Shown here piece by piece: positions 1-64,000 of a stretch of DNA of 64,000 nt. The position numbers and the translations under genes are program-made. This DNA is from an uncultured Ardenticatenia bacterium (GTDB lineage Bacteria > Chloroflexota > Anaerolineae > 4572-78 > NAK82). Where the stretch lies: positions 62,001 through 126,000 of the forward strand of contig CAKZLO010000032.1 in assembly GCA_937127125.1 (NCBI GenBank). The letters are read 5' to 3'. Numbering within the stretch: the stretch's first letter is position 1; every line of letters starts with the position of its first letter. The notes below the pieces were generated by a model that saw only the letters and a list, made by a program, of their open reading frames with translations, had not been told where the DNA came from and did not search any database.

Positions 1-905
1 AGATCATAGGGGAAGTGCGTCAGGATGCAGCAAAGGAAACTGGCATCCCACCCGGTACACCTGTCCTAGCGGGCACAACCGACACTCCCGCCGCCATGGT
101 AGGGATGGGGGTGGTGCGCAATGGTCAAGCGTTCATCTCCCATGGAACTGGATGCAACATTGGTCTGTGTGTTTCCAGGCCCTGGTTTAGTCGTCACATC
201 GTGTGCATCCCCCATGCGATACCAGGACTGTGGATGCTGTCAACGGTTATGACTTCGTCAGGCGGTTCAATGAAATGGTTTGTAAACCACTTGTGCAGTC
301 AGGAGCGTCAAGAGGCAATAGCGGCGGGGCAAGACCCCTACGTCTGGGTGGATGCCGACGCTCGGACCGCACCACCTGGAAGCCGAGGGTTGCTCTTCCT
401 ACCCTATCTGATAGGGGAACAATCACCCATCTGGGATCCGGACGCGCGTGGCGCTTTTGTGGGCATTTCAGTGGATACCACCCGCGGTGAAATGCTACGG
501 GCGATTATGGAAGGAGTAGCGTTTGGCATCCGACAAAACCTTCAGGTGTATTTGGATGGTGGCTGGGAAGTGTACGACATCCGAGCCCAAGGGGGGCCGA
601 CGAAGAGCCCACTCTGGAATCAGATTGTGAGTGATGTGATCGGGCGCACGATGTATGTGTCCTCCTTACGGAATAGCGCCCCAGTTGGAGATGCACTCTT
701 GGTCGGTCTCGCTACCGGGATCTATCAGGACGTCGGGGAGCTAGAAAAAGTCTGTCCTGCCCTGTCCTCAGCGTATACCCCCAACGTGGAGACAAAGTCG
801 ATCTACGATCAACTCTATTCTATCTACAGAGGGCTCTACGGTTGCTTAGCTGATGCGTTCCACGAGCTGGCTATGGTCCGAAATTCCAGCCTTAGGACAA
901 GATAA
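1..905 (+). CDS. FGGY-family carbohydrate kinase, C-terminal part (5' truncated by window edge)
   Basis: ATP-dependent sugar or polyol kinase of the FGGY family, cytoplasmic. The frame is open to base 1, so the N-terminal half lies outside the window. Visible are the end of the first domain and nearly all of the C-terminal actin-like domain, with PGTPVLAGTTDTPAAMVG, the phosphate-loop-like SHGTGCNIG, the family helix RAIMEGVAFGIRQNL and the adenosine-loop-like QGGPTKSPLWNQIVSDVIGR. The last two resemble xylulokinase-type members more than glycerol kinase, but substrate cannot be read from this part. The stop codon is three bases before the GlpA-like gene, so the two are probably cotranscribed and act on the same polyol or sugar: phosphorylation followed by oxidation of a phosphorylated polyol. 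Confidence 0.9.
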   Translation, partial: IIGEVRQDAAKETGIPPGTPVLAGTTDTPAAMVGMGVVRNGQAFISHGTGCNIGLCVSRPWFSRHIVCIPHAIPGLWMLSTVMTSSGGSMKWFVNHLCSQERQEAIAAGQDPYVWVDADARTAPPGSRGLLFLPYLIGEQSPIWDPDARGAFVGISVDTTRGEMLRAIMEGVAFGIRQNLQVYLDGGWEVYDIRAQGGPTKSPLWNQIVSDVIGRTMYVSSLRNSAPVGDALLVGLATGIYQDVGELEKVCPALSSAYTPNVETKSIYDQLYSIYRGLYGCLADAFHELAMVRNSSLRTR

Positions 906-908
906 ACT

Positions 909-2501
909 GTGCGACAAATAGAGGTTGAAGCCTTAGCGATCGGCGGCGGTGCCATCGGAGCAGGAATAGCGCGTGACCTGGCTATGCGCAACCTGCGCGT
1001 AGTCATCGTAGAAAGGTCGGATTGGGCCAGCGGCACAACAGGACGCTACAACGGGTTGCTGCACAGTGGCAGCCGCTACTCAGTCCGAGACACAACCGTC
1101 GCTCGCGAGTGCATTCAGGAGAATGTGGTACTACGCAAGATTATGCCAGCTTGTATCGAAGATACTGGCGGTTATGTGGTGGCCACCCCTTGGGATGACC
1201 CTGCCTATGGAGATCACCTGATTCAATGCTGCACTCGGGCTGGTGTCCCAATTGAGGAAGTGTCCGTCGATCGTGTACTTCGAGACGAACCGTATCTGCA
1301 TCGTGGTATCAGGCGTGCCTTACGCGTTCCGGATGCCACCGCCGATTCATTCCTTGCAACACGAGCCACCATCGAATCTGCACGCGAATACGGTGCGTAT
1401 GCATGGAATTATCATCCAGTCGTCAGCCTGTTGAGAAGAAATGATCGGATCGTCGGCGCGGAATGCATCGATTTGATCAGCGGAGAGCGGGTTGTGATAT
1501 TGGCCGTGGTCGTGGTGAATGCAGCCGGAGCGTGGGTGGGTGAAATAGGTGCTCTTGCCAATGTGAGGATCCCTCTAGTATGCAGCAAAGGGAGCATGAT
1601 CGCGACAAATCATCGCATCGTTAATACGGTTGTCACGCGCCTGCGCTGGCCGTCTGAGTGTGACTCTGTGTTGCCATCCCACTCGGTGTCAGTGCTGGGC
1701 TGCACTGATGTCGTTGTCAACATACCTGATCTCGTTGGTGCAGATGCTGAGGAAATCAGTCGTATCGGCGAAGAATGCGCTAAGCTGGTACCAGTGACGC
1801 GCTACCTGCGCAAGTTGCGTGTGTGGACTGGAGTGCGGGCGCTTTACCCGACAGAATCTGCAACTGAGAGCACGGCGACCAGGCTGAGCCGCAGCCATGT
1901 CATCGTGGATCACGAAATGACAGACGGTGTCACCAACTTGATCTCAGTTGTTGGCGGAAAATGGACAACTCATCGGCTTATCGCAGAACAAGTCTCAGAT
2001 CTCGTATGCCATAAGCTGGGTATCATCCGCCCGTGTCGTACACATCTGGAGCCGCTGCCAAATGTAGGTAGGCGGCGATATCATCGCCGAGAGACACCGC
2101 TCTCACGCGTTGAATTTCAAAGGCTGGCAGGTTCGCTCCTATGCGAATGCGAAATGCTCACGCAGAGCGATGTCGAAAAGGCATTGGCTCGAGAAGATAT
2201 TAGGACTTTGGATGACTTACGTCGCGCTACCCGTCTGGGAATGGGCCCGTGTCAGGGCGGTTTCTGCAGCTATCGAGCCACAGGTACATATCATCGGCTC
2301 CGTCGTCAGCCCGCAGAAGAATCTATCACGCATTTGATCTCCTTCCTCCAAGAGCGCTGGCGGGGCATCAGACTGGTGGCCTCGGATGACCAGGTGCGTC
2401 AAATGCGTCTAAACGAGCTGATCTACCGTGGCCTATTATGCGCCGACCATCTGGCAACAGCAGCGAATGGCGCACCGAGTGGCTCATCACGGCCAGTGTG
2501 A
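909..2501 (+). CDS. glpA: GlpA-like FAD-dependent glycerol-3-phosphate dehydrogenase
   Basis: FAD-dependent oxidation of glycerol 3-phosphate (or a similar polyol phosphate) with electrons passed to the quinone pool. The N-terminus carries the dinucleotide-binding motif GGGAIGAGIARDLA, followed by the family segment TGRYNGLLHSGSRYSV. The C-terminus has a BFD-like [2Fe-2S] module with four cysteines (CEC near residue 418 and GPCQGGFC near 450), which marks anaerobic GlpA rather than aerobic GlpD. 530 residues is the usual GlpA length. The start is GTG, three bases after the kinase stop. No glpB or glpC follows; the next gene is convergent with a 2-base gap, so partner subunits must be elsewhere or absent. 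The coupling to an FGGY kinase leaves open a substrate other than glycerol phosphate. Confidence 0.88.
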   Translation: MRQIEVEALAIGGGAIGAGIARDLAMRNLRVVIVERSDWASGTTGRYNGLLHSGSRYSVRDTTVARECIQENVVLRKIMPACIEDTGGYVVATPWDDPAYGDHLIQCCTRAGVPIEEVSVDRVLRDEPYLHRGIRRALRVPDATADSFLATRATIESAREYGAYAWNYHPVVSLLRRNDRIVGAECIDLISGERVVILAVVVVNAAGAWVGEIGALANVRIPLVCSKGSMIATNHRIVNTVVTRLRWPSECDSVLPSHSVSVLGCTDVVVNIPDLVGADAEEISRIGEECAKLVPVTRYLRKLRVWTGVRALYPTESATESTATRLSRSHVIVDHEMTDGVTNLISVVGGKWTTHRLIAEQVSDLVCHKLGIIRPCRTHLEPLPNVGRRRYHRRETPLSRVEFQRLAGSLLCECEMLTQSDVEKALAREDIRTLDDLRRATRLGMGPCQGGFCSYRATGTYHRLRRQPAEESITHLISFLQERWRGIRLVASDDQVRQMRLNELIYRGLLCADHLATAANGAPSGSSRPV

Positions 2502-2503
2502 GC

Positions 2504-3763
2504 TCATGTATGGTACTCGGCATTGATTTCTACATATTTGTACGACAGGTCACATGTCCAGACGGTAGCTTCACCTACGCCAAGTCCCAGATCTACCTTG
2601 ATCGTAACCTCAGGCTGCCTGAGCATCTCCCGTGCTTCATCTATGTCGAAGTCCAGAGGCGTTCCGGCAGCGACAAGCTGAAGTGTCTCCAACCATAGAT
2701 CAGTGCGTTGGGGCTCTACTCGGGCGCCGCTGCGCCCCACTGCAGCCAGAATGCGGCCCCAGTTGGGATCAGCACCGAAGATAGCAGTTTTCACCAACGG
2801 AGATGTGGCAATTGCTTTGGCAGCTCGTTCCGCGTCGGCCTCGTTCACTGCGCCGCGCACGGTGATCTGCACCAAACGCGTAGCACCCTCCCCGTCGCGA
2901 GCAATCTGCTTGGCTAGTGAGAGACACACATCGGTCAAGGCCATTTGAAAGGTGCGATGCACTTCGCTACCCAGTTTGATCTCGGGGACATCTTCCTTGC
3001 TGGAAGCAAGCAGTAACACTGTGTCGTTAGTGCTTGTGTCCCCGTCTACAGTGATACGATTGAAGCTGAGCGCGACCGCTTTCTCGAGAGCATCCTGTAA
3101 TACCTCGGCGGGCACACGTGCATCGCTCACGATGAGAGCCAGCATTGTGGCATGCGGAGACATAGAGTCGTTCCCTGATCTCAGAGGTGCTAATGCAGGA
3201 TGGATCATGCCACTACCTTTGGCCATCCCACCGATCGAGAAACGGTGATCCCCTGTAACGACATGGACATATGCTTCCTTAGGGACCAGATCGGTGGTCA
3301 TAATAGCACGCGCTGCAGCAGCACCACCGCGCGAGGAAAGGGACTGTACCGCGACACGGATTCCCTGTTCTATCTTGTCCATCGGCAAGCGACGACCGAT
3401 GACACCGGTGCTCATCACCAAAACGGTGTCACGTGGCAATCCTAGCGCACTTTCCGCGAGGCGAGCCATATGTTCGGCATCGCGTAATCCTGACTCTCCT
3501 GTGCACGCGTTGGCATTGCCAGCGTTGATTACAACGGCACGTATCAAAGGTGGTTGCTTGCGGGCGAGCAACGCTGCGTCATACAACACCGGGGCTGCTC
3601 GGAAGACATTGGTAGTGTAGACTCCTGCCGCCAAGGCTGGATAATCACACACTACCAGTGCCAGGTCAGGCTGGCCACTTTGCTTCAAGCCACAGGCCAC
3701 TCCAGCAGCACGATATCCTGGTACGCGGGTGATAGCGCCCTCAGAAGTGTCGACACTTGTCAT
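2504..3763 (-). CDS. argJ: Bifunctional glutamate N-acetyltransferase / amino-acid acetyltransferase (ArgJ)
   Basis: Ornithine acetyltransferase of arginine biosynthesis: moves acetyl from N-acetylornithine to glutamate, and in bifunctional forms also uses acetyl-CoA. Conserved ArgJ blocks are clear: NAGNANACTG, STGVIGRRLPMDKI, GGMAKGSGMIHP, TVDGDTSTND and GADPNWGRI. Self-cleavage at an Ala-Thr bond before the nucleophilic threonine is expected at ATMLA. Here about 13 extra residues lie between GMIHP and ATML compared with the usual GMIHPNMATML. An upstream in-frame ATG at 3796 overlaps the preceding synthetase stop, but the ATG at 3763 has a good ribosome site (GAAGGGGAATTAGC before ATG) and was chosen. 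No other arg gene is in the window. Confidence 0.9.
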   Translation of the reverse strand: MTSVDTSEGAITRVPGYRAAGVACGLKQSGQPDLALVVCDYPALAAGVYTTNVFRAAPVLYDAALLARKQPPLIRAVVINAGNANACTGESGLRDAEHMARLAESALGLPRDTVLVMSTGVIGRRLPMDKIEQGIRVAVQSLSSRGGAAAARAIMTTDLVPKEAYVHVVTGDHRFSIGGMAKGSGMIHPALAPLRSGNDSMSPHATMLALIVSDARVPAEVLQDALEKAVALSFNRITVDGDTSTNDTVLLLASSKEDVPEIKLGSEVHRTFQMALTDVCLSLAKQIARDGEGATRLVQITVRGAVNEADAERAAKAIATSPLVKTAIFGADPNWGRILAAVGRSGARVEPQRTDLWLETLQLVAAGTPLDFDIDEAREMLRQPEVTIKVDLGLGVGEATVWTCDLSYKYVEINAEYHT

Positions 3764-3792
3764 GCTAATTCCCCTTCGAGCCAAGCTCTTGA

Positions 3793-5835
3793 TCAAGCGG
3801 TCAGGTTAGCACTCAGCCTACGCTGGCCAGCCAACCACGAGCCGCGCGCGGCAGCGATCCAGTCACGCACACCCTGGAAAACGGGCACGCCTTCCGCCTC
3901 AAGAGCTCGAGACATGCGCATCGTGTAAGCACCACCCAGCGTGCCCACCAGAATTGGCTTCTCATAGCGACGGTTCAGGCGTCCCAGCCGCGTGACAATG
4001 TCTTCCTCCAAGGGTGTGTCTTGAAACACGAACCAAGGCATTACAATGTCTATGTTGGCGTCTTGTAACAGTGTCTCAATGCCTACTTCGTAGTCCGCTG
4101 CGGTGCCGGAGCCAGTAACATCGATCGGATTCTGCACGATGTAGTAGGGCGGATAGGTCTGACGCAGCCGCGCTAGCGATTCCGGACTGAGGTCAGGTAT
4201 TTCCAACCCGTTCGGTTTCAGCAGATCGATACCCTGCACCATGGTTCCGGCTCCATTACTGATCATAGCAATACGGTTGCCCCTAGCTAGCGGTTGCATT
4301 GCCAGAGCTTTGGTCACAGCCAGAAGCTCCTCGATGCTGTCTACCGGCACCACTCCAGCTTGCCGGAACGCCCCTAACGCCACGCCGTAGGATCCCCCGA
4401 AGAAACCAGTGTGTGAAATGGACGCTCGCGCTGCTCGCTCAGTGCGCCCCACTTTGAAGATGACCACTGGTTTCTTGTACGTCACCTGACGCGCCACCTC
4501 GAGGAACTTGCGTCCGTCCTCAAAACCTTCAACGTACATTGCGATTAGCTTAGTTTGTGCATCATCTGCCAGATAAGCCAACAGATCGGCTTCATCAACA
4601 TCGACGCGATTGCCATAGCTGACGAACTTGCTAATGCCCAGATCAGCAGCCAGCTCCAAGAAGGGTATGCCCACCGCGCCAGACTGAGTAATCATCGCAA
4701 TGGCGCCCGCCCGTGGCCGCACCATGCGCTGCTGAACCTGAAAGAAGGTATCCAGCCGTGTGTAACCGTCGAAGACACCGATACAATTGGGACCAATCAC
4801 ACGTACACCCAGCTCACGCGCCGTCTGCCGCACCTCGGCCTCGATCTGCGCTCTCTCACCTCCCAGCTCTTTGCCACCGCCCGAGACCACCACCAAGTTG
4901 TGGATGCCCTTGGCAGCACAAGTGCGAATGAGCTCTGGCACCAAGCGCAATTCCACTGCAGCCACTACCAATTCTATATCATCTGGGGCTTCTTGGAGCG
5001 TGGGATATGTCTTAGCTCCCATAATCTCGCTGCGTGTGGGGTTGATGGGGTAGACCTTGCCACGATAATCATAATTGAGCAAACTGTCTAGCACAGCATT
5101 ACCGACACGGCCGGGCGTTGCGGAGGCACCTACCAGTGCCACACTCTTTGCCTTGAAGAACCCATCCAGGTAGGCCGTGTTAGGCGAAGTTCGCTGAGGT
5201 CTTGGTTGTGGTTCTTGGTACCAGATCAGTTTACAGTCCAGTACCCGATGCTGGTCATCCCACACTACAATCGGATTGAAATCCACTGATTGCAGCTGAC
5301 CAGCCCAATCCTCCGCCATTCGACTAGCGTTGAGCAGCAGCTGGACGAGCATCTCCTCAGATACAGGTCGCATTCCACGATAACCTTGTAGTACAGCATA
5401 GCCGCGAATCTCACGGATCATCTGCCTTGCGTCATCGCGCCCAATGGGTAACACCCGAAAGCTTACGTCACGCAGTACTTCGGTGAATACACCTCCTAGC
5501 CCGAACATAATCACTGGACCGAACTGGGCATCATCTAAGAGACCTATTATGATCTCTGTGCCACCCGTGATCATCTCTTGGACCTCAACGCCTTCTACAC
5601 GGGCTTGAGGAAACGCGGCGTTAGCTGCAGAGACAACACGATCGAAAGCTTGACGCACTTGATCTGCACTGGTGAGGTTGAGCACCACCCCACCAATGTC
5701 GGTCTTGTGCACAATGTCTGGGGAGGCAATCTTGAGAACAACCGGAAAACCGATTTCCATAGCAGCTTGGACCGCCTCTTGAGCACTTGTCGCGAGAACA
5801 CTGCGTGGAGATTGGAAGTCGTATTGGTGATACAT
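3793..5835 (-). CDS. ADP-forming acyl/acetyl-CoA synthetase, ATP-grasp domain first
   Basis: Interconverts acyl-CoA + ADP + Pi and free acid + CoA + ATP, an energy-conserving step in anaerobes. Domain order is ATP-grasp (about residues 1-215, with VVLKIASPDIVHKTDIGGV), then CoA-binding Rossmann domain (225-350, VALVGASATPGRVGNAVL, YPINPTRSEIMG), then the succinyl-CoA-ligase-like domain with the phospho-histidine segment SISHTGFFGGSYG. The N-terminus lacks about ten residues of the usual ATP-grasp lead-in, but the rest is intact. The synthetase at 45811 has the same domains in the opposite order. The gene sits just upstream of argJ and probably shares its transcript. Acetate is the family's usual substrate; branched or aryl acids are possible. 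Confidence 0.88.
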   Translation of the reverse strand: MYHQYDFQSPRSVLATSAQEAVQAAMEIGFPVVLKIASPDIVHKTDIGGVVLNLTSADQVRQAFDRVVSAANAAFPQARVEGVEVQEMITGGTEIIIGLLDDAQFGPVIMFGLGGVFTEVLRDVSFRVLPIGRDDARQMIREIRGYAVLQGYRGMRPVSEEMLVQLLLNASRMAEDWAGQLQSVDFNPIVVWDDQHRVLDCKLIWYQEPQPRPQRTSPNTAYLDGFFKAKSVALVGASATPGRVGNAVLDSLLNYDYRGKVYPINPTRSEIMGAKTYPTLQEAPDDIELVVAAVELRLVPELIRTCAAKGIHNLVVVSGGGKELGGERAQIEAEVRQTARELGVRVIGPNCIGVFDGYTRLDTFFQVQQRMVRPRAGAIAMITQSGAVGIPFLELAADLGISKFVSYGNRVDVDEADLLAYLADDAQTKLIAMYVEGFEDGRKFLEVARQVTYKKPVVIFKVGRTERAARASISHTGFFGGSYGVALGAFRQAGVVPVDSIEELLAVTKALAMQPLARGNRIAMISNGAGTMVQGIDLLKPNGLEIPDLSPESLARLRQTYPPYYIVQNPIDVTGSGTAADYEVGIETLLQDANIDIVMPWFVFQDTPLEEDIVTRLGRLNRRYEKPILVGTLGGAYTMRMSRALEAEGVPVFQGVRDWIAAARGSWLAGQRRLSANLTA

Positions 5836-5889
5836 CTCTCACTCTCTGTCGGGACAGAATGGGCAAAATCTCGATAACGAGCGCGCGCG

Positions 5890-5918
5890 ATTATACCATG
5901 CGCGAACACAGGCACCAA
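5890..5918 (-). promoter_or_regulatory. Sigma70-type promoter for the ADP-forming synthetase gene
   Basis: Read on the minus strand: TTGGTG, a 17-base spacer, then TATAAT, ending about 55 bases before the ATG at 5835. Position, spacing and perfect -10 support a vegetative promoter driving the synthetase and argJ. Confidence 0.65.
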
Positions 5919-6059
5919 GCTGCGATAGAGATTCCAAAGACTCCAGAAGATGTTGTGTCGCACTGATTTCTGCAGGAAAGCGGATCTATAAAGAGGGTAA
6001 CTAAGACATTTTCCCCCAACGCTCTTCTCCGGAGTCTTCCCTTTGGCCTATCTGAGAGG

Positions 6060-6065
6060 TATAAT
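6060..6065 (+). promoter_or_regulatory. Candidate -10 element for the HAD-Sua5 fusion gene
   Basis: Perfect TATAAT 26 bases before the ATG at 6091. The matching -35 (TTCCCT, 17 bases upstream) is poor, so the site is only moderately supported. It argues against a start at TTG 6043, which would lie upstream of the predicted transcript start. Confidence 0.4.
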
Positions 6066-6090
6066 GCACTGTATTGGTACAGGTGTGGTG

Positions 6091-7620
6091 ATGTCTGTGA
6101 TGAGCTATGATGCATATAAAGCTGCATTCCTTAGCTGGAATAGTATTGTTACTGAGGATCCAAGACGTCTGCGCGATCCGTCGAAAATAGTCCTTGCTCC
6201 CGACGTGATCGTCGCGTTGCGGGTGCTTCAAAAATACTACAAGCTATTTATCTTGGCACACCAGCCCAGCATCACGGTAGAAGTAAGCGACTCTGCTCAG
6301 ATCGCCCATTTCCATGAGGATGTGCTGCAGCGTCTCGCTCACTATGGCGTTCAGGTTGAGCAAGTAATTAGTTATGTGAAAAACTCTCTGCATCCTTTCA
6401 TTGAAGTCGCTGAGGAGCGCAGGCTGGACTTGCCTGGGTCTCTTTGCATAAGCGATCGATCGCAGGACATAAAACTGGCCGGCCAAGTTGGTGCACGGGG
6501 CATTTATGTTATGAGTCGGAACAGCACCCAGACATGCCCAGATCTTCCCCCCGACTCGCTGATTGTCGTTGATATCTGGGACGCAGTGTTGCACGCGATG
6601 GAGATGCATCTTATCCAGCACAGGCAGCCTGCGCTATCGGATATAGAGCGAGCAGCTGAGATCTTGAGAGAAGGTGGAATAGTTGCATTTCCTACTGAGA
6701 CTGTCTACGGTCTTGGCGCAAATGCGCTCGATCCTATGGCTGTGGCACGAGTCTTTGAGATCAAGCGGCGCCCTCGCTTTGATCCGTTAATCGTGCACGT
6801 GGCTGACCCGCGCCAAGTGAACACTCTTGTTTCACAACTTCCTGGACAGGCGCAGAAATTGATAAATCTCTTTTGGCCAGGACCATTGACCATTGTGTTG
6901 CCCAAGAGCGACCGAGTCCCCGACATCGTCACCGCAGGGCTTTCGACCGTGGCCATTCGTATGCCCGACCATCCCGTTGCTCTGACCCTAATTCGCAGAT
7001 CGGGTGTGCCAATAGCGGCTCCAAGTGCTAATCTATTCGGCCACGTCAGCCCGACAATGGCAGAACATGTTTACCATCAGCTAGGTGATGCAGTTGACTT
7101 AGTGCTGAACGGCGGTCGCTGTCCGATAGGCATTGAGTCCACTGTGATCTCTGTTTCAGATGACGAAGCTGTGCTTCTACGTCTGGGTGGTTTGCCGGTC
7201 GAGGAACTCGAGCGTGTCATCGGTCCAGTGCAACGTCATATTAGGACGCAAGCGTCTCCTAAGTCGCCCGGTCAGCTTCCGCATCATTATGCGCCCCGAA
7301 CTCCTCTAGTGCTAAGAGATCGTAATGCTCCCGAACTTACACGACGGTGTGGTTTATTGTCTTTCACCGAGCCGACAAGTGCGGAGGGTTTCGTTGCTGT
7401 CGAAGTGCTCTCCAAGTCAGGGGATCTACGCGAGGCAGCTGCCAACTTGTTTGTTGCGCTTCATCGGTTGGATTCTATGCAACTTGAGCTTATTGTGGCG
7501 GAACTCGTTCCCGAGGTTGGCCTTGGGCAAGCCATCAATGATCGTCTTCGTCGCGCCGCACACAAGGGTGGCATCGGTTCCACTGGATCTCGTGAAGTGT
7601 CCGACGAGTCAAGAGCGTGA
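6091..7620 (+). CDS. Threonylcarbamoyl-AMP synthase (TsaC/Sua5) with N-terminal degenerate HAD-like domain
   Basis: The C-terminal 320 residues are a full Sua5: the YrdC fold (GIVAFPTETVYGLGANA, KRRPRFDPLIVHV, APSANLFGHVSPT, NGGRCPIGIESTV) plus the Sua5 tail with SPGQLPHHYAPRTPL. It makes threonylcarbamoyl-AMP for t6A37 of tRNAs. The first ~180 residues look like a heptose-bisphosphatase-type HAD fold: YKAAFLSWNS where family members have FLDRDGT, RDPSKIVLAPDVIVAL, then ISDRSQDIKLAGQVGA near the expected acidic motif. Both catalytic aspartates of the DxD motif are Ser15 and Asn17, so phosphatase activity is unlikely. ATG 6091 was chosen because a TATAAT lies at 6060. The fusion is unusual; the Sua5 call is firm, the HAD relation is inferred from pattern. 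Confidence 0.85.
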   Translation: MSVMSYDAYKAAFLSWNSIVTEDPRRLRDPSKIVLAPDVIVALRVLQKYYKLFILAHQPSITVEVSDSAQIAHFHEDVLQRLAHYGVQVEQVISYVKNSLHPFIEVAEERRLDLPGSLCISDRSQDIKLAGQVGARGIYVMSRNSTQTCPDLPPDSLIVVDIWDAVLHAMEMHLIQHRQPALSDIERAAEILREGGIVAFPTETVYGLGANALDPMAVARVFEIKRRPRFDPLIVHVADPRQVNTLVSQLPGQAQKLINLFWPGPLTIVLPKSDRVPDIVTAGLSTVAIRMPDHPVALTLIRRSGVPIAAPSANLFGHVSPTMAEHVYHQLGDAVDLVLNGGRCPIGIESTVISVSDDEAVLLRLGGLPVEELERVIGPVQRHIRTQASPKSPGQLPHHYAPRTPLVLRDRNAPELTRRCGLLSFTEPTSAEGFVAVEVLSKSGDLREAAANLFVALHRLDSMQLELIVAELVPEVGLGQAINDRLRRAAHKGGIGSTGSREVSDESRA

Positions 7621-7797
7621 TCAAGTTTTTAGTGCTGGCTTAGGGCCTTAGTGTATTAACACGCCACTCTCTCACAAACGGCAAAGGTGGTGTGAAAGTG
7701 TCTGCGTAACTTCTTTCTGGTGACGCTACCTGTTCCCGTTTAGAATGCTAGCTCCTAATATACCCGACACTATTGCATCCGTTGGAGAGAAGCTGGA

Positions 7798-8889
7798 ATG
7801 AAAGCTCTAGTGAAATCCTATGGCAAGACAGGTCTGCGTTACGTCACAGATGCTCCCGTTCCAGAGGTTGGGCCACGCGACGTGTTGGTGCGAGTGTTAG
7901 CCGCCTCAATTTGCGGGAGTGATTTGCACATTTACGATGACGATCCTGTTTTTCGCGACCGCATCACCGATGGCATGATAGTTGGTCACGAGTTTTGTGG
8001 TCGTGTCGAGCAGATAGGAGAGCAAGTAACCACAGTTGCGGTAGGTGACATCGTCGCAGTGGAGAGCCACGTAGTATGCGGAACGTGCTATTATTGCCTC
8101 AATGGGGTGCCGCACCTGTGTCAGGAAGTGGCTGGCATTGGATTTGACCGTCCAGGCTGTTTTGCCGAGTATATTGTCATCCCATCCGAAAATGCCTTTC
8201 CCAAGCCGCCCTATCTTTCCATTGAGGTGGCAGCCTTCATAGAGCCATTCGGCAATGCGCTTGACACTGCACTGTGCGTCGACCTTTTCGGAAAGACTGT
8301 ACTCATCACTGGCCTGGGCCCTCAAGGCTTGATGGCATTGGCCGTTGCACGCGCCGCTGGCGCACGATGTGTCATCGGAACCGAGATCCACCCTTATCGT
8401 CGTGACATAGCCCAGCAGGTGCTCTCCTTGCACACCGATCCGCGTCGCCCCACACTAGATGCCATACTGGATGCAGCGCAACCTGACCTTGCTGAGCAGA
8501 TTTTTGAGATCACCGATGGGTTGGGCGTGGATATCGTTTTAGAGATGTCTGGGAATAGTGCTGCCATCTCTTTGGCAGGCACAGTGTTGAAAAACAGCGG
8601 TCACTTGGTAGCACTTGGTCTGCCCAGTCAGCCTGTCGAATTCGATTGGTCACATCACCTGGTGTTGAAAGGCGCAACAATACATGGGATCTATGGTCGT
8701 CATCTTTATCAGACATGGTTCACTGCGTGTGAACTACTTGCGTCACGGACCGTCCAGCTGGAATCGCTGATCACCCATCGCTTGCCACTCGAACGCTTTG
8801 AGGAGGGCTTTCAGCTGCTCAAGCAAGGTCGGGCGGTCAAAGTGGTGTTGTATCCCAATGGAAGCGCTACGGAGAAAGGACAGGAATGA
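7798..8889 (+). CDS. tdh: Zinc-dependent medium-chain dehydrogenase, L-threonine 3-dehydrogenase-like
   Basis: NAD-dependent oxidation of a secondary alcohol; closest by eye to L-threonine 3-dehydrogenase, giving 2-amino-3-ketobutyrate. Catalytic zinc region CGSDLHIYDDD and GHEFCGRVEQIG, structural zinc motif with four cysteines CGTCYYCLNGVPHLC, and the Rossmann region TGLGPQGLMALAVARAAG. 363 residues is normal. GGAGAG lies nine bases before the ATG. The partner enzyme glycine C-acetyltransferase is at 25864-27048, not adjacent. The gene overlaps the following response regulator by four bases (ATGA), so the three genes form one transcription unit. Sorbitol or butanediol dehydrogenase activity cannot be excluded. 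Confidence 0.8.
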   Translation: MKALVKSYGKTGLRYVTDAPVPEVGPRDVLVRVLAASICGSDLHIYDDDPVFRDRITDGMIVGHEFCGRVEQIGEQVTTVAVGDIVAVESHVVCGTCYYCLNGVPHLCQEVAGIGFDRPGCFAEYIVIPSENAFPKPPYLSIEVAAFIEPFGNALDTALCVDLFGKTVLITGLGPQGLMALAVARAAGARCVIGTEIHPYRRDIAQQVLSLHTDPRRPTLDAILDAAQPDLAEQIFEITDGLGVDIVLEMSGNSAAISLAGTVLKNSGHLVALGLPSQPVEFDWSHHLVLKGATIHGIYGRHLYQTWFTACELLASRTVQLESLITHRLPLERFEEGFQLLKQGRAVKVVLYPNGSATEKGQE

Positions 8890-9806
8890 ACGAGAAAGTC
8901 AGCATCCTTGTAGTAGACGATAGCCCCAGTTGGTGTGCCATCTACCAGGAAATGCTCGGGGACGCTGGTTATTCGGTTCGTATAGCCACTGATCTAGCGC
9001 AGGCCCTTGGGAGCCTTAATGAGCAGTTCTTCCATGTTGCCATTGTGGACATTCGTTTGGACAACGGTGACCGTGACAACGTGCAAGGCATCCAAGTACT
9101 ACAACGCATCTGGGAGCTAAATGAGGGCACAATGGCAATTGTCTCATCCGCCTATGCTACTGCCGAAATGTTGCCAGCTTTTATGTCGTACGGGATATTC
9201 GATTTCGTTGCCAAACGTGCGACCAATCCAGATGATCTAGCACGCCAGTACCGGTCGGCGGCGTTCATTCGCGGCACGATTGACAAATCTGGCTCGTTGG
9301 ATGAAAGCCTCAGGCGTATCCAACAAGCTGTGTCAGAAGCCCAGCGCATCGCCAGCAGTCAGAAATGGCTGATCTCACCCTTCCGCATTTTCAAGGGGTT
9401 CAACGGACGCAGTGTACAAATGCTTCTCAAGGGAGCAACTATGGTTGAATTGCGTCCGTTCTTGGGGCGGCTCAGTCGGCCGCTGTATCCATGGTTATAT
9501 GGAGCAGACGACGCTGTTATCATTAGGGACGAAGCGGATCGCGCGTTAGCGATTGAAGGCTATCTATGGAGCCGTGCACTGGCTATGCCAGTTGTGGTAC
9601 GCTTGGGAACGCGAGAGCATTTTGCTCACTCCTTGGAGATCGCTCCTTTTGGTACTGCATGGCACGGTGCGGAGACGGGTGAACCAATTTCGCATCTCAC
9701 CTCCTCCCACTTTGAGGGAGCAGTATGTCCTGTTCTTAACAAGCCATTCGTCAGCTCATTCCACCCGCCAGTGCCACGGCGCATAAGTAGGGGTGTCGGA
9801 TGGTAG
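8886..9806 (+). CDS. Response regulator with REC domain and unrecognised C-terminal output domain
   Basis: N-terminal receiver domain (residues about 5-120): acidic pair in VVDDS, phospho-acceptor Asp in VAIVDIRLD, switch residue region IVSSAYATA, and Lys in FVAKRA (the usual Pro after Lys is absent). A short helical stretch follows, then about 170 residues I do not recognise, with GATMVELRPFLGRLSRP and MPVVVRLGTREHF. No helix-turn-helix, GGDEF, EAL or HD-GYP motif is visible. Overlaps the dehydrogenase (ATGA) and the histidine kinase downstream, which is its likely partner. Confidence 0.8.
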   Translation: MNEKVSILVVDDSPSWCAIYQEMLGDAGYSVRIATDLAQALGSLNEQFFHVAIVDIRLDNGDRDNVQGIQVLQRIWELNEGTMAIVSSAYATAEMLPAFMSYGIFDFVAKRATNPDDLARQYRSAAFIRGTIDKSGSLDESLRRIQQAVSEAQRIASSQKWLISPFRIFKGFNGRSVQMLLKGATMVELRPFLGRLSRPLYPWLYGADDAVIIRDEADRALAIEGYLWSRALAMPVVVRLGTREHFAHSLEIAPFGTAWHGAETGEPISHLTSSHFEGAVCPVLNKPFVSSFHPPVPRRISRGVGW

Positions 9807-11962
9807 AACACCACGACCTAATCCGCATCAGCCAGAATCTGATGCGTGAGCTTCTTCAGCCGCAAATTAACTTGGTGCGCTTCTTCCAATACGTGCTAGA
9901 TCAAACTCTGGACGTCTTGGAGTTCGACGTCGGCTGGATGCTTCTTAAAGAAGGAGATTGGTTGCGTATTGTCGCGGCGGATACACAGCACAGTGAGGAC
10001 GTAGGGCGCACCTTTCTGATTACTGATTGCCTTAGCGGCCTCAGCATGTTGCAGAAAGGCCCCATCAATGTACCCGATCTGGCTGCTATGCCTGAGGAGT
10101 GGCGGAGTATTTACAAGGCGCCAACAGGTGAGGGGATGCAAAGTGAGTTGGTGATCCCTTTGTTGATTGGCGATGAGGCAATAGGGGCTTTTAACATCGA
10201 AAGTTATCGTAAGAATGCCTTCACAGCCCAGCACGTCGAAGCACTCAGTCTGCTTAGCGGTCAGGTAGCAGCAGCGGTAGCGCTGGCACGTTCACGTCAG
10301 GAGGCAGCAGCGCTCAGCAGTGTAGGGCTCGACCTCTCGCGGCAGACCGAAATGGATGAGGTGGTGCGTTCAGTATTGACGCACGCGCTCGCACTGGTGC
10401 AAGGCCGTTTTGGTCAGGTGTTGTTGCGCTATGGAGACGTGTTGACCGTGCGATTTACCACCAATCAGCCACCTGAGGATCTGAATCTGGTGGTAGATAT
10501 CGACGACAGTGTCTGTGGTCTGGCAATCCAGCATTTGAGGCCCATCATTGTGCCAGATGTCACCCGTCCGGACTATTTGGTAGTGCATATCAAACCAAGT
10601 GAAGCTGGCTGGTCGGGTGAACTGGTCGCCCAGCGCACTGCCCAGCCACGTTACAAGCGCGCGCTCGAGGCAAATAAGGCGAGCATTTGTGCAGAGTTCG
10701 CCGTCCCAGTGTGCTATGGAGACCGCGTCGTCGGTGTCTTGAATGTAGAGACCCCGCGCCGTACTGGATTTAGCGAAGAACAACGCAGGCAGCTACTCGC
10801 TCTGGTAGAAATGCGATCCGAACAGCTGGTGAGAGCGTTGACACGCTTGGATCGGGCCCAACTACTGGAGCTGTTGCGCGAGGCGCTCATATGTACAGAG
10901 ACCAACTTTGGTCAGATACTGCGCCCTGAAGGAGACTATCTGGTAATCGAGCAGACCACTGGTAGCGAGCGCATCGGCACACGAGTGTCTCTTCACCGTT
11001 CAGTCACTGGACGCGTCTTGCTCAGTGGAGCACCAGTATATGTGCCAGACGTAGCAAGCGATCCTGACTATCAACGTTACTTGGGCGAAGAGATGAAGAG
11101 CGAGCTAGTGGTACCCTTGATCATCGGTGATGAAGCGCTGGGAGTGCTTAATATCGAGAGCGCTGTGCCAGGCGCTTTCACCCTCGACCACGCACGCATC
11201 CTAGAGGCCTTCGCCAATCAGGCAGCGGTGGCGATTGACCGTGCGCGTCGTTTTGAGAGCCAGAAACTTGCCGAGCTGGGAAGATTGGCGGGTGATATTG
11301 TGCACCGTCTCAATAACCCGCTAGGAGCAATAAGTATGCAGGTTGACCTGTTCAAGCGCAAGGCGTTTTACCCACAAATGGTAGCACAGTATCCCTCCAT
11401 AGAACGCTTCCTCGAGCGCATTGAGGCAGATTTGATCAGTGCCAAAAAAACTATCCAGGAACTTCGTTCTGCTCTTAAAGCGCCACTTCCACCTCTACGC
11501 GAGATGTCTCTGGCAGAAGCCATTCATAAGGGCTTGGCGCGAGCTGAGCTCCCAGAATCCATCCGGCTCAGCTTCGATCTCCCCGAGGAGGAAGTATACG
11601 TGGTGGCTCACGAACGTCTGCTTAACGTGTTCTGGAACCTGTTTGACAATGCGCACAAAGCAATGCCTCAAGGAGGTGTACTACGTGTTGTGGTGGACAC
11701 CACTGTTGAGCCAGGATGGGTGGTAGTACACATACAGGATAGTGGAAGCGGGATTGAGCCATGGAGGCTGGATTCGATCTTCGAACCGGGAGAGGCAACA
11801 CCAAGCGATCCTTACGCACCAGCACATGGTCTGGGACTCTGGTGGACACGCACCCAGGTGGAAAGCTTCGGCGGGACAATCGAGGTTACCAGCATACCTG
11901 GAGCAGGCACGTGTGTTACACTGAGATTGCGAAGGGCAAGTGGTCAGAAAAGCACCCTCTAG
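9800..11962 (+). CDS. Cytoplasmic histidine kinase with three GAF domains
   Basis: Soluble sensor kinase without membrane segments. Three GAF domains (about 10-155, 175-345 and 355-480) share the ending pattern VIPLLIGDEAIGAFNIES / VPVCYGDRVVGVLNVET / VPLIIGDEALGVLNIES. Then comes a phospho-acceptor box HRLNNPLGAIS (NtrB-like) and an HATPase domain with N box FWNLFDNAHKAM, G1 QDSGSGIEP and G2 GLGLWWTRTQ. It starts inside the end of the response regulator gene (7-base overlap), so the pair is translationally coupled. GAF domains suggest a small-molecule or redox/light ligand inside the cell; the ligand cannot be read from sequence. Confidence 0.9.
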   Translation: MVEHHDLIRISQNLMRELLQPQINLVRFFQYVLDQTLDVLEFDVGWMLLKEGDWLRIVAADTQHSEDVGRTFLITDCLSGLSMLQKGPINVPDLAAMPEEWRSIYKAPTGEGMQSELVIPLLIGDEAIGAFNIESYRKNAFTAQHVEALSLLSGQVAAAVALARSRQEAAALSSVGLDLSRQTEMDEVVRSVLTHALALVQGRFGQVLLRYGDVLTVRFTTNQPPEDLNLVVDIDDSVCGLAIQHLRPIIVPDVTRPDYLVVHIKPSEAGWSGELVAQRTAQPRYKRALEANKASICAEFAVPVCYGDRVVGVLNVETPRRTGFSEEQRRQLLALVEMRSEQLVRALTRLDRAQLLELLREALICTETNFGQILRPEGDYLVIEQTTGSERIGTRVSLHRSVTGRVLLSGAPVYVPDVASDPDYQRYLGEEMKSELVVPLIIGDEALGVLNIESAVPGAFTLDHARILEAFANQAAVAIDRARRFESQKLAELGRLAGDIVHRLNNPLGAISMQVDLFKRKAFYPQMVAQYPSIERFLERIEADLISAKKTIQELRSALKAPLPPLREMSLAEAIHKGLARAELPESIRLSFDLPEEEVYVVAHERLLNVFWNLFDNAHKAMPQGGVLRVVVDTTVEPGWVVVHIQDSGSGIEPWRLDSIFEPGEATPSDPYAPAHGLGLWWTRTQVESFGGTIEVTSIPGAGTCVTLRLRRASGQKSTL

Positions 11963-12028
11963 TTCCCCTCAGCCGTTCCTCGGGGATCTGCTTGAGGACG
12001 CTCGTCACGGCGATATCTCAGATGCTAG

Positions 12029-13435
12029 TTAGTAGGCCTGACGGTCGCTGAAAATACGTAGTATCGTGCGTACTAAGATTTTCAGATCGAGGAGGAGCGA
12101 CCAGTTTTCAATATACCACAGGTCATACTTCGTGCGCTCGATAATCGAGGTATCACCGCGCAGCCCGTTAATTTGTGCCCAGCCGGTGATGCCTGCCTTT
12201 TCTCGATGCCGGTCCATGTAGCGCGGTATGCTTCTTTTGAATTGCTCGACGAACACAGGTCGCTCAGGACGTGGCCCTACCAAGCTCATGTCGCCGACTA
12301 GCACGTTTATGAGTTGAGGCAGCTCATCGAGCGAGAAGCGGCGAATAATGGTGCCTAAGCGGGTGCGTCGAGGGTCGTTTGGCGAAGCCCATACTGGCCC
12401 TGTTTCAGCTTCGGCATCGGTACGCATCGAGCGGAATTTCAACATTTTGAAGGCCTTGGCATCCAGCCCCATGCGTTCTTGAACGTAGAACACTGGTCCG
12501 GGTGAATCGAGTTTGATGAGTATAGCGATTAGCAACATCAAGGGGGAGAGCAGGATAAGAGCAACAGCACTACCTACGATGTCGGTCGCGCGCTTGACGG
12601 CTAGCTTCCAACCACGCAGTGCCACATCTCGTATTGTGAGCAGTGGCAACCCGCTGAGGTCTCCTATACTGACCTCGGAAGCCATAATCTGAAACACATC
12701 TGGAAACACACGGATAGTCACGCGTGTGGGTTCACAACACGCAATAATTGCCAGAATATCCTGATGGGAAGCTTCTGGCAGGGCGATGATCACCTCGTCG
12801 ATGTAATGTTCTCGGATAAGGCGGGAGAGATCATCGGTGTTGCCTAGCACTGGCACTCCCAGCACGTTTGAAGGGGCACCATTATCATCAATGAAACCGA
12901 TGACGCGGTATCCCAGACCAGGAGATTGGCGTATTTTCTGGAGAATCATGCGGCCAATATCACCGGTGCCTACGATCAATAGACGCGACTCGTTATACCC
13001 TCTTGACTGAAGCCACCACTGCACGCGGCTGTGCACGATACGGCCTAACCACACCAAGATGATGGTGAGCAACCATGTGTATACCATCATCAAACGGGGA
13101 TAATCCAGCTGGTTCTTGTAGATCAACCAGATAAGCGCAATGGCAACAATCGTCCCGACTGAGGCGGCACCAAAGATGGAATAGAGCTCATCAATGTGAG
13201 AGGTGGCACGCTGGCGATGGTAGAGGCGATAAAATGCGAAGACTAGGACAATGATCGTTGCGTGTATGAGCATCATCCCAAGATAGCTGCCGAAAGGGGC
13301 TATATCTGCATATTCGGATTGGAGACGCAATGCATAGCCCAGGGCAAATGCCGAGGCAGCCATTGCAGCATCTGTCAGCACCAGCAAAGCCGTCAATACT
13401 CGTGCAGCGCGTCGTTCCATCACTTTCTCTGTCAT
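12029..13435 (-). CDS. Polyprenyl glycosylphosphotransferase (initiating sugar transferase for exopolysaccharide)
   Basis: Transfers a sugar-1-phosphate to undecaprenyl phosphate to start exopolysaccharide or glycan repeat-unit synthesis at the membrane. The N-terminus has several transmembrane helices (from about residue 12 to 130), then a CoA-binding-like Rossmann module with LLIVGTGDIGRMILQKI. The C-terminal bacterial sugar transferase domain shows PGPVFYVQERMG, FKMLKFRSMRTDAE, SLDELPQLINVLVGDMSLVG and GPRPERP. 468 residues is typical. The preceding glycosyltransferase gene ends nine bases upstream, so they are one operon. The start might instead be the internal ATG at residue 6. Confidence 0.92.
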   Translation of the reverse strand: MTEKVMERRAARVLTALLVLTDAAMAASAFALGYALRLQSEYADIAPFGSYLGMMLIHATIIVLVFAFYRLYHRQRATSHIDELYSIFGAASVGTIVAIALIWLIYKNQLDYPRLMMVYTWLLTIILVWLGRIVHSRVQWWLQSRGYNESRLLIVGTGDIGRMILQKIRQSPGLGYRVIGFIDDNGAPSNVLGVPVLGNTDDLSRLIREHYIDEVIIALPEASHQDILAIIACCEPTRVTIRVFPDVFQIMASEVSIGDLSGLPLLTIRDVALRGWKLAVKRATDIVGSAVALILLSPLMLLIAILIKLDSPGPVFYVQERMGLDAKAFKMLKFRSMRTDAEAETGPVWASPNDPRRTRLGTIIRRFSLDELPQLINVLVGDMSLVGPRPERPVFVEQFKRSIPRYMDRHREKAGITGWAQINGLRGDTSIIERTKYDLWYIENWSLLLDLKILVRTILRIFSDRQAY

Positions 13436-13443
13436 CGTTCAAG

Positions 13444-14370
13444 CTACTGTGTCGAACGGGACAACCTCGAGAGGGCTAGTTGCATTCTCGATACACCGGC
13501 ACGCAATCTGATGCCAAGCAACACCAGCCAATGCAACAACCGCGGCGTCGAGGCAGCATAATGCTTGGCATAGAAGATGTGCATCGCGCGGTAGAATTCG
13601 ATTTGAGCGCGTGGGTTGTGACGACTGGCTGCTCGCTTGATGTGACGTACAGTCACCGCAGGGTAGTAGTATGTTTTCCAACCGGATTGATGCATACGGT
13701 AGGCCCAATCAAGATCTTCACCATACATAAAGAAGGCTTCGTCGAGCAATCCCACCTGCTGGATGGCCTCACGACGGACTAACATGCAGGCTCCCACTAC
13801 TGCATCGACTTCCATCTCCTGATCGGGGTCGCAATAAGTGAGATTGTAACGACCAAACAATGGATGACGCGGAAATAGGTGTGATAAGCCCACCATGCGG
13901 TAGAACGACACTACAGGTGTGGGAAAGCTGCGACGGCATGCAAGATCGAGGCTCCCGTCCTCCAGCACCAACTTGGGACCGCAGATACCTACTTGTGGAT
14001 GTGCATCCATAAAGGCAAGCAATTGCTGCAGGCCGTTGAGTGACATAATGGTATCTGGATTGAGGAGCAGAACATAGCGTGGCAGTGAAACAGCGAAATC
14101 GCTGGTGGACCCTTTGTCGCAGTCCCGGAAGCCATAAGCCCTCAAAGCCAGATTATTGCCGTAGGCAAAACCACCGTTAATTGCGCTAGGGATAAGATGC
14201 ACCTGGGGAAAGTGCTCACGCACCATCTCGCAGCTGCCATCACGTGAAGCATTGTCTACTACACATACTGCAAAAGAGAAATCCCCCTCACTCGCGTAGA
14301 CTGAGGAAAGACAATTGTACAAATGATCGCGCGTGTTGTAGTTGACAATCACGATGAGCAAATCAAGCAT
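13444..14370 (-). CDS. Glycosyltransferase family 2 (rhamnosyltransferase-like)
   Basis: GT-A fold glycosyltransferase acting on an activated sugar, probably adding a sugar to the glycan begun by the downstream phosphotransferase. Motifs: IVIVNYNTRDHLYNCL, VVDNASRDGS, INGGFAYGNNLALR, LLLNPDT and the acceptor-region FFMYGEDLDWAYRMHQSGW that is typical of the rhamnosyltransferase-like subgroup. No membrane segment except a short hydrophobic patch near the end. Starts at TTG 14376, GTG 14373 or ATG 14370 are all in frame; a strong promoter ends only a few bases upstream, so translation likely begins at or next to the transcript 5' end. Confidence 0.9.
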   Translation of the reverse strand: MLDLLIVIVNYNTRDHLYNCLSSVYASEGDFSFAVCVVDNASRDGSCEMVREHFPQVHLIPSAINGGFAYGNNLALRAYGFRDCDKGSTSDFAVSLPRYVLLLNPDTIMSLNGLQQLLAFMDAHPQVGICGPKLVLEDGSLDLACRRSFPTPVVSFYRMVGLSHLFPRHPLFGRYNLTYCDPDQEMEVDAVVGACMLVRREAIQQVGLLDEAFFMYGEDLDWAYRMHQSGWKTYYYPAVTVRHIKRAASRHNPRAQIEFYRAMHIFYAKHYAASTPRLLHWLVLLGIRLRAGVSRMQLALSRLSRSTQ

Positions 14371-14379
14371 CACCAATGA

Positions 14380-14408
14380 ATTCTAATGCACAGCGTAGTG
14401 TGTGACAA
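14380..14408 (-). promoter_or_regulatory. Strong promoter abutting the GT2 start codon
   Basis: On the minus strand TTGTCA, 17-base spacer, TAGAAT. The -10 ends at 14380, so the predicted transcript start (about 7 bases on, 14373) falls on the GTG/ATG start cluster. No Shine-Dalgarno sequence could fit in such a transcript: a leaderless or near-leaderless mRNA. Confidence 0.65.
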
Positions 14409-14468
14409 CTTCACCCTCGTGACACTGGTTTCTTTGGCTGAAGCAAAGATCCTTAAGCAGGGCTGATC

Positions 14469-15458
14469 TCACACCTCGCGGCTCATTAGCAGCAAAGTGC
14501 GACTGACGCAAAAGCCAGCTGCAGTGAAAGCTGCGATTCCCTCAGGATGGTAGGTAGGATGAGCAGCGATGGCGCTGCAGCCACCCCAGCGGTGCACGTG
14601 CTGTAAAGCTTGTGCCACTAGCATCTGTTCGTAGCGTCCGAACTCGTCGGGATGCACAACCAACTCAACTTTCGCCTGATTGCCAGGGCGTACGATGACC
14701 ACAGCGCGCAATTCCCCGGCATCTTTGATCCCCATGCGCAAACTCGGCACCTTACCTATCAGCTTACGCAGCTGATCAGCTAGCAGCTCGTCTGGGCCAA
14801 AGCGATAATGACCTATTCTCACAGGCCATTCGGACTGCACATCGAGAGGTGTAACCGACCGAGCCAGATAATAGGCGCTCTTAGCGTCTGCAAAGGTGAG
14901 ATGGTGCAAGTGAGCGCCCAACGACGGGGGTTCCTCGAAAGGTACGATGTGCTCGTTCCGCAAATGTGCGATACCACATACGACACGAAAGCCCATTGTC
15001 TCGTAGATGTGCCGCGCAATCGCGTTGTCCTCGCGCACTTGCAAAGTGACTATGTGACCACCTGCACCATGGATCATCTCGAGCGCTGCATTCATCAAGG
15101 CGCGAGCGATCCCACGCCCACGATATTCCCGAGCTACCGCAACATTACTGATGATCCAACGATCGTGGGCATGAGGTGAGTGACTGACGGTGACGTTGCC
15201 AACGATCTTTCCATCTTCCACCCAGACAAATCCAGAAAGCATTGCGCCCAGACTGCTGTTTAGACCACCTAAAAACCATAGGAATGCTCCCAAGTGGCCC
15301 ATTGTGCGCATCTCGCGTAGCATTGCGTAGCCCATCTGATCAAGATCATCAGCGAAAGATGCCTGGATCAGATCGGCAATAGCACCCATATCACGCAAAG
15401 GATCCACCGGGCGCAAGCCAGAAGGTTGACGGTATCGTTGCATTACGAGACCGGTCAT
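14469..15458 (-). CDS. Two-domain GNAT-family N-acetyltransferase
   Basis: Acetyl-CoA-dependent acyltransferase; substrate unknown. The N-terminal GNAT domain has the acetyl-CoA loop VAREYRGRGIARALMNAAL and the downstream segment NAIARHIYETMGFRVV. The C-terminal ~130 residues are probably a degenerate second GNAT-like or lineage-specific domain. The upstream ATG at 15476 lies before the -10 element and cannot be on the transcript; ATG 15458 sits exactly where transcription should start. ATG 15443 is a further possibility. The next gene down (GT2) has its own promoter. Confidence 0.82.
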   Translation of the reverse strand: MTGLVMQRYRQPSGLRPVDPLRDMGAIADLIQASFADDLDQMGYAMLREMRTMGHLGAFLWFLGGLNSSLGAMLSGFVWVEDGKIVGNVTVSHSPHAHDRWIISNVAVAREYRGRGIARALMNAALEMIHGAGGHIVTLQVREDNAIARHIYETMGFRVVCGIAHLRNEHIVPFEEPPSLGAHLHHLTFADAKSAYYLARSVTPLDVQSEWPVRIGHYRFGPDELLADQLRKLIGKVPSLRMGIKDAGELRAVVIVRPGNQAKVELVVHPDEFGRYEQMLVAQALQHVHRWGGCSAIAAHPTYHPEGIAAFTAAGFCVSRTLLLMSREV

Positions 15459-15464
15459 ACTCTC

Positions 15465-15470
15465 ATTATA
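15465..15470 (-). promoter_or_regulatory. -10 element directly before the GNAT start (leaderless candidate)
   Basis: Minus-strand TATAAT with six bases between it and ATG 15458. No good -35 is visible (the hexamer 17 bases upstream is GCACCG). No ribosome site precedes the ATG. Confidence 0.45.
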
Positions 15471-15484
15471 GCACAATTTGCTCT

Positions 15485-15513
15485 TTGCGGTGCCGGACCA
15501 CTTTGATTATAAT
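15485..15513 (+). promoter_or_regulatory. Sigma70-type promoter for the repeat lipoprotein gene
   Basis: TTGCGG, 17-base spacer, perfect TATAAT; predicted start about 40 bases before the ATG at 15563. It is divergent from, and interleaved with, the GNAT -10 on the other strand. Confidence 0.6.
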
Positions 15514-15562
15514 GATGTGACAGGGGTGCGCGGGTGCGTTTCGCCAGCACAACAACTCAGCA

Positions 15563-16243
15563 ATGCATTGTGGGGGACGGATAGGACTGCTGAGTATCAC
15601 TATTCTGGCGCTGGTGTGCTCTGCTTGCTACGAGAGAACGCCGGCGACAGAAGCTCGCTGTTATACTAAGACTGGGCACACACTGCGCGGTGACTTCCTG
15701 CGCACCTTTGATGCGCTGGGAGGGCTGCGCTCATTGGGACATCCTATTACCGAGCCTCTCATCCAGGAAGGGCGTAGTGTACAGTACTTCGAGTATGCCC
15801 GACTGGAAGATCACCCTGACAATCCAGGCGGCCCTGTAGTCAAGCTGAGCATGCTTGGTGAGCGCCTGGGACGCCGCCGGCCCCCTCTTGATGCTCGCGT
15901 CGTGCCACCATCCAGAGAACCTTTGACGCGCTATTACCCTCAAACTGGCCACAGTGTTAGTGGGGCTTTCCTGGACTTTTTTGATGCCAATGGTGGTCTT
16001 AAACGTTTTGGTTTTCCTATCAGCGAGCCTTTGCTAGTTGATGGACATCTGGTGCAAGATTTTCAACACGGACGTCTCATCTGGTATGCCAGACCCGTTA
16101 ATGGTCAGAACGTGGTGATGGAGGAATCGGGGCGCGTGTACTTCACGGTGCAAGGTTTAGATGAGATGTTGCTGCAGCCGCAGCCTTGCCCTGCAGACAC
16201 CTCGACGGTAACATCGATCGGGGCAGAGAGCCAGCAAAACTGA
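15563..16243 (+). CDS. Putative lipoprotein with two GGLxxFG-type repeats
   Basis: No assigned function. An N-terminal hydrophobic stretch (LSITILALVCSAC) looks like a signal peptide with an imperfect lipobox, so the protein is probably anchored on the outside of the membrane. Two tandem repeats of about 50 residues follow: TGHTLRGDFLRTFDALGGL...LGHPITEP and TGHSVSGAFLDFFDANGGL...FGFPISEP, each with a conserved GGL, a G[HF]PI[TS]EP motif and a following VQxFxxxRL strand. Such repeats recur in secreted Chloroflexota proteins and may bind cell-wall material (inference). No clear ribosome site precedes the ATG. Confidence 0.7.
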   Translation: MHCGGRIGLLSITILALVCSACYERTPATEARCYTKTGHTLRGDFLRTFDALGGLRSLGHPITEPLIQEGRSVQYFEYARLEDHPDNPGGPVVKLSMLGERLGRRRPPLDARVVPPSREPLTRYYPQTGHSVSGAFLDFFDANGGLKRFGFPISEPLLVDGHLVQDFQHGRLIWYARPVNGQNVVMEESGRVYFTVQGLDEMLLQPQPCPADTSTVTSIGAESQQN

Positions 16244-16244
16244 C

Positions 16245-16272
16245 TGTTCGGGACAATTCCTTGTGGTATAAT
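16245..16272 (+). promoter_or_regulatory. Promoter for the HisN/kinase/lipoprotein operon
   Basis: TGTTCG, 16-base spacer, perfect TATAAT at 16267-16272, about 60 bases before the TTG start at 16334. The -10 is strong and the -35 weak. Confidence 0.5.
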
Positions 16273-16333
16273 CTTTTAAGGACGAGCTAATTGGAACTAT
16301 CAGAAGGAACGCTAAATCGTTGAGGAGAACAGA

Positions 16334-17116
16334 TTGACACGTCGAGTATCTTTACGCACATTGCTAGACTTCGCTATGGATGCCGCTTGGCGAGCTGGCC
16401 AGCTGACGCTCGCTTATTTTCAGACCGACATCACAGTAGAATGGAAAAACGACAACTCACCGGTCACTGCTGCCGATCGCGGGGCAGAAGAAACGTTGCG
16501 TAGGCTGATTGAAGAGCGCTTCCCCGATCATGCTGTGGTCGGGGAGGAATTTGGAGAGACAACTCGTGATTCCGAGTATTGCTGGATCATCGATCCGATC
16601 GACGGCACGCGCTCTTTTGTCCGCGGTGTGCCTTTGTATGGGATCTTGATCGGACTGGAAATCGCAAAAGAGGCTGTGCTTGGTGTAGTGTACTTCCCAG
16701 CTCTACGTGAAATGGTCGCTGCAGCACGTGGCGAAGGGTGTCGCTGGAACGGACGTTTGGCCCATGTCTCCAGTGTTGCCTCACTTGACCAGGCGTTGCT
16801 GCTATACACTGATGCCTTTGAATTTGTCAAACAGGGGCACATACGCACCTGGGAACGACTACAAGCAGCAACCCACACTCAGAGGAGCTGGGGCGATTGT
16901 TATGGTCATTGCTTAGTGGCAACCGGTCGTGCTGAGGTGATGTTGGATCCAGTGCTCAGTGTGTGGGACGCTGCCCCCCTGCTCCCGATTCTCCAAGAAG
17001 CTGGTGGCACGTTCACAGATTGGAGTGGTACTCCCACCATATATGGTGCCAGTGGGGTGAGCACAAACGGCTTGATCCTCGAACCCATCCTCCAAATACT
17101 GAGCGCACCGAGCTGA
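16334..17116 (+). CDS. hisN: Inositol-monophosphatase-family phosphatase, histidinol-phosphatase (HisN) type
   Basis: Mg2+-dependent, Li+-sensitive-type phosphatase; the sequence pattern fits the HisN branch that makes histidinol, though inositol-1-phosphate or other sugar phosphates are possible. Metal-binding motifs: VVGEEFGE (Glu), IDPIDGTRSFVRGVPLYG (the DPIDGT signature) and SVWDAAPLLPILQEAGG (the second signature). 260 residues is normal. Start is TTG with GAGGAG nine bases upstream. The kinase gene begins two bases after the stop. A hisE gene is also in the window (56864), but no other his gene. Confidence 0.85.
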   Translation: MTRRVSLRTLLDFAMDAAWRAGQLTLAYFQTDITVEWKNDNSPVTAADRGAEETLRRLIEERFPDHAVVGEEFGETTRDSEYCWIIDPIDGTRSFVRGVPLYGILIGLEIAKEAVLGVVYFPALREMVAAARGEGCRWNGRLAHVSSVASLDQALLLYTDAFEFVKQGHIRTWERLQAATHTQRSWGDCYGHCLVATGRAEVMLDPVLSVWDAAPLLPILQEAGGTFTDWSGTPTIYGASGVSTNGLILEPILQILSAPS

Positions 17117-17117
17117 G

Positions 17118-18713
17118 ATGGAGACTGCAGTGTGGCGCATTATTCCTGAGTATGAAATTGAGACAGAGATCGGCTGTGGTGCCCTGACTACCGTCTATCG
17201 CGCGCGACGCAAGAGCGACGGCTGCCTGGTCTCCATCAAAGTAGTAATGCCTGAATTTGTTACGGATCGCATCTTTGTACGCCGTTTCGTTGAAGCAGCC
17301 AGCCGTGCAATCAAGCTGGACCATCCCAACATTGCACGCACCTTCGAAGTCGCTGAACGCGAAGGCATGGTGTACGTCGTACGTGAGTACCTGGACGCTA
17401 GCTGTCTGGCGGAGTGGTTGGCTCTGCAAGGCCCTGTGTCGCCAGAACAGGCGGTGCCGATCGTGCGCCAGTTAGCATCCGCATTGGACTATGCTCACAG
17501 TCGACGCGTAATGCACGGTGACATCAACGATCGGTGTGTGTACATCGATGCCGGGGGGCGTGTCAAGCTAGCTGATTTTGGACTCGTCCAATCAGTACCT
17601 ACTAGTGAGCTAACACGGGGTCACAGCCATGGTGTACGCATTGTACGCGGTCTGGGAGCCTGTGAATATTTAGCTCCAGAGCGAGTGCAAGGCCAGGGGC
17701 CGAACAGACCGGCAGACATTTACGCCCTGGGCATTATAACCTATCAACTTTTGACCGGCGCTCCTCCGTTTCAGGGAGAGCCAGAAGACGTTTTAGCTGC
17801 ACAGGTATACGAAACGCCACAGCCTGTGCATCTGGGCGATCCGCGCGTCTCACCCGCGGTGAGCGCCACAATCACTCGTGTGCTTGCTAAACGTCCTGAG
17901 CTGCGCTATAGCACTGCCACTGAATTCGCACGTGCGTTTGCTGCGGCGGCGGAGGGCGTTGCGCCAGGATACAAATCACCAACACCGGGACGCGTGAAAG
18001 GGCCTGGTGAAGCACGTAAGCCGCTTGGGCCTCTGGTGATAGCGATACTGGCAGTAGTTATGGTTCTGTTGGTAGCCTCGGCTTGGAGCTTTGGCGGTGT
18101 CGGAAGTTGGCTGGGAACGCAGGCATCCGTATGGCTGTCAGCATTGGTGCCTCCCACTCCGGCTCTTAGTCCTGTCACTGAGGAATTGCCCGTCGTCAGT
18201 CCCAGTGTAATAGCAACACCTGCATTGACTGCTACAGCTACACCGGTAAGTCGGATGACACCCACGGTGTCCACCACATTCACAGCATCGCCGACGGCTG
18301 CACAGGAAGCGACCCCTACACCCTTGCCTACTGGTACTCCCACCGCGCGGATAACGCCGTCTGCGGTAGCCTCGACACCAAGTGCCCAATTCCGCAACTT
18401 GGTCGTAGCTGCCGGCATCGACGCAGAGAATCAACCTGTGTCGCCCGGTGATACCTTCTCAGCAGCGCGAAGGCCGTTATACGTGTTTTTCGAATACCGG
18501 AACATGTCCCCTAGAATGAAATGGGGACACGTCTGGTTGCGCGGTGATGAGGAGCTTAGCCGCATGGAGGAAAGTTGGCCTGCTCAATGGGGATCTAACG
18601 GGCGCGCTTGGATTTACTACACCCCTGAGACAACTTATTTGGCGGGGACGTATCAGGTACAACTGCTGGTGGACGGCCAGATCGTCGCCACAACAACTTT
18701 TACAATACGATAA
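17118..18713 (+). CDS. Membrane Ser/Thr protein kinase-like protein with atypical catalytic loop
   Basis: Domains: kinase (about 10-275), one transmembrane helix (LVIAILAVVMVLLVASAW, about 305-325), a Thr/Pro/Ala-rich linker (330-425) and an outer domain of about 105 residues. Present: Gly loop GCGALTTVY, Lys41 (VSIKVV), helix-C Glu59, catalytic Asp135, DFG (153-155) and LAPERV. The catalytic loop reads HGDINDRC instead of HRDxKPxN, so the Lys is Asn137 and the metal-binding Asn is Cys140; activity is therefore doubtful. The stop overlaps the next ATG (TAATG). The outer domain resembles C-terminal regions of other secreted Chloroflexota proteins and may sense ligands (inference). Confidence 0.85.
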   Translation: METAVWRIIPEYEIETEIGCGALTTVYRARRKSDGCLVSIKVVMPEFVTDRIFVRRFVEAASRAIKLDHPNIARTFEVAEREGMVYVVREYLDASCLAEWLALQGPVSPEQAVPIVRQLASALDYAHSRRVMHGDINDRCVYIDAGGRVKLADFGLVQSVPTSELTRGHSHGVRIVRGLGACEYLAPERVQGQGPNRPADIYALGIITYQLLTGAPPFQGEPEDVLAAQVYETPQPVHLGDPRVSPAVSATITRVLAKRPELRYSTATEFARAFAAAAEGVAPGYKSPTPGRVKGPGEARKPLGPLVIAILAVVMVLLVASAWSFGGVGSWLGTQASVWLSALVPPTPALSPVTEELPVVSPSVIATPALTATATPVSRMTPTVSTTFTASPTAAQEATPTPLPTGTPTARITPSAVASTPSAQFRNLVVAAGIDAENQPVSPGDTFSAARRPLYVFFEYRNMSPRMKWGHVWLRGDEELSRMEESWPAQWGSNGRAWIYYTPETTYLAGTYQVQLLVDGQIVATTTFTIR

Positions 18714-19984
18714 TGCACAGCTCCAGAAGATTGTGCGTTTCCTTGCTAATCTGTTTCTCTCTTTTCACAGCTACTTGTCAGACGTCTCCCTTGAAGCAAA
18801 ACTCAGTTTCTGTTGATGCCAGGCCTTTGGCAGCTACCCTTCCTGCCCCCACGAAAGTTCAGTATCCTTCTCCTATACCACCGGGTCCAGTGCGATCTCT
18901 AGCTCAGATGCCTGATGGTGAGCTGTTAGCTGGTGTTGGCCCGGTAAATGGTGAGGAAACTCCAGCGGTATGGCAGTTATATCGTGGGAGGGGCGGTTCC
19001 TGGCAGCGCCTGACGTGGCCCGAAGAGGTTGTGCTGCAAGCACTCCATGTTCCCTCCCTGGGTAGCCCTATCTTTGCAGTGCCTCTTAGTAATGCCTTGC
19101 TGGGCAGTGGTCAACCGTGGGGTTTGTTGCGTTCTACGGATGGCGGGCTCTCATGGCATCAAATATTGACAGGACTGGATGATCCTTATGTAACGGATAT
19201 AGCTCTATCGCCGCGATTCGCTGAGGATCAGGCCATGGTAGCGGTGACTTGGTACAACGGAGTGTATTACTCTGATAGCGCAGGGGATAAGTGGCGACGG
19301 TTACCTTACCGCCATCAGATAGCACCATCCGGCGGTGCCAATCCGTATGATTTGGCTGTGGCAGTTTCACCCGATTTTCAGGGTGGAACGCCACAACGTC
19401 CCGCAGCCAACGGTCTGCTTGTTGCCAGTTTTGCGCATGGCATCCATATCTGGAGTTCGACGGAACAACGGTGGCGAACCGTTTCTGTTACGGTTCCGGC
19501 ACGGCTAGAAGATTACGAGCCAACCAGTGCACCGCTCACTGCCGGCGATATTGCCTTCTCTCCTGACTTTGCACAGGATGGCATCCTTTATGTCTATTCC
19601 GGTTATGCCGGCTTATTCCGTTCGAGCGATGGTGGTCTCACATGGCAATTTGCTGGCCGGGGGTTGCCAACCCCTGTTCCACCCAGCAATACATTTCATC
19701 TAGAAGTGCTCTCAGCAAACATCGCTTGCGTTTTGTTGGAGGACCCGCCACCTGAGGCGGAAGAGGAATCACTGGCACAGCTGCCACGCAGCAAGTGGCC
19801 ACGCAACCTCTACTGTACGCGCGATGGCGGTACGTCTTGGCGTATGCTCCAGCCTCCGCCGGAAGTGGGCGAGGTATCCACCTTCACAGCCAGACGAGAC
19901 GAAACAGGGAGAATGGTATTGTACCTAGGTGGGGTGCAGGGCGGAGTATTTGATTACGCAATCGAAACATTGGTGTGGCGATGA
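18713..19984 (+). CDS. Lipoprotein with Asp-box (BNR/YCF48-like) propeller repeats
   Basis: Exported beta-propeller of unknown ligand. A signal peptide with lipobox ends at FTATC (residue about 22). Asp-box repeats are visible: STDGGLSW, SDSAGDKW, SSDGGLTW and TRDGGTSW, separated by blocks containing DIALSPRFAEDQ / DIAFSPDFAQDG. This architecture is shared with sialidase-like and photosystem-assembly-type propellers, but no catalytic residues can be assigned. Translationally coupled to the kinase gene (1-base overlap), suggesting that this lipoprotein and the kinase outer domain work at the same cell-surface site. Confidence 0.82.
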   Translation: MHSSRRLCVSLLICFSLFTATCQTSPLKQNSVSVDARPLAATLPAPTKVQYPSPIPPGPVRSLAQMPDGELLAGVGPVNGEETPAVWQLYRGRGGSWQRLTWPEEVVLQALHVPSLGSPIFAVPLSNALLGSGQPWGLLRSTDGGLSWHQILTGLDDPYVTDIALSPRFAEDQAMVAVTWYNGVYYSDSAGDKWRRLPYRHQIAPSGGANPYDLAVAVSPDFQGGTPQRPAANGLLVASFAHGIHIWSSTEQRWRTVSVTVPARLEDYEPTSAPLTAGDIAFSPDFAQDGILYVYSGYAGLFRSSDGGLTWQFAGRGLPTPVPPSNTFHLEVLSANIACVLLEDPPPEAEEESLAQLPRSKWPRNLYCTRDGGTSWRMLQPPPEVGEVSTFTARRDETGRMVLYLGGVQGGVFDYAIETLVWR

Positions 19985-20133
19985 ATGGGGAGCCCGTTGC
20001 AGACTATTACTCAGGAGCGGTGTGGTGCAGCGTTGTGGGATTGGTCGTTCCCTTTGGGCCAGCTAGAATTATATGGGTGCTCGCCACTATCCTTTAGATA
20101 AGAGTCCTTCTGTTACTGTTTGGCGTCGAATCT

Positions 20134-20781
20134 TCAGCGTGGTGTAGAAGCCTCTTCCGACGTCAGCTCGTCCAAGGTTATTAGCTCTGTGACCACCTCA
20201 TCTGGCTTTAGAATCAACAGACCTGCGGAGGGTTTGAATCGTCCTAATGGAGCAACACCACCCGGATTGAATAAGAGGGTTTTCCCATGTCGCGCTTGGT
20301 AAGGTTGGTGAGTGTGACCAAAGACGATCACGTCAGCCTGTGGATACATAGATAACAAACGGCGGGCAATCCGAGCGTTTGATCGGGTGCGGTTGGGTTC
20401 CAGCAGCTTCTCCCAAAACCAGTCGCTCGCCAGTGCCCAGAAGTTCGGCCAGCCCCCGTGGTTGAGTACCACATGATAGCCAAGCAGCGAAAAGTGCAGG
20501 TCGAACGGCAGTTCAATTCCACCATGGCTCAGCTCATTGGGTTTGAAGTGCAAATTTCCGCGCACAGCATAAAGTGGGGCTATCATCTCAAGTGGTCGGA
20601 GATATTCCATCTGATCTACGTCGCCTGCGTGAAGAATCAAGTCCACATCGCAGAAGATAGTCAGAAGTTGTCCGGGCAATTGCTTCAATCGGAAGGGTAA
20701 ATGGGTATCAGCCAGCACCCCAATCTTCAGATTGTCCTTGTCCGTGATACCCGGAACGTCGACAAATTTTGTGTAATACAA
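20134..20781 (-). CDS. YfcE-type metallophosphoesterase
   Basis: Calcineurin-like phosphodiesterase, two-metal cytoplasmic enzyme. Motifs in order: GVLADTHLP, LILHAGDVD, AVRGNLHFKPN, VVLNHGG and VIVFGHTHQPY with NPGGVAPLGRF after it. This is the YfcE/MJ0936 group that cleaves phosphodiesters in vitro; its natural substrate is not known. The start is TTG with AAGGGG just upstream, and the first 17 residues before LKIGVLADTH are not conserved in the family, so a later start is possible. Convergent with the propeller lipoprotein across 149 bases that show no clear terminator. Confidence 0.88.
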   Translation of the reverse strand: MYYTKFVDVPGITDKDNLKIGVLADTHLPFRLKQLPGQLLTIFCDVDLILHAGDVDQMEYLRPLEMIAPLYAVRGNLHFKPNELSHGGIELPFDLHFSLLGYHVVLNHGGWPNFWALASDWFWEKLLEPNRTRSNARIARRLLSMYPQADVIVFGHTHQPYQARHGKTLLFNPGGVAPLGRFKPSAGLLILKPDEVVTELITLDELTSEEASTPR

Positions 20782-20858
20782 GACCCCTTTCCCTCACCTA
20801 AGTGCAATGTGAATTCCAAGTGCTCGAAGACACACGGCTGAGAGGTCGATTGTTGGGC

Positions 20859-21404
20859 TCACATTATCAACATTTGCGCCATAAACAGCCCAACGATCGT
20901 CTTGGCGTCACATATTAGTCCTGACTTGACCATATCTAACGCCTGTTCCAATGGCAACGTGATGACTTCAATGGTCTCGTCCACGTCACGATTGGTTTCA
21001 CCAACGGTGAGCCCAGTGGCCAAAAACAAGTGAATGATTTCACTGCATACTCCTGGCATTGTGTAGAAGCTGGTGAGATAACGCCAGTGGGTAGCACGAT
21101 CTCCTGTCTCCTCAGCCAGCTCACGTGGAGCTGCCTCCTCTGGGGTCTCCCCAGGCTGCAACGTGCCAGCAGGTAGCTCCAACAAGTACTTGCCGATAGC
21201 GGAGCGATACTGTCGCACCATACGTACCTGACGGTCATCCGTGAGTGGGATAATCGTCACGGCACCTGGAGTGTTAACAATTTCACGGATTGTGGTACGG
21301 CCATCCGGTAGCTCGATCGTATCGACCCGAAAGCGCACAATGCGGCCGTCATAAATGGGTTGACTTTTGATAACCCGTTCTGGTTTTTCCAAAGTTTCAG
21401 ACAC
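20859..21404 (-). CDS. Nudix hydrolase, ADP-ribose pyrophosphatase-like
   Basis: Hydrolyses ADP-ribose or a related nucleoside diphosphate sugar to AMP and sugar phosphate. The Nudix box is complete: GETPEEAAPRELAEETG, following the family segment VRQYRSAIGKYLLELPAG. The first strand DGRIVRFRVDTIELPDG is typical of the ADPRase subgroup. An in-frame ATG at 21494 lies upstream of a good promoter and would not be transcribed; GTG 21404 has AGGG nine bases before it and fits the family N-terminus. Confidence 0.88.
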   Translation of the reverse strand: MSETLEKPERVIKSQPIYDGRIVRFRVDTIELPDGRTTIREIVNTPGAVTIIPLTDDRQVRMVRQYRSAIGKYLLELPAGTLQPGETPEEAAPRELAEETGDRATHWRYLTSFYTMPGVCSEIIHLFLATGLTVGETNRDVDETIEVITLPLEQALDMVKSGLICDAKTIVGLFMAQMLIM

Positions 21405-21450
21405 TGTCTCTACCCTGAGTTGTATGGATGAATTCGACTTCGTTCGAATG

Positions 21451-21479
21451 AGTATAGAACGAAACACAGTGTGTCGCAA
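21451..21479 (-). promoter_or_regulatory. Promoter for the Nudix hydrolase gene
   Basis: Minus strand TTGCGA, 17-base spacer, TATACT; the predicted transcript start is near 21444, 40 bases before GTG 21404. This sets the start codon choice for the gene. Confidence 0.6.
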
Positions 21480-21603
21480 TGCTTGCATATGCACTTGGTA
21501 GTGGACGATAGGGCATAATCCCAGTCTGTAGAATCATCCGTGTTGGTTCTTAGCCTTGCTGTGATTCCCGCGAATCAGAGGTTCATCCATTTTCAGTTGA
21601 CCT

Positions 21604-21632
21604 TTGCACACCACTAATCTTGATGTTACAAT
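21604..21632 (+). promoter_or_regulatory. Promoter abutting the GNAT start codon
   Basis: TTGCAC, 17-base spacer, TACAAT preceded by TGT (extended -10). The -10 ends six bases before ATG 21639, placing the predicted transcript start on the A of the ATG: a leaderless mRNA candidate. Confidence 0.6.
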
Positions 21633-21638
21633 GAAACT

Positions 21639-22169
21639 ATGCTGGTCCGTGCAGCACAGTTAGGTGATCTGAACGCCTGTTACGAGATGGACAAATCGTA
21701 TCTGACCGATCACGTGTGGCAAATGCAGTCGCACGGAAGTGGTCGCGCAATCGAAACGCGATTTGACCTAATACGCCTGCCACGACCTATGAAGGTGGAA
21801 TATCCACGCCACCCAGATGAGTTGCTTGATAACTGGCGCCGTGAGGAGTGCTTCCTAGTGGCTGTGGACGATGCAGACAACGTATTGGGGTTCCTGGATA
21901 TGACTGTCCAAGCGTGGCATAACACAGCCTGGATTCGCAACCTCGTAGTGAATAAGGATCAACGTCGTCAGGGTATCGGCACCAATTTGCTGCGCTCTGC
22001 CCGCGCTTGGGCATGCGAGCAGGGATTAAGTAATATAATGGCTGAAGCTCAGACAAAGAACTATCCTGCTATCAGTTTTTGGCAGAAACATGGTTTTGTG
22101 TACTGCGGCTACAACGATCGTTATTACCCGAATGGAGACATCGTTGTTTTCTTTTATCTGCGACTCTGA
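21639..22169 (+). CDS. GNAT-family N-acetyltransferase
   Basis: Single-domain acetyltransferase of 176 residues. The acetyl-CoA binding segment is VNKDQRRQGIGTNLLRSARAWA, followed by AQTKNYPAISFWQKHGFVYCG, which is the C-terminal GNAT half. The substrate is unknown. There is no Shine-Dalgarno sequence, and the promoter -10 lies only six bases upstream of the ATG. The membrane sensor gene starts 24 bases after the stop and is probably cotranscribed. Confidence 0.88.
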   Translation: MLVRAAQLGDLNACYEMDKSYLTDHVWQMQSHGSGRAIETRFDLIRLPRPMKVEYPRHPDELLDNWRREECFLVAVDDADNVLGFLDMTVQAWHNTAWIRNLVVNKDQRRQGIGTNLLRSARAWACEQGLSNIMAEAQTKNYPAISFWQKHGFVYCGYNDRYYPNGDIVVFFYLRL

Positions 22170-22193
22170 TTCAGCGTTTCGGCGTGCAGATGA

Positions 22194-24182
22194 ATGGAAC
22201 CTCTGGCGATTAATCTAATTTCTCTGTTGTCCTCGCTTAATCGGGCGATCTCTATCGCTATTGTTATCCTGAGCTTTTCGTTATTGGTCTATATACTCAC
22301 TTACAATCTGCGCAGCTCGGTAGCACGTTCTTTCAGCACTCTGATCGCCTGTGTGTGCATTACCTATACGGGAGATGCAGCGCTCTTTGCCACTACATCT
22401 CTGGAGAGCGCCATGCCATGGCTGAAACTGCAATGGATTGGCATCGCATTTACCCCGGCTGCTTACCTGCATTTCTCAGACTCTCTGTTGCGCACAACCA
22501 ATTCGCTTTCCGCTTTACGTCGTTGGGCGGTGCGCGCCGGGTATCTTATCGGCTTCATATTGGTACCTCTAGCTTTCTGGACACCCTTATTGGTGTACGA
22601 TGGCATCCATAGTCCTGGTCTCACACAGTTTCGCGCTGGCCCCCTGTTCTGGCTGTTTAGCGCCTATTTCTTCGCAACGGTGATATGGGGTGCCTATAAC
22701 ACTATGCAGGCGCGTCGACGCTGCCTAACACACACATCGCGCCGGCGTATGACCTACTTAGCAGCTTCATTTGCGGCGCCAGCATTGGGTGTCTTCCCTT
22801 ATCTATTGTTGGCCAGCACGCCATCGACGTTCCTTTCCCAAGCAGCTTTCTTTACTATGCTGTTTGTTGGTAATTTAGGCATTGCAGCGATGATCGCTGT
22901 GATGGCTTACAGTGTGGCTTATTTCGGCGTGCTCACACCCGACCGTGTGGTAAAGCACAATTTGATCCACTTCTTGCTCCGTGGACCCCTGCTTGCCACA
23001 GTGGTAATTTTCGTCTTCCTAGCAATGCCGAAAGTGGCCTACATTCTCAATTTGCCACGGGAAGCTGTTTTGGTAGCGACAGTGGCGTTTGTAATCGTAA
23101 TTGGCCAGCTGGTGATCAATTTGGCCAAGCCAGCGATTGATCAGCTGGTTTTCCATCGGGATCGCGAGGAAGTGGTGTGGATTCAGGAGCTGGATCGTCG
23201 CCTTTTGACCACGACTGACTTGCAGCAGGCACTGGAGAACATTTTAGCCGCTCTGTGTGAGGTGTTGCGCGTGCGCACCGGTTTCATTGCCAACGTTGGG
23301 GCACGCTCTGGGCCGCGCCTGGAGACCTATTACGGTTCTCAGGAAGTTATCGAGTCGGCCTTACGCACAGTCAAGGTAGATGCTTTAGTCGCCGCCGCGC
23401 GCGATGGTCGATCGGGCGAAGTCTTTGTACGTCAGGACGGCTTCTGGTTTGCCTTGTTGCGTACCCAGTCGCGCGACACCATACTCGGGTTGCTGGCACT
23501 TGAGGCGGGTGATCGGACCGAGCTCACCGAACACGAGCGAGAAGTAGCGACCGCCTTGGTCGCCCAGGCCGAACGTGCGTTAGAAGACCGCGCGTTACAA
23601 CACAACGTCTTCAATGTGTTACGACGTATTATCCCTGAGCTGGAGCAGGTGCAGCGCCTTCGTGGGACCACCCGCTACGCCGGTTCACCAGGATTGGAGA
23701 CGCTCTCTCTGAGCAGCCCTATCCATTCTCCTGAATTCACCCAGATGGTGCGCGATGCTCTGAACCATTACTGGGGTGGACCTCAGCTGGCACATAGCCC
23801 TTTGTTGGGGCTGCGCGTGGTGCAGGAGTCCTTGGCGCAGCATCAAGGCAATCCTGTGCGTGCTCTGCGCGCTGTGTTGGGACAAGCAATTGCCAACTTG
23901 CGTCCCGACGGCGAACGGAAGATAACAGCTGCTGAATGGCTGCTTTACAATATCCTGGAGCTCAAGTTCATTCAGGGGTTGCGTGTACGTGATGTAGCAC
24001 AGCACCTAGCTATGAGCGAGTCAGACCTCTATCGTAAACAGCGTATTGCTATTGAGGAAGTAGCACGAGCCCTGAAGGCTATGGAACAGCAGGGCATAGC
24101 CAGAGATGAGGCGGAAAAGTCGGCTACAACACGGCGCACGCGAAGAAAACAGGATCAGTCGCTGACCATGCAAAGCCGGTAA
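22194..24182 (+). CDS. Membrane-bound 7TM-GAF protein with C-terminal helix-turn-helix
   Basis: No kinase domain. Residues about 10-310 hold seven to nine hydrophobic helices, resembling the N-terminal 7TM sensor region of some histidine kinases. After a dimerisation-like helix (HRDREEVVWIQELDRRLL) comes a GAF-like domain (about 345-475). The C-terminal ~140 residues end in a probable DNA-binding helix-turn-helix: GLRVRDVAQHLAMSESDLYRKQ, like sigma-region-4 or LuxR-type helices. The simplest reading is a one-component membrane-tethered transcription regulator. The alternative is that the C-terminus binds protein instead of DNA. Confidence 0.7.
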   Translation: MEPLAINLISLLSSLNRAISIAIVILSFSLLVYILTYNLRSSVARSFSTLIACVCITYTGDAALFATTSLESAMPWLKLQWIGIAFTPAAYLHFSDSLLRTTNSLSALRRWAVRAGYLIGFILVPLAFWTPLLVYDGIHSPGLTQFRAGPLFWLFSAYFFATVIWGAYNTMQARRRCLTHTSRRRMTYLAASFAAPALGVFPYLLLASTPSTFLSQAAFFTMLFVGNLGIAAMIAVMAYSVAYFGVLTPDRVVKHNLIHFLLRGPLLATVVIFVFLAMPKVAYILNLPREAVLVATVAFVIVIGQLVINLAKPAIDQLVFHRDREEVVWIQELDRRLLTTTDLQQALENILAALCEVLRVRTGFIANVGARSGPRLETYYGSQEVIESALRTVKVDALVAAARDGRSGEVFVRQDGFWFALLRTQSRDTILGLLALEAGDRTELTEHEREVATALVAQAERALEDRALQHNVFNVLRRIIPELEQVQRLRGTTRYAGSPGLETLSLSSPIHSPEFTQMVRDALNHYWGGPQLAHSPLLGLRVVQESLAQHQGNPVRALRAVLGQAIANLRPDGERKITAAEWLLYNILELKFIQGLRVRDVAQHLAMSESDLYRKQRIAIEEVARALKAMEQQGIARDEAEKSATTRRTRRKQDQSLTMQSR

Positions 24183-24201
24183 GTCTTGGGGTGTCCATAG
24201 T

Positions 24202-25014
24202 CTATTCAGGCATGTAGTCCACCAACCTGACTGATACAGTGGCTGCAGCCGCCTTTTGCACCAGCGAGCGGACCGGATGCATACCTAGCAACATCCAGCG
24301 CTCACGGAGAGTGCCTGCTACCAACATTCCTACTACCTGACCCGTATGTTCACTCACCAGTGGGGAGCCGCTGCCGCTCCACTGTGCCAAGGAGAAAGGG
24401 AGGTCCATCAGCACCCACACAGCTTTCCCATCCACCGACTGTACGGTGCCACCTAGAATGTGTTGGCCTCCCCCATTACCACCCAGACATTTGTATAGTA
24501 AGACGCGCTCACCCGGTAGAGGTGCACCCCGTGGATCGGGCCACAGCACGTAGGCCGGATCTATGTCCGGGTCAGAGTGCAATAGCAGGTAATCCACTGT
24601 CAAATCGTCGCTATCGCGTGGCCGGCCAATGGGGATGTATACCGCATCGAAATCGACTGTGTATCCGGACGGTTGAGCATGTAGACGTATGCGCTCCAGC
24701 GGACGCCTCGGGTCACCTGGCCTCGCGCTGTGCGCTGTAGTCACACCAAACACATGCCCATCATTAAGTGCTAAGAGAAAACCACAGCCCACCATAGAGT
24801 ATCCCTCATCGCGATACTGCACCCACTCTTGAAACGCCACATTACCACTTGGAATTTCGCCACGGGGAACCGAAATAGTCGGAGGCGGTGGTGTGGGATC
24901 GGGTGGTGGCCCCATCACTAACCGCACCGAGGACACTGCCAGTGTCACGCTGCTAATTATAACTGCCGAGGGAATCGCTAACACCGAAGCTCGCAGAATG
25001 AAGCCAAAGTTCAT
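24202..25014 (-). CDS. Exported trypsin-like serine protease
   Basis: Chymotrypsin-fold peptidase with a membrane anchor or signal peptide (VLAIPSAVIISSVTLAVSSV) and a short Pro-rich linker (PPPDPTPPPPT). Catalytic triad candidates: His in VTTAHSA, Asp in TVDYLLLHSD, Ser in SGSGSPLVS, where the usual GDSGGP is altered to GSGSPL. The region around each residue fits family S1 of housekeeping or surface proteases. AGGAC lies before the ATG. Convergent with the 7TM sensor with a 19-base gap. Confidence 0.78.
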   Translation of the reverse strand: MNFGFILRASVLAIPSAVIISSVTLAVSSVRLVMGPPPDPTPPPPTISVPRGEIPSGNVAFQEWVQYRDEGYSMVGCGFLLALNDGHVFGVTTAHSARPGDPRRPLERIRLHAQPSGYTVDFDAVYIPIGRPRDSDDLTVDYLLLHSDPDIDPAYVLWPDPRGAPLPGERVLLYKCLGGNGGGQHILGGTVQSVDGKAVWVLMDLPFSLAQWSGSGSPLVSEHTGQVVGMLVAGTLRERWMLLGMHPVRSLVQKAAAATVSVRLVDYMPE

Positions 25015-25099
25015 TCTTGTCCTGCTCCGCCCGCCTTATGTACGCGTAGTATGAAACAAGAAGATGGATTCTGAGCGTCAGAGCTAATTGTGAATGGTG

Positions 25100-25867
25100 C
25101 TAATCCTGCTTTTCATCCCGAAGGCGCACAATCACCCAGCCCGAAACGGCTGCCGCGATGGCAAGTCCGAGTTCTGTCAACGGTAGGTCGAGCGTGCGAC
25201 TGCCCCACACCGCCCAAGCATCGAAAATCGTGTGTGCTGCTACAGCAATCAGGAAATAGGTAAAACGCGAGTGTGTGATGGCGTGCATCACCAAGACAGC
25301 CATGCAAATATGAAGAAGGATGGCGAAGACTCGCTCCAAGCCAGCTAACAAAGGTGTGTACCAGGGTGCGCTCCAAAAGAGATGTAGGGATTGCTCGGCC
25401 TGAGTCGCAGCTTCACCCTCCAATCCTAGTGCTTGCGTTCCTGCTGTCTGCACGACCAACATTGAAACAACTGTAGCTACAGCCAACAGACCCAGAATGA
25501 CTGCTTCAGTGCCACCATGACCGGCGCCAAACTGCAGTGCCTCCTTCCAGCCGCGTGTCCTTCGCAGAGCGAAGCGCAGTACCAACCAGCGAGCAGTTTG
25601 CTCACACACACCCGCACTCAGCCCGGCAGCCAGTGCCATCAGCGGCAGTGGCCAGAGACCCACGCCCCATGCTCCAGTCAACAGTCCGAGTGCATAGTTA
25701 AGCGGCAAGTGAACGACCTGAGAGGCGACAAAAGTTGCGCCACCAGCTAGGTAGATGCGCCAGGCCACACCGAAGTGCCTCCGGATCCACCACCCTACCA
25801 AGATGGGCAGCGCCAACATCAAGGGCAGCTGTACCACCAGAACAAGGGCGAGAAAAGGCACATTCAT
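25100..25867 (-). CDS. YhfC-like polytopic membrane protein (putative intramembrane protease)
   Basis: About seven transmembrane helices. Conserved-looking segments: [18 protein letters not shown] in helix 3-4, where YhfC/CPBP-type proteins usually carry paired glutamates, and [13 protein letters not shown] after it, then a histidine helix [10 protein letters not shown]. The pair is Glu-Gln here, so peptidase activity is uncertain. 255 residues fits the family. It overlaps the end of the upstream glycine C-acetyltransferase gene by four bases, so the two are cotranscribed, though no functional link is apparent. Confidence 0.75.
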
Positions 25868-27048
25868 CGGATGGCACCCAGTTCGCGTCCCACACGAGCA
25901 ATGATGGTTAGTGCTTCATCCATATGCTCACGTTCATGCGCCGCTGAAAGCATAAAGCGGATTCGCGCCTTGCCAAGCGGAACAGTGGGGTAAGAGATAG
26001 CGGTGGCAAACACCCCCTCCTCGAACAAGCGCTGGCTAAACCGTTGCGTCAACATCTCGTCTTTCAGCATAAGTGGGGTAATCGGTGTCGTACTCTTACC
26101 AATGTCAAAACCGAGCAGTTGCATCTGATCCTTGAAGTAATAGGTGTTCTTCCACAGCTTGTTTACCAGCTCGGTACTCTCCTCCAGGATGGAGATAGCC
26201 GCCAGACAGGCTGCCGTGTCGGCAGGCGTCATCGCTGAGGAGAAGAGAAAAGGTCTGGCGCGCTGGCGTAGCCATTCAATGATGACTGCCTTGCCAGCGA
26301 CATATCCCCCTACCACACCAAAAGCTTTGGACATGGTGCCGATCTCAATGTCCACGCGTCCTTGCAGGCCGAAGTGATGCACAATCCCTCGTCCTCCTTC
26401 TCCCAACACCCCTTCACCGTGGGCATCATCCACCATTATCATACAATCAAACTCGTCAGCCAGCGCTACCAATTCGGGCAGCGGGGCGATATCTCCGTCC
26501 ATGCTGAACACACCGTCGGTTACCAGCAGCGCCCGCTGATAGTGCGAACGTCGCTCGCTCAGCAGTGAGCGCAACGCAGCTGGGTCGTTGTGGGGATAGC
26601 GGACAATGTCTGCGCGACTTAGCCGGCAGCCATCGATGATGCTGGCATGGTTCAGCTCGTCGGAGAAGATAGCATCGCCGGTTCCTACCAGTGCCGGGAT
26701 AGCACCCAAATTGGCGCAGAAACCGGATTGAAAGACAAGAGCGGCCTCCGCTTCCTTGAACCGCGCTAGGCGAGCTTCCAGCTCATTGTGTAAAGCGATC
26801 GTGCCAGCAATAGTGCGCACCGCAGCTGGACCAGCTCCAAATCTTTCACACGCCTCCTTAGCTGCTTGCACGAGTCTTACATCGTTAGCCAGACCCAGAT
26901 AGTTGTTAGAGCAGAAGTTCAGTACACGGCGACCATCTACCTCCAACCATGGTCCCTGAGGTGATGTGATGGTGCGGATGGTTACATAGAGGTTCTTCTC
27001 ATGTAGCTCGCGCAGGGCATCTTCGATCCATGCCAATCTGTCTCCCAT
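25864..27048 (-). CDS. kbl: Glycine C-acetyltransferase (2-amino-3-ketobutyrate CoA ligase)
   Basis: PLP enzyme of the alpha-oxoamine synthase group. It cleaves 2-amino-3-ketobutyrate with CoA to glycine and acetyl-CoA. Signals: [42 protein letters not shown], and the PLP-lysine segment [16 protein letters not shown]. The upstream ATG at 27060 forms part of a GGAGG ribosome site for ATG 27048, which matches the family start MGDRLAWIE. With the Tdh-like gene at 7798 it would complete threonine breakdown. Serine palmitoyltransferase or BioF-like roles are less likely, given the N-terminus. Confidence 0.87.
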
Positions 27049-27227
27049 GAAAACCTCCATCTCTTAAGAGTGATGTGGAATGAGCTTAAGAAAGGCTAGC
27101 AAGGCGCTGTAGTCGTCGCCGAGCAGATATGAACGACCGGATGATCGGGGGGTAACGATTGAAACAATGACAGCTCCCCTCTCCCAACGTCTTTGACAAA
27201 CCCTGTGCACTATAGGATAATCCAACT

Positions 27228-27821
27228 TCAGGAAGCCCAGCCCATCAATACCAGGCTGATGAGCACCAAAAGACCTGAGATTGCCGTGACTGTCAGGCAT
27301 CCTATCACCGCCAAAGCAGGAATGGGTATCGCTGGGGCCGGCTGTTCTGCACTTGGCTCAAGCACAAGCTTGTCTGGCGAGGCGGATGCTTGAGGTGTCG
27401 CCATGGCCAGTTGGCGGGACTGCCGAGCTGGTACAGGTCTCACACCTTGTGATGACCGAGCTGGCAATTTATCCGGCTCAGTGACCGTTGGAACAGGTGC
27501 TGATACCAAGGGCTTTATTGAGGGCGAGATTGTTTCAGAGCGTAAGGGTTCGGTGGGATGGTGATGTGTGATCTCGCGGCGACTACCACGAAGAGCATCA
27601 CGCAGACGGGCACGTGTTGTCTCATTGAGCGGATTAATTGCTAGTGCTCGTTCAAGACACATTTGATATTCGGCGTCTGTCTCGACCACCGTGCTCAGCC
27701 ACAACCAAGCTTGTTCATTATTGGGGTCGCGTCGCAGAGCCTCACGTAACCATGCGCGTGCCTCAGCGCGGCGCCCTTGGCGTGCGGCATAGATGCCTTG
27801 TTGTAGCGCATCTAAGTCCAT
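27228..27821 (-). CDS. TPR-containing protein with C-terminal membrane anchor
   Basis: Short protein of about 197 residues. The N-terminal third holds two TPR-like repeats (GIYAARQGRRAEARAWLREALRRDP and the following NEQAWLWLSTVVETDAEY region), a linker rich in Ser/Pro/Arg, and a C-terminal helix LAVIGCLTVTAISGLLVLISLVL. Probably a tail-anchored scaffold; partner unknown. An ATG further upstream (27917) gives 32 extra non-conserved residues; ATG 27821 has AAGGGAG before it and begins the TPR directly. Confidence 0.7.
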   Translation of the reverse strand: MDLDALQQGIYAARQGRRAEARAWLREALRRDPNNEQAWLWLSTVVETDAEYQMCLERALAINPLNETTRARLRDALRGSRREITHHHPTEPLRSETISPSIKPLVSAPVPTVTEPDKLPARSSQGVRPVPARQSRQLAMATPQASASPDKLVLEPSAEQPAPAIPIPALAVIGCLTVTAISGLLVLISLVLMGWAS

Positions 27822-27928
27822 CGAGAGATACTCCCTTGCCTGACGAAGGAACAGCACAGGCAGTCTAATACAGCCCATTATAGCGGGCAAACGTCTTAAT
27901 GGCAAGAGACTTGTCATAAATTATCATT

Positions 27929-27957
27929 TTGCCCTATGAACCGATCATTGTTAAGAT
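27929..27957 (+). promoter_or_regulatory. Promoter for pheST
   Basis: TTGCCC, 17-base spacer, TAAGAT, followed by an untranslated leader of about 100 bases. The leader contains a GTCTC/GAGAC pairing but no clear T-box or attenuator. Confidence 0.5.
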
Positions 27958-28061
27958 GAAAAAATGTTGTCTCGGCCATTACTGTCACGCGCCTGTGGCA
28001 AACATAGGGGCTGTGAGACCTAACATATGTGAGATCATTCCTGACAGTTAGAGGAGAGTAT

Positions 28062-29105
28062 ATGTCCGATTCCCCGGAGAGTATTGAGATTCTCGATCGA
28101 TTGGCAGCCGAAGCGCTGGCCGAGCTGGAGAAAGCATCCGACAGTCAGGCACTGGAACGCTGGCACACCACTTATCTTGGACGCAAAGGAAAGGTGACCC
28201 TCTCGGTGAGACGTGTTGGTGAGTTGCCGAAAGAGGAGCGTCCTGTTTTTGGTCAACGTGCCAACCAGCTAAAGCAACGTTTGGAAGCAGCCTATGAAGA
28301 GCGCGTACAGCTCGTCAAGGCTCAGGAGATCGAGAAAGCTTTGGTCGAGGGAGCTATTGATGTGACGTTGCCGGGTCGACCAGTGCTGCGCGGTCGTCTG
28401 CATCCCAGCACGCAAACGTTACGCCGCATCCTGCAAATCTGGGCCGATATGGGATTTCAAGTCTATCGCAGCCGTGATGTGGAAACGGACGAATACAATT
28501 TCCAATTGCTCAATTTTCCACCCTATCATCCGGCACGCGAAATGCAGGACACTTTTTATACCACCCAGCCTGATGTGCTGTTGCGCACTCATACTTCTCC
28601 AGGGCAGATCCATGCAATGCGTGAGTATTGTCCCCAACCGATTCGTGTGGTGTTGCCTGGGATGTGCTATCGCTACGAACAGATCACTGCGCGGAGTGAG
28701 ATTCAGTTTCATCAAGTGGAAGGCTTGGCAGTGGGCTACAACATCCGTTTCACCGACTTGAAGGGAACTCTTACCGACTTTGCGCAGCGCATGTTTGGTG
28801 CTGGCCGCAAGACTCGCTTCCGGGCCAGCTATTTCCCCTTCACAGAGCCGTCTGCAGAGATGGATGTGGAATGCATCTTGTGCAATGGCAAGGGATGCCG
28901 ACTCTGCAAGTACACGGGCTGGCTGGAGATTTTGGGATGTGGAATGGTGCACCCAACAGTGCTGCAAAATGGCGGCTACAATCCCAATCGATATTCAGGG
29001 TACGCCTTCGGGATGGGTGTAGAACGCATTGCCATGTTGCGTTATGGCATCGAGGATATCCGTTATTTCTGGAGCAACGATCTGCGGTTTCTGGAGCAAT
29101 TCTGA
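28062..29105 (+). CDS. pheS: Phenylalanine--tRNA ligase alpha subunit
   Basis: Catalytic subunit charging tRNA-Phe. The coiled-coil N-terminus (residues 1-90) is followed by the class II aaRS core: GRLHPSTQTLRRIL, DEYNFQLLNFPPYHPAREMQ and LRTHTSPGQIHAM, the Cys-rich loop CILCNGKGCRLCKYTGW found in many bacterial PheS, and motif 3 FGMGVERIAMLRYGI. ATG 28062 has GAGGAGA upstream and was preferred to the earlier in-frame start at 28029. The stop is two bases before pheT. Confidence 0.97.
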   Translation: MSDSPESIEILDRLAAEALAELEKASDSQALERWHTTYLGRKGKVTLSVRRVGELPKEERPVFGQRANQLKQRLEAAYEERVQLVKAQEIEKALVEGAIDVTLPGRPVLRGRLHPSTQTLRRILQIWADMGFQVYRSRDVETDEYNFQLLNFPPYHPAREMQDTFYTTQPDVLLRTHTSPGQIHAMREYCPQPIRVVLPGMCYRYEQITARSEIQFHQVEGLAVGYNIRFTDLKGTLTDFAQRMFGAGRKTRFRASYFPFTEPSAEMDVECILCNGKGCRLCKYTGWLEILGCGMVHPTVLQNGGYNPNRYSGYAFGMGVERIAMLRYGIEDIRYFWSNDLRFLEQF

Positions 29106-29106
29106 G

Positions 29107-31638
29107 ATGAAAGTCCCAATCAGCTGGTTAAAAGACTATGTAGATATCCTGCTATCTGTGACCGAGCTGGCGGAGCGTTTAACTTTGGCTGGCTTGGAAG
29201 TGAGCGGCATTGAATACTTGGGCATCGAAGGGGCATCGCTGCCATGGGATCGTGATAGAATTGTTGTGGCTCACATCCTGGCAGTCAGACCGCATCCCAA
29301 CGCGGACCGTCTGGTACTGGCCGATGTGGACTACGGGGCCGGTCAGGTCGAAACGGTAGTAACTGGCGCACCCAACCTTTTCCCCTATTTAGGGAAGGAT
29401 ATCCGCCACCTGAATCTAAAATCACCCTTCGCGCTGGAAGGTGCTCTCCTCTTTGATGGTCATAAGGACGATGGCTCCAAGATGGTGCTCAGAGGACGGG
29501 CCGTCCGAGGTATTATGAACCGCCATATGCTGTGCTCTGAGAAGGAGCTGGGTATATCGGACGATCACACTGGCATCTTGATCTTGGACGCCGATGCCCC
29601 CACGGGCATGCCTCTAGCTGATGTACTGGGCACTGCCATTTTGGACATTGAGTTAACACCCAGTATGGCGCGCTGTGCATCCATCATCGGAGTGGCGCGC
29701 GAGGTGGCAGCCCTTACCGGTCAACGGGTGCGCTATCCAGATTACACTAACCTGCCGCTGGAAGGCCCTTCGCTCAGCGAACGGGTGGTCATAAAGACCG
29801 AGAATGCCCCTCTTAATCCGCGATTTTGTGCGGCCTTGATCGAAGGCATCCAGATTGGGCCCTCACCCTACTGGATGCAGTTGCGCTTGCGCCTAGCTGG
29901 TATGCGCCCTATCAATAATGTAGTGGATGTCAGCAACTATGTGATGTTGGAGGTAGGGCAGCCCAACCATGCCTTCGACTACGATGCATTGCGTGCGAGG
30001 GCAGACCGGTATGCTGGAAGTGGGCAACCTATCCAAATCATTACACGGCTTGCTAGGGAAGGAGAACGTATCCAAACACTGGATGGCGTGGAACGCGTAT
30101 TGCAACCTTTCACTATGCTGGTGACCGACCCAGCTGGTCCGCTGAGCATTGGTGGTATCATGGGAGGCGCAGAGAGCGAGGTGCATGCAGGCACTCGCAA
30201 CATCTTGCTAGAGGCAGCAGCCTGGGACTTTATTAACATCCGTCGTTCGGTACAGGCCTATGGACTGAACTCTGAGGCAGCTTACCGTTTTAGTCGTGGA
30301 GTGCACCCGGCACAAGCTTGGTTTGGGGCGCTACGTGCCGCCCAACTGATCCAGCGGTTAGCTGGTGGTGTTATAGCACGAGATATCATTGATTATTATC
30401 CTGCGCCACCGCCAGCCATCACGGTCGACCTGCCGTTGGCAGAGGTCAGGCGTATTCTGGGTGTCGATTTACCACCGCAAGAAGTGCGTCGGATTCTGGA
30501 AGCATTGGAGTTTCAGGTGGACGAACCTGAGAAAGACGTCCTCTATGTCACCGCCCCAGATCACCGCATGGATATCGGCGCTGACGTGGTTGGGAGAGCA
30601 GACCTGATCGAAGAAATCGCACGTGTCTATGGCTATGACCGTTTTCCCAACACGCAGATCGAAGATGTGATGCCACCCCAGCGAGACAACCTTGCTCTTC
30701 TCCACGAGGAACTCATACGCGATCTGCTGGTGGAGGCCGGCTTGCAGGAGGTGATGACCTATCGCCTTACTTCGCCACAGCGTGAAGCCTTGTTGTGCCC
30801 GCCCGGGGCAACACTGGACAAGCGCCCTTATGTGACAATTGCAAATCCTATCAACCCTGAGCGCACTGTGATGCGTCACAGCTTGCTGGCTGGTATTTTG
30901 GATGTGTTAGCACAGAACTTGCGTCAACGCGAGCGCGTCGTGGTGTTTGAGCTTGGGCCCGTTTTCCTGCCTTCCTCAGAGGGGAGCGAGCTGCCCGATG
31001 AGGTACCTGCCCTATGTATCGTGCTGGCTGGACAGCGCGAGCCGGTGGTATGGCAGGGCTCCGACACGCGTTTGATGGATTTCTTTGATCTGAAAGGAAT
31101 AATCGAAGCGCTGCTGGAAGGGCTACACGTGAGTCGACCCACCTTTCAACCAGCTGACAACCCAACCTACTATCCCGGACGCACGGCGAATGTGCTGGTG
31201 GACAACGAGACGGTCGGCGTATTCGGTCAACTTCATCCTCTAGTACAGGAAGCATTTGATTTGCCACGCCAAGTACCAGTTCTGGCAGCCGAGATTGACT
31301 TGCGGTGTCTGGAGACGCATATCCCCTCCCATTTTACCGTGCGCCCATTGCCGCGTTTTCCGGTGGTGCGTCAAGACATTGCGTTGGTGGTAGATGAGAA
31401 CATCCCGGCACAACAGGTAGAAGCTGCGATCATGCAAGCAGGGGGGCGATTGCTCGCCGGAGTGCGTCTCTTTGACGTCTATCGGGGTGCTCAGATTGGA
31501 TCAGGTAAGAAGAGCTTGGCCTATACACTCACCTTCAGTGCTGAGGATCGCACCCTGACTGACCAAGAAGTGGCACGTGTGCAGGCCCGGATCGTACGTA
31601 GCCTAGAGTCCAGCTTGGGTGCCCAGCTGCGCGGCTGA
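29107..31638 (+). CDS. pheT: Phenylalanine--tRNA ligase beta subunit
   Basis: Structural, editing and tRNA-binding subunit, 843 residues. Order: tRNA-binding OB-fold (about 40-150, HPNADRLVLADVDYG), B1/B5 domains with RPINNVVDVSNYVMLE and QPNHAFDYD, the editing B3/B4 region with GGIMGGAESEV, a catalytic-like core (LIEEIARVYGYDRFP) and a C-terminal ferredoxin-fold anticodon-binding domain (PRFPVVRQDIALVVDE). ATG follows the pheS stop directly; the pair is one operon. Confidence 0.97.
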   Translation: MKVPISWLKDYVDILLSVTELAERLTLAGLEVSGIEYLGIEGASLPWDRDRIVVAHILAVRPHPNADRLVLADVDYGAGQVETVVTGAPNLFPYLGKDIRHLNLKSPFALEGALLFDGHKDDGSKMVLRGRAVRGIMNRHMLCSEKELGISDDHTGILILDADAPTGMPLADVLGTAILDIELTPSMARCASIIGVAREVAALTGQRVRYPDYTNLPLEGPSLSERVVIKTENAPLNPRFCAALIEGIQIGPSPYWMQLRLRLAGMRPINNVVDVSNYVMLEVGQPNHAFDYDALRARADRYAGSGQPIQIITRLAREGERIQTLDGVERVLQPFTMLVTDPAGPLSIGGIMGGAESEVHAGTRNILLEAAAWDFINIRRSVQAYGLNSEAAYRFSRGVHPAQAWFGALRAAQLIQRLAGGVIARDIIDYYPAPPPAITVDLPLAEVRRILGVDLPPQEVRRILEALEFQVDEPEKDVLYVTAPDHRMDIGADVVGRADLIEEIARVYGYDRFPNTQIEDVMPPQRDNLALLHEELIRDLLVEAGLQEVMTYRLTSPQREALLCPPGATLDKRPYVTIANPINPERTVMRHSLLAGILDVLAQNLRQRERVVVFELGPVFLPSSEGSELPDEVPALCIVLAGQREPVVWQGSDTRLMDFFDLKGIIEALLEGLHVSRPTFQPADNPTYYPGRTANVLVDNETVGVFGQLHPLVQEAFDLPRQVPVLAAEIDLRCLETHIPSHFTVRPLPRFPVVRQDIALVVDENIPAQQVEAAIMQAGGRLLAGVRLFDVYRGAQIGSGKKSLAYTLTFSAEDRTLTDQEVARVQARIVRSLESSLGAQLRG

Positions 31639-31724
31639 TGTTTTCCCTCGCTGCACAAGAGCACGACGGAGTATGGTGAGACGCCTTAGCACCCGCCCTC
31701 CTGTCTCAGCACGGATGCATGAAG

Positions 31725-32780
31725 TCATACAAGGCCGCCGGTGCGAGATAATGTCCAAATGGCGTGTTCTCTGAGGAGGGGATCAGAACTCTCAGTAACC
31801 TGCTGCAGTGCTGAAATGGCAGCCTGATCGCCCCAGTTACCCAACGCTACCAGTGCATTCCGCAACAGGCCGCGCCATTTACTTCGCATAAGGGGTGTAT
31901 GCCCGAAACGCGCGCGAAACTGGACCTCATCCATGTTGATGATCTCGGTCAGACGCGGCACACATTGTTCTGGATCAAAGTGCAGGAAGTCTTGCTGGCC
32001 GGGATGAGCAAAGCGGCGCGTCCACGGGCAGACGGACTGGCAAATATCACAACCGAAGACCCAATTCCCTATATGGGTGCGCAATGCTTCTGGAATGGCA
32101 TCACGCAGTTCAATAGTGAGATATGAAATACACCTGCCACTGTCCAGCTGGTAGGGGGCAACCAGTGCGCCCGTGGGGCATGCATCCAGACAGCGCGTGC
32201 AACTGCCACAGGTGCCTTTGGTATCTGGAGTGTCGTAAGCGAGCTCCATGTTTACTAAGAGCTCACCCAGGAAGAGATATGACCCCCACTGCGGGTTAAT
32301 AAGGCAAGTGTTCTTGCCGATGAAGCCAAGGCCAGCCATAGCGGCCAGATCGCGCTCCAGAAGTGGCCCAGTATCCACATAGGCTCGCCACGATACCGTG
32401 TTACCAACGTGCTGCTTTAGGAATTCGCCCAATTGTCGCAGACGAGGTATTAGAACATCATGATAATCCCGTCCCCAGGCATAACGCGCAATGCGCCCTC
32501 GTGCGGGATCATCCCACAGCTCAGCAGGTGGATCGAGTGTAAAATAGGAGACAGCGACTGACACGACAGAACGAGCTTCAGGCAACACGTGGCGTGGATC
32601 CTGACGACGCACTGGGTCGCGCACCATGTATGTCATCGTGGCGGCATATCCAGCTTCCAACCAGGCCAAATAGGCATCGGCGTGAGGAACACGTGTAGCG
32701 GGAGCGATGCCCACTAAGTCGAAACCCAGCTCTATGGCATGTTCCTTAACAAGATTGCTCAGTTGTGCCTGTCTTACCAC
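31725..32780 (-). CDS. queG: Epoxyqueuosine reductase
   Basis: Cobalamin and [4Fe-4S]-dependent reduction of epoxyqueuosine to queuosine in tRNA wobble position 34. Two ferredoxin-type clusters are visible: CGSCTRCLDACPTGAL and CDICQSVCPWTRRF; the catalytic region VDTGPLLERDLAAMAGLGF(I) with the conserved Asp/Arg is present, and a HEAT-like C-terminal stretch follows. 351 residues is usual for the short form. The start is GTG. It follows korB by 46 bases on the same strand and may be at the end of that transcript. Confidence 0.93.
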   Translation of the reverse strand: MVRQAQLSNLVKEHAIELGFDLVGIAPATRVPHADAYLAWLEAGYAATMTYMVRDPVRRQDPRHVLPEARSVVSVAVSYFTLDPPAELWDDPARGRIARYAWGRDYHDVLIPRLRQLGEFLKQHVGNTVSWRAYVDTGPLLERDLAAMAGLGFIGKNTCLINPQWGSYLFLGELLVNMELAYDTPDTKGTCGSCTRCLDACPTGALVAPYQLDSGRCISYLTIELRDAIPEALRTHIGNWVFGCDICQSVCPWTRRFAHPGQQDFLHFDPEQCVPRLTEIINMDEVQFRARFGHTPLMRSKWRGLLRNALVALGNWGDQAAISALQQVTESSDPLLREHAIWTLSRTGGLV

Positions 32781-32825
32781 AATCGGAGCACTATCTGAAG
32801 TAAAGCCTGAGTCGCTATGCTACCT

Positions 32826-33680
32826 CTATCTTCGAAACCGTTCCAACAAAGCCTGGAGCGAATAGCTATCTCCTAGTTTCTTGCGCATCTCATTCAGAGC
32901 TACATGGTGCGGACGGGAATGGTTGTCCTGATAGAAAACGCCTAGGTAAATTTTTTCAGACTCGAATGCCAATGCCAGCGCAGCCATACGATCTGTGCGA
33001 TCGTGGGTTTCAGGTATAGGGACAACTCGCTGCTTGTACAAAGCATAGGTGTCTAAAAATGTGACGCAGGGGCTAATAATCTCGATAAAGGCGAAACCCG
33101 GATGTAGTATCCCCTGTTTGATAATCTCAGCCAGCTCATGGGGACGCGCCGAAAAGCCACGTGCAACAAAGGTGGTTTCGCAAGCCAGCATCATCGCCAC
33201 CGGGTTAAGCGGCCGCTCGACTGTACCGTAGGGTGATGCTTTTGTCTTGGTACCCCACGAGCTGGTTGGGGAAGGTTGCCCTTTCGTTAGGCCGTAAACC
33301 TCGTTGTCCAGCACCAGATAGGTGATGTCCACATTGCGCCGCGCGGCATGGGGGAGGTGACCGGCACCGATGCTCAGACCGTCGCCATCACCACTTATCG
33401 CCAACACTGTAAGGTCAGCATTAGCAATTTTGACACCAGTCGCCAGCGGCAGAGCGCGCCCGTGTACTCCGTGGAAGCCGTAGGTCTTAACGAAAGCAGG
33501 GAAGCGACCCGAGCACCCAATACCTGATGCAATCACAATGTGCGCGGGGTCAAGCTGCAGCTCACTCACCGCTTTTAGCACAGCTTGCATCACACCATAG
33601 TCTCCACAGCCGGGACACCAGATAGGCTTGACGTTGCTTTTCAAATCCTTGATAGGCACTGGACGATCCAATGTAACCAT
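32826..33680 (-). CDS. korB: 2-oxoacid:ferredoxin oxidoreductase beta subunit
   Basis: TPP-binding subunit of an anaerobic 2-oxoacid oxidoreductase. IWCPGCGDYGVMQAVLKA gives the cluster or TPP cysteines; ISGDGDGLSIGAGHLPHAARRN and NEVYGLTKGQPSPTS are the TPP/Mg2+ signature and the substrate-region signature of KorB. 284 residues is the normal size. Together with the alpha subunit directly upstream it converts a 2-oxoacid, CoA and oxidised ferredoxin into acyl-CoA, CO2 and reduced ferredoxin. 2-oxoglutarate is likely, pyruvate possible. AGAGGG lies before the ATG. Confidence 0.93.
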   Translation of the reverse strand: MVTLDRPVPIKDLKSNVKPIWCPGCGDYGVMQAVLKAVSELQLDPAHIVIASGIGCSGRFPAFVKTYGFHGVHGRALPLATGVKIANADLTVLAISGDGDGLSIGAGHLPHAARRNVDITYLVLDNEVYGLTKGQPSPTSSWGTKTKASPYGTVERPLNPVAMMLACETTFVARGFSARPHELAEIIKQGILHPGFAFIEIISPCVTFLDTYALYKQRVVPIPETHDRTDRMAALALAFESEKIYLGVFYQDNHSRPHHVALNEMRKKLGDSYSLQALLERFRR

Positions 33681-33695
33681 AGCACCCTCTTGTCA

Positions 33696-35471
33696 TCACA
33701 ATCGGGTACGGCGAGTGAGCAGCTCGCTTACCCGCTTGATCTCCTCGAAGATCTCCATCGGCTTGAAAGGCAACCCTTCATACTTGTTGAGTGAAATTAC
33801 ATTAATCGAATCTTGCACCAGCTGTCGGGTATAGCGATGTTCGATGACGCGTGCGAATTGGCCTAGGGAGTTTAGCTCAGGGATGATCAGCACACGTCGT
33901 CCACGCAAGAAACGGCGGATACGTACGTCGGGCATAGGGAACAGAATTTTGGGGAACAAGGCGGCAACGCGGTAGCCTGCCTCTTGAGCACGAACCATAG
34001 CTTCCTTGACCGGACCCAGCGAGCTGCCCCACCCCAAGATGCCAATGGCAGCATCTTGGTCGCCCCACTCTTCGACAGCGTTTTCCAGGCCGAACACATG
34101 GTGACGGGCAGCATTGACCTTGTTCCATCGTTTCCTGGTCATCAGGCGATGCATCTCGGGCGAGTAGTCCGGATGACCATATTCATCGTGCTCCAACCCC
34201 TCTGCCGTGTACTGCCCGCCCGGCATGCCCGGCATGGTGGTGGGAGACACTCCGCTATGGGTGATCTTGTAACGCTCAAAAGATTGGCCTTCCTTAAGTT
34301 CGGCCAGCTGACGCTTCCATAAACGCACCTTCTCCAGATTGAAAAACGTGCACGTCTCAACGCGCGGTGCCAGAGCCTGATCGCTTAGGATAATGACAGG
34401 CATCTGATATAGCTCGGCCATATTAAATGCGTTGATGGTTTGATAGAAGCAATCTTCCACCGAACTCGGTGCAATCACGAAACGTGGCGCCTCGTCAGCA
34501 CCAGCGTAGAAGGCCATGTACAAGTCACCCTGTGCTGTCTTAGTGGGCATCCCGGTTGCAGGACCAGCACGTTGCACGTCCACCACTACGATGGGAACCT
34601 CTGCCATACTGGCTAGCCCAATCGCCTCCACCATAAGTGAGAGACCTGGCCCAGAGGTAGCAGTCATAGAGGGCAAGCCTGCAAAAGAGGCACCAATCAC
34701 CATATTAATGGCAGCGATCTCGTCCTCTGCTTGCACTACTGTACCACCTGCCTTGGGGAGCTCACTAGCCAAGAATTCCATCAGGTCGGTGGCTGGCGTA
34801 ATGGGGTAACCGGCAAAGAAGCGGCAACCTGCTGCTAGAGCACCCAATGCGATGGCCTGGTAACCAGTCAGGACCAGCTTGTCTTCTGTGACATGCTCCG
34901 GTGGCACAAGGTACGAAGGGGGGCGCTCAAGCAACTGTTCTTGCGCATGGCGGTAGCCCACTGTCAACGCTTCCAGATTCTTGGGCAACAGGTCGGGGTA
35001 ACGGCCTAACCTTCTTCGTACCACTTGCTCTGCACGCTCAAGTGGTAGGCCCATCAGCTGCACCATCGCCCCAAGCATTACCAGGTTGCTGCCTCGCGTA
35101 AAGTTGATGCCGGCTGCTAGCTGGGACACTGGAATAGGGTATAGTAGATGACGGGCACCATCACGTGGTGTGACCACTCCACTGTCGTAGATTACCACGC
35201 CTCCAGTCTCCAGCTCGTCTATGTGGGTGTCATAGCCTTCCTGGTTGAGCGATACTAACACATTGATGTTGTCTCCCTGGGAGAGCACCGGTCGGTCGGC
35301 AATGCGCGCTTGAAAGATTACATGCCCACCCAGGATTTCAGCCGGGAAGGTGCGAAACGTGTACACCTCTAGTCCGGAGAAAGCTGCAATGCGTACAAAC
35401 ACTTCACCAATGGTGACAATGCCTTCACCGGACTCACCGGCAATGCGAATCACAATATCATTGACCGACAC
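33696..35471 (-). CDS. korA: 2-oxoacid:ferredoxin oxidoreductase alpha subunit with fused gamma domain
   Basis: Gamma domain (about 1-190, RIAGESGEGIVTIGEVFVR, PAEILGGHVIFQARI) is fused in front of the alpha domain (200-591, GNMALALGAL-like GYQAIALGALAAGCRF, AGYPITPATDLMEFLA, QAEDEIAAINMVIGASF, TSGPGLSLMVEA). This gamma-alpha fusion is the common KorA form. Start GTG with GGAGG ten bases upstream. The beta subunit begins 15 bases after its stop. No delta-type ferredoxin subunit is next to them. Confidence 0.93.
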   Translation of the reverse strand: MSVNDIVIRIAGESGEGIVTIGEVFVRIAAFSGLEVYTFRTFPAEILGGHVIFQARIADRPVLSQGDNINVLVSLNQEGYDTHIDELETGGVVIYDSGVVTPRDGARHLLYPIPVSQLAAGINFTRGSNLVMLGAMVQLMGLPLERAEQVVRRRLGRYPDLLPKNLEALTVGYRHAQEQLLERPPSYLVPPEHVTEDKLVLTGYQAIALGALAAGCRFFAGYPITPATDLMEFLASELPKAGGTVVQAEDEIAAINMVIGASFAGLPSMTATSGPGLSLMVEAIGLASMAEVPIVVVDVQRAGPATGMPTKTAQGDLYMAFYAGADEAPRFVIAPSSVEDCFYQTINAFNMAELYQMPVIILSDQALAPRVETCTFFNLEKVRLWKRQLAELKEGQSFERYKITHSGVSPTTMPGMPGGQYTAEGLEHDEYGHPDYSPEMHRLMTRKRWNKVNAARHHVFGLENAVEEWGDQDAAIGILGWGSSLGPVKEAMVRAQEAGYRVAALFPKILFPMPDVRIRRFLRGRRVLIIPELNSLGQFARVIEHRYTRQLVQDSINVISLNKYEGLPFKPMEIFEEIKRVSELLTRRTRL

Positions 35472-35515
35472 GATCAGTTGCCTCCATCGGGAGTACCCTG
35501 CCTCATTACATAGAT

Positions 35516-36394
35516 TCAGCTCCGCTCGGTTTCCACGACCACAGGATTCCTCAAAACCCCTAGTTGAGCAATCTCGATCCGCACCTCATCGCCCGGTTGC
35601 AGATATCGCGGCGGTGTACGTGCATCCCCCACCCCACCCGGCGTGCCTGTCAAGATAACGTCACCCGGCTCCAATGTCATCACTTGACTAAGATAGGCAA
35701 CCAGGTAGGGCACAGAGAATATCAGGTTACGTGTATTGGAAGATTGCATCAGCTCACCACTGACATAAACCTGTATATCCAGCCTATGCGGATCCGGAAT
35801 CTCATCCTTAGTCACCAGTGCCGGTCCCATTGGGGCGAAGGTGTCGAATGTTTTGCCAATGGTCCATTGGGAAGTGCGTTTTTGGAAATCGCGTGCGCTT
35901 ACGTCGTTACATGGCAGATAACCCGCTACATAGTCGAGCGCCTGATTCTCGGGGATATAGCGCCCCCGCCGACCAATCACCACACCGAGCTCCCCCTCAT
36001 AGTCCACTCGCTGCGAAACGCGAGGCAACACAATTGGCTCGCCCGGTCCAATCACGGCGTTGGCATACTTGGAAAAAACCGTGGGGTATTCCGGGATAGC
36101 CTGCCCTGTCTCGGCAGCGTGATCGCGATAGTTCAGTCCAATGCAGATGATTTTGCGCGGAAACAAAACAGGCGCTTTTAGAATCACTTTCTCCAGCGGA
36201 ATCGCATCAGTGGCACGTGCGAGAGCTGCGACAGCTAGGCGCTGCGCCTCTTCTCCCTGCTCCAAGAAAGTCAGCATATCATTCGGTAATCGTGGTTCCA
36301 CTCGTTGCAGATCTACTACCGACTCGCGCTCATCGCGGGTACATAGTGCGCCCAGACGTAACTTCCCATCTTGCAAAAATGTTACCAGTCTCAT
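35516..36394 (-). CDS. Fumarylacetoacetate hydrolase-family protein
   Basis: Metal-dependent hydrolase or decarboxylase/isomerase of the FAH superfamily. KIICIGLNYRDHAAETG, FSKYANAVIGPGEPIVLP, the metal-binding segment DYEGELGVVIGRRGRYI, NDVSARDFQ and LTGTPGGVG are all conserved. The substrate (acylpyruvate, oxaloacetate or 2-hydroxyhepta-2,4-dienoate-type) cannot be told from the sequence. No ribosome site is directly before the ATG; a GGAAGGAGG lies some 45 bases upstream with a small hairpin (GCGGG/CCCGC) between. The neighbours are korA and prfB. Confidence 0.9.
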   Translation of the reverse strand: MRLVTFLQDGKLRLGALCTRDERESVVDLQRVEPRLPNDMLTFLEQGEEAQRLAVAALARATDAIPLEKVILKAPVLFPRKIICIGLNYRDHAAETGQAIPEYPTVFSKYANAVIGPGEPIVLPRVSQRVDYEGELGVVIGRRGRYIPENQALDYVAGYLPCNDVSARDFQKRTSQWTIGKTFDTFAPMGPALVTKDEIPDPHRLDIQVYVSGELMQSSNTRNLIFSVPYLVAYLSQVMTLEPGDVILTGTPGGVGDARTPPRYLQPGDEVRIEIAQLGVLRNPVVVETERS

Positions 36395-36512
36395 CGGATG
36401 TTTGCGAGCGGGTATCGGTCCCCGCTTTGCTTTCCTCCTTCCAGAATCATAGATTTTGTCATTGCGACTGGGGGATACAAAGATCTGAGATCTGTTGTCG
36501 AGTCAATTTGCT

Positions 36513-37614
36513 CTATACAACCGTCTGGCGTAGATATGCCTCGATAAACTCGTCGATGTGTCCGTCCAGTACAGCTTCGGCATTGCCTACTTCGTAATTG
36601 GTACGATGGTCCTTGACCATTTTATAAGGATGTAACACATAAGAACGTATTTGGTTGCCCCAACCAGCTTCCACGTGCTCGCCCTTCAGGCGCGCTGCCT
36701 CTTCCTCGCGCTTCTGGCGCTCCAGTTCATACAGGCGGCCGCGCAGAATGCGCATAGCCATTTCGCGGTTCTGCATCTGCGACCGTTCATTCTGACAGGT
36801 GACCACGATACCTGTAGGAATATGCACCAGGCGTACAGCAGTAGCGTTCTTCTGCACATGCTGACCACCTGCCCCTGACGACTTGTACACATCCATACGA
36901 ATGTCTTCAGGGTTGATGTGTATCTCGATGTCATCCTCCAAGTTGGGCATCACTTCCACCAGTGCAAATGAAGTATGACGGCGATGCGCCGAATCGAACG
37001 GTGACAACCGTACCAGGCGATGCACTCCTCGTTCAGAGCGTAAGTAGCCGTAAGCGTAAGGTCCTTCGATCAACACAGTGACGCTTTTCAGACCTGCTTC
37101 TTCACCTTCCAGCGAATCGACAATTTCGGTCTTATAGCCTTTATCCTCTGCCCAGCGCAGATACATACGCAGCAACATTGCCACCCAGTCTTGACTCTCC
37201 GTACCTCCCGCGCCGGCATGGATGGAGAGCAAAGCATCATCGCGGTCGTGTTCGCCCGACATACGCAGTCGGAACTCCAGCTGTTCGAGCGTCTTCTGAA
37301 TGTCTGACGCCTCAGCTTCCAGTTCGGTTGCCATCGTCTCGTCCCGTTCAGTGCTGGCCAGCTCAGCCAGCTCCAGCGCATCAGTGACTCGCTGGTCTAA
37401 GCTGCGCCAAGTCTCTACCTCGTCGCGCAACGTGGCCAGTCGACGCATGTGAGTTTGTGCTGCGTCCTGATCACTCCAGAAATCAGGCGTCGCAGATTCC
37501 TCTTCTAGTTTCGCGATCTCTTGCTCCTTAGCAGCGAGGTCAAAGACGCACCATGATCTCGCTGATTCGCTGCCGCAAATCAGCTAATGTAGCGCGTGTT
37601 TCATCAATGCTCAT
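36513..37614 (-). CDS. prfB: Peptide chain release factor 2 with programmed +1 frameshift
   Basis: Recognises UGA and UAA stop codons. The gene is read in two frames: 24 codons from ATG 37614 (GAGGTG upstream) run into an in-frame UGA within CTTTGAC at 37539-37545, then the rest continues in the +1 frame. This is the autoregulatory frameshift of bacterial prfB: low RF2 favours shifting and more RF2. The main body shows the tripeptide region SPFDSAHRRHTSFALVEV, the hydrolysis motif SSGAGGQHVQKNATAVRL (GGQ) and YVLHPYKMVKDHRTNYEVGN. Reading only the long frame would give a protein lacking about 56 residues. Confidence 0.96.
37539..37545 (-). promoter_or_regulatory. prfB +1 frameshift site CTTTGAC
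   Basis: Slippery CTT followed by in-frame TGA and C, the canonical recoding site. The usual internal Shine-Dalgarno element before it is weak here (GGTG rather than AGGGGG). Confidence 0.93.
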
Positions 37615-37682
37615 ACTACACCTCACAATGTTGTTTTCGTATTCTGATTTATGAATTAGAAGAAACCGTCTATCAGGTTTCC

Positions 37683-38594
37683 TTATTCGCCGAACAATCC
37701 GTCCACAAAGGCTTTAGGATCGAACTCCTCAAGGTCGCTTAACTGCTCGCCTGTACCAACGAAGCGCACCGGTAGCCCCAGCTCGCGAGCGATGGCAAAC
37801 ACGACCCCACCTTTGGCCGTGCCGTCCAGCTTTGCTAGCACCACACCTGTGACCTTCACGCTTTCTTTAAAATGACGTGCCTGACTGATAGCATTCTGAC
37901 CGGTCGTGGCATCCAACACTAGTAATGTCTCGTGCGGTGCCTCGTGCACTTGGCGTGCCATGATGTTACGCAGCTTTTCCAGTTCCTTCATCAAGTTGTA
38001 CTTGGTGTGCAAACGACCAGCAGTGTCCACAATGAGCAAAGTAGCGCCACGTGCCTGGCAGCTTTTAATGGCGTCGAAGACCACAGCGCCTGGATCGGCA
38101 CCAGGCTGATGGGCAACAACGGTGGCACCGGCACGTTCACCCCAGGTTTGCAGCTGGCTGATCGCAGCAGCACGAAACGTATCGGCCGCAGCAAGTGTTA
38201 CTCGATAACCTCGCTCGCGATACCAGTGCGCTAGCTTGGCAATCGTGGTTGTCTTGCCCGATCCATTCACCCCAACCACCAAGATCACATTGAGCAAACG
38301 ATGGTGATTGATGTTCAGGTCATGACTATTATTTAATAAACTAATCATTTCTTGTTTCAGGATCTTCTCGACGTCGTTGGCGCGTGTCAATCCTTGGCGC
38401 GCCACTGCCTCGCGCACCGTCTTGATCAGCGATTGTGTAGTTGCAACTCCTACGTCTGCTTGGATGAGCAAAGCTTCCAGATCATCCCATAATTCTTCGT
38501 CGATCTCGTTGCTGCCGAAGAGCCCGGTAATCTGTCCAAAGAAGGCATTACGTGTGCGTTCCAGACTCTGCCACAGCTTGTTTGTACCTAGCAC
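37683..38594 (-). CDS. ftsY: Signal recognition particle receptor FtsY
   Basis: GTPase that docks SRP-ribosome complexes at the membrane. NG domain motifs: [17 protein letters not shown] (G1), [33 protein letters not shown] (G3), [16 protein letters not shown] (G4) and [16 protein letters not shown] (G5). It is a short form lacking the acidic A domain. The GTG at 38594 has GGAGAGG five bases upstream; an earlier GTG at 38609 is possible but has no ribosome site. prfB follows after 68 bases. Confidence 0.95.
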
Positions 38595-38650
38595 AGCTGT
38601 CCTCTCCACAAGTGTTGACTGTTATCCTGTCTCTCGCTGACAGATTTATC

Positions 38651-38679
38651 ATTATATGCGTGCCATGAGGGGTTGACAA
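38651..38679 (-). promoter_or_regulatory. Strong promoter for ftsY
   Basis: Minus strand TTGTCA, 17-base spacer, TATAAT; about 50 bases of leader before GTG 38594. It probably drives ftsY-prfB and perhaps the genes beyond. Confidence 0.65.
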
Positions 38680-38711
38680 AAGCGCGATATGCTATGGTGG
38701 GAATAACATCC

Positions 38712-40487
38712 TTAATGCAGGCGGAAGTGATACAATCGCCCTCGATCTATGTCTCGTACATCCAGCAGTTCCGCGCGTGCTGCGAGCCAATCGGCCATAG
38801 CTTGCTCAGAGGGGGATTGTTTGGTCGGATCGCTGTCGAAGAACCACCCTTCACGGTGACGTCCAGCAACTTGTTCCATCAGCGTATGAGTACGTACAAC
38901 AACCGACTCCCCAGGCGGTGCGTAATCGTCCAGCATATAGAAGGTCAACCGGTCACGCAGGAAGGGATACAACCAATCGTAGGCGTTGTGATCAAAGCTG
39001 GTAAGGATCAGCGCCATGTTTGTCTGGCTCTCAGCACGCAGCACATCGATAGTAGCGCGATACGGCGACAGCTGGTAGCGCGCGTCAAAGTAGGCGTGTA
39101 CAAAGCGTATTCCGGCTGGCACACTGCCAATCGCTAGTACAGCTGTCAGCCCAATCAGCAGCCAACGCCAGATGTGTTGCATTCGCTCAGTAAACCAAGA
39201 AGGACGCAAGATAAAAAGGCACTCAATGCCAACCAAAACAAAAATCAACGTTCGTACCCCGACCGTTGCAATCAGTAACCAGTGCTCATCGGGTACCACG
39301 ATGAAAAAGATGTTTGCCTCAATCAAATTCGCTAAACTGGCAGCCAATGCATAAAAGACACCGCGCAAGTTAGGCAGCAAAAGAGCAATGAACACAAGCA
39401 CCCAGCCCAACCATTGCGGACTATACCCTTTGGAATAGAGCATGAACAGACACAGCGTGAAGCCGGCAAGAGCAACTATGTTACGCGGCTGGTGCCAAGC
39501 GACCGGTCGCGTGTAGATGAAGCCGAAGATAGCAACAAATCCCAACGTGATCAACGGCCAAGGCAGGCTGCTTGCTAGAGGTCTTGGCTGCCAGCTGATA
39601 TCGCGCATATCAAGTGGGATGATGCCGTAGTCATACTTTCCTTCCAATAGAGCCCAGACAGTCTCCCAAGGCTCTCGGGCGCTGCTGATGACAAATGAGC
39701 CCCATACCAGTTGGGGGTTAAGAAGGTAAAAGGGCAGCCCGATAAGAATCGTGGTTAGGACGAAGGTGACTAAGTAGAAGACGACATGTCGCACATCTAG
39801 TCTCAGGTTCAGTCTCCGGATAGCGAGTGGCCACTTCTCTGCACGTGGCAGGCGCAATCCGACAGGGAGCAGGATAACAGGGATTAGCTTGATCATAAAA
39901 CCGATACCACATACTATCGCGCTCCATAGGGGACGTCCGCGGAGGAGTAAGTATAGCCCCAGCAGGAAGAAGAAAAGGGGATAGCTTTCGAACCAGCCAG
40001 TCAATGTATACACGGGTACGAACAACAGGGCATAAAACCAGGATGTGCGCAGAGCACTGCGTTCATCGCCCATGCAAGCAGCAATGGCGTAGATGAGTAT
40101 CAGGTTACCGACCTCGAACAGAAGAAAGACGCCACCTAGCATCAAGGTAAACCACAGATTAGGGAATTCCCATGGAGGTAGCAGCGTGCTGACCCACCAC
40201 ACACCGATCATCAAGTAGGGGAACAAAGGAGGATAGGTAGTCCACAGGTTGATGTAGGGATAATAGCCTTGCCGGGTTAGCTGAGCGAACTCACGGTACC
40301 AGTAGAAATCGGAGAAATCCAGCAGCAGTCCGCCTGGACGAAAGGCAAGTAGAGCCATAACGCGGAACGCTATGAAGAGCAACAACACCACCCAGAAGTC
40401 ACGTCGAGGTGAGATGTCTTCTGGCAGATACTCACTATGGGAACTCGATTGGATAGGCTGCAGAGGTGTCTGCCTGAAAGGTTTCAA
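38712..40487 (-). CDS. Polytopic membrane protein, GT87/mannosyltransferase-like
   Basis: About ten to twelve transmembrane helices through residue 440, then an outside-facing soluble tail. Features typical of GT-C transferases: the early Asp motif LLDFSDFYWYREFAQL, an aromatic stretch WTTYPPLFPYLMI, and GWFESYPLFFFLLGLYLLL. These enzymes use polyprenyl-phosphate sugars to modify surface glycans. The acceptor is unknown. Starts seven bases after the epimerase stop, so the epimerase may supply its sugar donor. Confidence 0.75.
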   Translation of the reverse strand: MKPFRQTPLQPIQSSSHSEYLPEDISPRRDFWVVLLLFIAFRVMALLAFRPGGLLLDFSDFYWYREFAQLTRQGYYPYINLWTTYPPLFPYLMIGVWWVSTLLPPWEFPNLWFTLMLGGVFLLFEVGNLILIYAIAACMGDERSALRTSWFYALLFVPVYTLTGWFESYPLFFFLLGLYLLLRGRPLWSAIVCGIGFMIKLIPVILLPVGLRLPRAEKWPLAIRRLNLRLDVRHVVFYLVTFVLTTILIGLPFYLLNPQLVWGSFVISSAREPWETVWALLEGKYDYGIIPLDMRDISWQPRPLASSLPWPLITLGFVAIFGFIYTRPVAWHQPRNIVALAGFTLCLFMLYSKGYSPQWLGWVLVFIALLLPNLRGVFYALAASLANLIEANIFFIVVPDEHWLLIATVGVRTLIFVLVGIECLFILRPSWFTERMQHIWRWLLIGLTAVLAIGSVPAGIRFVHAYFDARYQLSPYRATIDVLRAESQTNMALILTSFDHNAYDWLYPFLRDRLTFYMLDDYAPPGESVVVRTHTLMEQVAGRHREGWFFDSDPTKQSPSEQAMADWLAARAELLDVRDIDRGRLYHFRLH

Positions 40488-40493
40488 GGATTC

Positions 40494-41459
40494 TCAGTGT
40501 CCTTCGTCTAACATGACCTCACGTCGATACCAGCGCCACATCTCGGCAAGCCCATCCGTCACCGCAGTGCGTGGCTCATAACCTAGCAACTCTCGCGCCT
40601 TGGAGATGTCGGCATAGTTGATTTTAGGCTCGCTGGGCGGAGCTGGCACTTCTGTCACCAACACCTCCTTTCCGACCAGCTGAGCGATGATCTCCACAAA
40701 GTCGCTCATCCATACTGGGCTGCCGCGTCCAAGGTTGATGATAGCATACCCTAGAGGCCGCTCCAGCGCAGCTATAACCCCAGCTACAATATCATCTACA
40801 TATGTCCAATCACGCCGCATGCGTCCTCCATCAAACAGCTGGATAGGCTTCCCGCGTACGGCGCAGTCGATCACACTGTAAGGCATCATATCCGGCCGGC
40901 CGCGGGGTCCGTACACGCTAAAGAAACGCAGCGCTGTGAAGTGAAGGCTATGAAGCTGCCAGTAGGTGTGTCCTATGATTTCACCCGCCTTTTTGCTGGC
41001 CGGGTAAGGCGCCAGCGGATAATTACACGGATCACTCTCAACAAAAGGGATTCGCGTTGTCTCACCGTATACGGAGGAGGTGGAAGCAAACACAAAGTGT
41101 GATACGCCACACAGACGTGCTGCTTCCAGCAAATTGACAGTCCCACGGATGTTGACATCCGTGTACAGCCCGGCACGACCGATTGAATAACGCACACCAG
41201 CCATCGCAGCCAGATGGGCAATAACATCCGGCCGATGCTGTGATACGATCTGATCCACGTAGCCGGCATCGCGAATATCAGCGTGGTAGAAAGTGAAACG
41301 AGGATGACCTCGCACTGCGCTCAGGTTGGCTTGTTTGCGGCGCGGGTCGTAGTAATCATTGAAATTGTCCAGCCCGATCACGTGATCACCACGGCGCAGC
41401 AACGCTTCGACCAGATGACTACCAATGAACCCGGCTGCGCCAGTGACCAGTATTCTCAT
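40494..41459 (-). CDS. NAD-dependent nucleotide-sugar epimerase (UDP-glucuronate/UDP-galactose 4-epimerase type)
   Basis: Extended short-chain dehydrogenase fold. NAD motif VTGAAGFIGSHLVEALL, the DNFNDYYDPRRK segment that is usual in UDP-glucuronate 4-epimerases, catalytic Ser-x-Tyr-Lys (STSSVYGE and YPASKKAGE), and FFSVYGPRGRPDMMPY. 321 residues. AGGAG sits ten bases before the ATG. It is cotranscribed with the GT87-like gene and is probably part of surface polysaccharide synthesis. The exact sugar is not certain. Confidence 0.88.
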   Translation of the reverse strand: MRILVTGAAGFIGSHLVEALLRRGDHVIGLDNFNDYYDPRRKQANLSAVRGHPRFTFYHADIRDAGYVDQIVSQHRPDVIAHLAAMAGVRYSIGRAGLYTDVNIRGTVNLLEAARLCGVSHFVFASTSSVYGETTRIPFVESDPCNYPLAPYPASKKAGEIIGHTYWQLHSLHFTALRFFSVYGPRGRPDMMPYSVIDCAVRGKPIQLFDGGRMRRDWTYVDDIVAGVIAALERPLGYAIINLGRGSPVWMSDFVEIIAQLVGKEVLVTEVPAPPSEPKINYADISKARELLGYEPRTAVTDGLAEMWRWYRREVMLDEGH

Positions 41460-41907
41460 TTTGTCACACTCCTGTCAAGGGAATCCTTAGCGGTTTGAAA
41501 CAGTGGATGCGAAACCCGGTTGAACCATTACCCAGGAAACGTATACCAGGCTACGGAGAATTGTGCAAACTCGTGGTCAGGAAAGGTAAATGGTGAGGGA
41601 GCTGGGTTCACCACGTGTTCTGTTCCCGGTGAATTACATTTAGGGGTCACAAATGGCTCCAAGGGCCAAGGCGTGGTGGCGCCGATGAGGCATCGCATGT
41701 TGGCCGATGTCAGTTTTAGCCCCCAACCAACTGATACCCGCGCACGGGTGATGGGATTTCAGGACCGAAACGCACTCAAGGGCAAACACTCGTGCTCACG
41801 AGCGCTTAGGGCACGCAATAAATGCATCGAGGCCCGGTCGATGCTATCACGCTTGATCGACAGCGTGCGCCATGAAAATAAATGTCATCACTTTTACATT
41901 ACCGGCC
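41460..41907. other. Hairpin-rich stretch without a convincing gene (candidate structured RNA or mobile-element relic)
   Basis: 450 bases between the epimerase start and the radical SAM gene end. Reading frames are short or lack codon character. Perfect inverted repeats line up in the right half: CGATG/CATCG (41683-41695), CTCGTG/CACGAG (41789-41802), GCATCGA/TCGATGC (41824-41844), CACGCT/AGCGTG (41848-41867); the left half has GGTGA/TCACC (41592-41612). On the minus strand the GCATCGA hairpin is followed by ATTTATT and could end the radical SAM transcript. The cause of the remaining structure is unknown; a group II intron or other ncRNA relic is possible. Confidence 0.4.
41824..41844 (-). 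terminator. Possible terminator of the radical SAM/SpeE-like operon
   Basis: Perfect 7-base stem GCATCGA/TCGATGC with a 7-base loop, followed on the minus strand by ATTTATT. It lies about 65 bases after the radical SAM stop. The T-run is short, so this is tentative. Confidence 0.35.
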
Positions 41908-43092
41908 TCATAATCGTTGCAACCACCAGAATCCCTGAATATCGAGGTTTGTGAGCCCTAAATCCTTTGCCTTCTGCACGACACTCAGGTATTCTTCTTG
42001 CGTAATTCTCCTGGATATTTCCGGATAGTCATACGCCTTGTGCATCGGGGTGTATTGCACCATAATGTTGACATACGTATCCTTGGGCAGGTTTTCTGCT
42101 ATCCACTCCATAACTTTCTCCGAGCCAGCGACACCATTCGGCATCACCAAATGCCGGATCATCAGTCCCCTCTGCATAATGCCGTCTTCCGCAGGCTTTG
42201 CCACACCAACTTGACGATGCATCTCAAGAATTGCTTTTCGGGTAACCTCAGGATAATTCTCGGCCCCCGCAGAGTACTTTGCTGACATTGTGCCATCCCA
42301 ATACTTGAAGTCGGGGAGATATATATCCACGACTCCATCAAGGAATGCGAGAATTTCGAGGCGTTCCCAGCCTGAGGTGTTATAAACGATAGGAAGCCGC
42401 AAACCTTTTCCAGCAGCTACATCCAGAGCCTTGAGAATGTGAGGGGAATAATGCGTCGGAGTGACAAGGTTGATATTGTGACAACCGATTTCTTGCAAGT
42501 ACAGCATCATCTCAGCAAATTCCTCAATGCTTGTTTCAGAGCCCCTGCCAAGATGACTAATTTCCCAGTTTTGGCAGAAGACACAGCGTAAATTGCAATG
42601 GGTCAGAAAGATCGTCCCCGAGCCACCTCTTCCAACCAACGGCCTTTCCTCGCCGAAATGTGGTTGATATGCTGAAATGACCAATGTGGCGCCAGGAGTA
42701 CGGCAGAATCCACTTGCTCCCTTCAGGCGATTTACCCCACATCTTCTCGGGCAGAGCTGGCATTTTTCCATAATGGCCCAGAGTTCTTCTGCTCGCTCCT
42801 TTAGTTGGCCTGTTCTGTGAAGCTCCAGATATGCTGGTTCGAAGTCGGACCGAGGCTGAGCCGAGTTTTCTTCACTTTCCTGATGATCCTCATTCTCGAT
42901 ATCATCTTCCGGTTCCTTGTTCTCTACATCATTTTCATCCTCGATCTCATTTTCGCTTTCCATCACATCGCTTGGTTGTTCCGTCCTTGCACACCCAAGC
43001 AGAGTCGAAGGCAGTGCGGCTAAAAAACAGAACTTAGCTGCGTTTGCCAGGAAATCCCTTCGGGTGAACGCCCTGAAAAGAAGATCGTCCAT
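41908..43092 (-). CDS. Radical SAM protein (PflX/COG1313-like) with Tat lipoprotein signal
   Basis: Radical SAM core with CNLRCVFC (Cys166, 170, 173), preceded by a cysteine-rich CQLCPRRCGVNR and GFCR segment as in pyruvate-formate-lyase-activating-enzyme-like PflX proteins; later blocks LVTPTHYSPHI, YLPDFKYWDG and IRHLVMPNG also fit. The N-terminus is an extra ~95 residues: twin-arginine signal TRRDFLANAAKF, lipobox LLGC (Cys34), then an acidic Glu/Asp/Asn-rich linker (43-78). This predicts a lipid-anchored enzyme outside the cytoplasm, which is odd for an enzyme needing SAM and low-potential electrons. GGAGGTG precedes the ATG. It lies 28 bases downstream of the membrane SpeE-like gene. Confidence 0.85.
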   Translation of the reverse strand: MDDLLFRAFTRRDFLANAAKFCFLAALPSTLLGCARTEQPSDVMESENEIEDENDVENKEPEDDIENEDHQESEENSAQPRSDFEPAYLELHRTGQLKERAEELWAIMEKCQLCPRRCGVNRLKGASGFCRTPGATLVISAYQPHFGEERPLVGRGGSGTIFLTHCNLRCVFCQNWEISHLGRGSETSIEEFAEMMLYLQEIGCHNINLVTPTHYSPHILKALDVAAGKGLRLPIVYNTSGWERLEILAFLDGVVDIYLPDFKYWDGTMSAKYSAGAENYPEVTRKAILEMHRQVGVAKPAEDGIMQRGLMIRHLVMPNGVAGSEKVMEWIAENLPKDTYVNIMVQYTPMHKAYDYPEISRRITQEEYLSVVQKAKDLGLTNLDIQGFWWLQRL

Positions 43093-43120
43093 CTATCCAC
43101 ACCTCCTCTAACCCATAAAC

Positions 43121-45424
43121 CTAGCTCCTCGCAGAAACTAACTGAGGCTGTGTATATACGACGATGAAGCTCGCCAGCTTAAGCAGCCCTATTGTAACAC
43201 AGGTCCCACTGACTCCGAGAACAGGAAGAAGCACCACAGCACCCACAATGCCACCTAGCCAGCCCCCCAACAGGTCAGTGGCATACAGCAATCCAGCAGT
43301 CCTGGTCAAACCAGCGCTGTGTTTCAGATAAAACTTATTAGCCAAGGGGAACTGGGAACCCACCATGAGTCCGCAGAAAAATGCAATTACCAGAAACAGC
43401 AATTTCACACCAAAGGAGGAGATCTCATTATCTGCATATGCATTGATGCCGAACAACGCTACGGGTAGTCCAATGGAAAGACAAACGATAGCTAGTTCAA
43501 TTTTCAGGAAGGGGTTCATTTCGTTTTGTATACGTGCCAACACCATCGACATAAGCATACCCCCACAAGCTGCACCCGCCATAAAGGATGCCACAAGAAT
43601 TCCAATCCATGAGAATATGTACCCATAAATTGATTGAAAGGCAAATACCAGCACAAGATCATATATCATTCCTGCGAAACCGGTTGTAGCAACTGAGAAG
43701 GGAATACACACCGAGTAAAATCGTGTGTGCCTTGATCGAACGACGAAATAGAAGAGAAGAAATGCGGCGAACAAAATGAGAATGATTTCAAGATTTATCC
43801 TCTCAAGCTGGTTGAACACTCGGCCAAATGACGGTGCATACAGGGCATTCCAATATGCGATATTGTAAAACAGTGCTATGGGCCTGAAATCGTAGTTGAT
43901 TTCCTGGCTGCCACCTTCAAGAAAATGGACAAGCCAGTCCTGCCAACCGGGGTGCAACTTTTGCTCAATGCGCCAAGGCATTGTAGTCTCTGCTGCCATA
44001 TTCCGTTCGTTCAGTCTTTCTATAACCTGTGCCTTGTCAATTGTTAGAGCCTCTTTGGAATTTGACGAGAGGAAAATGTTTACGCCGTCACCCGGAATCA
44101 TCCGTACGGAGGAGAACACGCTGCTCAGTGTGTGAAAAACACAGCTATTCAAATCCCTTATTTCTTCATTTAGAAGGGTTAAAGAACCGGGCGCTCCAAG
44201 CACCAGAATACCCTCTTCGTTTAATCGTTGCTTTACAAGGGTGAAGAACTCCTTTGTAAAGAACCTATTGACCTGAAGGTCTGATGGCTCAGTCATCCCG
44301 ATGAAGATTACGTCATACTTATTCGGTGTTGATTTGAGCAACAGACGGCCGTCAACATGTTCTGTTTTCACTCTCTTATCATTCAGTTCTGCCTCTGTCA
44401 GCGGCGTAGGATATTTTCTAAAAAGAGAGAGAAGCAATGGGTCAAGTTCCACATATTCAATCGTTTGTACTGAGGGATGCTTCAATACCTCGTGGATCGT
44501 GCCACCCACTCCACCGCTCACGATTAAGACGTTCACCGGCTCCCGATGAGCAAGAAGTGGAAGATGAACGAACTCCTCAACAAACGGTATGTCTGGAATA
44601 GGTGTTATAATCGTAGGGGCTCCATCGAGGAAGTAAATATATTGCCCCTGGTTTTCAACAACACAGATGTTGCCATATTGAGAGTTCTGATAATGGACGA
44701 CGTTGAGGTTCTTCCATTGCATTTGCACTGAATAATGGTGCAACCTGTCTGTATGCCCACTGAGCATCGGATAACCAAAAGAAAAGGTTATCACGGCCTG
44801 TGCAACCACAAGCGCCTTTTGAAGAGGCCTAATCCTCCAGTAAGGGACAAGCAAAGCAACGCATACAATGGAATTCAACAGGGCGAGTCCAAAGGCGGTC
44901 TGAAATGTGTCCAGATAGGGGATCAGAAGGTATGTACAAACGACCCCACCTATAATTGTACCTATGGTCTCATAAACATAAACCTTACCAGTGGTAGCAG
45001 CATCCTGCGCGCAGAACATTGAATAAATTCGGCAGCTAAGTGGGAACAATGCTCCGTGAGATGTGCTTACCGGTATAAGAATGACGAAAGAGGAATAGAA
45101 CATTGGTAGCAATCCAATGTCTTCACCGACAGAAACACCCAGCATGTTTCTCAGAAGACGGATCAGGAGAATAGCTACGATGAGGCTTGAAGAAAAGAGG
45201 AGTGTGGTCAGTATAAACGCTCCCACCCCATTCTTGGATCGTTCGGCCGTTTTGCCGGCAAGGAAACTTCCCATCGCTTCAAGGGCAAGCCAATTGGCAA
45301 GGACAATGCCAATGGAGATCTCATTGCCTGAGAAAACGACGAGGAATTCCCGCAAAAGGAGTATCTCAGCAACCAGTCCGCTGAATCCCATCACCAATAT
45401 CGCTATGCGAACGACCGTTTTCAT
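43121..45424 (-). CDS. Fused membrane transporter-like / spermidine-synthase-like protein
   Basis: About seven to eight N-terminal transmembrane helices, a central SpeE-like Rossmann methyltransferase fold (about 245-490), and six or more C-terminal helices (545-770). In SpeE the SAM-site motif is GGGDGG and the catalytic motif is D-x-x-D-P; here they read SGGVGG (310-315) and IGMTEPSD (382-389), so the key acidic residues are missing, and ordinary aminopropyl transfer is doubtful. YVELDPLLLSLFRKY and DGRLLLKS retain the SAM-binding fold (E-x-D). ATG 45424 has AAGAGGTC before it; the annotated ATG 45445 lacks a site. By eye the gene is AT-richer than its neighbours. It is followed by the radical SAM gene. 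Confidence 0.85.
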   Translation of the reverse strand: MKTVVRIAILVMGFSGLVAEILLLREFLVVFSGNEISIGIVLANWLALEAMGSFLAGKTAERSKNGVGAFILTTLLFSSSLIVAILLIRLLRNMLGVSVGEDIGLLPMFYSSFVILIPVSTSHGALFPLSCRIYSMFCAQDAATTGKVYVYETIGTIIGGVVCTYLLIPYLDTFQTAFGLALLNSIVCVALLVPYWRIRPLQKALVVAQAVITFSFGYPMLSGHTDRLHHYSVQMQWKNLNVVHYQNSQYGNICVVENQGQYIYFLDGAPTIITPIPDIPFVEEFVHLPLLAHREPVNVLIVSGGVGGTIHEVLKHPSVQTIEYVELDPLLLSLFRKYPTPLTEAELNDKRVKTEHVDGRLLLKSTPNKYDVIFIGMTEPSDLQVNRFFTKEFFTLVKQRLNEEGILVLGAPGSLTLLNEEIRDLNSCVFHTLSSVFSSVRMIPGDGVNIFLSSNSKEALTIDKAQVIERLNERNMAAETTMPWRIEQKLHPGWQDWLVHFLEGGSQEINYDFRPIALFYNIAYWNALYAPSFGRVFNQLERINLEIILILFAAFLLFYFVVRSRHTRFYSVCIPFSVATTGFAGMIYDLVLVFAFQSIYGYIFSWIGILVASFMAGAACGGMLMSMVLARIQNEMNPFLKIELAIVCLSIGLPVALFGINAYADNEISSFGVKLLFLVIAFFCGLMVGSQFPLANKFYLKHSAGLTRTAGLLYATDLLGGWLGGIVGAVVLLPVLGVSGTCVTIGLLKLASFIVVYTQPQLVSARS

Positions 45425-45550
45425 CAAACTAGACCTCTTGGTCATGGGAAGCTGCTACTTGCTGTTAGTGCAGCTTCCGGTGGCTCTCCAACAGCATTGC
45501 TGTCGTATCAACTCAGGATAGGTTGCCCCGAAACGGTTACCTGGAATTTT

Positions 45551-45578
45551 ATTATAGCAGCACTCGAACTTCTGTGAC
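45551..45578 (-). promoter_or_regulatory. Promoter for the SpeE-like/radical SAM operon
   Basis: Minus strand GTCACA, 16-base spacer, TATAAT, about 120 bases before ATG 45424. The -10 is perfect, the -35 matches four of six bases. Confidence 0.5.
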
Positions 45579-45674
45579 TTCTCTCAAATTACCCATTTTA
45601 CTACATCCGCCCTAGTCAGGCATTCGCTCGCAGCTGAATGCAGGTCTAGATTGCGACCTCGCAGCCAGGAGTTT

Positions 45675-45703
45675 TTGACGTGTAATCTCACTTGTGATAA
45701 AAT
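45675..45703 (+). promoter_or_regulatory. Strong extended -10 promoter for the second ADP-forming synthetase
   Basis: TTGACG, 17-base spacer, TAAAAT preceded by TGA. Because the in-frame GTG at 45694 lies inside this promoter it cannot be the start; the ATG at 45811 is used, leaving a leader of about 100 bases. Confidence 0.7.
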
Positions 45704-45810
45704 TTACATGTGATGGTTTGAGTGCTATCTCCTCTCTCCTGCGCAGCGCCGCCAGGGCTCTGGCACACCAAGCCACTTCCATATTTCCTAGACCCGAAGA
45801 GGCATTGATA

Positions 45811-47904
45811 ATGCTAGAATCCTTGTTTTCGCCCAGGTCTATCGCCGTAATCGGCGCCTCGCGCACTGAGGGCAAGCTCGGTCACGCGGTTGTCTCGAAC
45901 CTTATCCAGAGCGGCTTCAAAGGCAAGATCTACCCTATTAATCCTCAGTCAAGCGAGATCCTTGGATTACCAGCGTACCCCAATCTGGCGGCTGTGGAAG
46001 ATGTGGTCGATCTGGCAGTGATTGTTATCCCGGCAAAAGGGGTGTTGCAGGCGCTGGAGGAATGTGGAAAGAAAGGGGTCGGGACAGTTATCGTTATTTC
46101 GGCTGGCTTCCGCGAAACAGGCCATGAAGGGCTGCTGGCCGAGCGAAGGATGACAGAGATTGCACGACAATATGGCATGCGTATTGTAGGGCCAAATGTG
46201 CTGGGTGTTATCGATACGCTCGCACCCTACAACGCATCTTTCGCTGCTGGCATGCCACGTCGTGGCAAGATTGCATTTATGTCTCAATCAGGAGCCCTGT
46301 GTACTTCCATTCTTGACATCGCCCTGGCACGTGACATTGGCTTCTCGCGGTTTGTCAGCCTGGGCAACAAAGCCGACCTTAATGAGATAGATTTCCTCGA
46401 GGCGTGGGCAGAAGACCCCGAGTCCAGGGTGATCCTGGCCTATCTGGAAGGCGTCAGCGACGGAGCGCGTTTCATCCAGGTGGCACGCAGGATTACCAAG
46501 CACAAGCCGATCGTGGCAATCAAGTCGGGTACTACAAGTGCTGGTTCACGTGCCGTTTCCAGCCATACAGGTACGTTGGCCGGCAGCGAGCGCGCATATG
46601 AGGCTGCATTCAAGCAAGCAGGTCTGATACGTGCCCATTCGGTAGGGCACTTGTTCGACCTCGCAGTTGCCTTCGCCCGTCAGCCGCTGCCACGCAGCGA
46701 CCAAATCGCAGTAATCACCAATGCCGGCGGCCCAGGCATCATGGCAACCGATGCTATCGAAAGAAGTGGTTTGAGGGTGGCTGCGTTGACTCAGACAACC
46801 ATAGAAGCGCTGCGCCAGGCGCTACCCCCTGCAGCCAGCGTGCTGAACCCGGTCGACGTGCTGGGCGACGCGCTTGCTGACCGCTATCGAGTCGCCCTTG
46901 ACCTGGTGAGCCAAGATCCCAATGTGGGCGCATTGCTGGTTATCCTCACTCCGCAGTTTATGACGCAAATCGAGGAGACAGCTCGCGCTGTGTCCGAGGT
47001 CGCCAAGAAATCAGAGATCCCAGTGTTGGCGTGTTTTATGGGTGAAGCAAATACCCAGGCAGGGGTTAAGATCCTCACCCAGAACAACGTACCCAATTAC
47101 GTCGTACCTGAACAGGCAGTGGCTGCCCTCAAGGCGATGGTTGATCAGCGCCATTGGCAAGATACCCCTCTGCCCAATTTTGAGAACTTCGAAGTGGATC
47201 GCGCACGCGCGGCAGAGATCTTCTGTAAGGTGCGCGCCGACGGGCGGTTGCAGATTGGCGATGCCGAGGCACGTGACATTCTTGAAGCTTATCGCATTCC
47301 CATTCCAGCCTCTAAGCTGTGCACCACACCGGAGGAGGCAGTCGAGTTTGCCGAACAGATAGGCTACCCGGTAGTAATGAAGATCGCCTCGCCCGATATC
47401 TTGCACAAAACAGACATCGGCGGCGTGCGGCTCAATATTCAGAACGCAAGTGAGGTGCGTGACTCGTTCGATCTGATGGTCTTCCGTGCGTTGCGCCGAA
47501 TGCCTGATGCAACTATCTGGGGATGCCTGGTGCAGCAACAAGTACGGGGCGGCCGGGAAATCATTGTGGGGATGAACCGGGATCCACAGTTTGGGCCGCT
47601 GGTCATGTTTGGTCTGGGTGGCATTTATGTCGAAGTGCTGAAAGACGTATCGTTTCGCATCGCGCCTTTCTCGCGCGATGAAGCCAACGAGATGATGCGC
47701 GAAATTCGTTCCTTCAACCTGCTGCGCGGCGTGCGCGGCCAGCCCCCTGCCGACATCGCAGCGTGTGCTGAGACACTATTAAAGGTTTCCCAGCTGGTTA
47801 CCGATTTCCCTGAGATCGTAGAGATGGATATCAACCCTCTGATGGTTTTTGAGGAAGGACGTGGAGTGATGGGCATCGATATGCGGCTGGTGCTGGCATC
47901 TTAA
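45811..47904 (+). CDS. ADP-forming acetyl/acyl-CoA synthetase, CoA-binding domain first
   Basis: Same chemistry as the gene at 3793, but with the usual alpha-beta order: CoA-binding domain first (FSPRSIAVIGASRTEGKLG, YPINPQSSEILG), ligase domain with the phospho-histidine (SSHTGTLAGSERAYEAA), then the ATP-grasp domain at the C-terminus (YPVVMKIASPDILHKTDIGG). 698 residues is the expected fused length. ATG 45811 has GAAGAGG before it. The DRTGG protein follows after 54 bases and enolase after that, so these form one group for carbon and energy metabolism. Confidence 0.9.
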   Translation: MLESLFSPRSIAVIGASRTEGKLGHAVVSNLIQSGFKGKIYPINPQSSEILGLPAYPNLAAVEDVVDLAVIVIPAKGVLQALEECGKKGVGTVIVISAGFRETGHEGLLAERRMTEIARQYGMRIVGPNVLGVIDTLAPYNASFAAGMPRRGKIAFMSQSGALCTSILDIALARDIGFSRFVSLGNKADLNEIDFLEAWAEDPESRVILAYLEGVSDGARFIQVARRITKHKPIVAIKSGTTSAGSRAVSSHTGTLAGSERAYEAAFKQAGLIRAHSVGHLFDLAVAFARQPLPRSDQIAVITNAGGPGIMATDAIERSGLRVAALTQTTIEALRQALPPAASVLNPVDVLGDALADRYRVALDLVSQDPNVGALLVILTPQFMTQIEETARAVSEVAKKSEIPVLACFMGEANTQAGVKILTQNNVPNYVVPEQAVAALKAMVDQRHWQDTPLPNFENFEVDRARAAEIFCKVRADGRLQIGDAEARDILEAYRIPIPASKLCTTPEEAVEFAEQIGYPVVMKIASPDILHKTDIGGVRLNIQNASEVRDSFDLMVFRALRRMPDATIWGCLVQQQVRGGREIIVGMNRDPQFGPLVMFGLGGIYVEVLKDVSFRIAPFSRDEANEMMREIRSFNLLRGVRGQPPADIAACAETLLKVSQLVTDFPEIVEMDINPLMVFEEGRGVMGIDMRLVLAS

Positions 47905-47958
47905 CAAGTTCGCGCCATCTTGTCCTTTCTGCACCCATTACAAATTCGGGAGGCTATT

Positions 47959-49032
47959 ATGACCAAGAATGTTTATGTGACTTCGACCCAAGCATATTCC
48001 GGCAAGAGCGCGTTATGCGTTGGGTTGTTGCGACGATTTCAACGGGATGGATACAAGGTTGGCTATATGAAGCCAGTCAGCACCTCGACGCGCGTGGTAT
48101 GCGGCGAACATGTGATGGATGAGGATAGTCATTACGTTAAGTACTCATTCAACCTGCCGGACGCATTGGAGGACATGTCCCCCATCCTGCTGCATGACCG
48201 TCAGGTGGCGGAGGTGTTGGAAGGCCGCGAGCAAGATTACGTGGCGCGTGTGAAAGCTGCTTACCAAAAAATTGCTAAAGATCGGGACATTGTGGTGTTA
48301 GAGGGGGGTGGCAGCTTGCGCGAAGGTTGGATCGTGAATCTGGCACCACCTCACGTTGCGGATCTGCTCGGTGCCCCCGAGATAATATTGGTGTCTTATG
48401 ATCATGACCTGCAGGTAGTCGACGATCTAATCACGGCACGTGTGCGGTTGGGAGAGTCCTTGATCGGTGGTGTCGTCAATGGTGTGCCCGGTCACCGTCT
48501 CGATTTTGTGCGCCAAAAAGTCACGCCGTACGTGGAGAAACATGGGGTTCCCATTCTCGCCGTCTTACCCAAGGAACCTATCTTGCTTTCAGTAAGCGTT
48601 GCTGAGTTGCGCGATGGTTTGTGCGGCGAGGTATTGTGTGCACATCATCGGCTAGAGGAGCTGGTTGAGAACGTCATGGTTGGCGCGATGAGCGTAGACA
48701 ATGCGCTGACTTACTTCCGTCGTAAGCCCAACAAGGCTGTCATTACTGGCGGCGACCGTGCGGACATTATGCTAGCTGCTCTAGAGACTTCTACCAAATG
48801 TTTGATTCTCACAGGCAACCTGCGCCCCAGTCCACTTATTCTCGGGCGCGCAGAGGAAAGGGGTGTGCCAATTATTATGACCCACCACGACACCTATACC
48901 GTGGTGGAGCTGATCGAAAGCTTCTTTGGCAAGACGCGCTTTCATCAGCAGCACAAGGTGGAACGCCTGGACACTCTGCTCGAGCAGTACTTTGACTTCC
49001 AGGCATTGTACAAGGCCTTGGGGTTGCGTTAA
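47959..49032 (+). CDS. BioD-like P-loop protein with DRTGG domain
   Basis: Homologue of the N-terminal part of long phosphotransacetylases (COG0857-like), no catalytic Pta domain. N-terminal P-loop region TSTQAYSGKSALCVGLL and dethiobiotin-synthetase-like layout with VVLEGGGSLREGW; C-terminal DRTGG domain (KAVITGGDRADIMLAALE). Such stand-alone proteins often lie beside ADP-forming acetyl-CoA synthetases and may regulate or assist acetyl-CoA/acetate conversion (inference from context). GGGAGG sits before ATG 47959; the earlier in-frame ATG has no such site. Confidence 0.82.
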   Translation: MTKNVYVTSTQAYSGKSALCVGLLRRFQRDGYKVGYMKPVSTSTRVVCGEHVMDEDSHYVKYSFNLPDALEDMSPILLHDRQVAEVLEGREQDYVARVKAAYQKIAKDRDIVVLEGGGSLREGWIVNLAPPHVADLLGAPEIILVSYDHDLQVVDDLITARVRLGESLIGGVVNGVPGHRLDFVRQKVTPYVEKHGVPILAVLPKEPILLSVSVAELRDGLCGEVLCAHHRLEELVENVMVGAMSVDNALTYFRRKPNKAVITGGDRADIMLAALETSTKCLILTGNLRPSPLILGRAEERGVPIIMTHHDTYTVVELIESFFGKTRFHQQHKVERLDTLLEQYFDFQALYKALGLR

Positions 49033-49060
49033 AGAGTCCCGCGGGGGATTAATTCGTTAA

Positions 49061-50398
<1,338 letters not shown>

Positions 50399-50433
50399 TT
50401 GTGTTGTACCTCGCTGTAGTTACCTGCTTATAC

Positions 50434-50464
50434 GCTGCCCGCAGGAATACATCCTGCGGGCAGC
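50434..50464 (+). terminator. Strong stem-loop terminator between enolase and the protease
   Basis: Perfect 12-base stem GCTGCCCGCAGG/CCTGCGGGCAGC with a 7-base loop, followed by GCTTTT. It sits between convergent genes, so it may stop transcription from both sides. Confidence 0.8.
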
Positions 50465-50480
50465 GCTTTTGGTACGATTG

Positions 50481-52799
50481 TCAACGCTCGATCACCAGCT
50501 CGACGTCATCCAGATACATAGCTGTGGTGCTGCCTGTGCCACCCCCGTTGTACACGCCAAAGTAGATCGTGATAGTGCGTCCGGCAAACCGGGTCAGATC
50601 AACGGTGCCGGGAAGCCACTGACGTGCATTGGAAAGAGACTGGTCAGCGACAGCAGCGATGCGGAAGTTTTCGTCAAGGATCAGCACCAGTTGAAGGTCG
50701 TTGGGATAGACGTCCTGACTGATTGGATAGCTCCAGTAGCGCAATACTGCGCTTCGCACACCAATTGGAATAGTGACTGTCTGGTGCACTGAGGAGTAGC
50801 TGTAGATATCTGGGCCGCTTACGATCCCTAGTCGCACTGATCGCTGGCCACTATGTGCCATTTCGGTAGAGTACGCAGCCGGCACGCGCGTCTGGCTGAA
50901 AATCCATCCACCCTCGGCCTCGAAACCCCCATTGACAAGGAGCTGCTCGCCACCTGACGCCACTGGTGTCACGGTAGAAATGGGCAATGCAGTAGGACTG
51001 CTGGTCGGCGAAGGCACAACAACTCGCGTGGTCGTAGGGGTGGCCGTGGGAGAGGGTGAGGGCGAAACGACCACTCGGGTCGCAGTAGCAGTGTAGGTCG
51101 GCGAAGCTGGTGGCGTGATGTCCACGCGTGTTGCTGTGACAGTAGGCGTTGCAGATGGCGTTGGTGAATACATTGAAGTTGGTGTCGGAGATGGTGTTGT
51201 AGTAGCCGTAGGCGAGAGTGTTGGCGACGGGGGCCCAGGGGTTGGCGTGGGAGCCTGAGCACCCATAGCCGCCAGCGCTGCGGCAGCCTGTATCAGACCG
51301 TTACCGTAATTGTCATCGAAGCCTGGCGCCCCCAGGTCACGCGCAGTTGTTTCAAGCACCTGGCGCACCTGGGCTGCAGTGGCAGCAGGATTGAGCGCAA
51401 ACAACAGTGCTGCCACCCCAGCAACGTGGGGTGCTGCCATAGAGGTGCCCTCCATGTTGTGGAGGGCGAAACGCCTTGGCTCACCTCGGAAGGTTTCCTG
51501 CAAAATGCCATCGGGCAGGCCGTTGCCATCGGCATCAGCACCTGTGTCACCGCCGGGTGCCACCAGGTCCAGCTGGCTGCCGAAGTTACTGTAACGAGCG
51601 CGTTGCAGCCGATAGTCCACTGCTCCTACCGCAATGACCGAGTCATAGGCAGCTGGATACTCGACGGTTCCTCCACTATTCCCAGCTGCTGCAACAATCA
51701 GAACCCCCTTGTTAGTAGCATACTGGATAGCATCTTGCAGAAGCTGAGAGGACTTGCGTCCGCTGAGACTCAGATTAATGATGTGCGCCCCGTGATCAGC
51801 GGCAAACATAACACCACGTGCCAGTGCATCGAATCCGCCCTGTCCGCGCGCGTCCAGCACTTTGATGGGCATTAACGTAGCGCCAAACGCCACACCAGCA
51901 ACTCCATAGCCATTGTTGGTACTTTGCGCAATGGTGCCGGCAACGTGGGTGCCATGACCGAAGTCGTCATTGGCGTGAGAGTCGTTGTTGACAAAATCGT
52001 AGCCTGGCACGAATGCAGTGTTGGCCAAATCAGGTGCGCGCCGGTAGCTTTCAAAGTCTTCGTAAGCAACGCCGGAGTCGATTACTGCCACAATCACCTC
52101 GTGACCGCCAGAGTAGTCCCACGCTTGGGGCACCTGGATGGCCTGTAGATTCCATTGGTGGTAGAAGTAGGGATCGTTGGGTGTAAACGCAAGCGGTTCA
52201 GGAGATACATCGCTGGCATAAGCATAACAGTTGGGCTCAGCATATATGACGTTGGGCTCACTTGCATAGGCGGCTGCTACTGTTTCCGGTGCCACCTCCG
52301 CCTCATAGGAAACCACATACAACCCCAAAATGGCTGGCTGACGTTCAGCCAAGGAACGAACACTCTCGCCAGATGCTTCGGCCAGCGGTCCAAGCAGTGG
52401 CTCGAAATCCTTGACTAGGAACTCGCGATTCAGACGATCAATATTGTCCACGCCGGTAGCGATGATACCGTCAGCACCTGGCTCAGCAGCCAGCGCCCGC
52501 AATGCTGGCTGGGGTTGAAGCTTGACAATGACCTGGCCGGGCACTATGTCCGGCCTGTCGCCGATGACAAGCGCGCTCTCGGTGATAATCTCTTCCTCAC
52601 CAATCACCTCGGTCGCCGGCGGAGGCGGCGGTGAAGGGGAGACAGTCGGGCTAGGGCTTAATACCGGAGGCGGTGTGCTAGTCATAGCAATACGTGGTCG
52701 CGGCCGCGTGCAACCGGGCAAACACAATACTGTCAGCAGCAATCCTGTGATCAGCAAATACAGCCAACGCACAGGGAAGCAGTGATGGCAGGCATGCAT
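50481..52799 (-). CDS. Subtilisin-like (S8) serine protease lipoprotein
   Basis: Surface-anchored protease. Signal peptide with lipobox LPGC, a Thr/Pro linker, a propeptide-like region (VPGQVIVKLQPQPALRAL), then the S8 domain with Asp in VIAVIDSGVAYE, His in GHGTHVAGTIAQ, Asn in AAGNSGG and Ser in GTSMAAPHVAG. A second Thr/Pro/Ser-rich linker leads to a C-terminal jelly-roll-like domain (LLVNGGFEAEGGW to MYLDDVELVIE), which is likely carbohydrate- or surface-binding. 772 residues. AGAGGAGG precedes the ATG. Confidence 0.93.
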   Translation of the reverse strand: MHACHHCFPVRWLYLLITGLLLTVLCLPGCTRPRPRIAMTSTPPPVLSPSPTVSPSPPPPPATEVIGEEEIITESALVIGDRPDIVPGQVIVKLQPQPALRALAAEPGADGIIATGVDNIDRLNREFLVKDFEPLLGPLAEASGESVRSLAERQPAILGLYVVSYEAEVAPETVAAAYASEPNVIYAEPNCYAYASDVSPEPLAFTPNDPYFYHQWNLQAIQVPQAWDYSGGHEVIVAVIDSGVAYEDFESYRRAPDLANTAFVPGYDFVNNDSHANDDFGHGTHVAGTIAQSTNNGYGVAGVAFGATLMPIKVLDARGQGGFDALARGVMFAADHGAHIINLSLSGRKSSQLLQDAIQYATNKGVLIVAAAGNSGGTVEYPAAYDSVIAVGAVDYRLQRARYSNFGSQLDLVAPGGDTGADADGNGLPDGILQETFRGEPRRFALHNMEGTSMAAPHVAGVAALLFALNPAATAAQVRQVLETTARDLGAPGFDDNYGNGLIQAAAALAAMGAQAPTPTPGPPSPTLSPTATTTPSPTPTSMYSPTPSATPTVTATRVDITPPASPTYTATATRVVVSPSPSPTATPTTTRVVVPSPTSSPTALPISTVTPVASGGEQLLVNGGFEAEGGWIFSQTRVPAAYSTEMAHSGQRSVRLGIVSGPDIYSYSSVHQTVTIPIGVRSAVLRYWSYPISQDVYPNDLQLVLILDENFRIAAVADQSLSNARQWLPGTVDLTRFAGRTITIYFGVYNGGGTGSTTAMYLDDVELVIER

Positions 52800-52851
52800 T
52801 GTAACCTCCTCTTGGTCAACCGGTCTAGGAGGAACACTTTACCATAATCAC

Positions 52852-52881
52852 ATTGTACCACACAAATGGTGTGGTCGTCAA
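52852..52881 (-). promoter_or_regulatory. Protease promoter with dyad operator in its spacer
   Basis: Minus strand TTGACG, 18-base spacer, TACAAT, upstream of the protease gene. The spacer is almost entirely a perfect inverted repeat, ACCACAC-5-GTGTGGT (52857-52875), as seen for MerR-type regulators or repressors that bind between -35 and -10. No such regulator gene is adjacent. Confidence 0.65.
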
Positions 52882-52918
52882 TGGGGTTTGGCGCTCCATT
52901 AAAGCGCAAGCGCAGCTT

Positions 52919-52947
52919 TCGTCAAAGTTGACAGTATGTGATATAAT
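52919..52947 (+). promoter_or_regulatory. Promoter for the selenocysteine tRNA gene
   Basis: TCGTCA, 17-base spacer, perfect TATAAT with TGA extension. The -35 is only moderate. Divergent from the protease promoter, 38 bases away. Confidence 0.55.
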
Positions 52948-52966
52948 AAGAGTATGTATCAAAACA

Positions 52967-52992
52967 CACCAACAATGCTCGAAGTGTTGGTG
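52967..52992 (+). other. Perfect hairpin in the leader upstream of the selenocysteine tRNA
   Basis: CACCAACA, 10-base loop, TGTTGGTG. No T-run follows, so it is not a terminator; it may be a processing or regulatory structure in the tRNA precursor. Confidence 0.45.
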
Positions 52993-53028
52993 ACATAGCT
53001 GCAGCATGGTTGGTTTTGAGTAGCGTGT

Positions 53029-53124
53029 GGGGGTGGATGTGTCCCGGTGGACGCCCCGGTCTTCAAAATCGGTGGGCGGTCGCGAGCAGCGAGCGCCGGT
53101 GGGTTCGACTCCCATCCACTCCCG
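53029..53124 (+). tRNA. selC: Selenocysteine tRNA (anticodon TCA)
   Basis: Fits the bacterial tRNA-Sec fold: 8-base acceptor stem (GGGGGTGG with CCACTCCC), 6-base D stem with a 4-base loop (GTGTCC/GGACGC), anticodon arm with loop CTTCAAA and anticodon TCA at 53063-53065, long variable arm (about 53073-53098), T arm with TTCGACT loop, and discriminator G. The 3' CCA is not encoded. It implies selenocysteine insertion at UGA codons, needing SelA/SelB/SelD elsewhere. No obvious selenoprotein gene was found beside it. Confidence 0.95.
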
Positions 53125-53321
53125 TCGTGCCATCTAAATACTCTTTGTAGCCCCGATCCAGGAAGCGGTTGCAGAGTGACTGTACCCCTGACATCTGCCG
53201 GATTGATACCACCTAAGGGTTACAGTCGGGATAGAAGGTCATTGATTCTTGTACGAGATATGTGGCATCACGAGCCGATGTCCATTGGAGCCACATACTA
53301 GAAGTTCTAGAACCTGTTTAG

Positions 53322-53357
53322 AGTTCTACTGCCTCCCTGCGTTGCAGTAGTTGAACT
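53322..53357 (+). other. Bulged stem-loop between tRNA-Sec and the hybrid kinase
   Basis: CTACTGC/GCAGTAG stem, extended by AGTT/AACT across a 3-base bulge. No T-run is present. It could be a weak terminator of the tRNA transcript or part of the kinase promoter region. Confidence 0.35.
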
Positions 53358-53364
53358 AGGATAA

Positions 53365-53381
53365 TCTATAGTGCGTATAGA
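53365..53381 (+). promoter_or_regulatory. Inverted repeat overlapping a possible -10 of the hybrid kinase
   Basis: TCTATA-5-TATAGA. It overlaps TATAGT (53367-53372), a possible -10, and lies 20 bases before GTG 53402. It could be an operator; no regulator is identified. Confidence 0.35.
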
Positions 53382-53401
53382 CTATGACGGAGGGACCCCT
53401 G

Positions 53402-55942
53402 GTGGATCAGGAAGAAGTGTCAAGGCACCAATTCGAGGGCGACACGCTTGAATCCCTCGCTACAGGAGCGCCTGTCACTCCGTCTGCTGTAACAAGCAGG
53501 GAACCTGAGCTGTTGCGCATCCTGATTGACAACCTGCCCGACCTTATCTTCATCAAAGATCGTGATGGACGTGTTGTTTCCTGTAATCTAGCCGTTGCGC
53601 GGCTGAAGGGCTTCGCGTCGGTTCAGGAGATAATTGGCAAGAGTGCCTCCGATCTTGATCCACCTGAGATCGCCGAGCGTTATCACGCCGACGATTGTCA
53701 GGTGATGCAATCCGGCCAGCCGTTAATCGGCCGCGAGGAACCTGTTCTAGATGCCCGCGGCACCGTGCGCTGGTTTTCTACCACCAAAGTGCCTTGGCGC
53801 GACGCGCAAGGCAATATTATTGGTGTTATCGGCATCAGTCGCGATATCACCCAGTGGAAGGAAACCCTTGCCGCACGTGAGGAACAGCTGCGCTTCGAAC
53901 ATCTCTTGGCAACCATTTTCGCACGCCTCGTTGCCCCATCGCATAAGGATTTCGAGGGCGAGATCCATCGGGCGCTCGCGCTTGTGGGTAAACATATGAA
54001 GGCTGATTGCGTCACCTTGCTTGACCTCTCATTAGATCTGCGATTGCGTGGGGTTTATCGCTGGACATCGCCGAATGTATCATCTCCTCCCTTCGATCCT
54101 ACGCCGGAGAGGTATCCCTATGTATTCAACCTGCTACAACATGGCCAATTGGTGCGTTTCTCTCATCCGGATGATCTCCCGGAGGAAGCTGCCGTTGACC
54201 GTGAAAGCTTCCTCACAGTAGGTGACCGCTCTTTTCTGGTCGTGCCGTTGCTCACTAGCGGTAAGTTGCTGGGTTCCATGTCGTTGAGCTGTTTGCGCGG
54301 CGAACATGATTGGCCCGATGAATTGATACCACGCCTGATTCTCTTGGGCCAAGTCTTTCTCACGGGATTGGCGCGCTGGCGAGCCGATGTAGCGCTGGAC
54401 GAGAGCGAACGGCTCTTTCATTTAATGGCCGATCTCACCCATGACTGGATCCTCTGGATGGCCCCAGACGGCAGTGTGGTGTATACATCTCCTTCGTGTG
54501 AGCGTATCACGGGCTATACGCCGGCTGAATTCATCCAAGAGCCTGACTTGGTTATGCGTATCATACATCCCGAAGACCGCGAAAAGTATGCTCATCATTT
54601 TGAACGCGCGCCGGCGCCCGGCGACGTTCAGGCTATTGAGATGCGTATTGTACGGCGCGATGGCAAGATACGCTGGCTCAGCCACGTTTGTCGCCCAATT
54701 TATTCGAAAGATGGTAGCTGGCTGGGCTGGCATATCATCAATCGCGATATCACCGAGCGCGAACAAACTGATGCGGATCGAGAAGATTTGCAGATGCAAC
54801 TGTTGCAGGCACAGAAAATGGAGGCCATTGGCCGACTGACCGCGGGCATTGCTCACGATTTCAACAATTTACTGACAGTAATAACCGGATTCGCTGAACT
54901 CCTCAAGGCTAACTTGCCCGAGGGCCAGCCCGCGCGTGTATATGCCGACCGAGTCCTCTCCGCTGGCCGGCGAGCGACAGAGCTGGTAAGTAAGCTGACC
55001 GCCTTCAGCCGTAGACAAGCGATGCAATCACGTGCGCTCAATCTGAACGAGGTGCTGGCAAACAATGAAACGATGCTGCGCCGAGCGTTAGGTGAAAACG
55101 TAACTGTGGAGATACTGGCAGCGCCTAACCTGTGGTCAGTAGAGGCTGATCCATCGCAAATAGAGCAGGTGATTTTCAACTTGGCGATAAACGCGCGAGA
55201 CGCTATGCCTGATGGCGGTTGGCTGACCATTGAGACGTCCAATGTCACATTTACCGAGGCGCGCCTCGTACGCGGCGAACCTATGCCGGCTGGAGAGTAT
55301 GTGCGTTTGCTGGTGCGTGACACCGGCTGTGGTATGAGCGATGAGATCAAAAGCCATCTTTTCGAACCCTTCTTTACGACAAAGCCGTTGGGTCAAGGCA
55401 CTGGCCTAGGGCTGGCAACTATCTATGGCATTATCCGCCAGAGCGGAGGCTACATCGAGGTGGATAGTGCTCCAGGACGTGGCACCACGTTTCTCATCTA
55501 CCTGCCACGCGCCAAGGAAGCCGTGTCCGTTTCAGAAGCGCGTCCTGACACCGGTCCGCTTAAATGGCGTGGCATTGAGACAGTGATGGTGGTCGAGGAT
55601 GAGGTGGCGGTGCGGCAGCTGATAGCACACGTGCTGCACCATCAAGGTTACCGGGTGCTCGAAGCCAGCAACGCGCAAGAGGCTCTCCAAGCGATTGAAT
55701 CTCACCAAGGAGAGATCCACGTGCTCCTCACCGATGTTGTTATGCCTGGCATGAGTGGTCGCGAGCTGGCTAAGCGCGCGATGGCGTTGCGCCCGAGCAT
55801 CAAGGTGATCATGATGTCCGGCTACGGCGGTGATATTTTCACAGGGGGGGAGCATCCTACACCTCGTGAAGTTTGGATGCAAAAACCCATTAGCACATTT
55901 GAGCTAGTGCGCACTGTGCGACGCGTGTTGGATGAAAAGTAG
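53402..55942 (+). CDS. Hybrid histidine kinase (PAS-GAF-PAS-HisKA-HATPase-REC)
   Basis: Soluble multi-sensor kinase with an attached receiver. PAS1 (ILIDNLPDLIFIKDRDGRV), GAF-like region, PAS2 (WILWMAPDGSVVYTSPSCE), phospho-acceptor box GIAHDFNNLLTVI, N box FNLAINARDAMP, G1 RDTGCGMS, G2 GLGLATIYGIIRQ, then a REC domain with VVEDEVAVRQLI and the acceptor Asp in VLLTDVVMPGMSG. No transmembrane helix. The ATG at 53384 has no ribosome site; GTG 53402 has GGAGGG seven bases before it. Hybrid organisation suggests a phosphorelay whose partner is elsewhere. Confidence 0.9.
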   Translation: MDQEEVSRHQFEGDTLESLATGAPVTPSAVTSREPELLRILIDNLPDLIFIKDRDGRVVSCNLAVARLKGFASVQEIIGKSASDLDPPEIAERYHADDCQVMQSGQPLIGREEPVLDARGTVRWFSTTKVPWRDAQGNIIGVIGISRDITQWKETLAAREEQLRFEHLLATIFARLVAPSHKDFEGEIHRALALVGKHMKADCVTLLDLSLDLRLRGVYRWTSPNVSSPPFDPTPERYPYVFNLLQHGQLVRFSHPDDLPEEAAVDRESFLTVGDRSFLVVPLLTSGKLLGSMSLSCLRGEHDWPDELIPRLILLGQVFLTGLARWRADVALDESERLFHLMADLTHDWILWMAPDGSVVYTSPSCERITGYTPAEFIQEPDLVMRIIHPEDREKYAHHFERAPAPGDVQAIEMRIVRRDGKIRWLSHVCRPIYSKDGSWLGWHIINRDITEREQTDADREDLQMQLLQAQKMEAIGRLTAGIAHDFNNLLTVITGFAELLKANLPEGQPARVYADRVLSAGRRATELVSKLTAFSRRQAMQSRALNLNEVLANNETMLRRALGENVTVEILAAPNLWSVEADPSQIEQVIFNLAINARDAMPDGGWLTIETSNVTFTEARLVRGEPMPAGEYVRLLVRDTGCGMSDEIKSHLFEPFFTTKPLGQGTGLGLATIYGIIRQSGGYIEVDSAPGRGTTFLIYLPRAKEAVSVSEARPDTGPLKWRGIETVMVVEDEVAVRQLIAHVLHHQGYRVLEASNAQEALQAIESHQGEIHVLLTDVVMPGMSGRELAKRAMALRPSIKVIMMSGYGGDIFTGGEHPTPREVWMQKPISTFELVRTVRRVLDEK

Positions 55943-55977
55943 ACCTGTTTTGCGCCCACTGAGTTGCCTTTGCACAG

Positions 55978-56006
55978 TTGCACAATTTTCCGTTCCGGCA
56001 TATAAG
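55978..56006 (+). promoter_or_regulatory. Promoter for the DUF364 gene
   Basis: TTGCAC, 17-base spacer, TATAAG, followed by about 50 bases of leader to ATG 56063. Confidence 0.5.
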
Positions 56007-56062
56007 AATTTCTCCTACCAGCTTGTCCTGATCCATTCTGAAGCGCTTTGAGGTTAGAGGAT

Positions 56063-56812
56063 ATGCCCGTTCTGGATGAAATACTAGCCACATTGCCTGA
56101 GGGAACGGTGAAAGAAGTGCGCGTTGGAGCCTTCTGGACAGCAGTGGTGGTAGATCGACAGGGGCAGCGTCGCTGTGGATTGGCTGCCACGCTACTCGGT
56201 GAAAATGATCACCACCACACTGGTGCCGACGACGTGGCCGATGCAGGCCACCTTGCCAGATACACAGGCCGCCAGCTAGCTGCACTCGTCCATTCGTCGA
56301 GCTCTCTCGAGGTCTCCCTTGGCATGGCAGCAATCAATGCATTACTGCCGGCGCAGACGGAGCACTATGTAGAGATGAACGCCGAAGAAGTGATACTAGC
56401 CCAAGGCGCCGGCCGGCGCGTGGCAGTCGTCGGTCATTTCCCATTCCTGCCACGTTGTCGTGCCGTGGCCAGCAAACTCTGGGTGCTGGAGAAACGTCCC
56501 CACGGTGATGACCTTCCGGCGGAAGCTGCACCCGATGTGCTTCCTCAGGCCGACGTGGTCGCTATGAGCGGCACCACCATAATGAATCGCACCTTCGACG
56601 GGCTAATGGCACTGTGTCAGCCGGGCGCGCTGGTGCTTGTCTTGGGGCCTAGTACTCCCTTGTCACCAGTGCTTTTTGATTATGGAGTAAACATTATCTC
56701 CGGCAGCATAGTCGAAGATGTGGATGCCGTGTTGCGTGCCGTGAGCGAGGGTGCTAACTTTCGTCAAGTGCGTCGCCACGGAGTGCGGCTGGTGACGATG
56801 CACAAACCGTAG
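56063..56812 (+). CDS. DUF364 (Rossmann-like, putative heavy-metal chelation) protein
   Basis: About 249 residues, matching the DUF4213/DUF364 layout: an N-terminal domain (VRVGAFWTAVVV, a His-rich segment NDHHHTGADD, LEVSLGMAAINALL) and a C-terminal Rossmann-like half (VAVVGHFPFLPRCRA, VVAMSGTTIMNRTFD, LVLGPSTPLSPVLFDYG). The family is suspected to bind metals or metal chelates, but its function is not established. Start ATG 56063 with GAGG nine bases before; an in-frame TTG at 56048 is the alternative. Confidence 0.75.
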   Translation: MPVLDEILATLPEGTVKEVRVGAFWTAVVVDRQGQRRCGLAATLLGENDHHHTGADDVADAGHLARYTGRQLAALVHSSSSLEVSLGMAAINALLPAQTEHYVEMNAEEVILAQGAGRRVAVVGHFPFLPRCRAVASKLWVLEKRPHGDDLPAEAAPDVLPQADVVAMSGTTIMNRTFDGLMALCQPGALVLVLGPSTPLSPVLFDYGVNIISGSIVEDVDAVLRAVSEGANFRQVRRHGVRLVTMHKP

Positions 56813-56817
56813 GAAAC

Positions 56818-56865
56818 GAGCATCGCCTGCACGTACTCGAGAGGCCACCGAGCGGAGCGATGCTC
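56818..56865. other. Inverted repeat at the convergent DUF364/hisE junction
   Basis: Perfect 9-base arms GAGCATCGC and GCGATGCTC around a 30-base loop that itself holds CTCG/CGAG. It overlaps the hisE stop codon. Likely a bidirectional transcription stop, though without a T-run. Confidence 0.5.
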
Positions 56866-57178
56866 ATTGGGGATCCGTTTCTTGGGTTTCACCCATACGC
56901 CTGGCATGACGTTGTTGCAGCTCGCTCAAAACGGCTGACCAGCTGAGCTCGTGGGCCGAGAGCAATACCAAGCTGTGATAGATCAAGTCGGCCATCTCTT
57001 CGACAAGACGTTTATCAGTTTGCGCCAATGCCGCCACGACTACTTCAGTGGCTTCCTCTCCAACCTTCCGCGCCGCCTGGACCGGGTCACTCAGCAATTG
57101 GTTGGTGTAAGAACCTGGTTGCGGATGCCGCTTGCGATCCTCGATAATAGTAATAAGCTGGGTCAGAAAGTCGCTCAT
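56864..57178 (-). CDS. hisE: Phosphoribosyl-ATP pyrophosphatase
   Basis: Second step of histidine synthesis: PR-ATP to PR-AMP. All-alpha MazG-like fold of 104 residues with the metal-binding pairs KVGEEATEVVVAAL and LVEEMADLIYHSLVLL. It overlaps the end of the aminotransferase gene by four bases, so it is translated from the same transcript. No hisI is adjacent. Confidence 0.93.
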   Translation of the reverse strand: MSDFLTQLITIIEDRKRHPQPGSYTNQLLSDPVQAARKVGEEATEVVVAALAQTDKRLVEEMADLIYHSLVLLSAHELSWSAVLSELQQRHARRMGETQETDPQ

Positions 57179-58257
57179 TGTCCCTTCAAGAACGCGTCAA
57201 TGGCGTCCAGCAAAGTCACAATTTCCTCGACGGTGGTGTCACCCATATGAGCGATGCGAAAGGTCTTGTCTTTCAGGGTGCCATAGCCATTGGAGATCAA
57301 CATGTGGCGCTGTCGCAGGAATGCGTTAAGCGCAGCGATATCGATTCCACGGGTGTTGCTTACACAAGTCACAGTGGGGGAACGATAGCCTTCCTCAGCG
57401 AAGAAGTCGAAGCCTGCCTTGCGCACCCAATCGTGGACCGTGTTCATCAGCTGCTTATGTCGCGCAAAGCGATTCTGCCAACCTTCCGCGGCGATGGCGT
57501 CCAGCTGAGCGTCCAATGCATACATCAGGCTGATCGCCGGGGTCGCGGGTGTGTGGTTTTTCGCGGCATACTTCTCATACTGGAGAAAATCGAAATACCA
57601 ACCACGATGAGGTACACTCCTGGCACGCTCCATCGCCCGGTCGCTGACACTGCACAATGCTAGCCCAGGAGGCAGTGCCAGAGCCTTCTGGCTACTGGTA
57701 AGGCAGACATCCAGTCCCCACTCATCCGCTTTGATTTCCACTCCACCGGCGCAGCTCACCGCATCAACCAGCAAGAGGACATCAGGATAGGCTCGTACCA
57801 CAGAAGCAATCTCAGGCACTGGGTTGAAGACTCCAGTGCTGGTCTCGTTGTAGACAACGGTCACAGCATCATACCGACCGGAGCGCAACTTTTCGTCCAC
57901 CTGCTCAGGGTGAACTGCCTGTCCTAGCGGGACTTCCAGCGCATCTCCCTGCTTGCCGTTTGCAAGCACCATTTCGTACCAACGCTGGCTGAAAGCACCA
58001 TTGACGAGACTCAGACAACGCTCACGCACACAGTTGCGTACGGCTGCCTCTTGTAATCCACTCCCAGAGGCGGTAACAACGAAAACACGTCCCTCGGTTC
58101 CAAAAACGGGGTGCAGCCGCGGAATGATGCGCGCTTGCAGCTCGGCATATTCAGGCGCACGATGCCCAATCATTGGCTTCGTCTGGGCCGCCAGAATCTC
58201 CGGTCGTACGTCCACAGGACCAGGAATGAAGATTTTGACGTAGGGGGTTTGTGCCAT
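57175..58257 (-). CDS. Class V aminotransferase (alanine/serine--glyoxylate aminotransferase type)
   Basis: PLP enzyme of the SGAT/AGT subgroup. FIPGPVDVRPEILAA, the N-terminal GHRAPEY segment, VTASGSGLQEAAVRNC, LVDAVSCAGGVEI and the PLP-lysine motif SSQKALALPPGLAL are all typical. It likely moves amino groups between serine or alanine and glyoxylate/pyruvate; phosphoserine or aminoethylphosphonate forms are less likely. The GTG at 58263 is too close to AGGAGA; ATG 58257 has it seven bases upstream. hisE overlaps its end. Confidence 0.87.
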   Translation of the reverse strand: MAQTPYVKIFIPGPVDVRPEILAAQTKPMIGHRAPEYAELQARIIPRLHPVFGTEGRVFVVTASGSGLQEAAVRNCVRERCLSLVNGAFSQRWYEMVLANGKQGDALEVPLGQAVHPEQVDEKLRSGRYDAVTVVYNETSTGVFNPVPEIASVVRAYPDVLLLVDAVSCAGGVEIKADEWGLDVCLTSSQKALALPPGLALCSVSDRAMERARSVPHRGWYFDFLQYEKYAAKNHTPATPAISLMYALDAQLDAIAAEGWQNRFARHKQLMNTVHDWVRKAGFDFFAEEGYRSPTVTCVSNTRGIDIAALNAFLRQRHMLISNGYGTLKDKTFRIAHMGDTTVEEIVTLLDAIDAFLKGQ

Positions 58258-58318
58258 GATCACTCTCCTTAGACTAAGGGCATTGTTAAGAGATCAGAAT
58301 ACAGAGCTCGCTCCCTTC

Positions 58319-59467
58319 TCATCCAGACCAGCGCTGAAGCACGGCCACTACCGCTTCTCCGTAGGTTTGGCGTTGCCACTCGTCCATCGTCTCTATCTGA
58401 GCGAGTGCCTCGAGAGTAATGGGAGAACGACGTGCCAACTCTATCAATACCCGGTTCGGTAGAATAATGTCTGGATCCACCTGGCGCGCCTCTGCCTCTT
58501 GCCGTCGCCAAGCACGTAACGCCTCGTAACGTGCGATGGTTATCTCAAGGGAGGAAGGACGTCTGTCGCGCAGCGGAGATGGTGTGAGGGCACGTCGGCC
58601 ACGCGCAATGGCCTCGAGCAACTCATCCGAACAGCGCCTGTAAATGCCCTGACCAAGCCCCTTGATGTGCAACAACTCACGTCGGCTGGAGGGACGAGTT
58701 ACTGCCAGATGAACAAGCACATCATTGGAAATAACCTTGAAGGGAGGCAGGTCCATCTCACGCGCCAACTTGTCACGCAGGATGTACAACTCTCGTAATA
58801 TCGCCCGACCAACAGGATCGAGCTGCAAAACTCCCGAGATACGCCAGAAACCTTCAGGGTCGAAGCTCTTGGTTGCGGGCTCCTTGAGACTCTCACGCGC
58901 AAATGCATGGCGCGCTTCTATCAGCTTTCCTCTTCTTTGCAACTCTTGAATCTGGAGATCGCGCAGCGGCAAGAGATAGTGGGTGTCCAACCGTGCATAT
59001 TCCAGCGCTGCAGTGGAGAGGGGACGTGCACCCCAATTGTAACGTTGCAAACGCTTGTCCACATGGACTCCAAATTGTTCTTGCAAGATCGCTGCTAAGC
59101 CGTAGTGTCTCCAGCCCAGGATGCGTGCTGCAACCATTGTGTCGAAGATGTTGACAAACGTGAAGCCGTAATCTCGCTTGAGGCACAAGATGTCATAGCT
59201 GGCGGCGTGGAAAACCTTTTCGTGATCCTGGCTCGCAAACAGCTCACCCAGTGGCGTTACATCAACTCTGAGTGGGTCCACCAAGTAGTCAGCACCTGGA
59301 ATGGAGAGCTGCAAGAGGCAAACTTTCTCAAAATAGGCATATAGGCTATCCGATTCGGTGTCCACAGCAAATAGTGGTGCATCCCGTAATTGCTCCAGCA
59401 CTTGCTTCAAGGTGGCAGGAGTATCCACAAGAATGTATGTTTCGGCCTCGTTTATTCGGTAGCCCAT
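58319..59467 (-). CDS. rnd: Ribonuclease D-like 3'-5' exonuclease
   Basis: DEDD exonuclease for tRNA 3' maturation. The exonuclease signatures are LFAVDTESDSLYAYF, HAASYDILCLKRDYG and YARLDTHYLLPL. Two HRDC-type domains follow (about 200-280 with ISNDVLVHLAV and KGLGQGIYRR, and about 310-380). The in-frame ATGs at 59506 and 59482 lie within the promoter; the ATG at 59467 is only four bases from the predicted transcript start, so the message is nearly leaderless. Confidence 0.9.
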   Translation of the reverse strand: MGYRINEAETYILVDTPATLKQVLEQLRDAPLFAVDTESDSLYAYFEKVCLLQLSIPGADYLVDPLRVDVTPLGELFASQDHEKVFHAASYDILCLKRDYGFTFVNIFDTMVAARILGWRHYGLAAILQEQFGVHVDKRLQRYNWGARPLSTAALEYARLDTHYLLPLRDLQIQELQRRGKLIEARHAFARESLKEPATKSFDPEGFWRISGVLQLDPVGRAILRELYILRDKLAREMDLPPFKVISNDVLVHLAVTRPSSRRELLHIKGLGQGIYRRCSDELLEAIARGRRALTPSPLRDRRPSSLEITIARYEALRAWRRQEAEARQVDPDIILPNRVLIELARRSPITLEALAQIETMDEWQRQTYGEAVVAVLQRWSG

Positions 59468-59477
59468 AGCGAACTGT

Positions 59478-59506
59478 ATCATACTTAGGTCTTGGAGAAT
59501 TGCCAA
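59478..59506 (-). promoter_or_regulatory. Promoter adjoining the RNase D start codon
   Basis: Minus strand TTGGCA, 17-base spacer, TATGAT. The predicted start is near 59471, four bases from ATG 59467. Confidence 0.6.
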
Positions 59507-59649
59507 GGATGGGGCACAGCTCTAACGCGGTGACACCGTTTTGTGGGTTTGTGGGGGAGAACATTCTCGTCGATAAGGTTTGCCAGGGACGTAAACTCAA
59601 CAGGATGGGCGATTGCAGCTCTTTTTACAGGATCCGACCCTTATTGTGC

Positions 59650-59678
59650 TTGCAAGCTGGTAAACTCTATACTATAAT
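59650..59678 (+). promoter_or_regulatory. Strong promoter ahead of the eroded ABC-transporter operon
   Basis: TTGCAA, 17-base spacer, perfect TATAAT. It points towards the orphan frame at 59730 and the transporter remnants, so the region may still be transcribed. Confidence 0.6.
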
Positions 59679-59729
59679 AAAAATGCATCTACCCGCATTG
59701 ACCCACGCAACAGCAAGGCTGAAAGCGCA

Positions 59730-60080
59730 ATGACGCGGCATCGAGGAAAGGAGACAAAGGGCCTTCTTAGCAAAGCATCTCCGTCGTCCTCAAAAGAGGC
59801 GGCTGGGGCGCGCAACCAGCTATGCTGGTCGGCCTATTCTCTATCCATGGACCTGTGGCAAAAGATCCCTCACTTCAGCCATGCAAATATGCTCCCAATC
59901 ACCGCGGTAGCTGCTTATGCCTTCGCTTTTGCCTCTGTGCGTTTATTCACAGCATCCCCAATAGGTCGGTTCATAGAAGTGCATCGTCGTGAACCGAGGA
60001 GATGGATTTTCTCAGTGCGTCATCCTGACCTACCTGCCCTGTTTGCCGTAGAACAATGGGAACTGAGAGAAAGGAGGTGA
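59730..60080 (+). CDS. Uncharacterised short reading frame of doubtful status
   Basis: 116 codons with a hydrophobic patch (ITAVAAYAFAFASVRLF) but no recognised family. No good ribosome site precedes the ATG; a strong promoter lies 50 bases upstream. It ends at a perfect AAGGAGGTGA, which is a ribosome site with no gene behind it. It may be a non-coding leader or a rearranged gene remnant. The 60081-60179 stretch after it holds nothing else recognisable except the next ribosome site. Confidence 0.25.
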   Translation: MTRHRGKETKGLLSKASPSSSKEAAGARNQLCWSAYSLSMDLWQKIPHFSHANMLPITAVAAYAFAFASVRLFTASPIGRFIEVHRREPRRWIFSVRHPDLPALFAVEQWELRERR

Positions 60081-60179
60081 GCCAAGCGAGCTAGACCCCT
60101 GATGTAGAGTAGAAATCCTCTTGCGCAGAAGATCGTGTTTGTCTAAAGTGTTGGATTACTGACAAAGGAGGTCAGTGAA

Positions 60180-60667
60180 ATGAGCGGTCGATTCCATCCG
60201 GTACGGTTGCTGCTTGTTTTGAGCTTGGCTCTGGGGCAGACCCCAACGTGGCATTGTTCGCTATCCTGATGACGGATGTGTGGCAGTGGACGCCATTCCT
60301 AATGCTCATTGTGCTGGCCGGTCTGCAGTCTATTCCGATGGAGCTGCACGAAGCGGCCGAAGTGGATGGTGCTTCGGCGTGGTAATCCTTCTGGCGCATC
60401 ACATTGCCTCTACTATTGCCAGTGATCATCATCGGTGTCCTCATTCGCGCAATGGATGCGTTCAAGCTGTTCGACATTGTCTATTTGGTGACAGGTGGCG
60501 GTCCGGGCAATGTGACGGAGACGATCAGCTTCTACACCTATCTACAAGGTTTCAAGTTTTTCAGCTTAGGTTATACAGCTGCAATGGCTTTTATTCAGTT
60601 GATCATTATCACGCTGGTTGCACGTTTCTTCTTGGGTTTCCAGAAGCGGCAGCGGGGAGAAACATAA
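60180..60667 (+). pseudogene. Broken sugar ABC-transporter permease (MalF/UgpA type)
   Basis: A perfect ribosome site (AAAGGAGGT) and ATG start a signal-like stretch MSGRFHPVRLLLVLSLALG. It then jumps, in another frame, into the second half of a permease (DPNVALFAILMTDVWQWTPF, ELHEAAEVDGASAW). An internal deletion of roughly 150 residues, a frame change, and an in-frame TAA at 60383 (in the W-x-S-F-W segment where family members have a sense codon) make it non-functional. The C-terminal frame LPLLLPVIIIGVLIRAMDAF to the stop is otherwise good. Confidence 0.88.
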
Positions 60668-60670
60668 GCA

Positions 60671-61510
60671 ATGCGCCGAATGTCGTACCCACAGAAGATT
60701 GCAGCAGGGATCGTTCTGATAGTGGCCCTCGTTCTGTTCTTGTTTCCAGTCGTGTGGATGTTTCTCACCTCCTTTAAGTCAGAATCGGAGTATTTCTCTT
60801 ACCCTCCTGTGTTCATTCCGCGTGATTTCAGCCCGCGCAATTACATCAACGCCATGGCATTGCCACCCGACGGACGGGGTGGCATCCAAGGTTTGCGAGA
60901 TAGCTTAATCATTGGTCTGTCCACCACGGCGTTTTCCATGGTGATTGGTTCTCTGGCGGCTTATAGCCTGTCGCGTTTCAAGACTGGCGGTGAGAACTTT
61001 TCGTTTTGGATCCTTTCCACTCGTATGTTTCCACCAGTGGCTGCTGCCCTGCCATTGTTCCTTATCTTCAAACAGCTCAAGCTGCTGGACACCCACTGGG
61101 CGCTTATCATTGCCAACACCGTTTTCAATTTACCTTTTGTCATCTGGATGCTTAAGGGCTTTTTCGATGACCTTTCGCCTGAAATGGAGGAAGCAGCGCT
61201 GATCGACGGGTGCACTCATTGGGGTGTCTTTGCGCGTGTGGCGTTGCCCCTCATCACACCAGGATTGGTGGCAACGTCGTTGTTCTCCTTTATCTTCGCC
61301 TGGAATGAGTTCATGTTCGCTCTGCTGCTAACGCGTCGTTCAGTGCGCACACTTACTGTCATCGTGCCGAGCCTGGTAGGAGGGCACGAGATTCTGTGGG
61401 GCGAAATAGCAGCCATCGGCACAATTGCCATCATACCCGGCATTGTTCTCTCTATACTCTTTCAGCGGTTTCTGGTGCGTGGGCTGACAATGGGGGCAGT
61501 CAAAGGTTAA
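60671..61510 (+). CDS. Sugar ABC-transporter permease (MalG/UgpE type)
   Basis: Inner-membrane permease with six transmembrane helices; 279 residues. The cytoplasmic EAA loop is EEAALIDGCTHWGVFARVALPLITPG-like, with the expected EAAxxDG core and the PL. The first helix (IVLIVALVLFLFPVVWMF) and the final VRGLTMGAVKG tail are typical of MalG. It sits four bases after the broken MalF-type gene. With its partner lost and no binding protein or ATPase gene nearby, it is probably no longer part of a working transporter, or pairs with a permease encoded elsewhere. Confidence 0.9.
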   Translation: MRRMSYPQKIAAGIVLIVALVLFLFPVVWMFLTSFKSESEYFSYPPVFIPRDFSPRNYINAMALPPDGRGGIQGLRDSLIIGLSTTAFSMVIGSLAAYSLSRFKTGGENFSFWILSTRMFPPVAAALPLFLIFKQLKLLDTHWALIIANTVFNLPFVIWMLKGFFDDLSPEMEEAALIDGCTHWGVFARVALPLITPGLVATSLFSFIFAWNEFMFALLLTRRSVRTLTVIVPSLVGGHEILWGEIAAIGTIAIIPGIVLSILFQRFLVRGLTMGAVKG

Positions 61511-61680
61511 GACTTCACGAGATTCGTCATCGGCGACCGCACTAGATGTGCTGTAATGAGTGCCATTCTCCTCGGGGGATGTAGGCCTTGCACATCGGGT
61601 GTCATGATACAGCTAAGGATCTGCAAGCTCCTGCAGGCATACTCTACATAATCTTTGCACTGAGTGGGAGATGAAACGTT

Positions 61681-62604
61681 ATGACGAGACCCAGGATCTG
61701 TGTCGTAGGTGCCTCTAACATTGATCTGATCAGCTATGTACCCCGACTGCCGCGTATGGGCGAAACGTTGCATGGTACCCGCTTCCACATGGGTTTCGGT
61801 GGCAAGGGGGCCAACCAAGCAGTTATGGCAGCCAAGCTGGGAGGTGATGTTTCTGTTGTCACCAAGCTGGGCCGAGATATGTTCGGGGAGAACACCCTGA
61901 AAAACTTTCAGGCGTGGGGCATCGACACACGCTTCGTGTTCTTCACCGATCAAGCATTTTCAGGTGTAGCACCAATTGCAGTCGATCCAGAAGGACACAA
62001 TGCCATCATCATTGTCACTGGCGCGAATGACTTGCTGACCGTCGAGGAGATCGAGTCAGCTCGGCCGGTGATCGCCAACGCTCAGGTGGTAGTATGCCAG
62101 CTGGAGATCCCGTTGGAGATCACGCTGGCAGCATTACGCATCGCCCGTCAGGAGGGGGTGACCACAATCTTCAATCCGGCTCCGGCACGACCTGAACTGC
62201 CAGATGAGCTGTACCGACTTAGTGACATCTTCTGTCCCAACGAAAGCGAAACTGAGCTGCTAACAGGCCTGCCAGTGACCACCCTCGAGGAGGCAGAACG
62301 CGCAGCACGAATACTAATGGACCGTGGCGCTGGTGCAGTCATCCTCACGTTGGGTGAACGCGGTAGCTTGCTGGTCAATGCGCAAGGGAGCACCTATGTA
62401 TCGGCACCCTCGGTGCGCGCCGTGGACACCACTGGGGCTGGTGATGCTTTCATTGGCAGCCTGGCATATTTCCTGGCAGCAGGCAAATCATTAGCAGAGG
62501 CGATGCGTCGTGCCAATTACATCGCTGCTGTTAGTGTGCAGGCTTCAGGTACACAAACCAGCTTCCCCACTGCTGACCAGCTGCCCCCTGAGCTGCTGGC
62601 GTAG
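61681..62604 (+). CDS. rbsK: Ribokinase-like PfkB sugar kinase
   Basis: Phosphorylates ribose or a related sugar with ATP. Features: N-terminal GFGGKGANQAVMAAKLGG, substrate-binding VTKLGRDMFG, PNESETELLTGLP, and the PfkB signature DTTGAGDAFIGSLAYFLA with the catalytic Asp. 307 residues fits RbsK. GTGGGAG lies before the ATG. It follows the MalG-like permease by 170 bases, consistent with a former sugar-uptake operon whose kinase survives intact. Confidence 0.9.
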   Translation: MTRPRICVVGASNIDLISYVPRLPRMGETLHGTRFHMGFGGKGANQAVMAAKLGGDVSVVTKLGRDMFGENTLKNFQAWGIDTRFVFFTDQAFSGVAPIAVDPEGHNAIIIVTGANDLLTVEEIESARPVIANAQVVVCQLEIPLEITLAALRIARQEGVTTIFNPAPARPELPDELYRLSDIFCPNESETELLTGLPVTTLEEAERAARILMDRGAGAVILTLGERGSLLVNAQGSTYVSAPSVRAVDTTGAGDAFIGSLAYFLAAGKSLAEAMRRANYIAAVSVQASGTQTSFPTADQLPPELLA

Positions 62605-62701
62605 TGCCTTGCATATGTTGCCTTGCTGTGGGATTAGTAGACAGCGGATTCCTTCAAGTGCCCCTCAGTTCTTCATAATGGAAGGCTGTTGCTCTCGCTA
62701 G

Positions 62702-62729
62702 TTGCGCCTTTCAGCATGTATGTTAGAAT
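62702..62729 (+). promoter_or_regulatory. Promoter for the DUF763 gene
   Basis: TTGCGC, 16-base spacer, TAGAAT with TGT extension. About 160 bases before the TTG start; the 62605-62894 gap holds nothing else recognisable. Confidence 0.45.
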
Positions 62730-62894
62730 GAAGCTTGTCTCGGTTGTTGTGCTCTGCCTTACCACCGGCGATGTCACGCTGTGAATTTCCGAGTGAATAA
62801 AAGCTGTCAGGGACGCTCAGAGAGAACTGTGGCCCTGTTTGGTTGGTCAGCGCAGAACGGATTGTCCGGGCATTGATAGGGGTGAGGGGCTTAC

Positions 62895-64000
62895 TTGCGC
62901 ACTGGGATCGCCTATTTGCCTCTTCACACAGGCAAAGCACCACGCTACTTGTTTGAGCGCATGGTCAAGCTGGCACGCGAGCTGTCGCTCATCATTGTCG
63001 ATGAATACGGCAGCTCGGAGTTGATGCGACGGCTGGCGGACCCATGCTGGTTTCAGGCATTAGGCTGCGTGCTGGGGTACGACTGGCATTCCAGCGGCGT
63101 GACAACCGTGGTATGCGGTGCGCTGAAGGAGGCGTGGAGGCCGATCTCGACTGAAATCGGGTTGTTCATTGCTGGCGGGAAAGGCGGAACATCACGCAAG
63201 ACACCTGCCGAGATCACGGCCTGCGCGACCCATCTGCAGGTCGCACCCGAAGCTTTGGTCTACGCTAGTCGCTTGGCAGCCAAGGTGGACAACAATGCCT
63301 TGCAGGATGGCTACCAGATCTATCATCATAGCTTTATTTTCGATCGTCAGGGTCGCTGGGTTGTGGTACAGCAGGGGATGAACGAGGCAAATCGATGGGC
63401 AAGGCGTTATCATTGGTTCAGCGAGACAGTCACGGAATTCGTTAATGAACCTCATTCTGGTATCATCAGCAGCGCCCTTGGACAGCCACTGAACATGGTC
63501 GCCCAAGAGTCAGATGAAGCGCGACGGGCGAGTGTAGCTCTAGCACTGGAGAAGCCGTGGAAGAATCTGGCTGAGCTGAAACGGCTGCAGTATCTGGAGC
63601 TGCCGATGCGCCATCGAGTTTTGTTGGAGGACATCGATCCCGAACGTATCGCGGGCACGCTGGTGTCAGCGTACGAAGCACAGCCACAGAATTTTGAGCA
63701 GCTACTCGGCGCCCGTAATGTAGGACCCAAAACGATCCGTGCGTTGGCATTGTTAGCCGAAATCATCTACGGTGCCAAACCATCGTTTCGTGACCCGGCA
63801 CGTTTCGCCTTCGCACATGGGGGCAAGGATGGGCATCCCTATCCTGTTGATCGCAAAACTTACGATCGCTCCATTCAGATCCTGCATCAGGCAGTGGAAC
63901 GTGCTAAGCTGGGCGACCGCGAGAAATTGGAAGCACTTCGAAGACTGGGACAACATCTGGCATACCAACCGATTGCGCGAGGTGAGGATACCGGTAAGTG
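62895..64000 (+). CDS. DUF763 protein (3' end cut by window edge)
   Basis: The frame is open from TTG 62895 to the end of the window (368 codons). The start fits the family N-terminus (RTGIAYLPLHTGKAPRYLF), and GGTGAGGGG lies five bases upstream. Conserved-looking blocks: FQALGCVLGYDWHSSGV, GLFIAGGKGGTSRKTPAE, VVVQQGMNEANRWARRYHW, and near residue 275 a helix-hairpin-helix-like LLGARNVGPKTIRALALLAE, suggesting nucleic-acid binding. The family is found in archaea and some bacteria; its function is not established. No in-frame UGA was seen in the part checked. Confidence 0.88.
   Translation, partial: MRTGIAYLPLHTGKAPRYLFERMVKLARELSLIIVDEYGSSELMRRLADPCWFQALGCVLGYDWHSSGVTTVVCGALKEAWRPISTEIGLFIAGGKGGTSRKTPAEITACATHLQVAPEALVYASRLAAKVDNNALQDGYQIYHHSFIFDRQGRWVVVQQGMNEANRWARRYHWFSETVTEFVNEPHSGIISSALGQPLNMVAQESDEARRASVALALEKPWKNLAELKRLQYLELPMRHRVLLEDIDPERIAGTLVSAYEAQPQNFEQLLGARNVGPKTIRALALLAEIIYGAKPSFRDPARFAFAHGGKDGHPYPVDRKTYDRSIQILHQAVERAKLGDREKLEALRRLGQHLAYQPIARGEDTGK

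Follow-up and report, generated by a model that had tools for sequence, protein, structure and literature searches.

A GmhB-like HAD domain without its catalytic residues is fused to Sua5 in a genus of Ardenticatenia

Introduction

The tRNA modification t6A is near-universal, and its first enzyme is Sua5 or TsaC. Both carry a TsaC-like (YrdC) domain with a catalytic KxR/SxN tetrad, and a Pro signature separates Sua5 from TsaC, as defined in PMC10321239 and PMC9654439. The Sua5 proteins of P. abyssi (6f87) and S. tokodaii (2eqa) and TsaC2 of T. maritima (9d3h) are like the protein studied here in their TsaC-like and SUA5 domains, KxR/SxN residues, Pro signature, GVE-type motif (GIE here) and interdomain loop (PMC10321239). 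They differ from it in being without a 176-residue N-terminal HAD-like domain. Two smaller differences, D231 against Asn62 of P. abyssi and PGQ against PGM, recur in relatives without the fusion, L007 and L008 among them.

Fusions of TsaC-like domains are already known from HypF and TobZ (PMC9654439, PMC10321239) and from TsaN. HypF (N-terminal acylphosphatase, Zn-finger, YrdC and Kae1-like domains), TobZ and TsaN (TsaD-TsaC-SUA5-TcdA, 8ide) all hold the domain within a larger polypeptide, as here, and in HypF a phosphatase-type domain likewise precedes YrdC, but it belongs to the acylphosphatase family and not to HAD (PMC9654439). The domain lists given for HypF, TobZ and TsaN in these sources contain no HAD domain. 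On the other side of the comparison stand the HAD-IIIA proteins GmhB and the HisB N-domain (3l8e, 2gmw, 3l8h, 2fpr), which have the same fold as our N-terminal domain and a weak but significant sequence similarity to it; they carry a nucleophile Asp, a motif III Lys and a zinc loop, all absent here, and they are not fused to Sua5. Literature searches limited to open-licence papers brought up no HAD-Sua5 fusion.

Here, we analyzed such a fusion gene in a 64,000-nucleotide stretch of DNA (the window) from an uncultured Ardenticatenia bacterium of the Chloroflexota, whose genome is called the window genome below. Its features are listed in Table 1.

Table 1. Coordinates of the fusion gene and its parts in the window; residues are counted from ATG 6091.
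Feature	Position	Strand	Details
Fusion gene, GmhB-like pseudo-HAD and Sua5	6091..7620	+	509 aa from ATG 6091
HAD-IIIA/GmhB-like domain	6112..6618	+	residues 8-176 (about); sequence and structure matches
Place of motif I (DxDG)	6133..6144	+	S15-W16-N17-S18; DxDG in 38/38 aligned relatives
Place of motif II ([ST]NQ)	6250..6264	+	residues 54-58, ILAHQ; A56 for Thr/Ser
Shortened stretch	6370..6399	+	residues 94-103; relatives carry the zinc loop CxH...CxC and motif III RKP here
Motif IV remnant	6451..6468	+	S121-D122-R123-S124-Q125-D126; GDxxxD in relatives
Joint	6574..6669	+	predicted in the model: last HAD helix 162-176, three residues, first Sua5 helix 180-193
TsaC-like (YrdC) domain	6658..7188	+	residues 190-366; PF01300
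KxR of the catalytic tetrad	6763..6771	+	K225 and R227; motif as defined in PMC10321239 and PMC9654439
Sua5 signature Pro, then SxN of the tetrad	7021..7032	+	P311-S312-A313-N314
SUA5 domain	7198..7560	+	residues 370-490; PF03481
Interdomain loop	7267..7290	+	PGQ (393-395) and H399-Y400

Results

The Sua5 half is complete and should be a working TC-AMP synthase

The reading frame runs without a break up to its stop at 7620, whether it is taken from ATG 6091 or from TTG 6043. The latter is in frame and could serve as a start as well, but the homologue in Ardenticatenia bacterium Nak82 begins with MERAVFL and does not support it. In the C-terminal two thirds of the protein, hmmscan matched PF01300 at 206.7 bits and PF03481 at 91.7 bits, both above the gathering score, and TIGR00057 was matched at 213.3 bits, above its cut-off. 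The tetrad, the Pro signature and the interdomain loop are all intact, and the first-pass annotation, made from the window sequence, had rightly called this half complete. The best of five full-length models (pLDDT 85.8, pTM 0.86; pLDDT spread over the five 85.8 to 64.5) aligned with P. abyssi Sua5 at Z 41.6 over 311 residues and with GmhB at Z 18.5, from an input alignment (A6) in which the final 8-10 residues of the HAD rows are still out of place. Two other full-length alignments (A4 and A7) were set aside for having their HAD rows misaligned onto Sua5.

The fused Sua5 is the sole TC-AMP synthase found in the window genome; the other PF01300 match there lies in a 796-residue frame, the size of HypF. 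TsaE was also found. With a single synthase found and TsaE present, the fused Sua5 should therefore be the working enzyme; in the genus as a whole, too, no other TC-AMP synthase was found. Judging by its family, the Sua5 half would convert threonine, bicarbonate and ATP to TC-AMP, which TsaD, TsaB and TsaE would then use.

Outside the genus, the searches of the order yielded 16 TC-AMP synthases, two of them in second copies as well (L104 and L106). Every one of the 16 is short and has the TsaC signature TSAN where the genus has PSAN. A tree places the genus among long Sua5 without the fusion, from other Chloroflexota and from one Acidobacteriota and one Spirochaetota MAG, and not with the TsaC of its family. 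Support is 97/92 for its sister group and a moderate 89/75 for the join, and the C-terminal domain, which TsaC lacks, accounts for part of the split. Of the named unfused Sua5, L007 of the Acidobacteriota is the nearest. We infer that in this genus the TsaC typical of the order gave way to a Sua5 from another lineage, a replacement of the sort described in PMC10321239.

The same fusion occurs in a second species of the genus

Nak82, a MAG from the Nakabusa hot spring (PMC6013628), belongs to the same genus as the window genome and has the same HAD-Sua5 fusion with the same downstream genes. Amino-acid identity between the two proteins is 73% in the Sua5 half and 38% in the HAD half, which is shorter in Nak82 through further deletions (163 versus about 180 residues). 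Both genomes are fragmented (85 contigs for the window genome; Nak82 is a MAG), and two genes might have been joined by a sequencing error during assembly or gene calling. This is extremely improbable, because the same continuous frame is found in the assemblies of two diverged species, and near the joint there is no in-frame ATG or GTG common to both genes; the sole shared start-type codon is TTG 192, inside a Sua5 helix. The intact frame and the second genome also in practice rule out a frameshift artefact, and with it the case, raised beforehand, of two separate genes that only appear joined here.

Among the genomes searched, fusion proteins were present only in the window genome (3.73 Mb) and in Nak82. 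The HAD domain matched 5 times among 61 relatives and a two-row HAD profile matched in 71 of 396 genomes of the class, with 2 fusions each time. Sua5 was matched in 18 of 25 genomes of the order. The full profile gave matches in 231 of 400 phylum genomes (a sample without Nak82), where among the listed places only the window genome matched from the N-terminus, and 393 genomes of the class of G545 gave 3 matches at E 1e-100 or better, none of them fused. These genome sets overlap; they cover samples of the order, class and phylum and one further class. Matches were judged from the ORFs at the loci read, which represent part of the class and phylum profile-search matches, and among these ORFs only copies of the window-genome and Nak82 genes matched both halves. 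G001, a third genome from the genus and 82% complete, yielded neither Sua5 nor TsaC. The plasmid records (112) yielded Sua5 homologues alone, none covering 80% of the query.

Several candidates for other fusions were rejected: the long frames with a GmhB match in G249, G138 (two), G109 and G120 have no Sua5 joined to them, and a Sua5 match in G491 that begins at query position 135 has no GmhB joined. Separately, three other Chloroflexota have a GmhB domain near the C-terminus of frames of about 680 residues (L050, 1-2055; L114, 1503-3539; L117, 2104-4155), and Sua5 is absent from these frames.

The N-terminal domain is of the GmhB/HisB-N type and has lost the HAD catalytic residues

The resemblance of the N-terminal domain to a HAD phosphatase, proposed in the first-pass annotation, was upheld by significant matches of the window sequence alone to TIGR01656 (NCBIfam, 2.6e-7), HisB PRK05446 (8.3e-7) and GmhB PRK08942 (2.4e-5), all of them under the curated cut-offs of those models. 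Against the PDB, the HisB N-domain 2fpr was matched at 7.9e-4; with a two-sequence profile of the window and Nak82 domains the PDB match improved to 2.7e-5, and GmhB-type entries came next at 0.0019. For Pfam PF13242, the window domain is below the gathering score of 22, and the Nak82 domain reached 23.7 bits when given alone and 19.8 bits inside the whole protein. An AlphaFold2 model of the N-domain, built on a 40-row alignment, had a pLDDT of 85.7 and a pTM of 0.83. This model shows a predicted HAD Rossmann-type fold and aligned with E. coli GmhB (3l8e) at Z 18.7 and rmsd 2.4 over 164 residues (Foldseek was also run on it), with the qualification that the structure alignments contained GmhB rows, which favour a GmhB-like model, so that model and sequence evidence are not independent of each other.

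In 38 aligned HAD relatives, DxDG, [ST]NQ, RKP and GDxxxD are each present in 38/38 and CxH..CxC in 36/38, and DxDG occurs in 40/40 GmhB-type relatives read from loci, in a sample that leans to intact enzymes because the relatives were found with a profile seeded by DRDG proteins. From this set, L003-L005 were dropped as duplicates, and L051 and L052, with DxDG intact in both, were left out of alignment A3. The window domain reads F13-L14-S15-W16-N17-S18 at motif I, AHQ at motif II and SDRSQD at motif IV, and it is without RKP and without the zinc loop. The Nak82 domain has FQDT, TDH and SSRLSD at the same places and is likewise without RKP and the zinc loop.

Thus, Ser15 and Asn17 do occupy the places of the DxD, as had been noted. 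Nak82, the one other fusion found, has F-x-D there, and hence no homologue found with the same fusion has an intact DxD. The motif IV aspartate that the first-pass annotation described as kept (D122) is Ser in Nak82; the window domain has both acidic residues, D122 and D126, and D126 alone is shared, being common to all 40 rows. The losses also go further than had been described, since the Thr of motif II has become Ala and both RKP and the CxH...CxC zinc loop are gone.

By the established HAD mechanism, the phosphatase reaction needs the nucleophile and the lysine. As the nucleophile Asp and the motif III Lys are absent, HAD phosphatase catalysis is not expected of the window N-domain. Both residues and the zinc loop of HAD-IIIA/GmhB are missing from both fusion proteins, so the loss is most simply older than the split of the two species; independent loss is also possible.

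The HAD domain is constrained at the protein level

We compared the two fusion genes codon by codon. Over 162 aligned codons of the HAD half, identity at the three codon positions was 0.61/0.61/0.35, compared to 0.27/0.27/0.26 with shuffled pairing, and 8/28 shared fourfold codons were identical, compared to 7.7 expected. In the Sua5 half, the codon-position identities were 0.80/0.86/0.36, and 45/144 fourfold codons were identical, compared to 36.5 expected. The dN reached 0.53 in the HAD half, as opposed to 0.19 in the Sua5 half; dS of the fusion gene is not computable by NG86 or YN00 owing to saturation, hence no dN/dS ratio is given. With silent sites close to saturation and the first two codon positions of the HAD half still conserved, selection has kept the domain as a protein; an unconstrained stretch would have lost its frame and its identity. 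Furthermore, 64 residues are identical between the two fusion domains and joints (to residue 188), of which 24 are frequent among GmhB relatives as well and the other 40 uncommon there, and these 40 suggest new constraints that the pair has in common.

Constraint without catalysis leads us to propose a non-catalytic module. We think it probable that a functional Sua5 bears at its N-terminus a GmhB-type HAD module which is catalytically dead, does not act as an enzyme, and stabilizes Sua5 or docks a partner. The module, joined helix to helix through a three-residue turn in the model, would be a non-enzymatic attachment, and it may serve Sua5 stability or the docking of a partner, e.g. the TsaBDE complex; this last step is the one of which we are least certain.

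The faster change of the HAD half (38% against 73% identity; higher dN) would also be consistent with a domain that is being lost. In that case the fusion would be accidental and the domain useless, weakly constrained since a misfolded extension harms the essential Sua5, and it would eventually be lost; the far greater divergence of this half, the loss of its catalytic residues and the further deletions in Nak82 all agree with such a course. We regard it as rather unlikely, because the frame is intact in both lineages and codon positions 1 and 2 stand at 0.61 although synonymous sites are saturated, and because the 40 shared residues off the GmhB consensus would be unexpected if only ancestral fold residues survived. 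The constraint could be merely on folding, sparing Sua5 from harm.

Protein-level selection as read from these sequences would be equally compatible with partner docking, stabilization and ligand sensing. HAD clefts bind phosphate esters, and pyrophosphate is a product of Sua5. The former cleft, in a HAD fold that is kept in the model, might thus bind a phosphorylated metabolite, pyrophosphate or a nucleotide without hydrolysis and so tune TC-AMP synthesis. This is improbable, since the two fusion proteins do not have the same cleft residues (window/Nak82: S/F at 15, N/D at 17, A/T at 56 and D/S at 122), contrary to what a common ligand site would lead one to expect. As for tRNA binding in particular, which had been suggested along with partner binding, nothing in the data points to tRNA.

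Returning to the dead module that stabilizes Sua5 or docks a partner, we can extend it only tentatively: it is possible, although doubtful, that this genus took up a HAD pseudophosphatase to serve the first t6A enzyme as a docking or allosteric module, and that a domain missing from unfused relatives thus controls the TC-AMP supply or passes it on. A lineage-restricted dead phosphatase domain on an essential enzyme is a small natural experiment, located at the very point where the genus would have swapped TsaC for Sua5. Should the domain dock TsaBDE or hold TC-AMP, it would bear on the hand-over of a labile intermediate; should it prove to be ballast, it would be a plain example of an essential gene tolerating a fusion.

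Origin of the HAD domain and neighbourhood of the gene

The GmhB-like domain would have been joined to Sua5 before the two known species split. With the GmhB profile, no GmhB-like ORF was found beside sua5 or tsaC in the loci read (flanks of 1.5-3 kb where the contig allowed), and a neighbouring GmhB gene in unfused relatives was accordingly rejected as the source of the fusion. In a midpoint-rooted tree, a branch of 2.03 leads to the pair of fusion domains, which falls outside the 38 GmhB rows in a long-branch placement, so this tree gives the pair no position within GmhB. G001 and Nak82 keep a separate intact GmhB (L061 and L062), and therefore the fused domain is not the only GmhB of the genus. 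In the window genome no separate GmhB was found at E 1e-10; it was lost or is missing from the assembly.

Behind sua5, the window encodes a threonine-dehydrogenase-like enzyme, a response regulator and a GAF histidine kinase in overlapping frames (7798-11962), of which at least the first two follow sua5 in the same order in Nak82 (L006). Elsewhere in the window, a selenocysteine tRNA gene was found at 53029-53124 using ARAGORN and Rfam (RF01852, 71.9 bits). SelB matches above the cut-off were obtained in the window genome and in two congeners, and together with the tRNA gene they indicate that the genus probably makes selenoproteins.

Follow-up and report, generated by a model that had tools for sequence, protein, structure and literature searches.

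Radical SAM enzymes are, to our knowledge, regarded as cytoplasmic, since SAM, cluster assembly and low-potential electron donors are located there. Among open-access papers in PMC, none that describes a radical SAM enzyme as exported, secreted or periplasmic was found, and the papers listed for PflX, COG1313 and AmmeMemoRadiSam contained only passing mentions or unrelated uses. The window, i.e., the whole 64,000-nucleotide stretch of DNA analysed here, encodes a radical SAM enzyme that resembles cytoplasmic PflX-like proteins, which we take to be of the COG1313 type. A core of about 300 residues (43–56% identical) and the four-Cys, CxxxCxxC and TPTHY motifs are common to both, but the cytoplasmic proteins start at about residue 84 of the window enzyme and have neither a signal peptide nor a membrane partner. 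The AmmeMemoRadiSam enzyme (TIGR04337) has a related N-terminal Cys motif and a PFL-AE-like core, and its exported variants adjoin the same kind of membrane protein as the window enzyme. However, the window enzyme scored only 22.4 bits against the TIGR04337 cut-off of 220, and sampled TIGR04337 members mostly lacked a signal peptide (27 of 30).

The membrane protein encoded next to the enzyme (hereafter the partner) passed NF037959, the model of fused MFS/spermidine synthases (77.3 bits, cut-off 40), and matched PRK03612 (NF002956) across both its transmembrane (TM) part and its domain. These described proteins have an N-terminal TM block only, whereas the partner has 14 helices. Moreover, the partner fell far below the cut-off of NF002956, a polyamine aminopropyltransferase model, and has lost the catalytic residues. 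A likeness of features exists to the fungal N-terminal histidine methyltransferase NHMT, a protein of the secretory pathway in which seven TM helices also precede a spermidine-synthase-like SAM domain that has lost the acid of GxG(D/E)G (PMC10349129). In contrast to the partner, NHMT is eukaryotic and has neither a second seven-helix block nor a radical SAM enzyme paired with it; its TM domain has been called unique to filamentous fungi (PMC10349129).

The radical SAM enzyme and its predicted export

The features of the radical SAM gene, which is read from 43092 to 41908, are the following:

41908..43092, minus strand: radical SAM enzyme of 394 aa with a PFL-activase-like fold and PflX-like sequence (ORF, Pfam, AlphaFold2, Foldseek)
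43101..43108, minus strand: Shine-Dalgarno sequence GAGGAGGT, 8 nt from the ATG
42991..43092, minus strand: N-terminal Tat signal with lipobox, residues 1–34 (RR codons 43057–43062; LLGC codons 42991–43002)
42838..42978, minus strand: acidic linker, residues 39–85, predicted to be disordered to about residue 80 (sequence, AlphaFold2)
42703..42762, minus strand: four-Cys motif C111-x2-C114-x3-C118-x11-C130, a possible second metal site (conservation)
42574..42597, minus strand: radical SAM cluster motif C166-x3-C170-x2-C173, invariant in 69 sequences
41824..41844, minus strand: terminator-like hairpin 3′ of the gene (consensus match only; 7 such hairpins found vs 4.3 expected)

A sequence-only reading had proposed a PflX-like radical SAM enzyme at this position, exported as a lipoprotein. 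The ORF is real, although that reading did not state its strand, and the residues it had numbered (Arg11-Arg12, Cys34, the acidic stretch 43–78, and C166/C170/C173) were placed correctly. The radical SAM identity was borne out by Pfam Radical_SAM (PF04055; 49.9 bits, cut-off 29.5) and by the three cluster Cys residues. In the same 69-sequence alignment, C111, C114 and C130 were also invariant, and C118 was retained in at least 90%. A GGE-type SAM-binding motif was not found; its site is occupied by VTPTHYSP across the PflX-like family. The GGE-type motif is typical but not universal, and variants are known in other radical SAM families. As judged from its sequence, the assignment of the window enzyme to the radical SAM superfamily stands, the loss of GGE notwithstanding. 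Because TPTHY replaces GGE in the PflX-like family, we infer SAM use itself from the fold and the cluster motif.

The AlphaFold2 model (69 homologues) had a mean pLDDT of 88 and consisted of an N-terminal helix (residues 11–35), a disordered linker (39–80) and a well-folded core, mostly at 93–99. The nearest solved structures were PFL-activating enzymes, with PFL-AE 3c8f as the best Foldseek match (E 2.7e-8), whereas phmmer searches of the PDB with the single sequence gave no match, nor did the family profile. None of the curated NCBIfam equivalogs names the enzyme, and the activase models TIGR02493 and TIGR02494 gave only 17.4 and 16.5 bits against cut-offs of 231.75 and 174.35, respectively. 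A plasmid search returned distant homologues only, with coverage of the core only, and no Rfam family was found near the locus.

The start codon is backed by the strong Shine-Dalgarno sequence and by homologues from other phyla, which align with the window enzyme from residue 1. Homologues that start near residue 108 and lack the N-terminus, which would have spoken against the proposed signal, did not occur in the close family. The N-terminus was missing only in more distant, presumably cytoplasmic homologues, two of them in the host genome.

The twin-arginine signal in the sequence-only reading proved to be shared well beyond the window enzyme. The window enzyme has T10-R11-R12-D13-F14-L15 followed by an h-region and LLGC at residues 31–34, with Cys34 as the lipobox Cys, and the host genome encodes both TatC and Lgt. 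The window enzyme thus has the RRxF motif, h-region and host translocase of a Tat substrate, as well as the lipobox Cys after the h-region and the host Lgt of a bacterial lipoprotein. An N-terminal extension is present in 59 homologues. Of these, 54 had RRx[FLICV] within the first 50 residues (8.6% expected from composition), and the other five had an RK variant or another hydrophobic N-terminus. The variants include TRKTF in place of the RR motif in one relative (L050), and another hydrophobic N-terminus in four (L059, L067, L069, and L080). In partner-linked homologues, column identity was 92% for both Arg residues and 84% for Phe14, compared to 18–45% for most neighboring columns. Pfam TAT_signal and NCBIfam TAT_signal_seq matched some members of the family. 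On sequence grounds, the Tat signal is a property of the extended homologues as a family.

The proposed lipoprotein status held for the window enzyme but not for its family. Since the lipobox Cys was retained in just 12 of 54 relatives, the predicted lipidation is a local feature of the window enzyme and not a family rule; most relatives probably rely on signal cleavage or an uncleaved anchor instead. The acidic linker is likewise real, spanning about residues 43–78, but particular to this protein: alignment columns 44–60 are gaps in at least 95% of partner-linked homologues, so that a linker of this length appears specific to the window enzyme.

The outside location that the sequence-only reading had regarded as a puzzle is a supported prediction. 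It draws on the Tat motif conserved across phyla, on the other hydrophobic N-termini that take its place in some relatives, and on the outward topology predicted for the partner. The partner, which that reading had not seen, is more telling evidence of export than the features it listed.

The membrane partner and the two-gene cassette

The partner gene is the next gene upstream, and its stop codon precedes the start of the enzyme gene by 28 nt. Its features are the following:

43121..45445, minus strand: partner gene, a 774-aa 14-TM protein with a spermidine-synthase-like domain (Pfam, NCBIfam, neighborhood, hydropathy, AlphaFold2)
45551..45578, minus strand: promoter-like site upstream of the gene (consensus match only; not above shuffle expectation)
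44759..45409, minus strand: TM1–TM7 (hydropathy, model, charge; TM1–6 repeated in TM9–14)
43799..44758, minus strand: spermidine-synthase-like domain, flanked by TM7 and TM8 and predicted to be extracytoplasmic (Pfam, topology)
43154..43798, minus strand: TM8–TM14 (hydropathy, model, repeat, charge)

Family hydropathy and the AlphaFold2 model (pLDDT 88.6) agreed on a layout in which two sets of seven TM helices enclose a domain of about 320 residues. TM9–14 repeat TM1–6 (hhalign E 1e-12; 0.36 for the reversed control), and the domain is flanked by TM7 and TM8, outside these repeats. The partner therefore has two homologous, parallel six-TM halves of MFS type. We do not assign it to MFS proper, as Pfam MFS_1 matched only 2 of 39 partner members. 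Lys and Arg residues were concentrated in the even-numbered, putatively inside loops (median of 20 per partner, compared to 4 in the outside loops), with the inside count greater in all 39 partners. This charge bias places loop 7, which holds the domain with a SAM-binding fold, outside the cell in the predicted topology.

In about 40 loci, the partner gene lies directly upstream of the radical SAM gene and has the same orientation. Neighbor clustering over these loci revealed the partner (family c1) as the sole conserved neighbor, while the remaining neighbors differed. The intergenic distance was between −25 and +60 nt in 32 of 39 loci, and many of the genes overlapped. The loci represent 16 named phyla, and many are from metagenome-assembled genomes; isolates with the cassette include Thermodesulfovibrio sp. 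N1, Desulfobulbus alkaliphilus, and Desulfobotulus alkaliphilus, the last of which was confirmed separately. It is well supported that the enzyme and the partner form a conserved unit. In the radical SAM tree, the partner-linked sequences form one main clade in which phyla are mixed, and this suggests lateral spread of the cassette.

About ten genomes, some of them drafts, encode a radical SAM homologue, mostly with an export signal, and gave no partner homologue at E 1e-40. The partner cannot therefore be strictly required everywhere. On the PflX-like family tree, with only three to five independent pairs, the link between partner and export was not significant, whereas the association holds in a second radical SAM family, that of the AmmeMemo-type enzymes. 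All eight such enzymes that adjoin a partner had a Tat-like signal, compared to 3 of 30 in a comparison sample of Chloroflexota TIGR04337 genes chosen irrespective of the partner, in which the other 27 had no signal peptide (hypergeometric 3e-6, a value that takes no account of relatedness or of the smaller taxonomic breadth of the comparison sample). The eight are the copy on contig 34 of the host genome, L164, L168, L169 and L174, together with L084, L092 and L099, which were counted as AmmeMemo-type by inspection; L084, L168 and L169 have KR instead of RR.

In the host genome, 30 radical SAM loci were examined, and three of them had a convincing Tat signal, i.e., those in the window, on contig 34 and on contig 35. 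A fourth automatic Tat match (L182, IRRVV) was judged to be false. On contig 34 (L142:14048-17648), a second cassette consists of a 797-aa 14-TM paralogue of the partner and a convergent gene for an AmmeMemo-type radical SAM enzyme with a Tat-lipoprotein signal, which scored 343 bits with TIGR04337 (cut-off 220) and carries TRREFLGEGLLASLTAALAAC. The paralogue has 18 Lys and Arg residues in its inside loops, compared to 2 outside. On contig 35 (L145:4361-7487), immediately downstream of cytochrome c biogenesis genes that resemble those for ResB and CcsB, a radical SAM enzyme with a Tat signal is followed by a Memo-AMMECR1 fusion. This fusion passed both TIGR04336 and TIGR04335 and has a lipobox of its own (LLLLSAC). 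Because this neighbor has its own lipoprotein signal, the entire contig 35 AmmeMemoRadiSam system looks extracytoplasmic, as predicted from its sequences. Many mostly oxygen-avoiding bacteria appear to export a radical SAM enzyme to the outer face of the inner membrane, as far as can be predicted, and in most cases the 14-TM partner is encoded next to it.

Some loci hold more than one radical SAM gene. At L084, L092 and L099, the partner is accompanied by a short Tat PflX-like enzyme and, on the strand opposite the short one, by a longer Tat radical SAM paralogue; at L085, a short and a longer enzyme are side by side. Two Bacteroidales PflX-like copies (L078:6025-6948 and L079:5998-6915) had no export signal, although they are nested among exported relatives. 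Their genomes also encode, next to a homologue of the partner, an AmmeMemo-type enzyme that does carry an export signal (L168 and L169).

Possible roles of the enzyme and its partner

The Tat signal on the radical SAM protein, with a lipobox in the window enzyme, is well supported, and so is the architecture of the partner, i.e., two six-helix MFS-like repeats with an outer SAM-binding-fold domain between TM7 and TM8. We consider it probable that the genes at 45445–43121 and 43092–41908 encode an outward-facing, membrane-tethered radical SAM module of two proteins. This judgement covers the module and not the SAM-supply step discussed below. The enzyme would fold and acquire its [4Fe-4S] cluster in the cytoplasm, cross the membrane in the folded state through Tat, and remain at the outer face next to the partner. 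A periplasmic FeFe hydrogenase provides a precedent for Tat lipoproteins with Fe-S clusters (PMC10924467).

As to what the partner does, we tentatively favor a role in SAM supply. Its MFS-like part may carry SAM across the membrane or remove used adenosyl products, and the domain on the outer side may bind SAM and supply it to the enzyme, whose 5′-deoxyadenosyl radical would then act on an envelope substrate. Such a role would explain why two different families of exported radical SAM enzymes adjoin one kind of membrane protein. In its broadest form, the proposal is that at least 16 phyla perform extracytoplasmic radical SAM chemistry, with a dedicated membrane protein that passes SAM to Tat-exported enzymes of at least two families. 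We regard this generalization as unlikely, if conceivable; were it true, it would imply a physiological extracytoplasmic SAM pool and a route by which low-potential electrons reach the outer face.

The domain of the partner matched Pfam Spermine_synth, and its nearest structures were spermidine synthases, but neither acidic determinant of a spermidine synthase was found. Position 313, where GxG(D/E)G has its acidic residue, is Ala in 33 of 40 partners and Val in the window partner, and the catalytic-Asp position 383 is Gly in 37 of 40. SAM-site residues are kept (GGxGG, E333, D335, D365, and D378), and PSxLQxNRFF is a new conserved motif of the partner family. This pattern of loss and retention would also suit a methyltransferase, or another transferase dependent on SAM, that faces outward, shares the envelope substrate of the enzyme and receives SAM outside by another route, a reading that we consider possible but somewhat doubtful. 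NHMT lends it weight, as this 7-TM protein of the ER acts through its spermidine-synthase-like methyltransferase domain on secreted LPMOs and likewise lacks the GxG(D/E)G acid (PMC10349129). However, a transferase would leave the 14 helices in an MFS-like repeat unexplained, and the occurrence of two radical SAM families with one kind of membrane protein suggests a shared need and not a single substrate. The SAM-supply reading is favored over a transferase because SAM is the only obvious need common to both families. The pairing also singles out a specific candidate protein for SAM export in bacteria or for SAM-dependent transfer on the outer side of the membrane.

It is improbable that the N-terminal helix is a mere anchor or a vestigial signal, with the radical SAM domain in the cytoplasm. 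Established knowledge places SAM and the known electron donors there, and many relatives lack a lipobox or a clear cleavage site. A plain anchor, however, would not need an RR pair conserved at 92% amid variable neighboring positions, and the positive charges before the helix predict an N-in, C-out orientation. The partner domain is independently predicted to be outside, and the neighbor of the exported contig 35 enzyme bears a lipoprotein signal of its own.

Despite the match to PFL-AE 3c8f, a role as activase of a glycyl-radical enzyme is highly improbable, as every activase equivalog model fell far below its cut-off, no glycyl-radical gene was among the neighbors, and no Gly_radical domain was detected in the host genome (E. 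coli, Bacteroides and Lactococcus were positive controls), which excludes this role for the host within the limits of a genome that is 95% complete. Equally remote is an ordinary membrane-bound spermidine synthase acting with the enzyme in polyamine metabolism: despite the Spermine_synth domain and the structural kinship, both acidic determinants are lost, all aminopropyltransferase equivalog models were below cut-off on the partner, and polyamine synthesis is unlikely because no AdoMet decarboxylase was found in the host genome by a search that was positive in 8 of 14 control genomes.

The favored reading, an exported two-protein module, would mean that radical SAM chemistry is perhaps not confined to the cell interior. 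If this conserved module is indeed exported, SAM and strongly reducing electrons can be made available outside, and unexplored modifications of the envelope could be expected.

Minor observations were made elsewhere in the window. At 37539–37614 on the minus strand, prfB (release factor 2) has the classical programmed frameshift site CTTTGAC about 25 codons past its ATG, and the listed ORF 36513–37448 is only the downstream part of this gene. Sua5 (threonylcarbamoyl-AMP synthase; 6043–7620, plus strand) is extended at its N-terminus by about 200 aa, a region that gave no Pfam match and looks HAD-like by eye.
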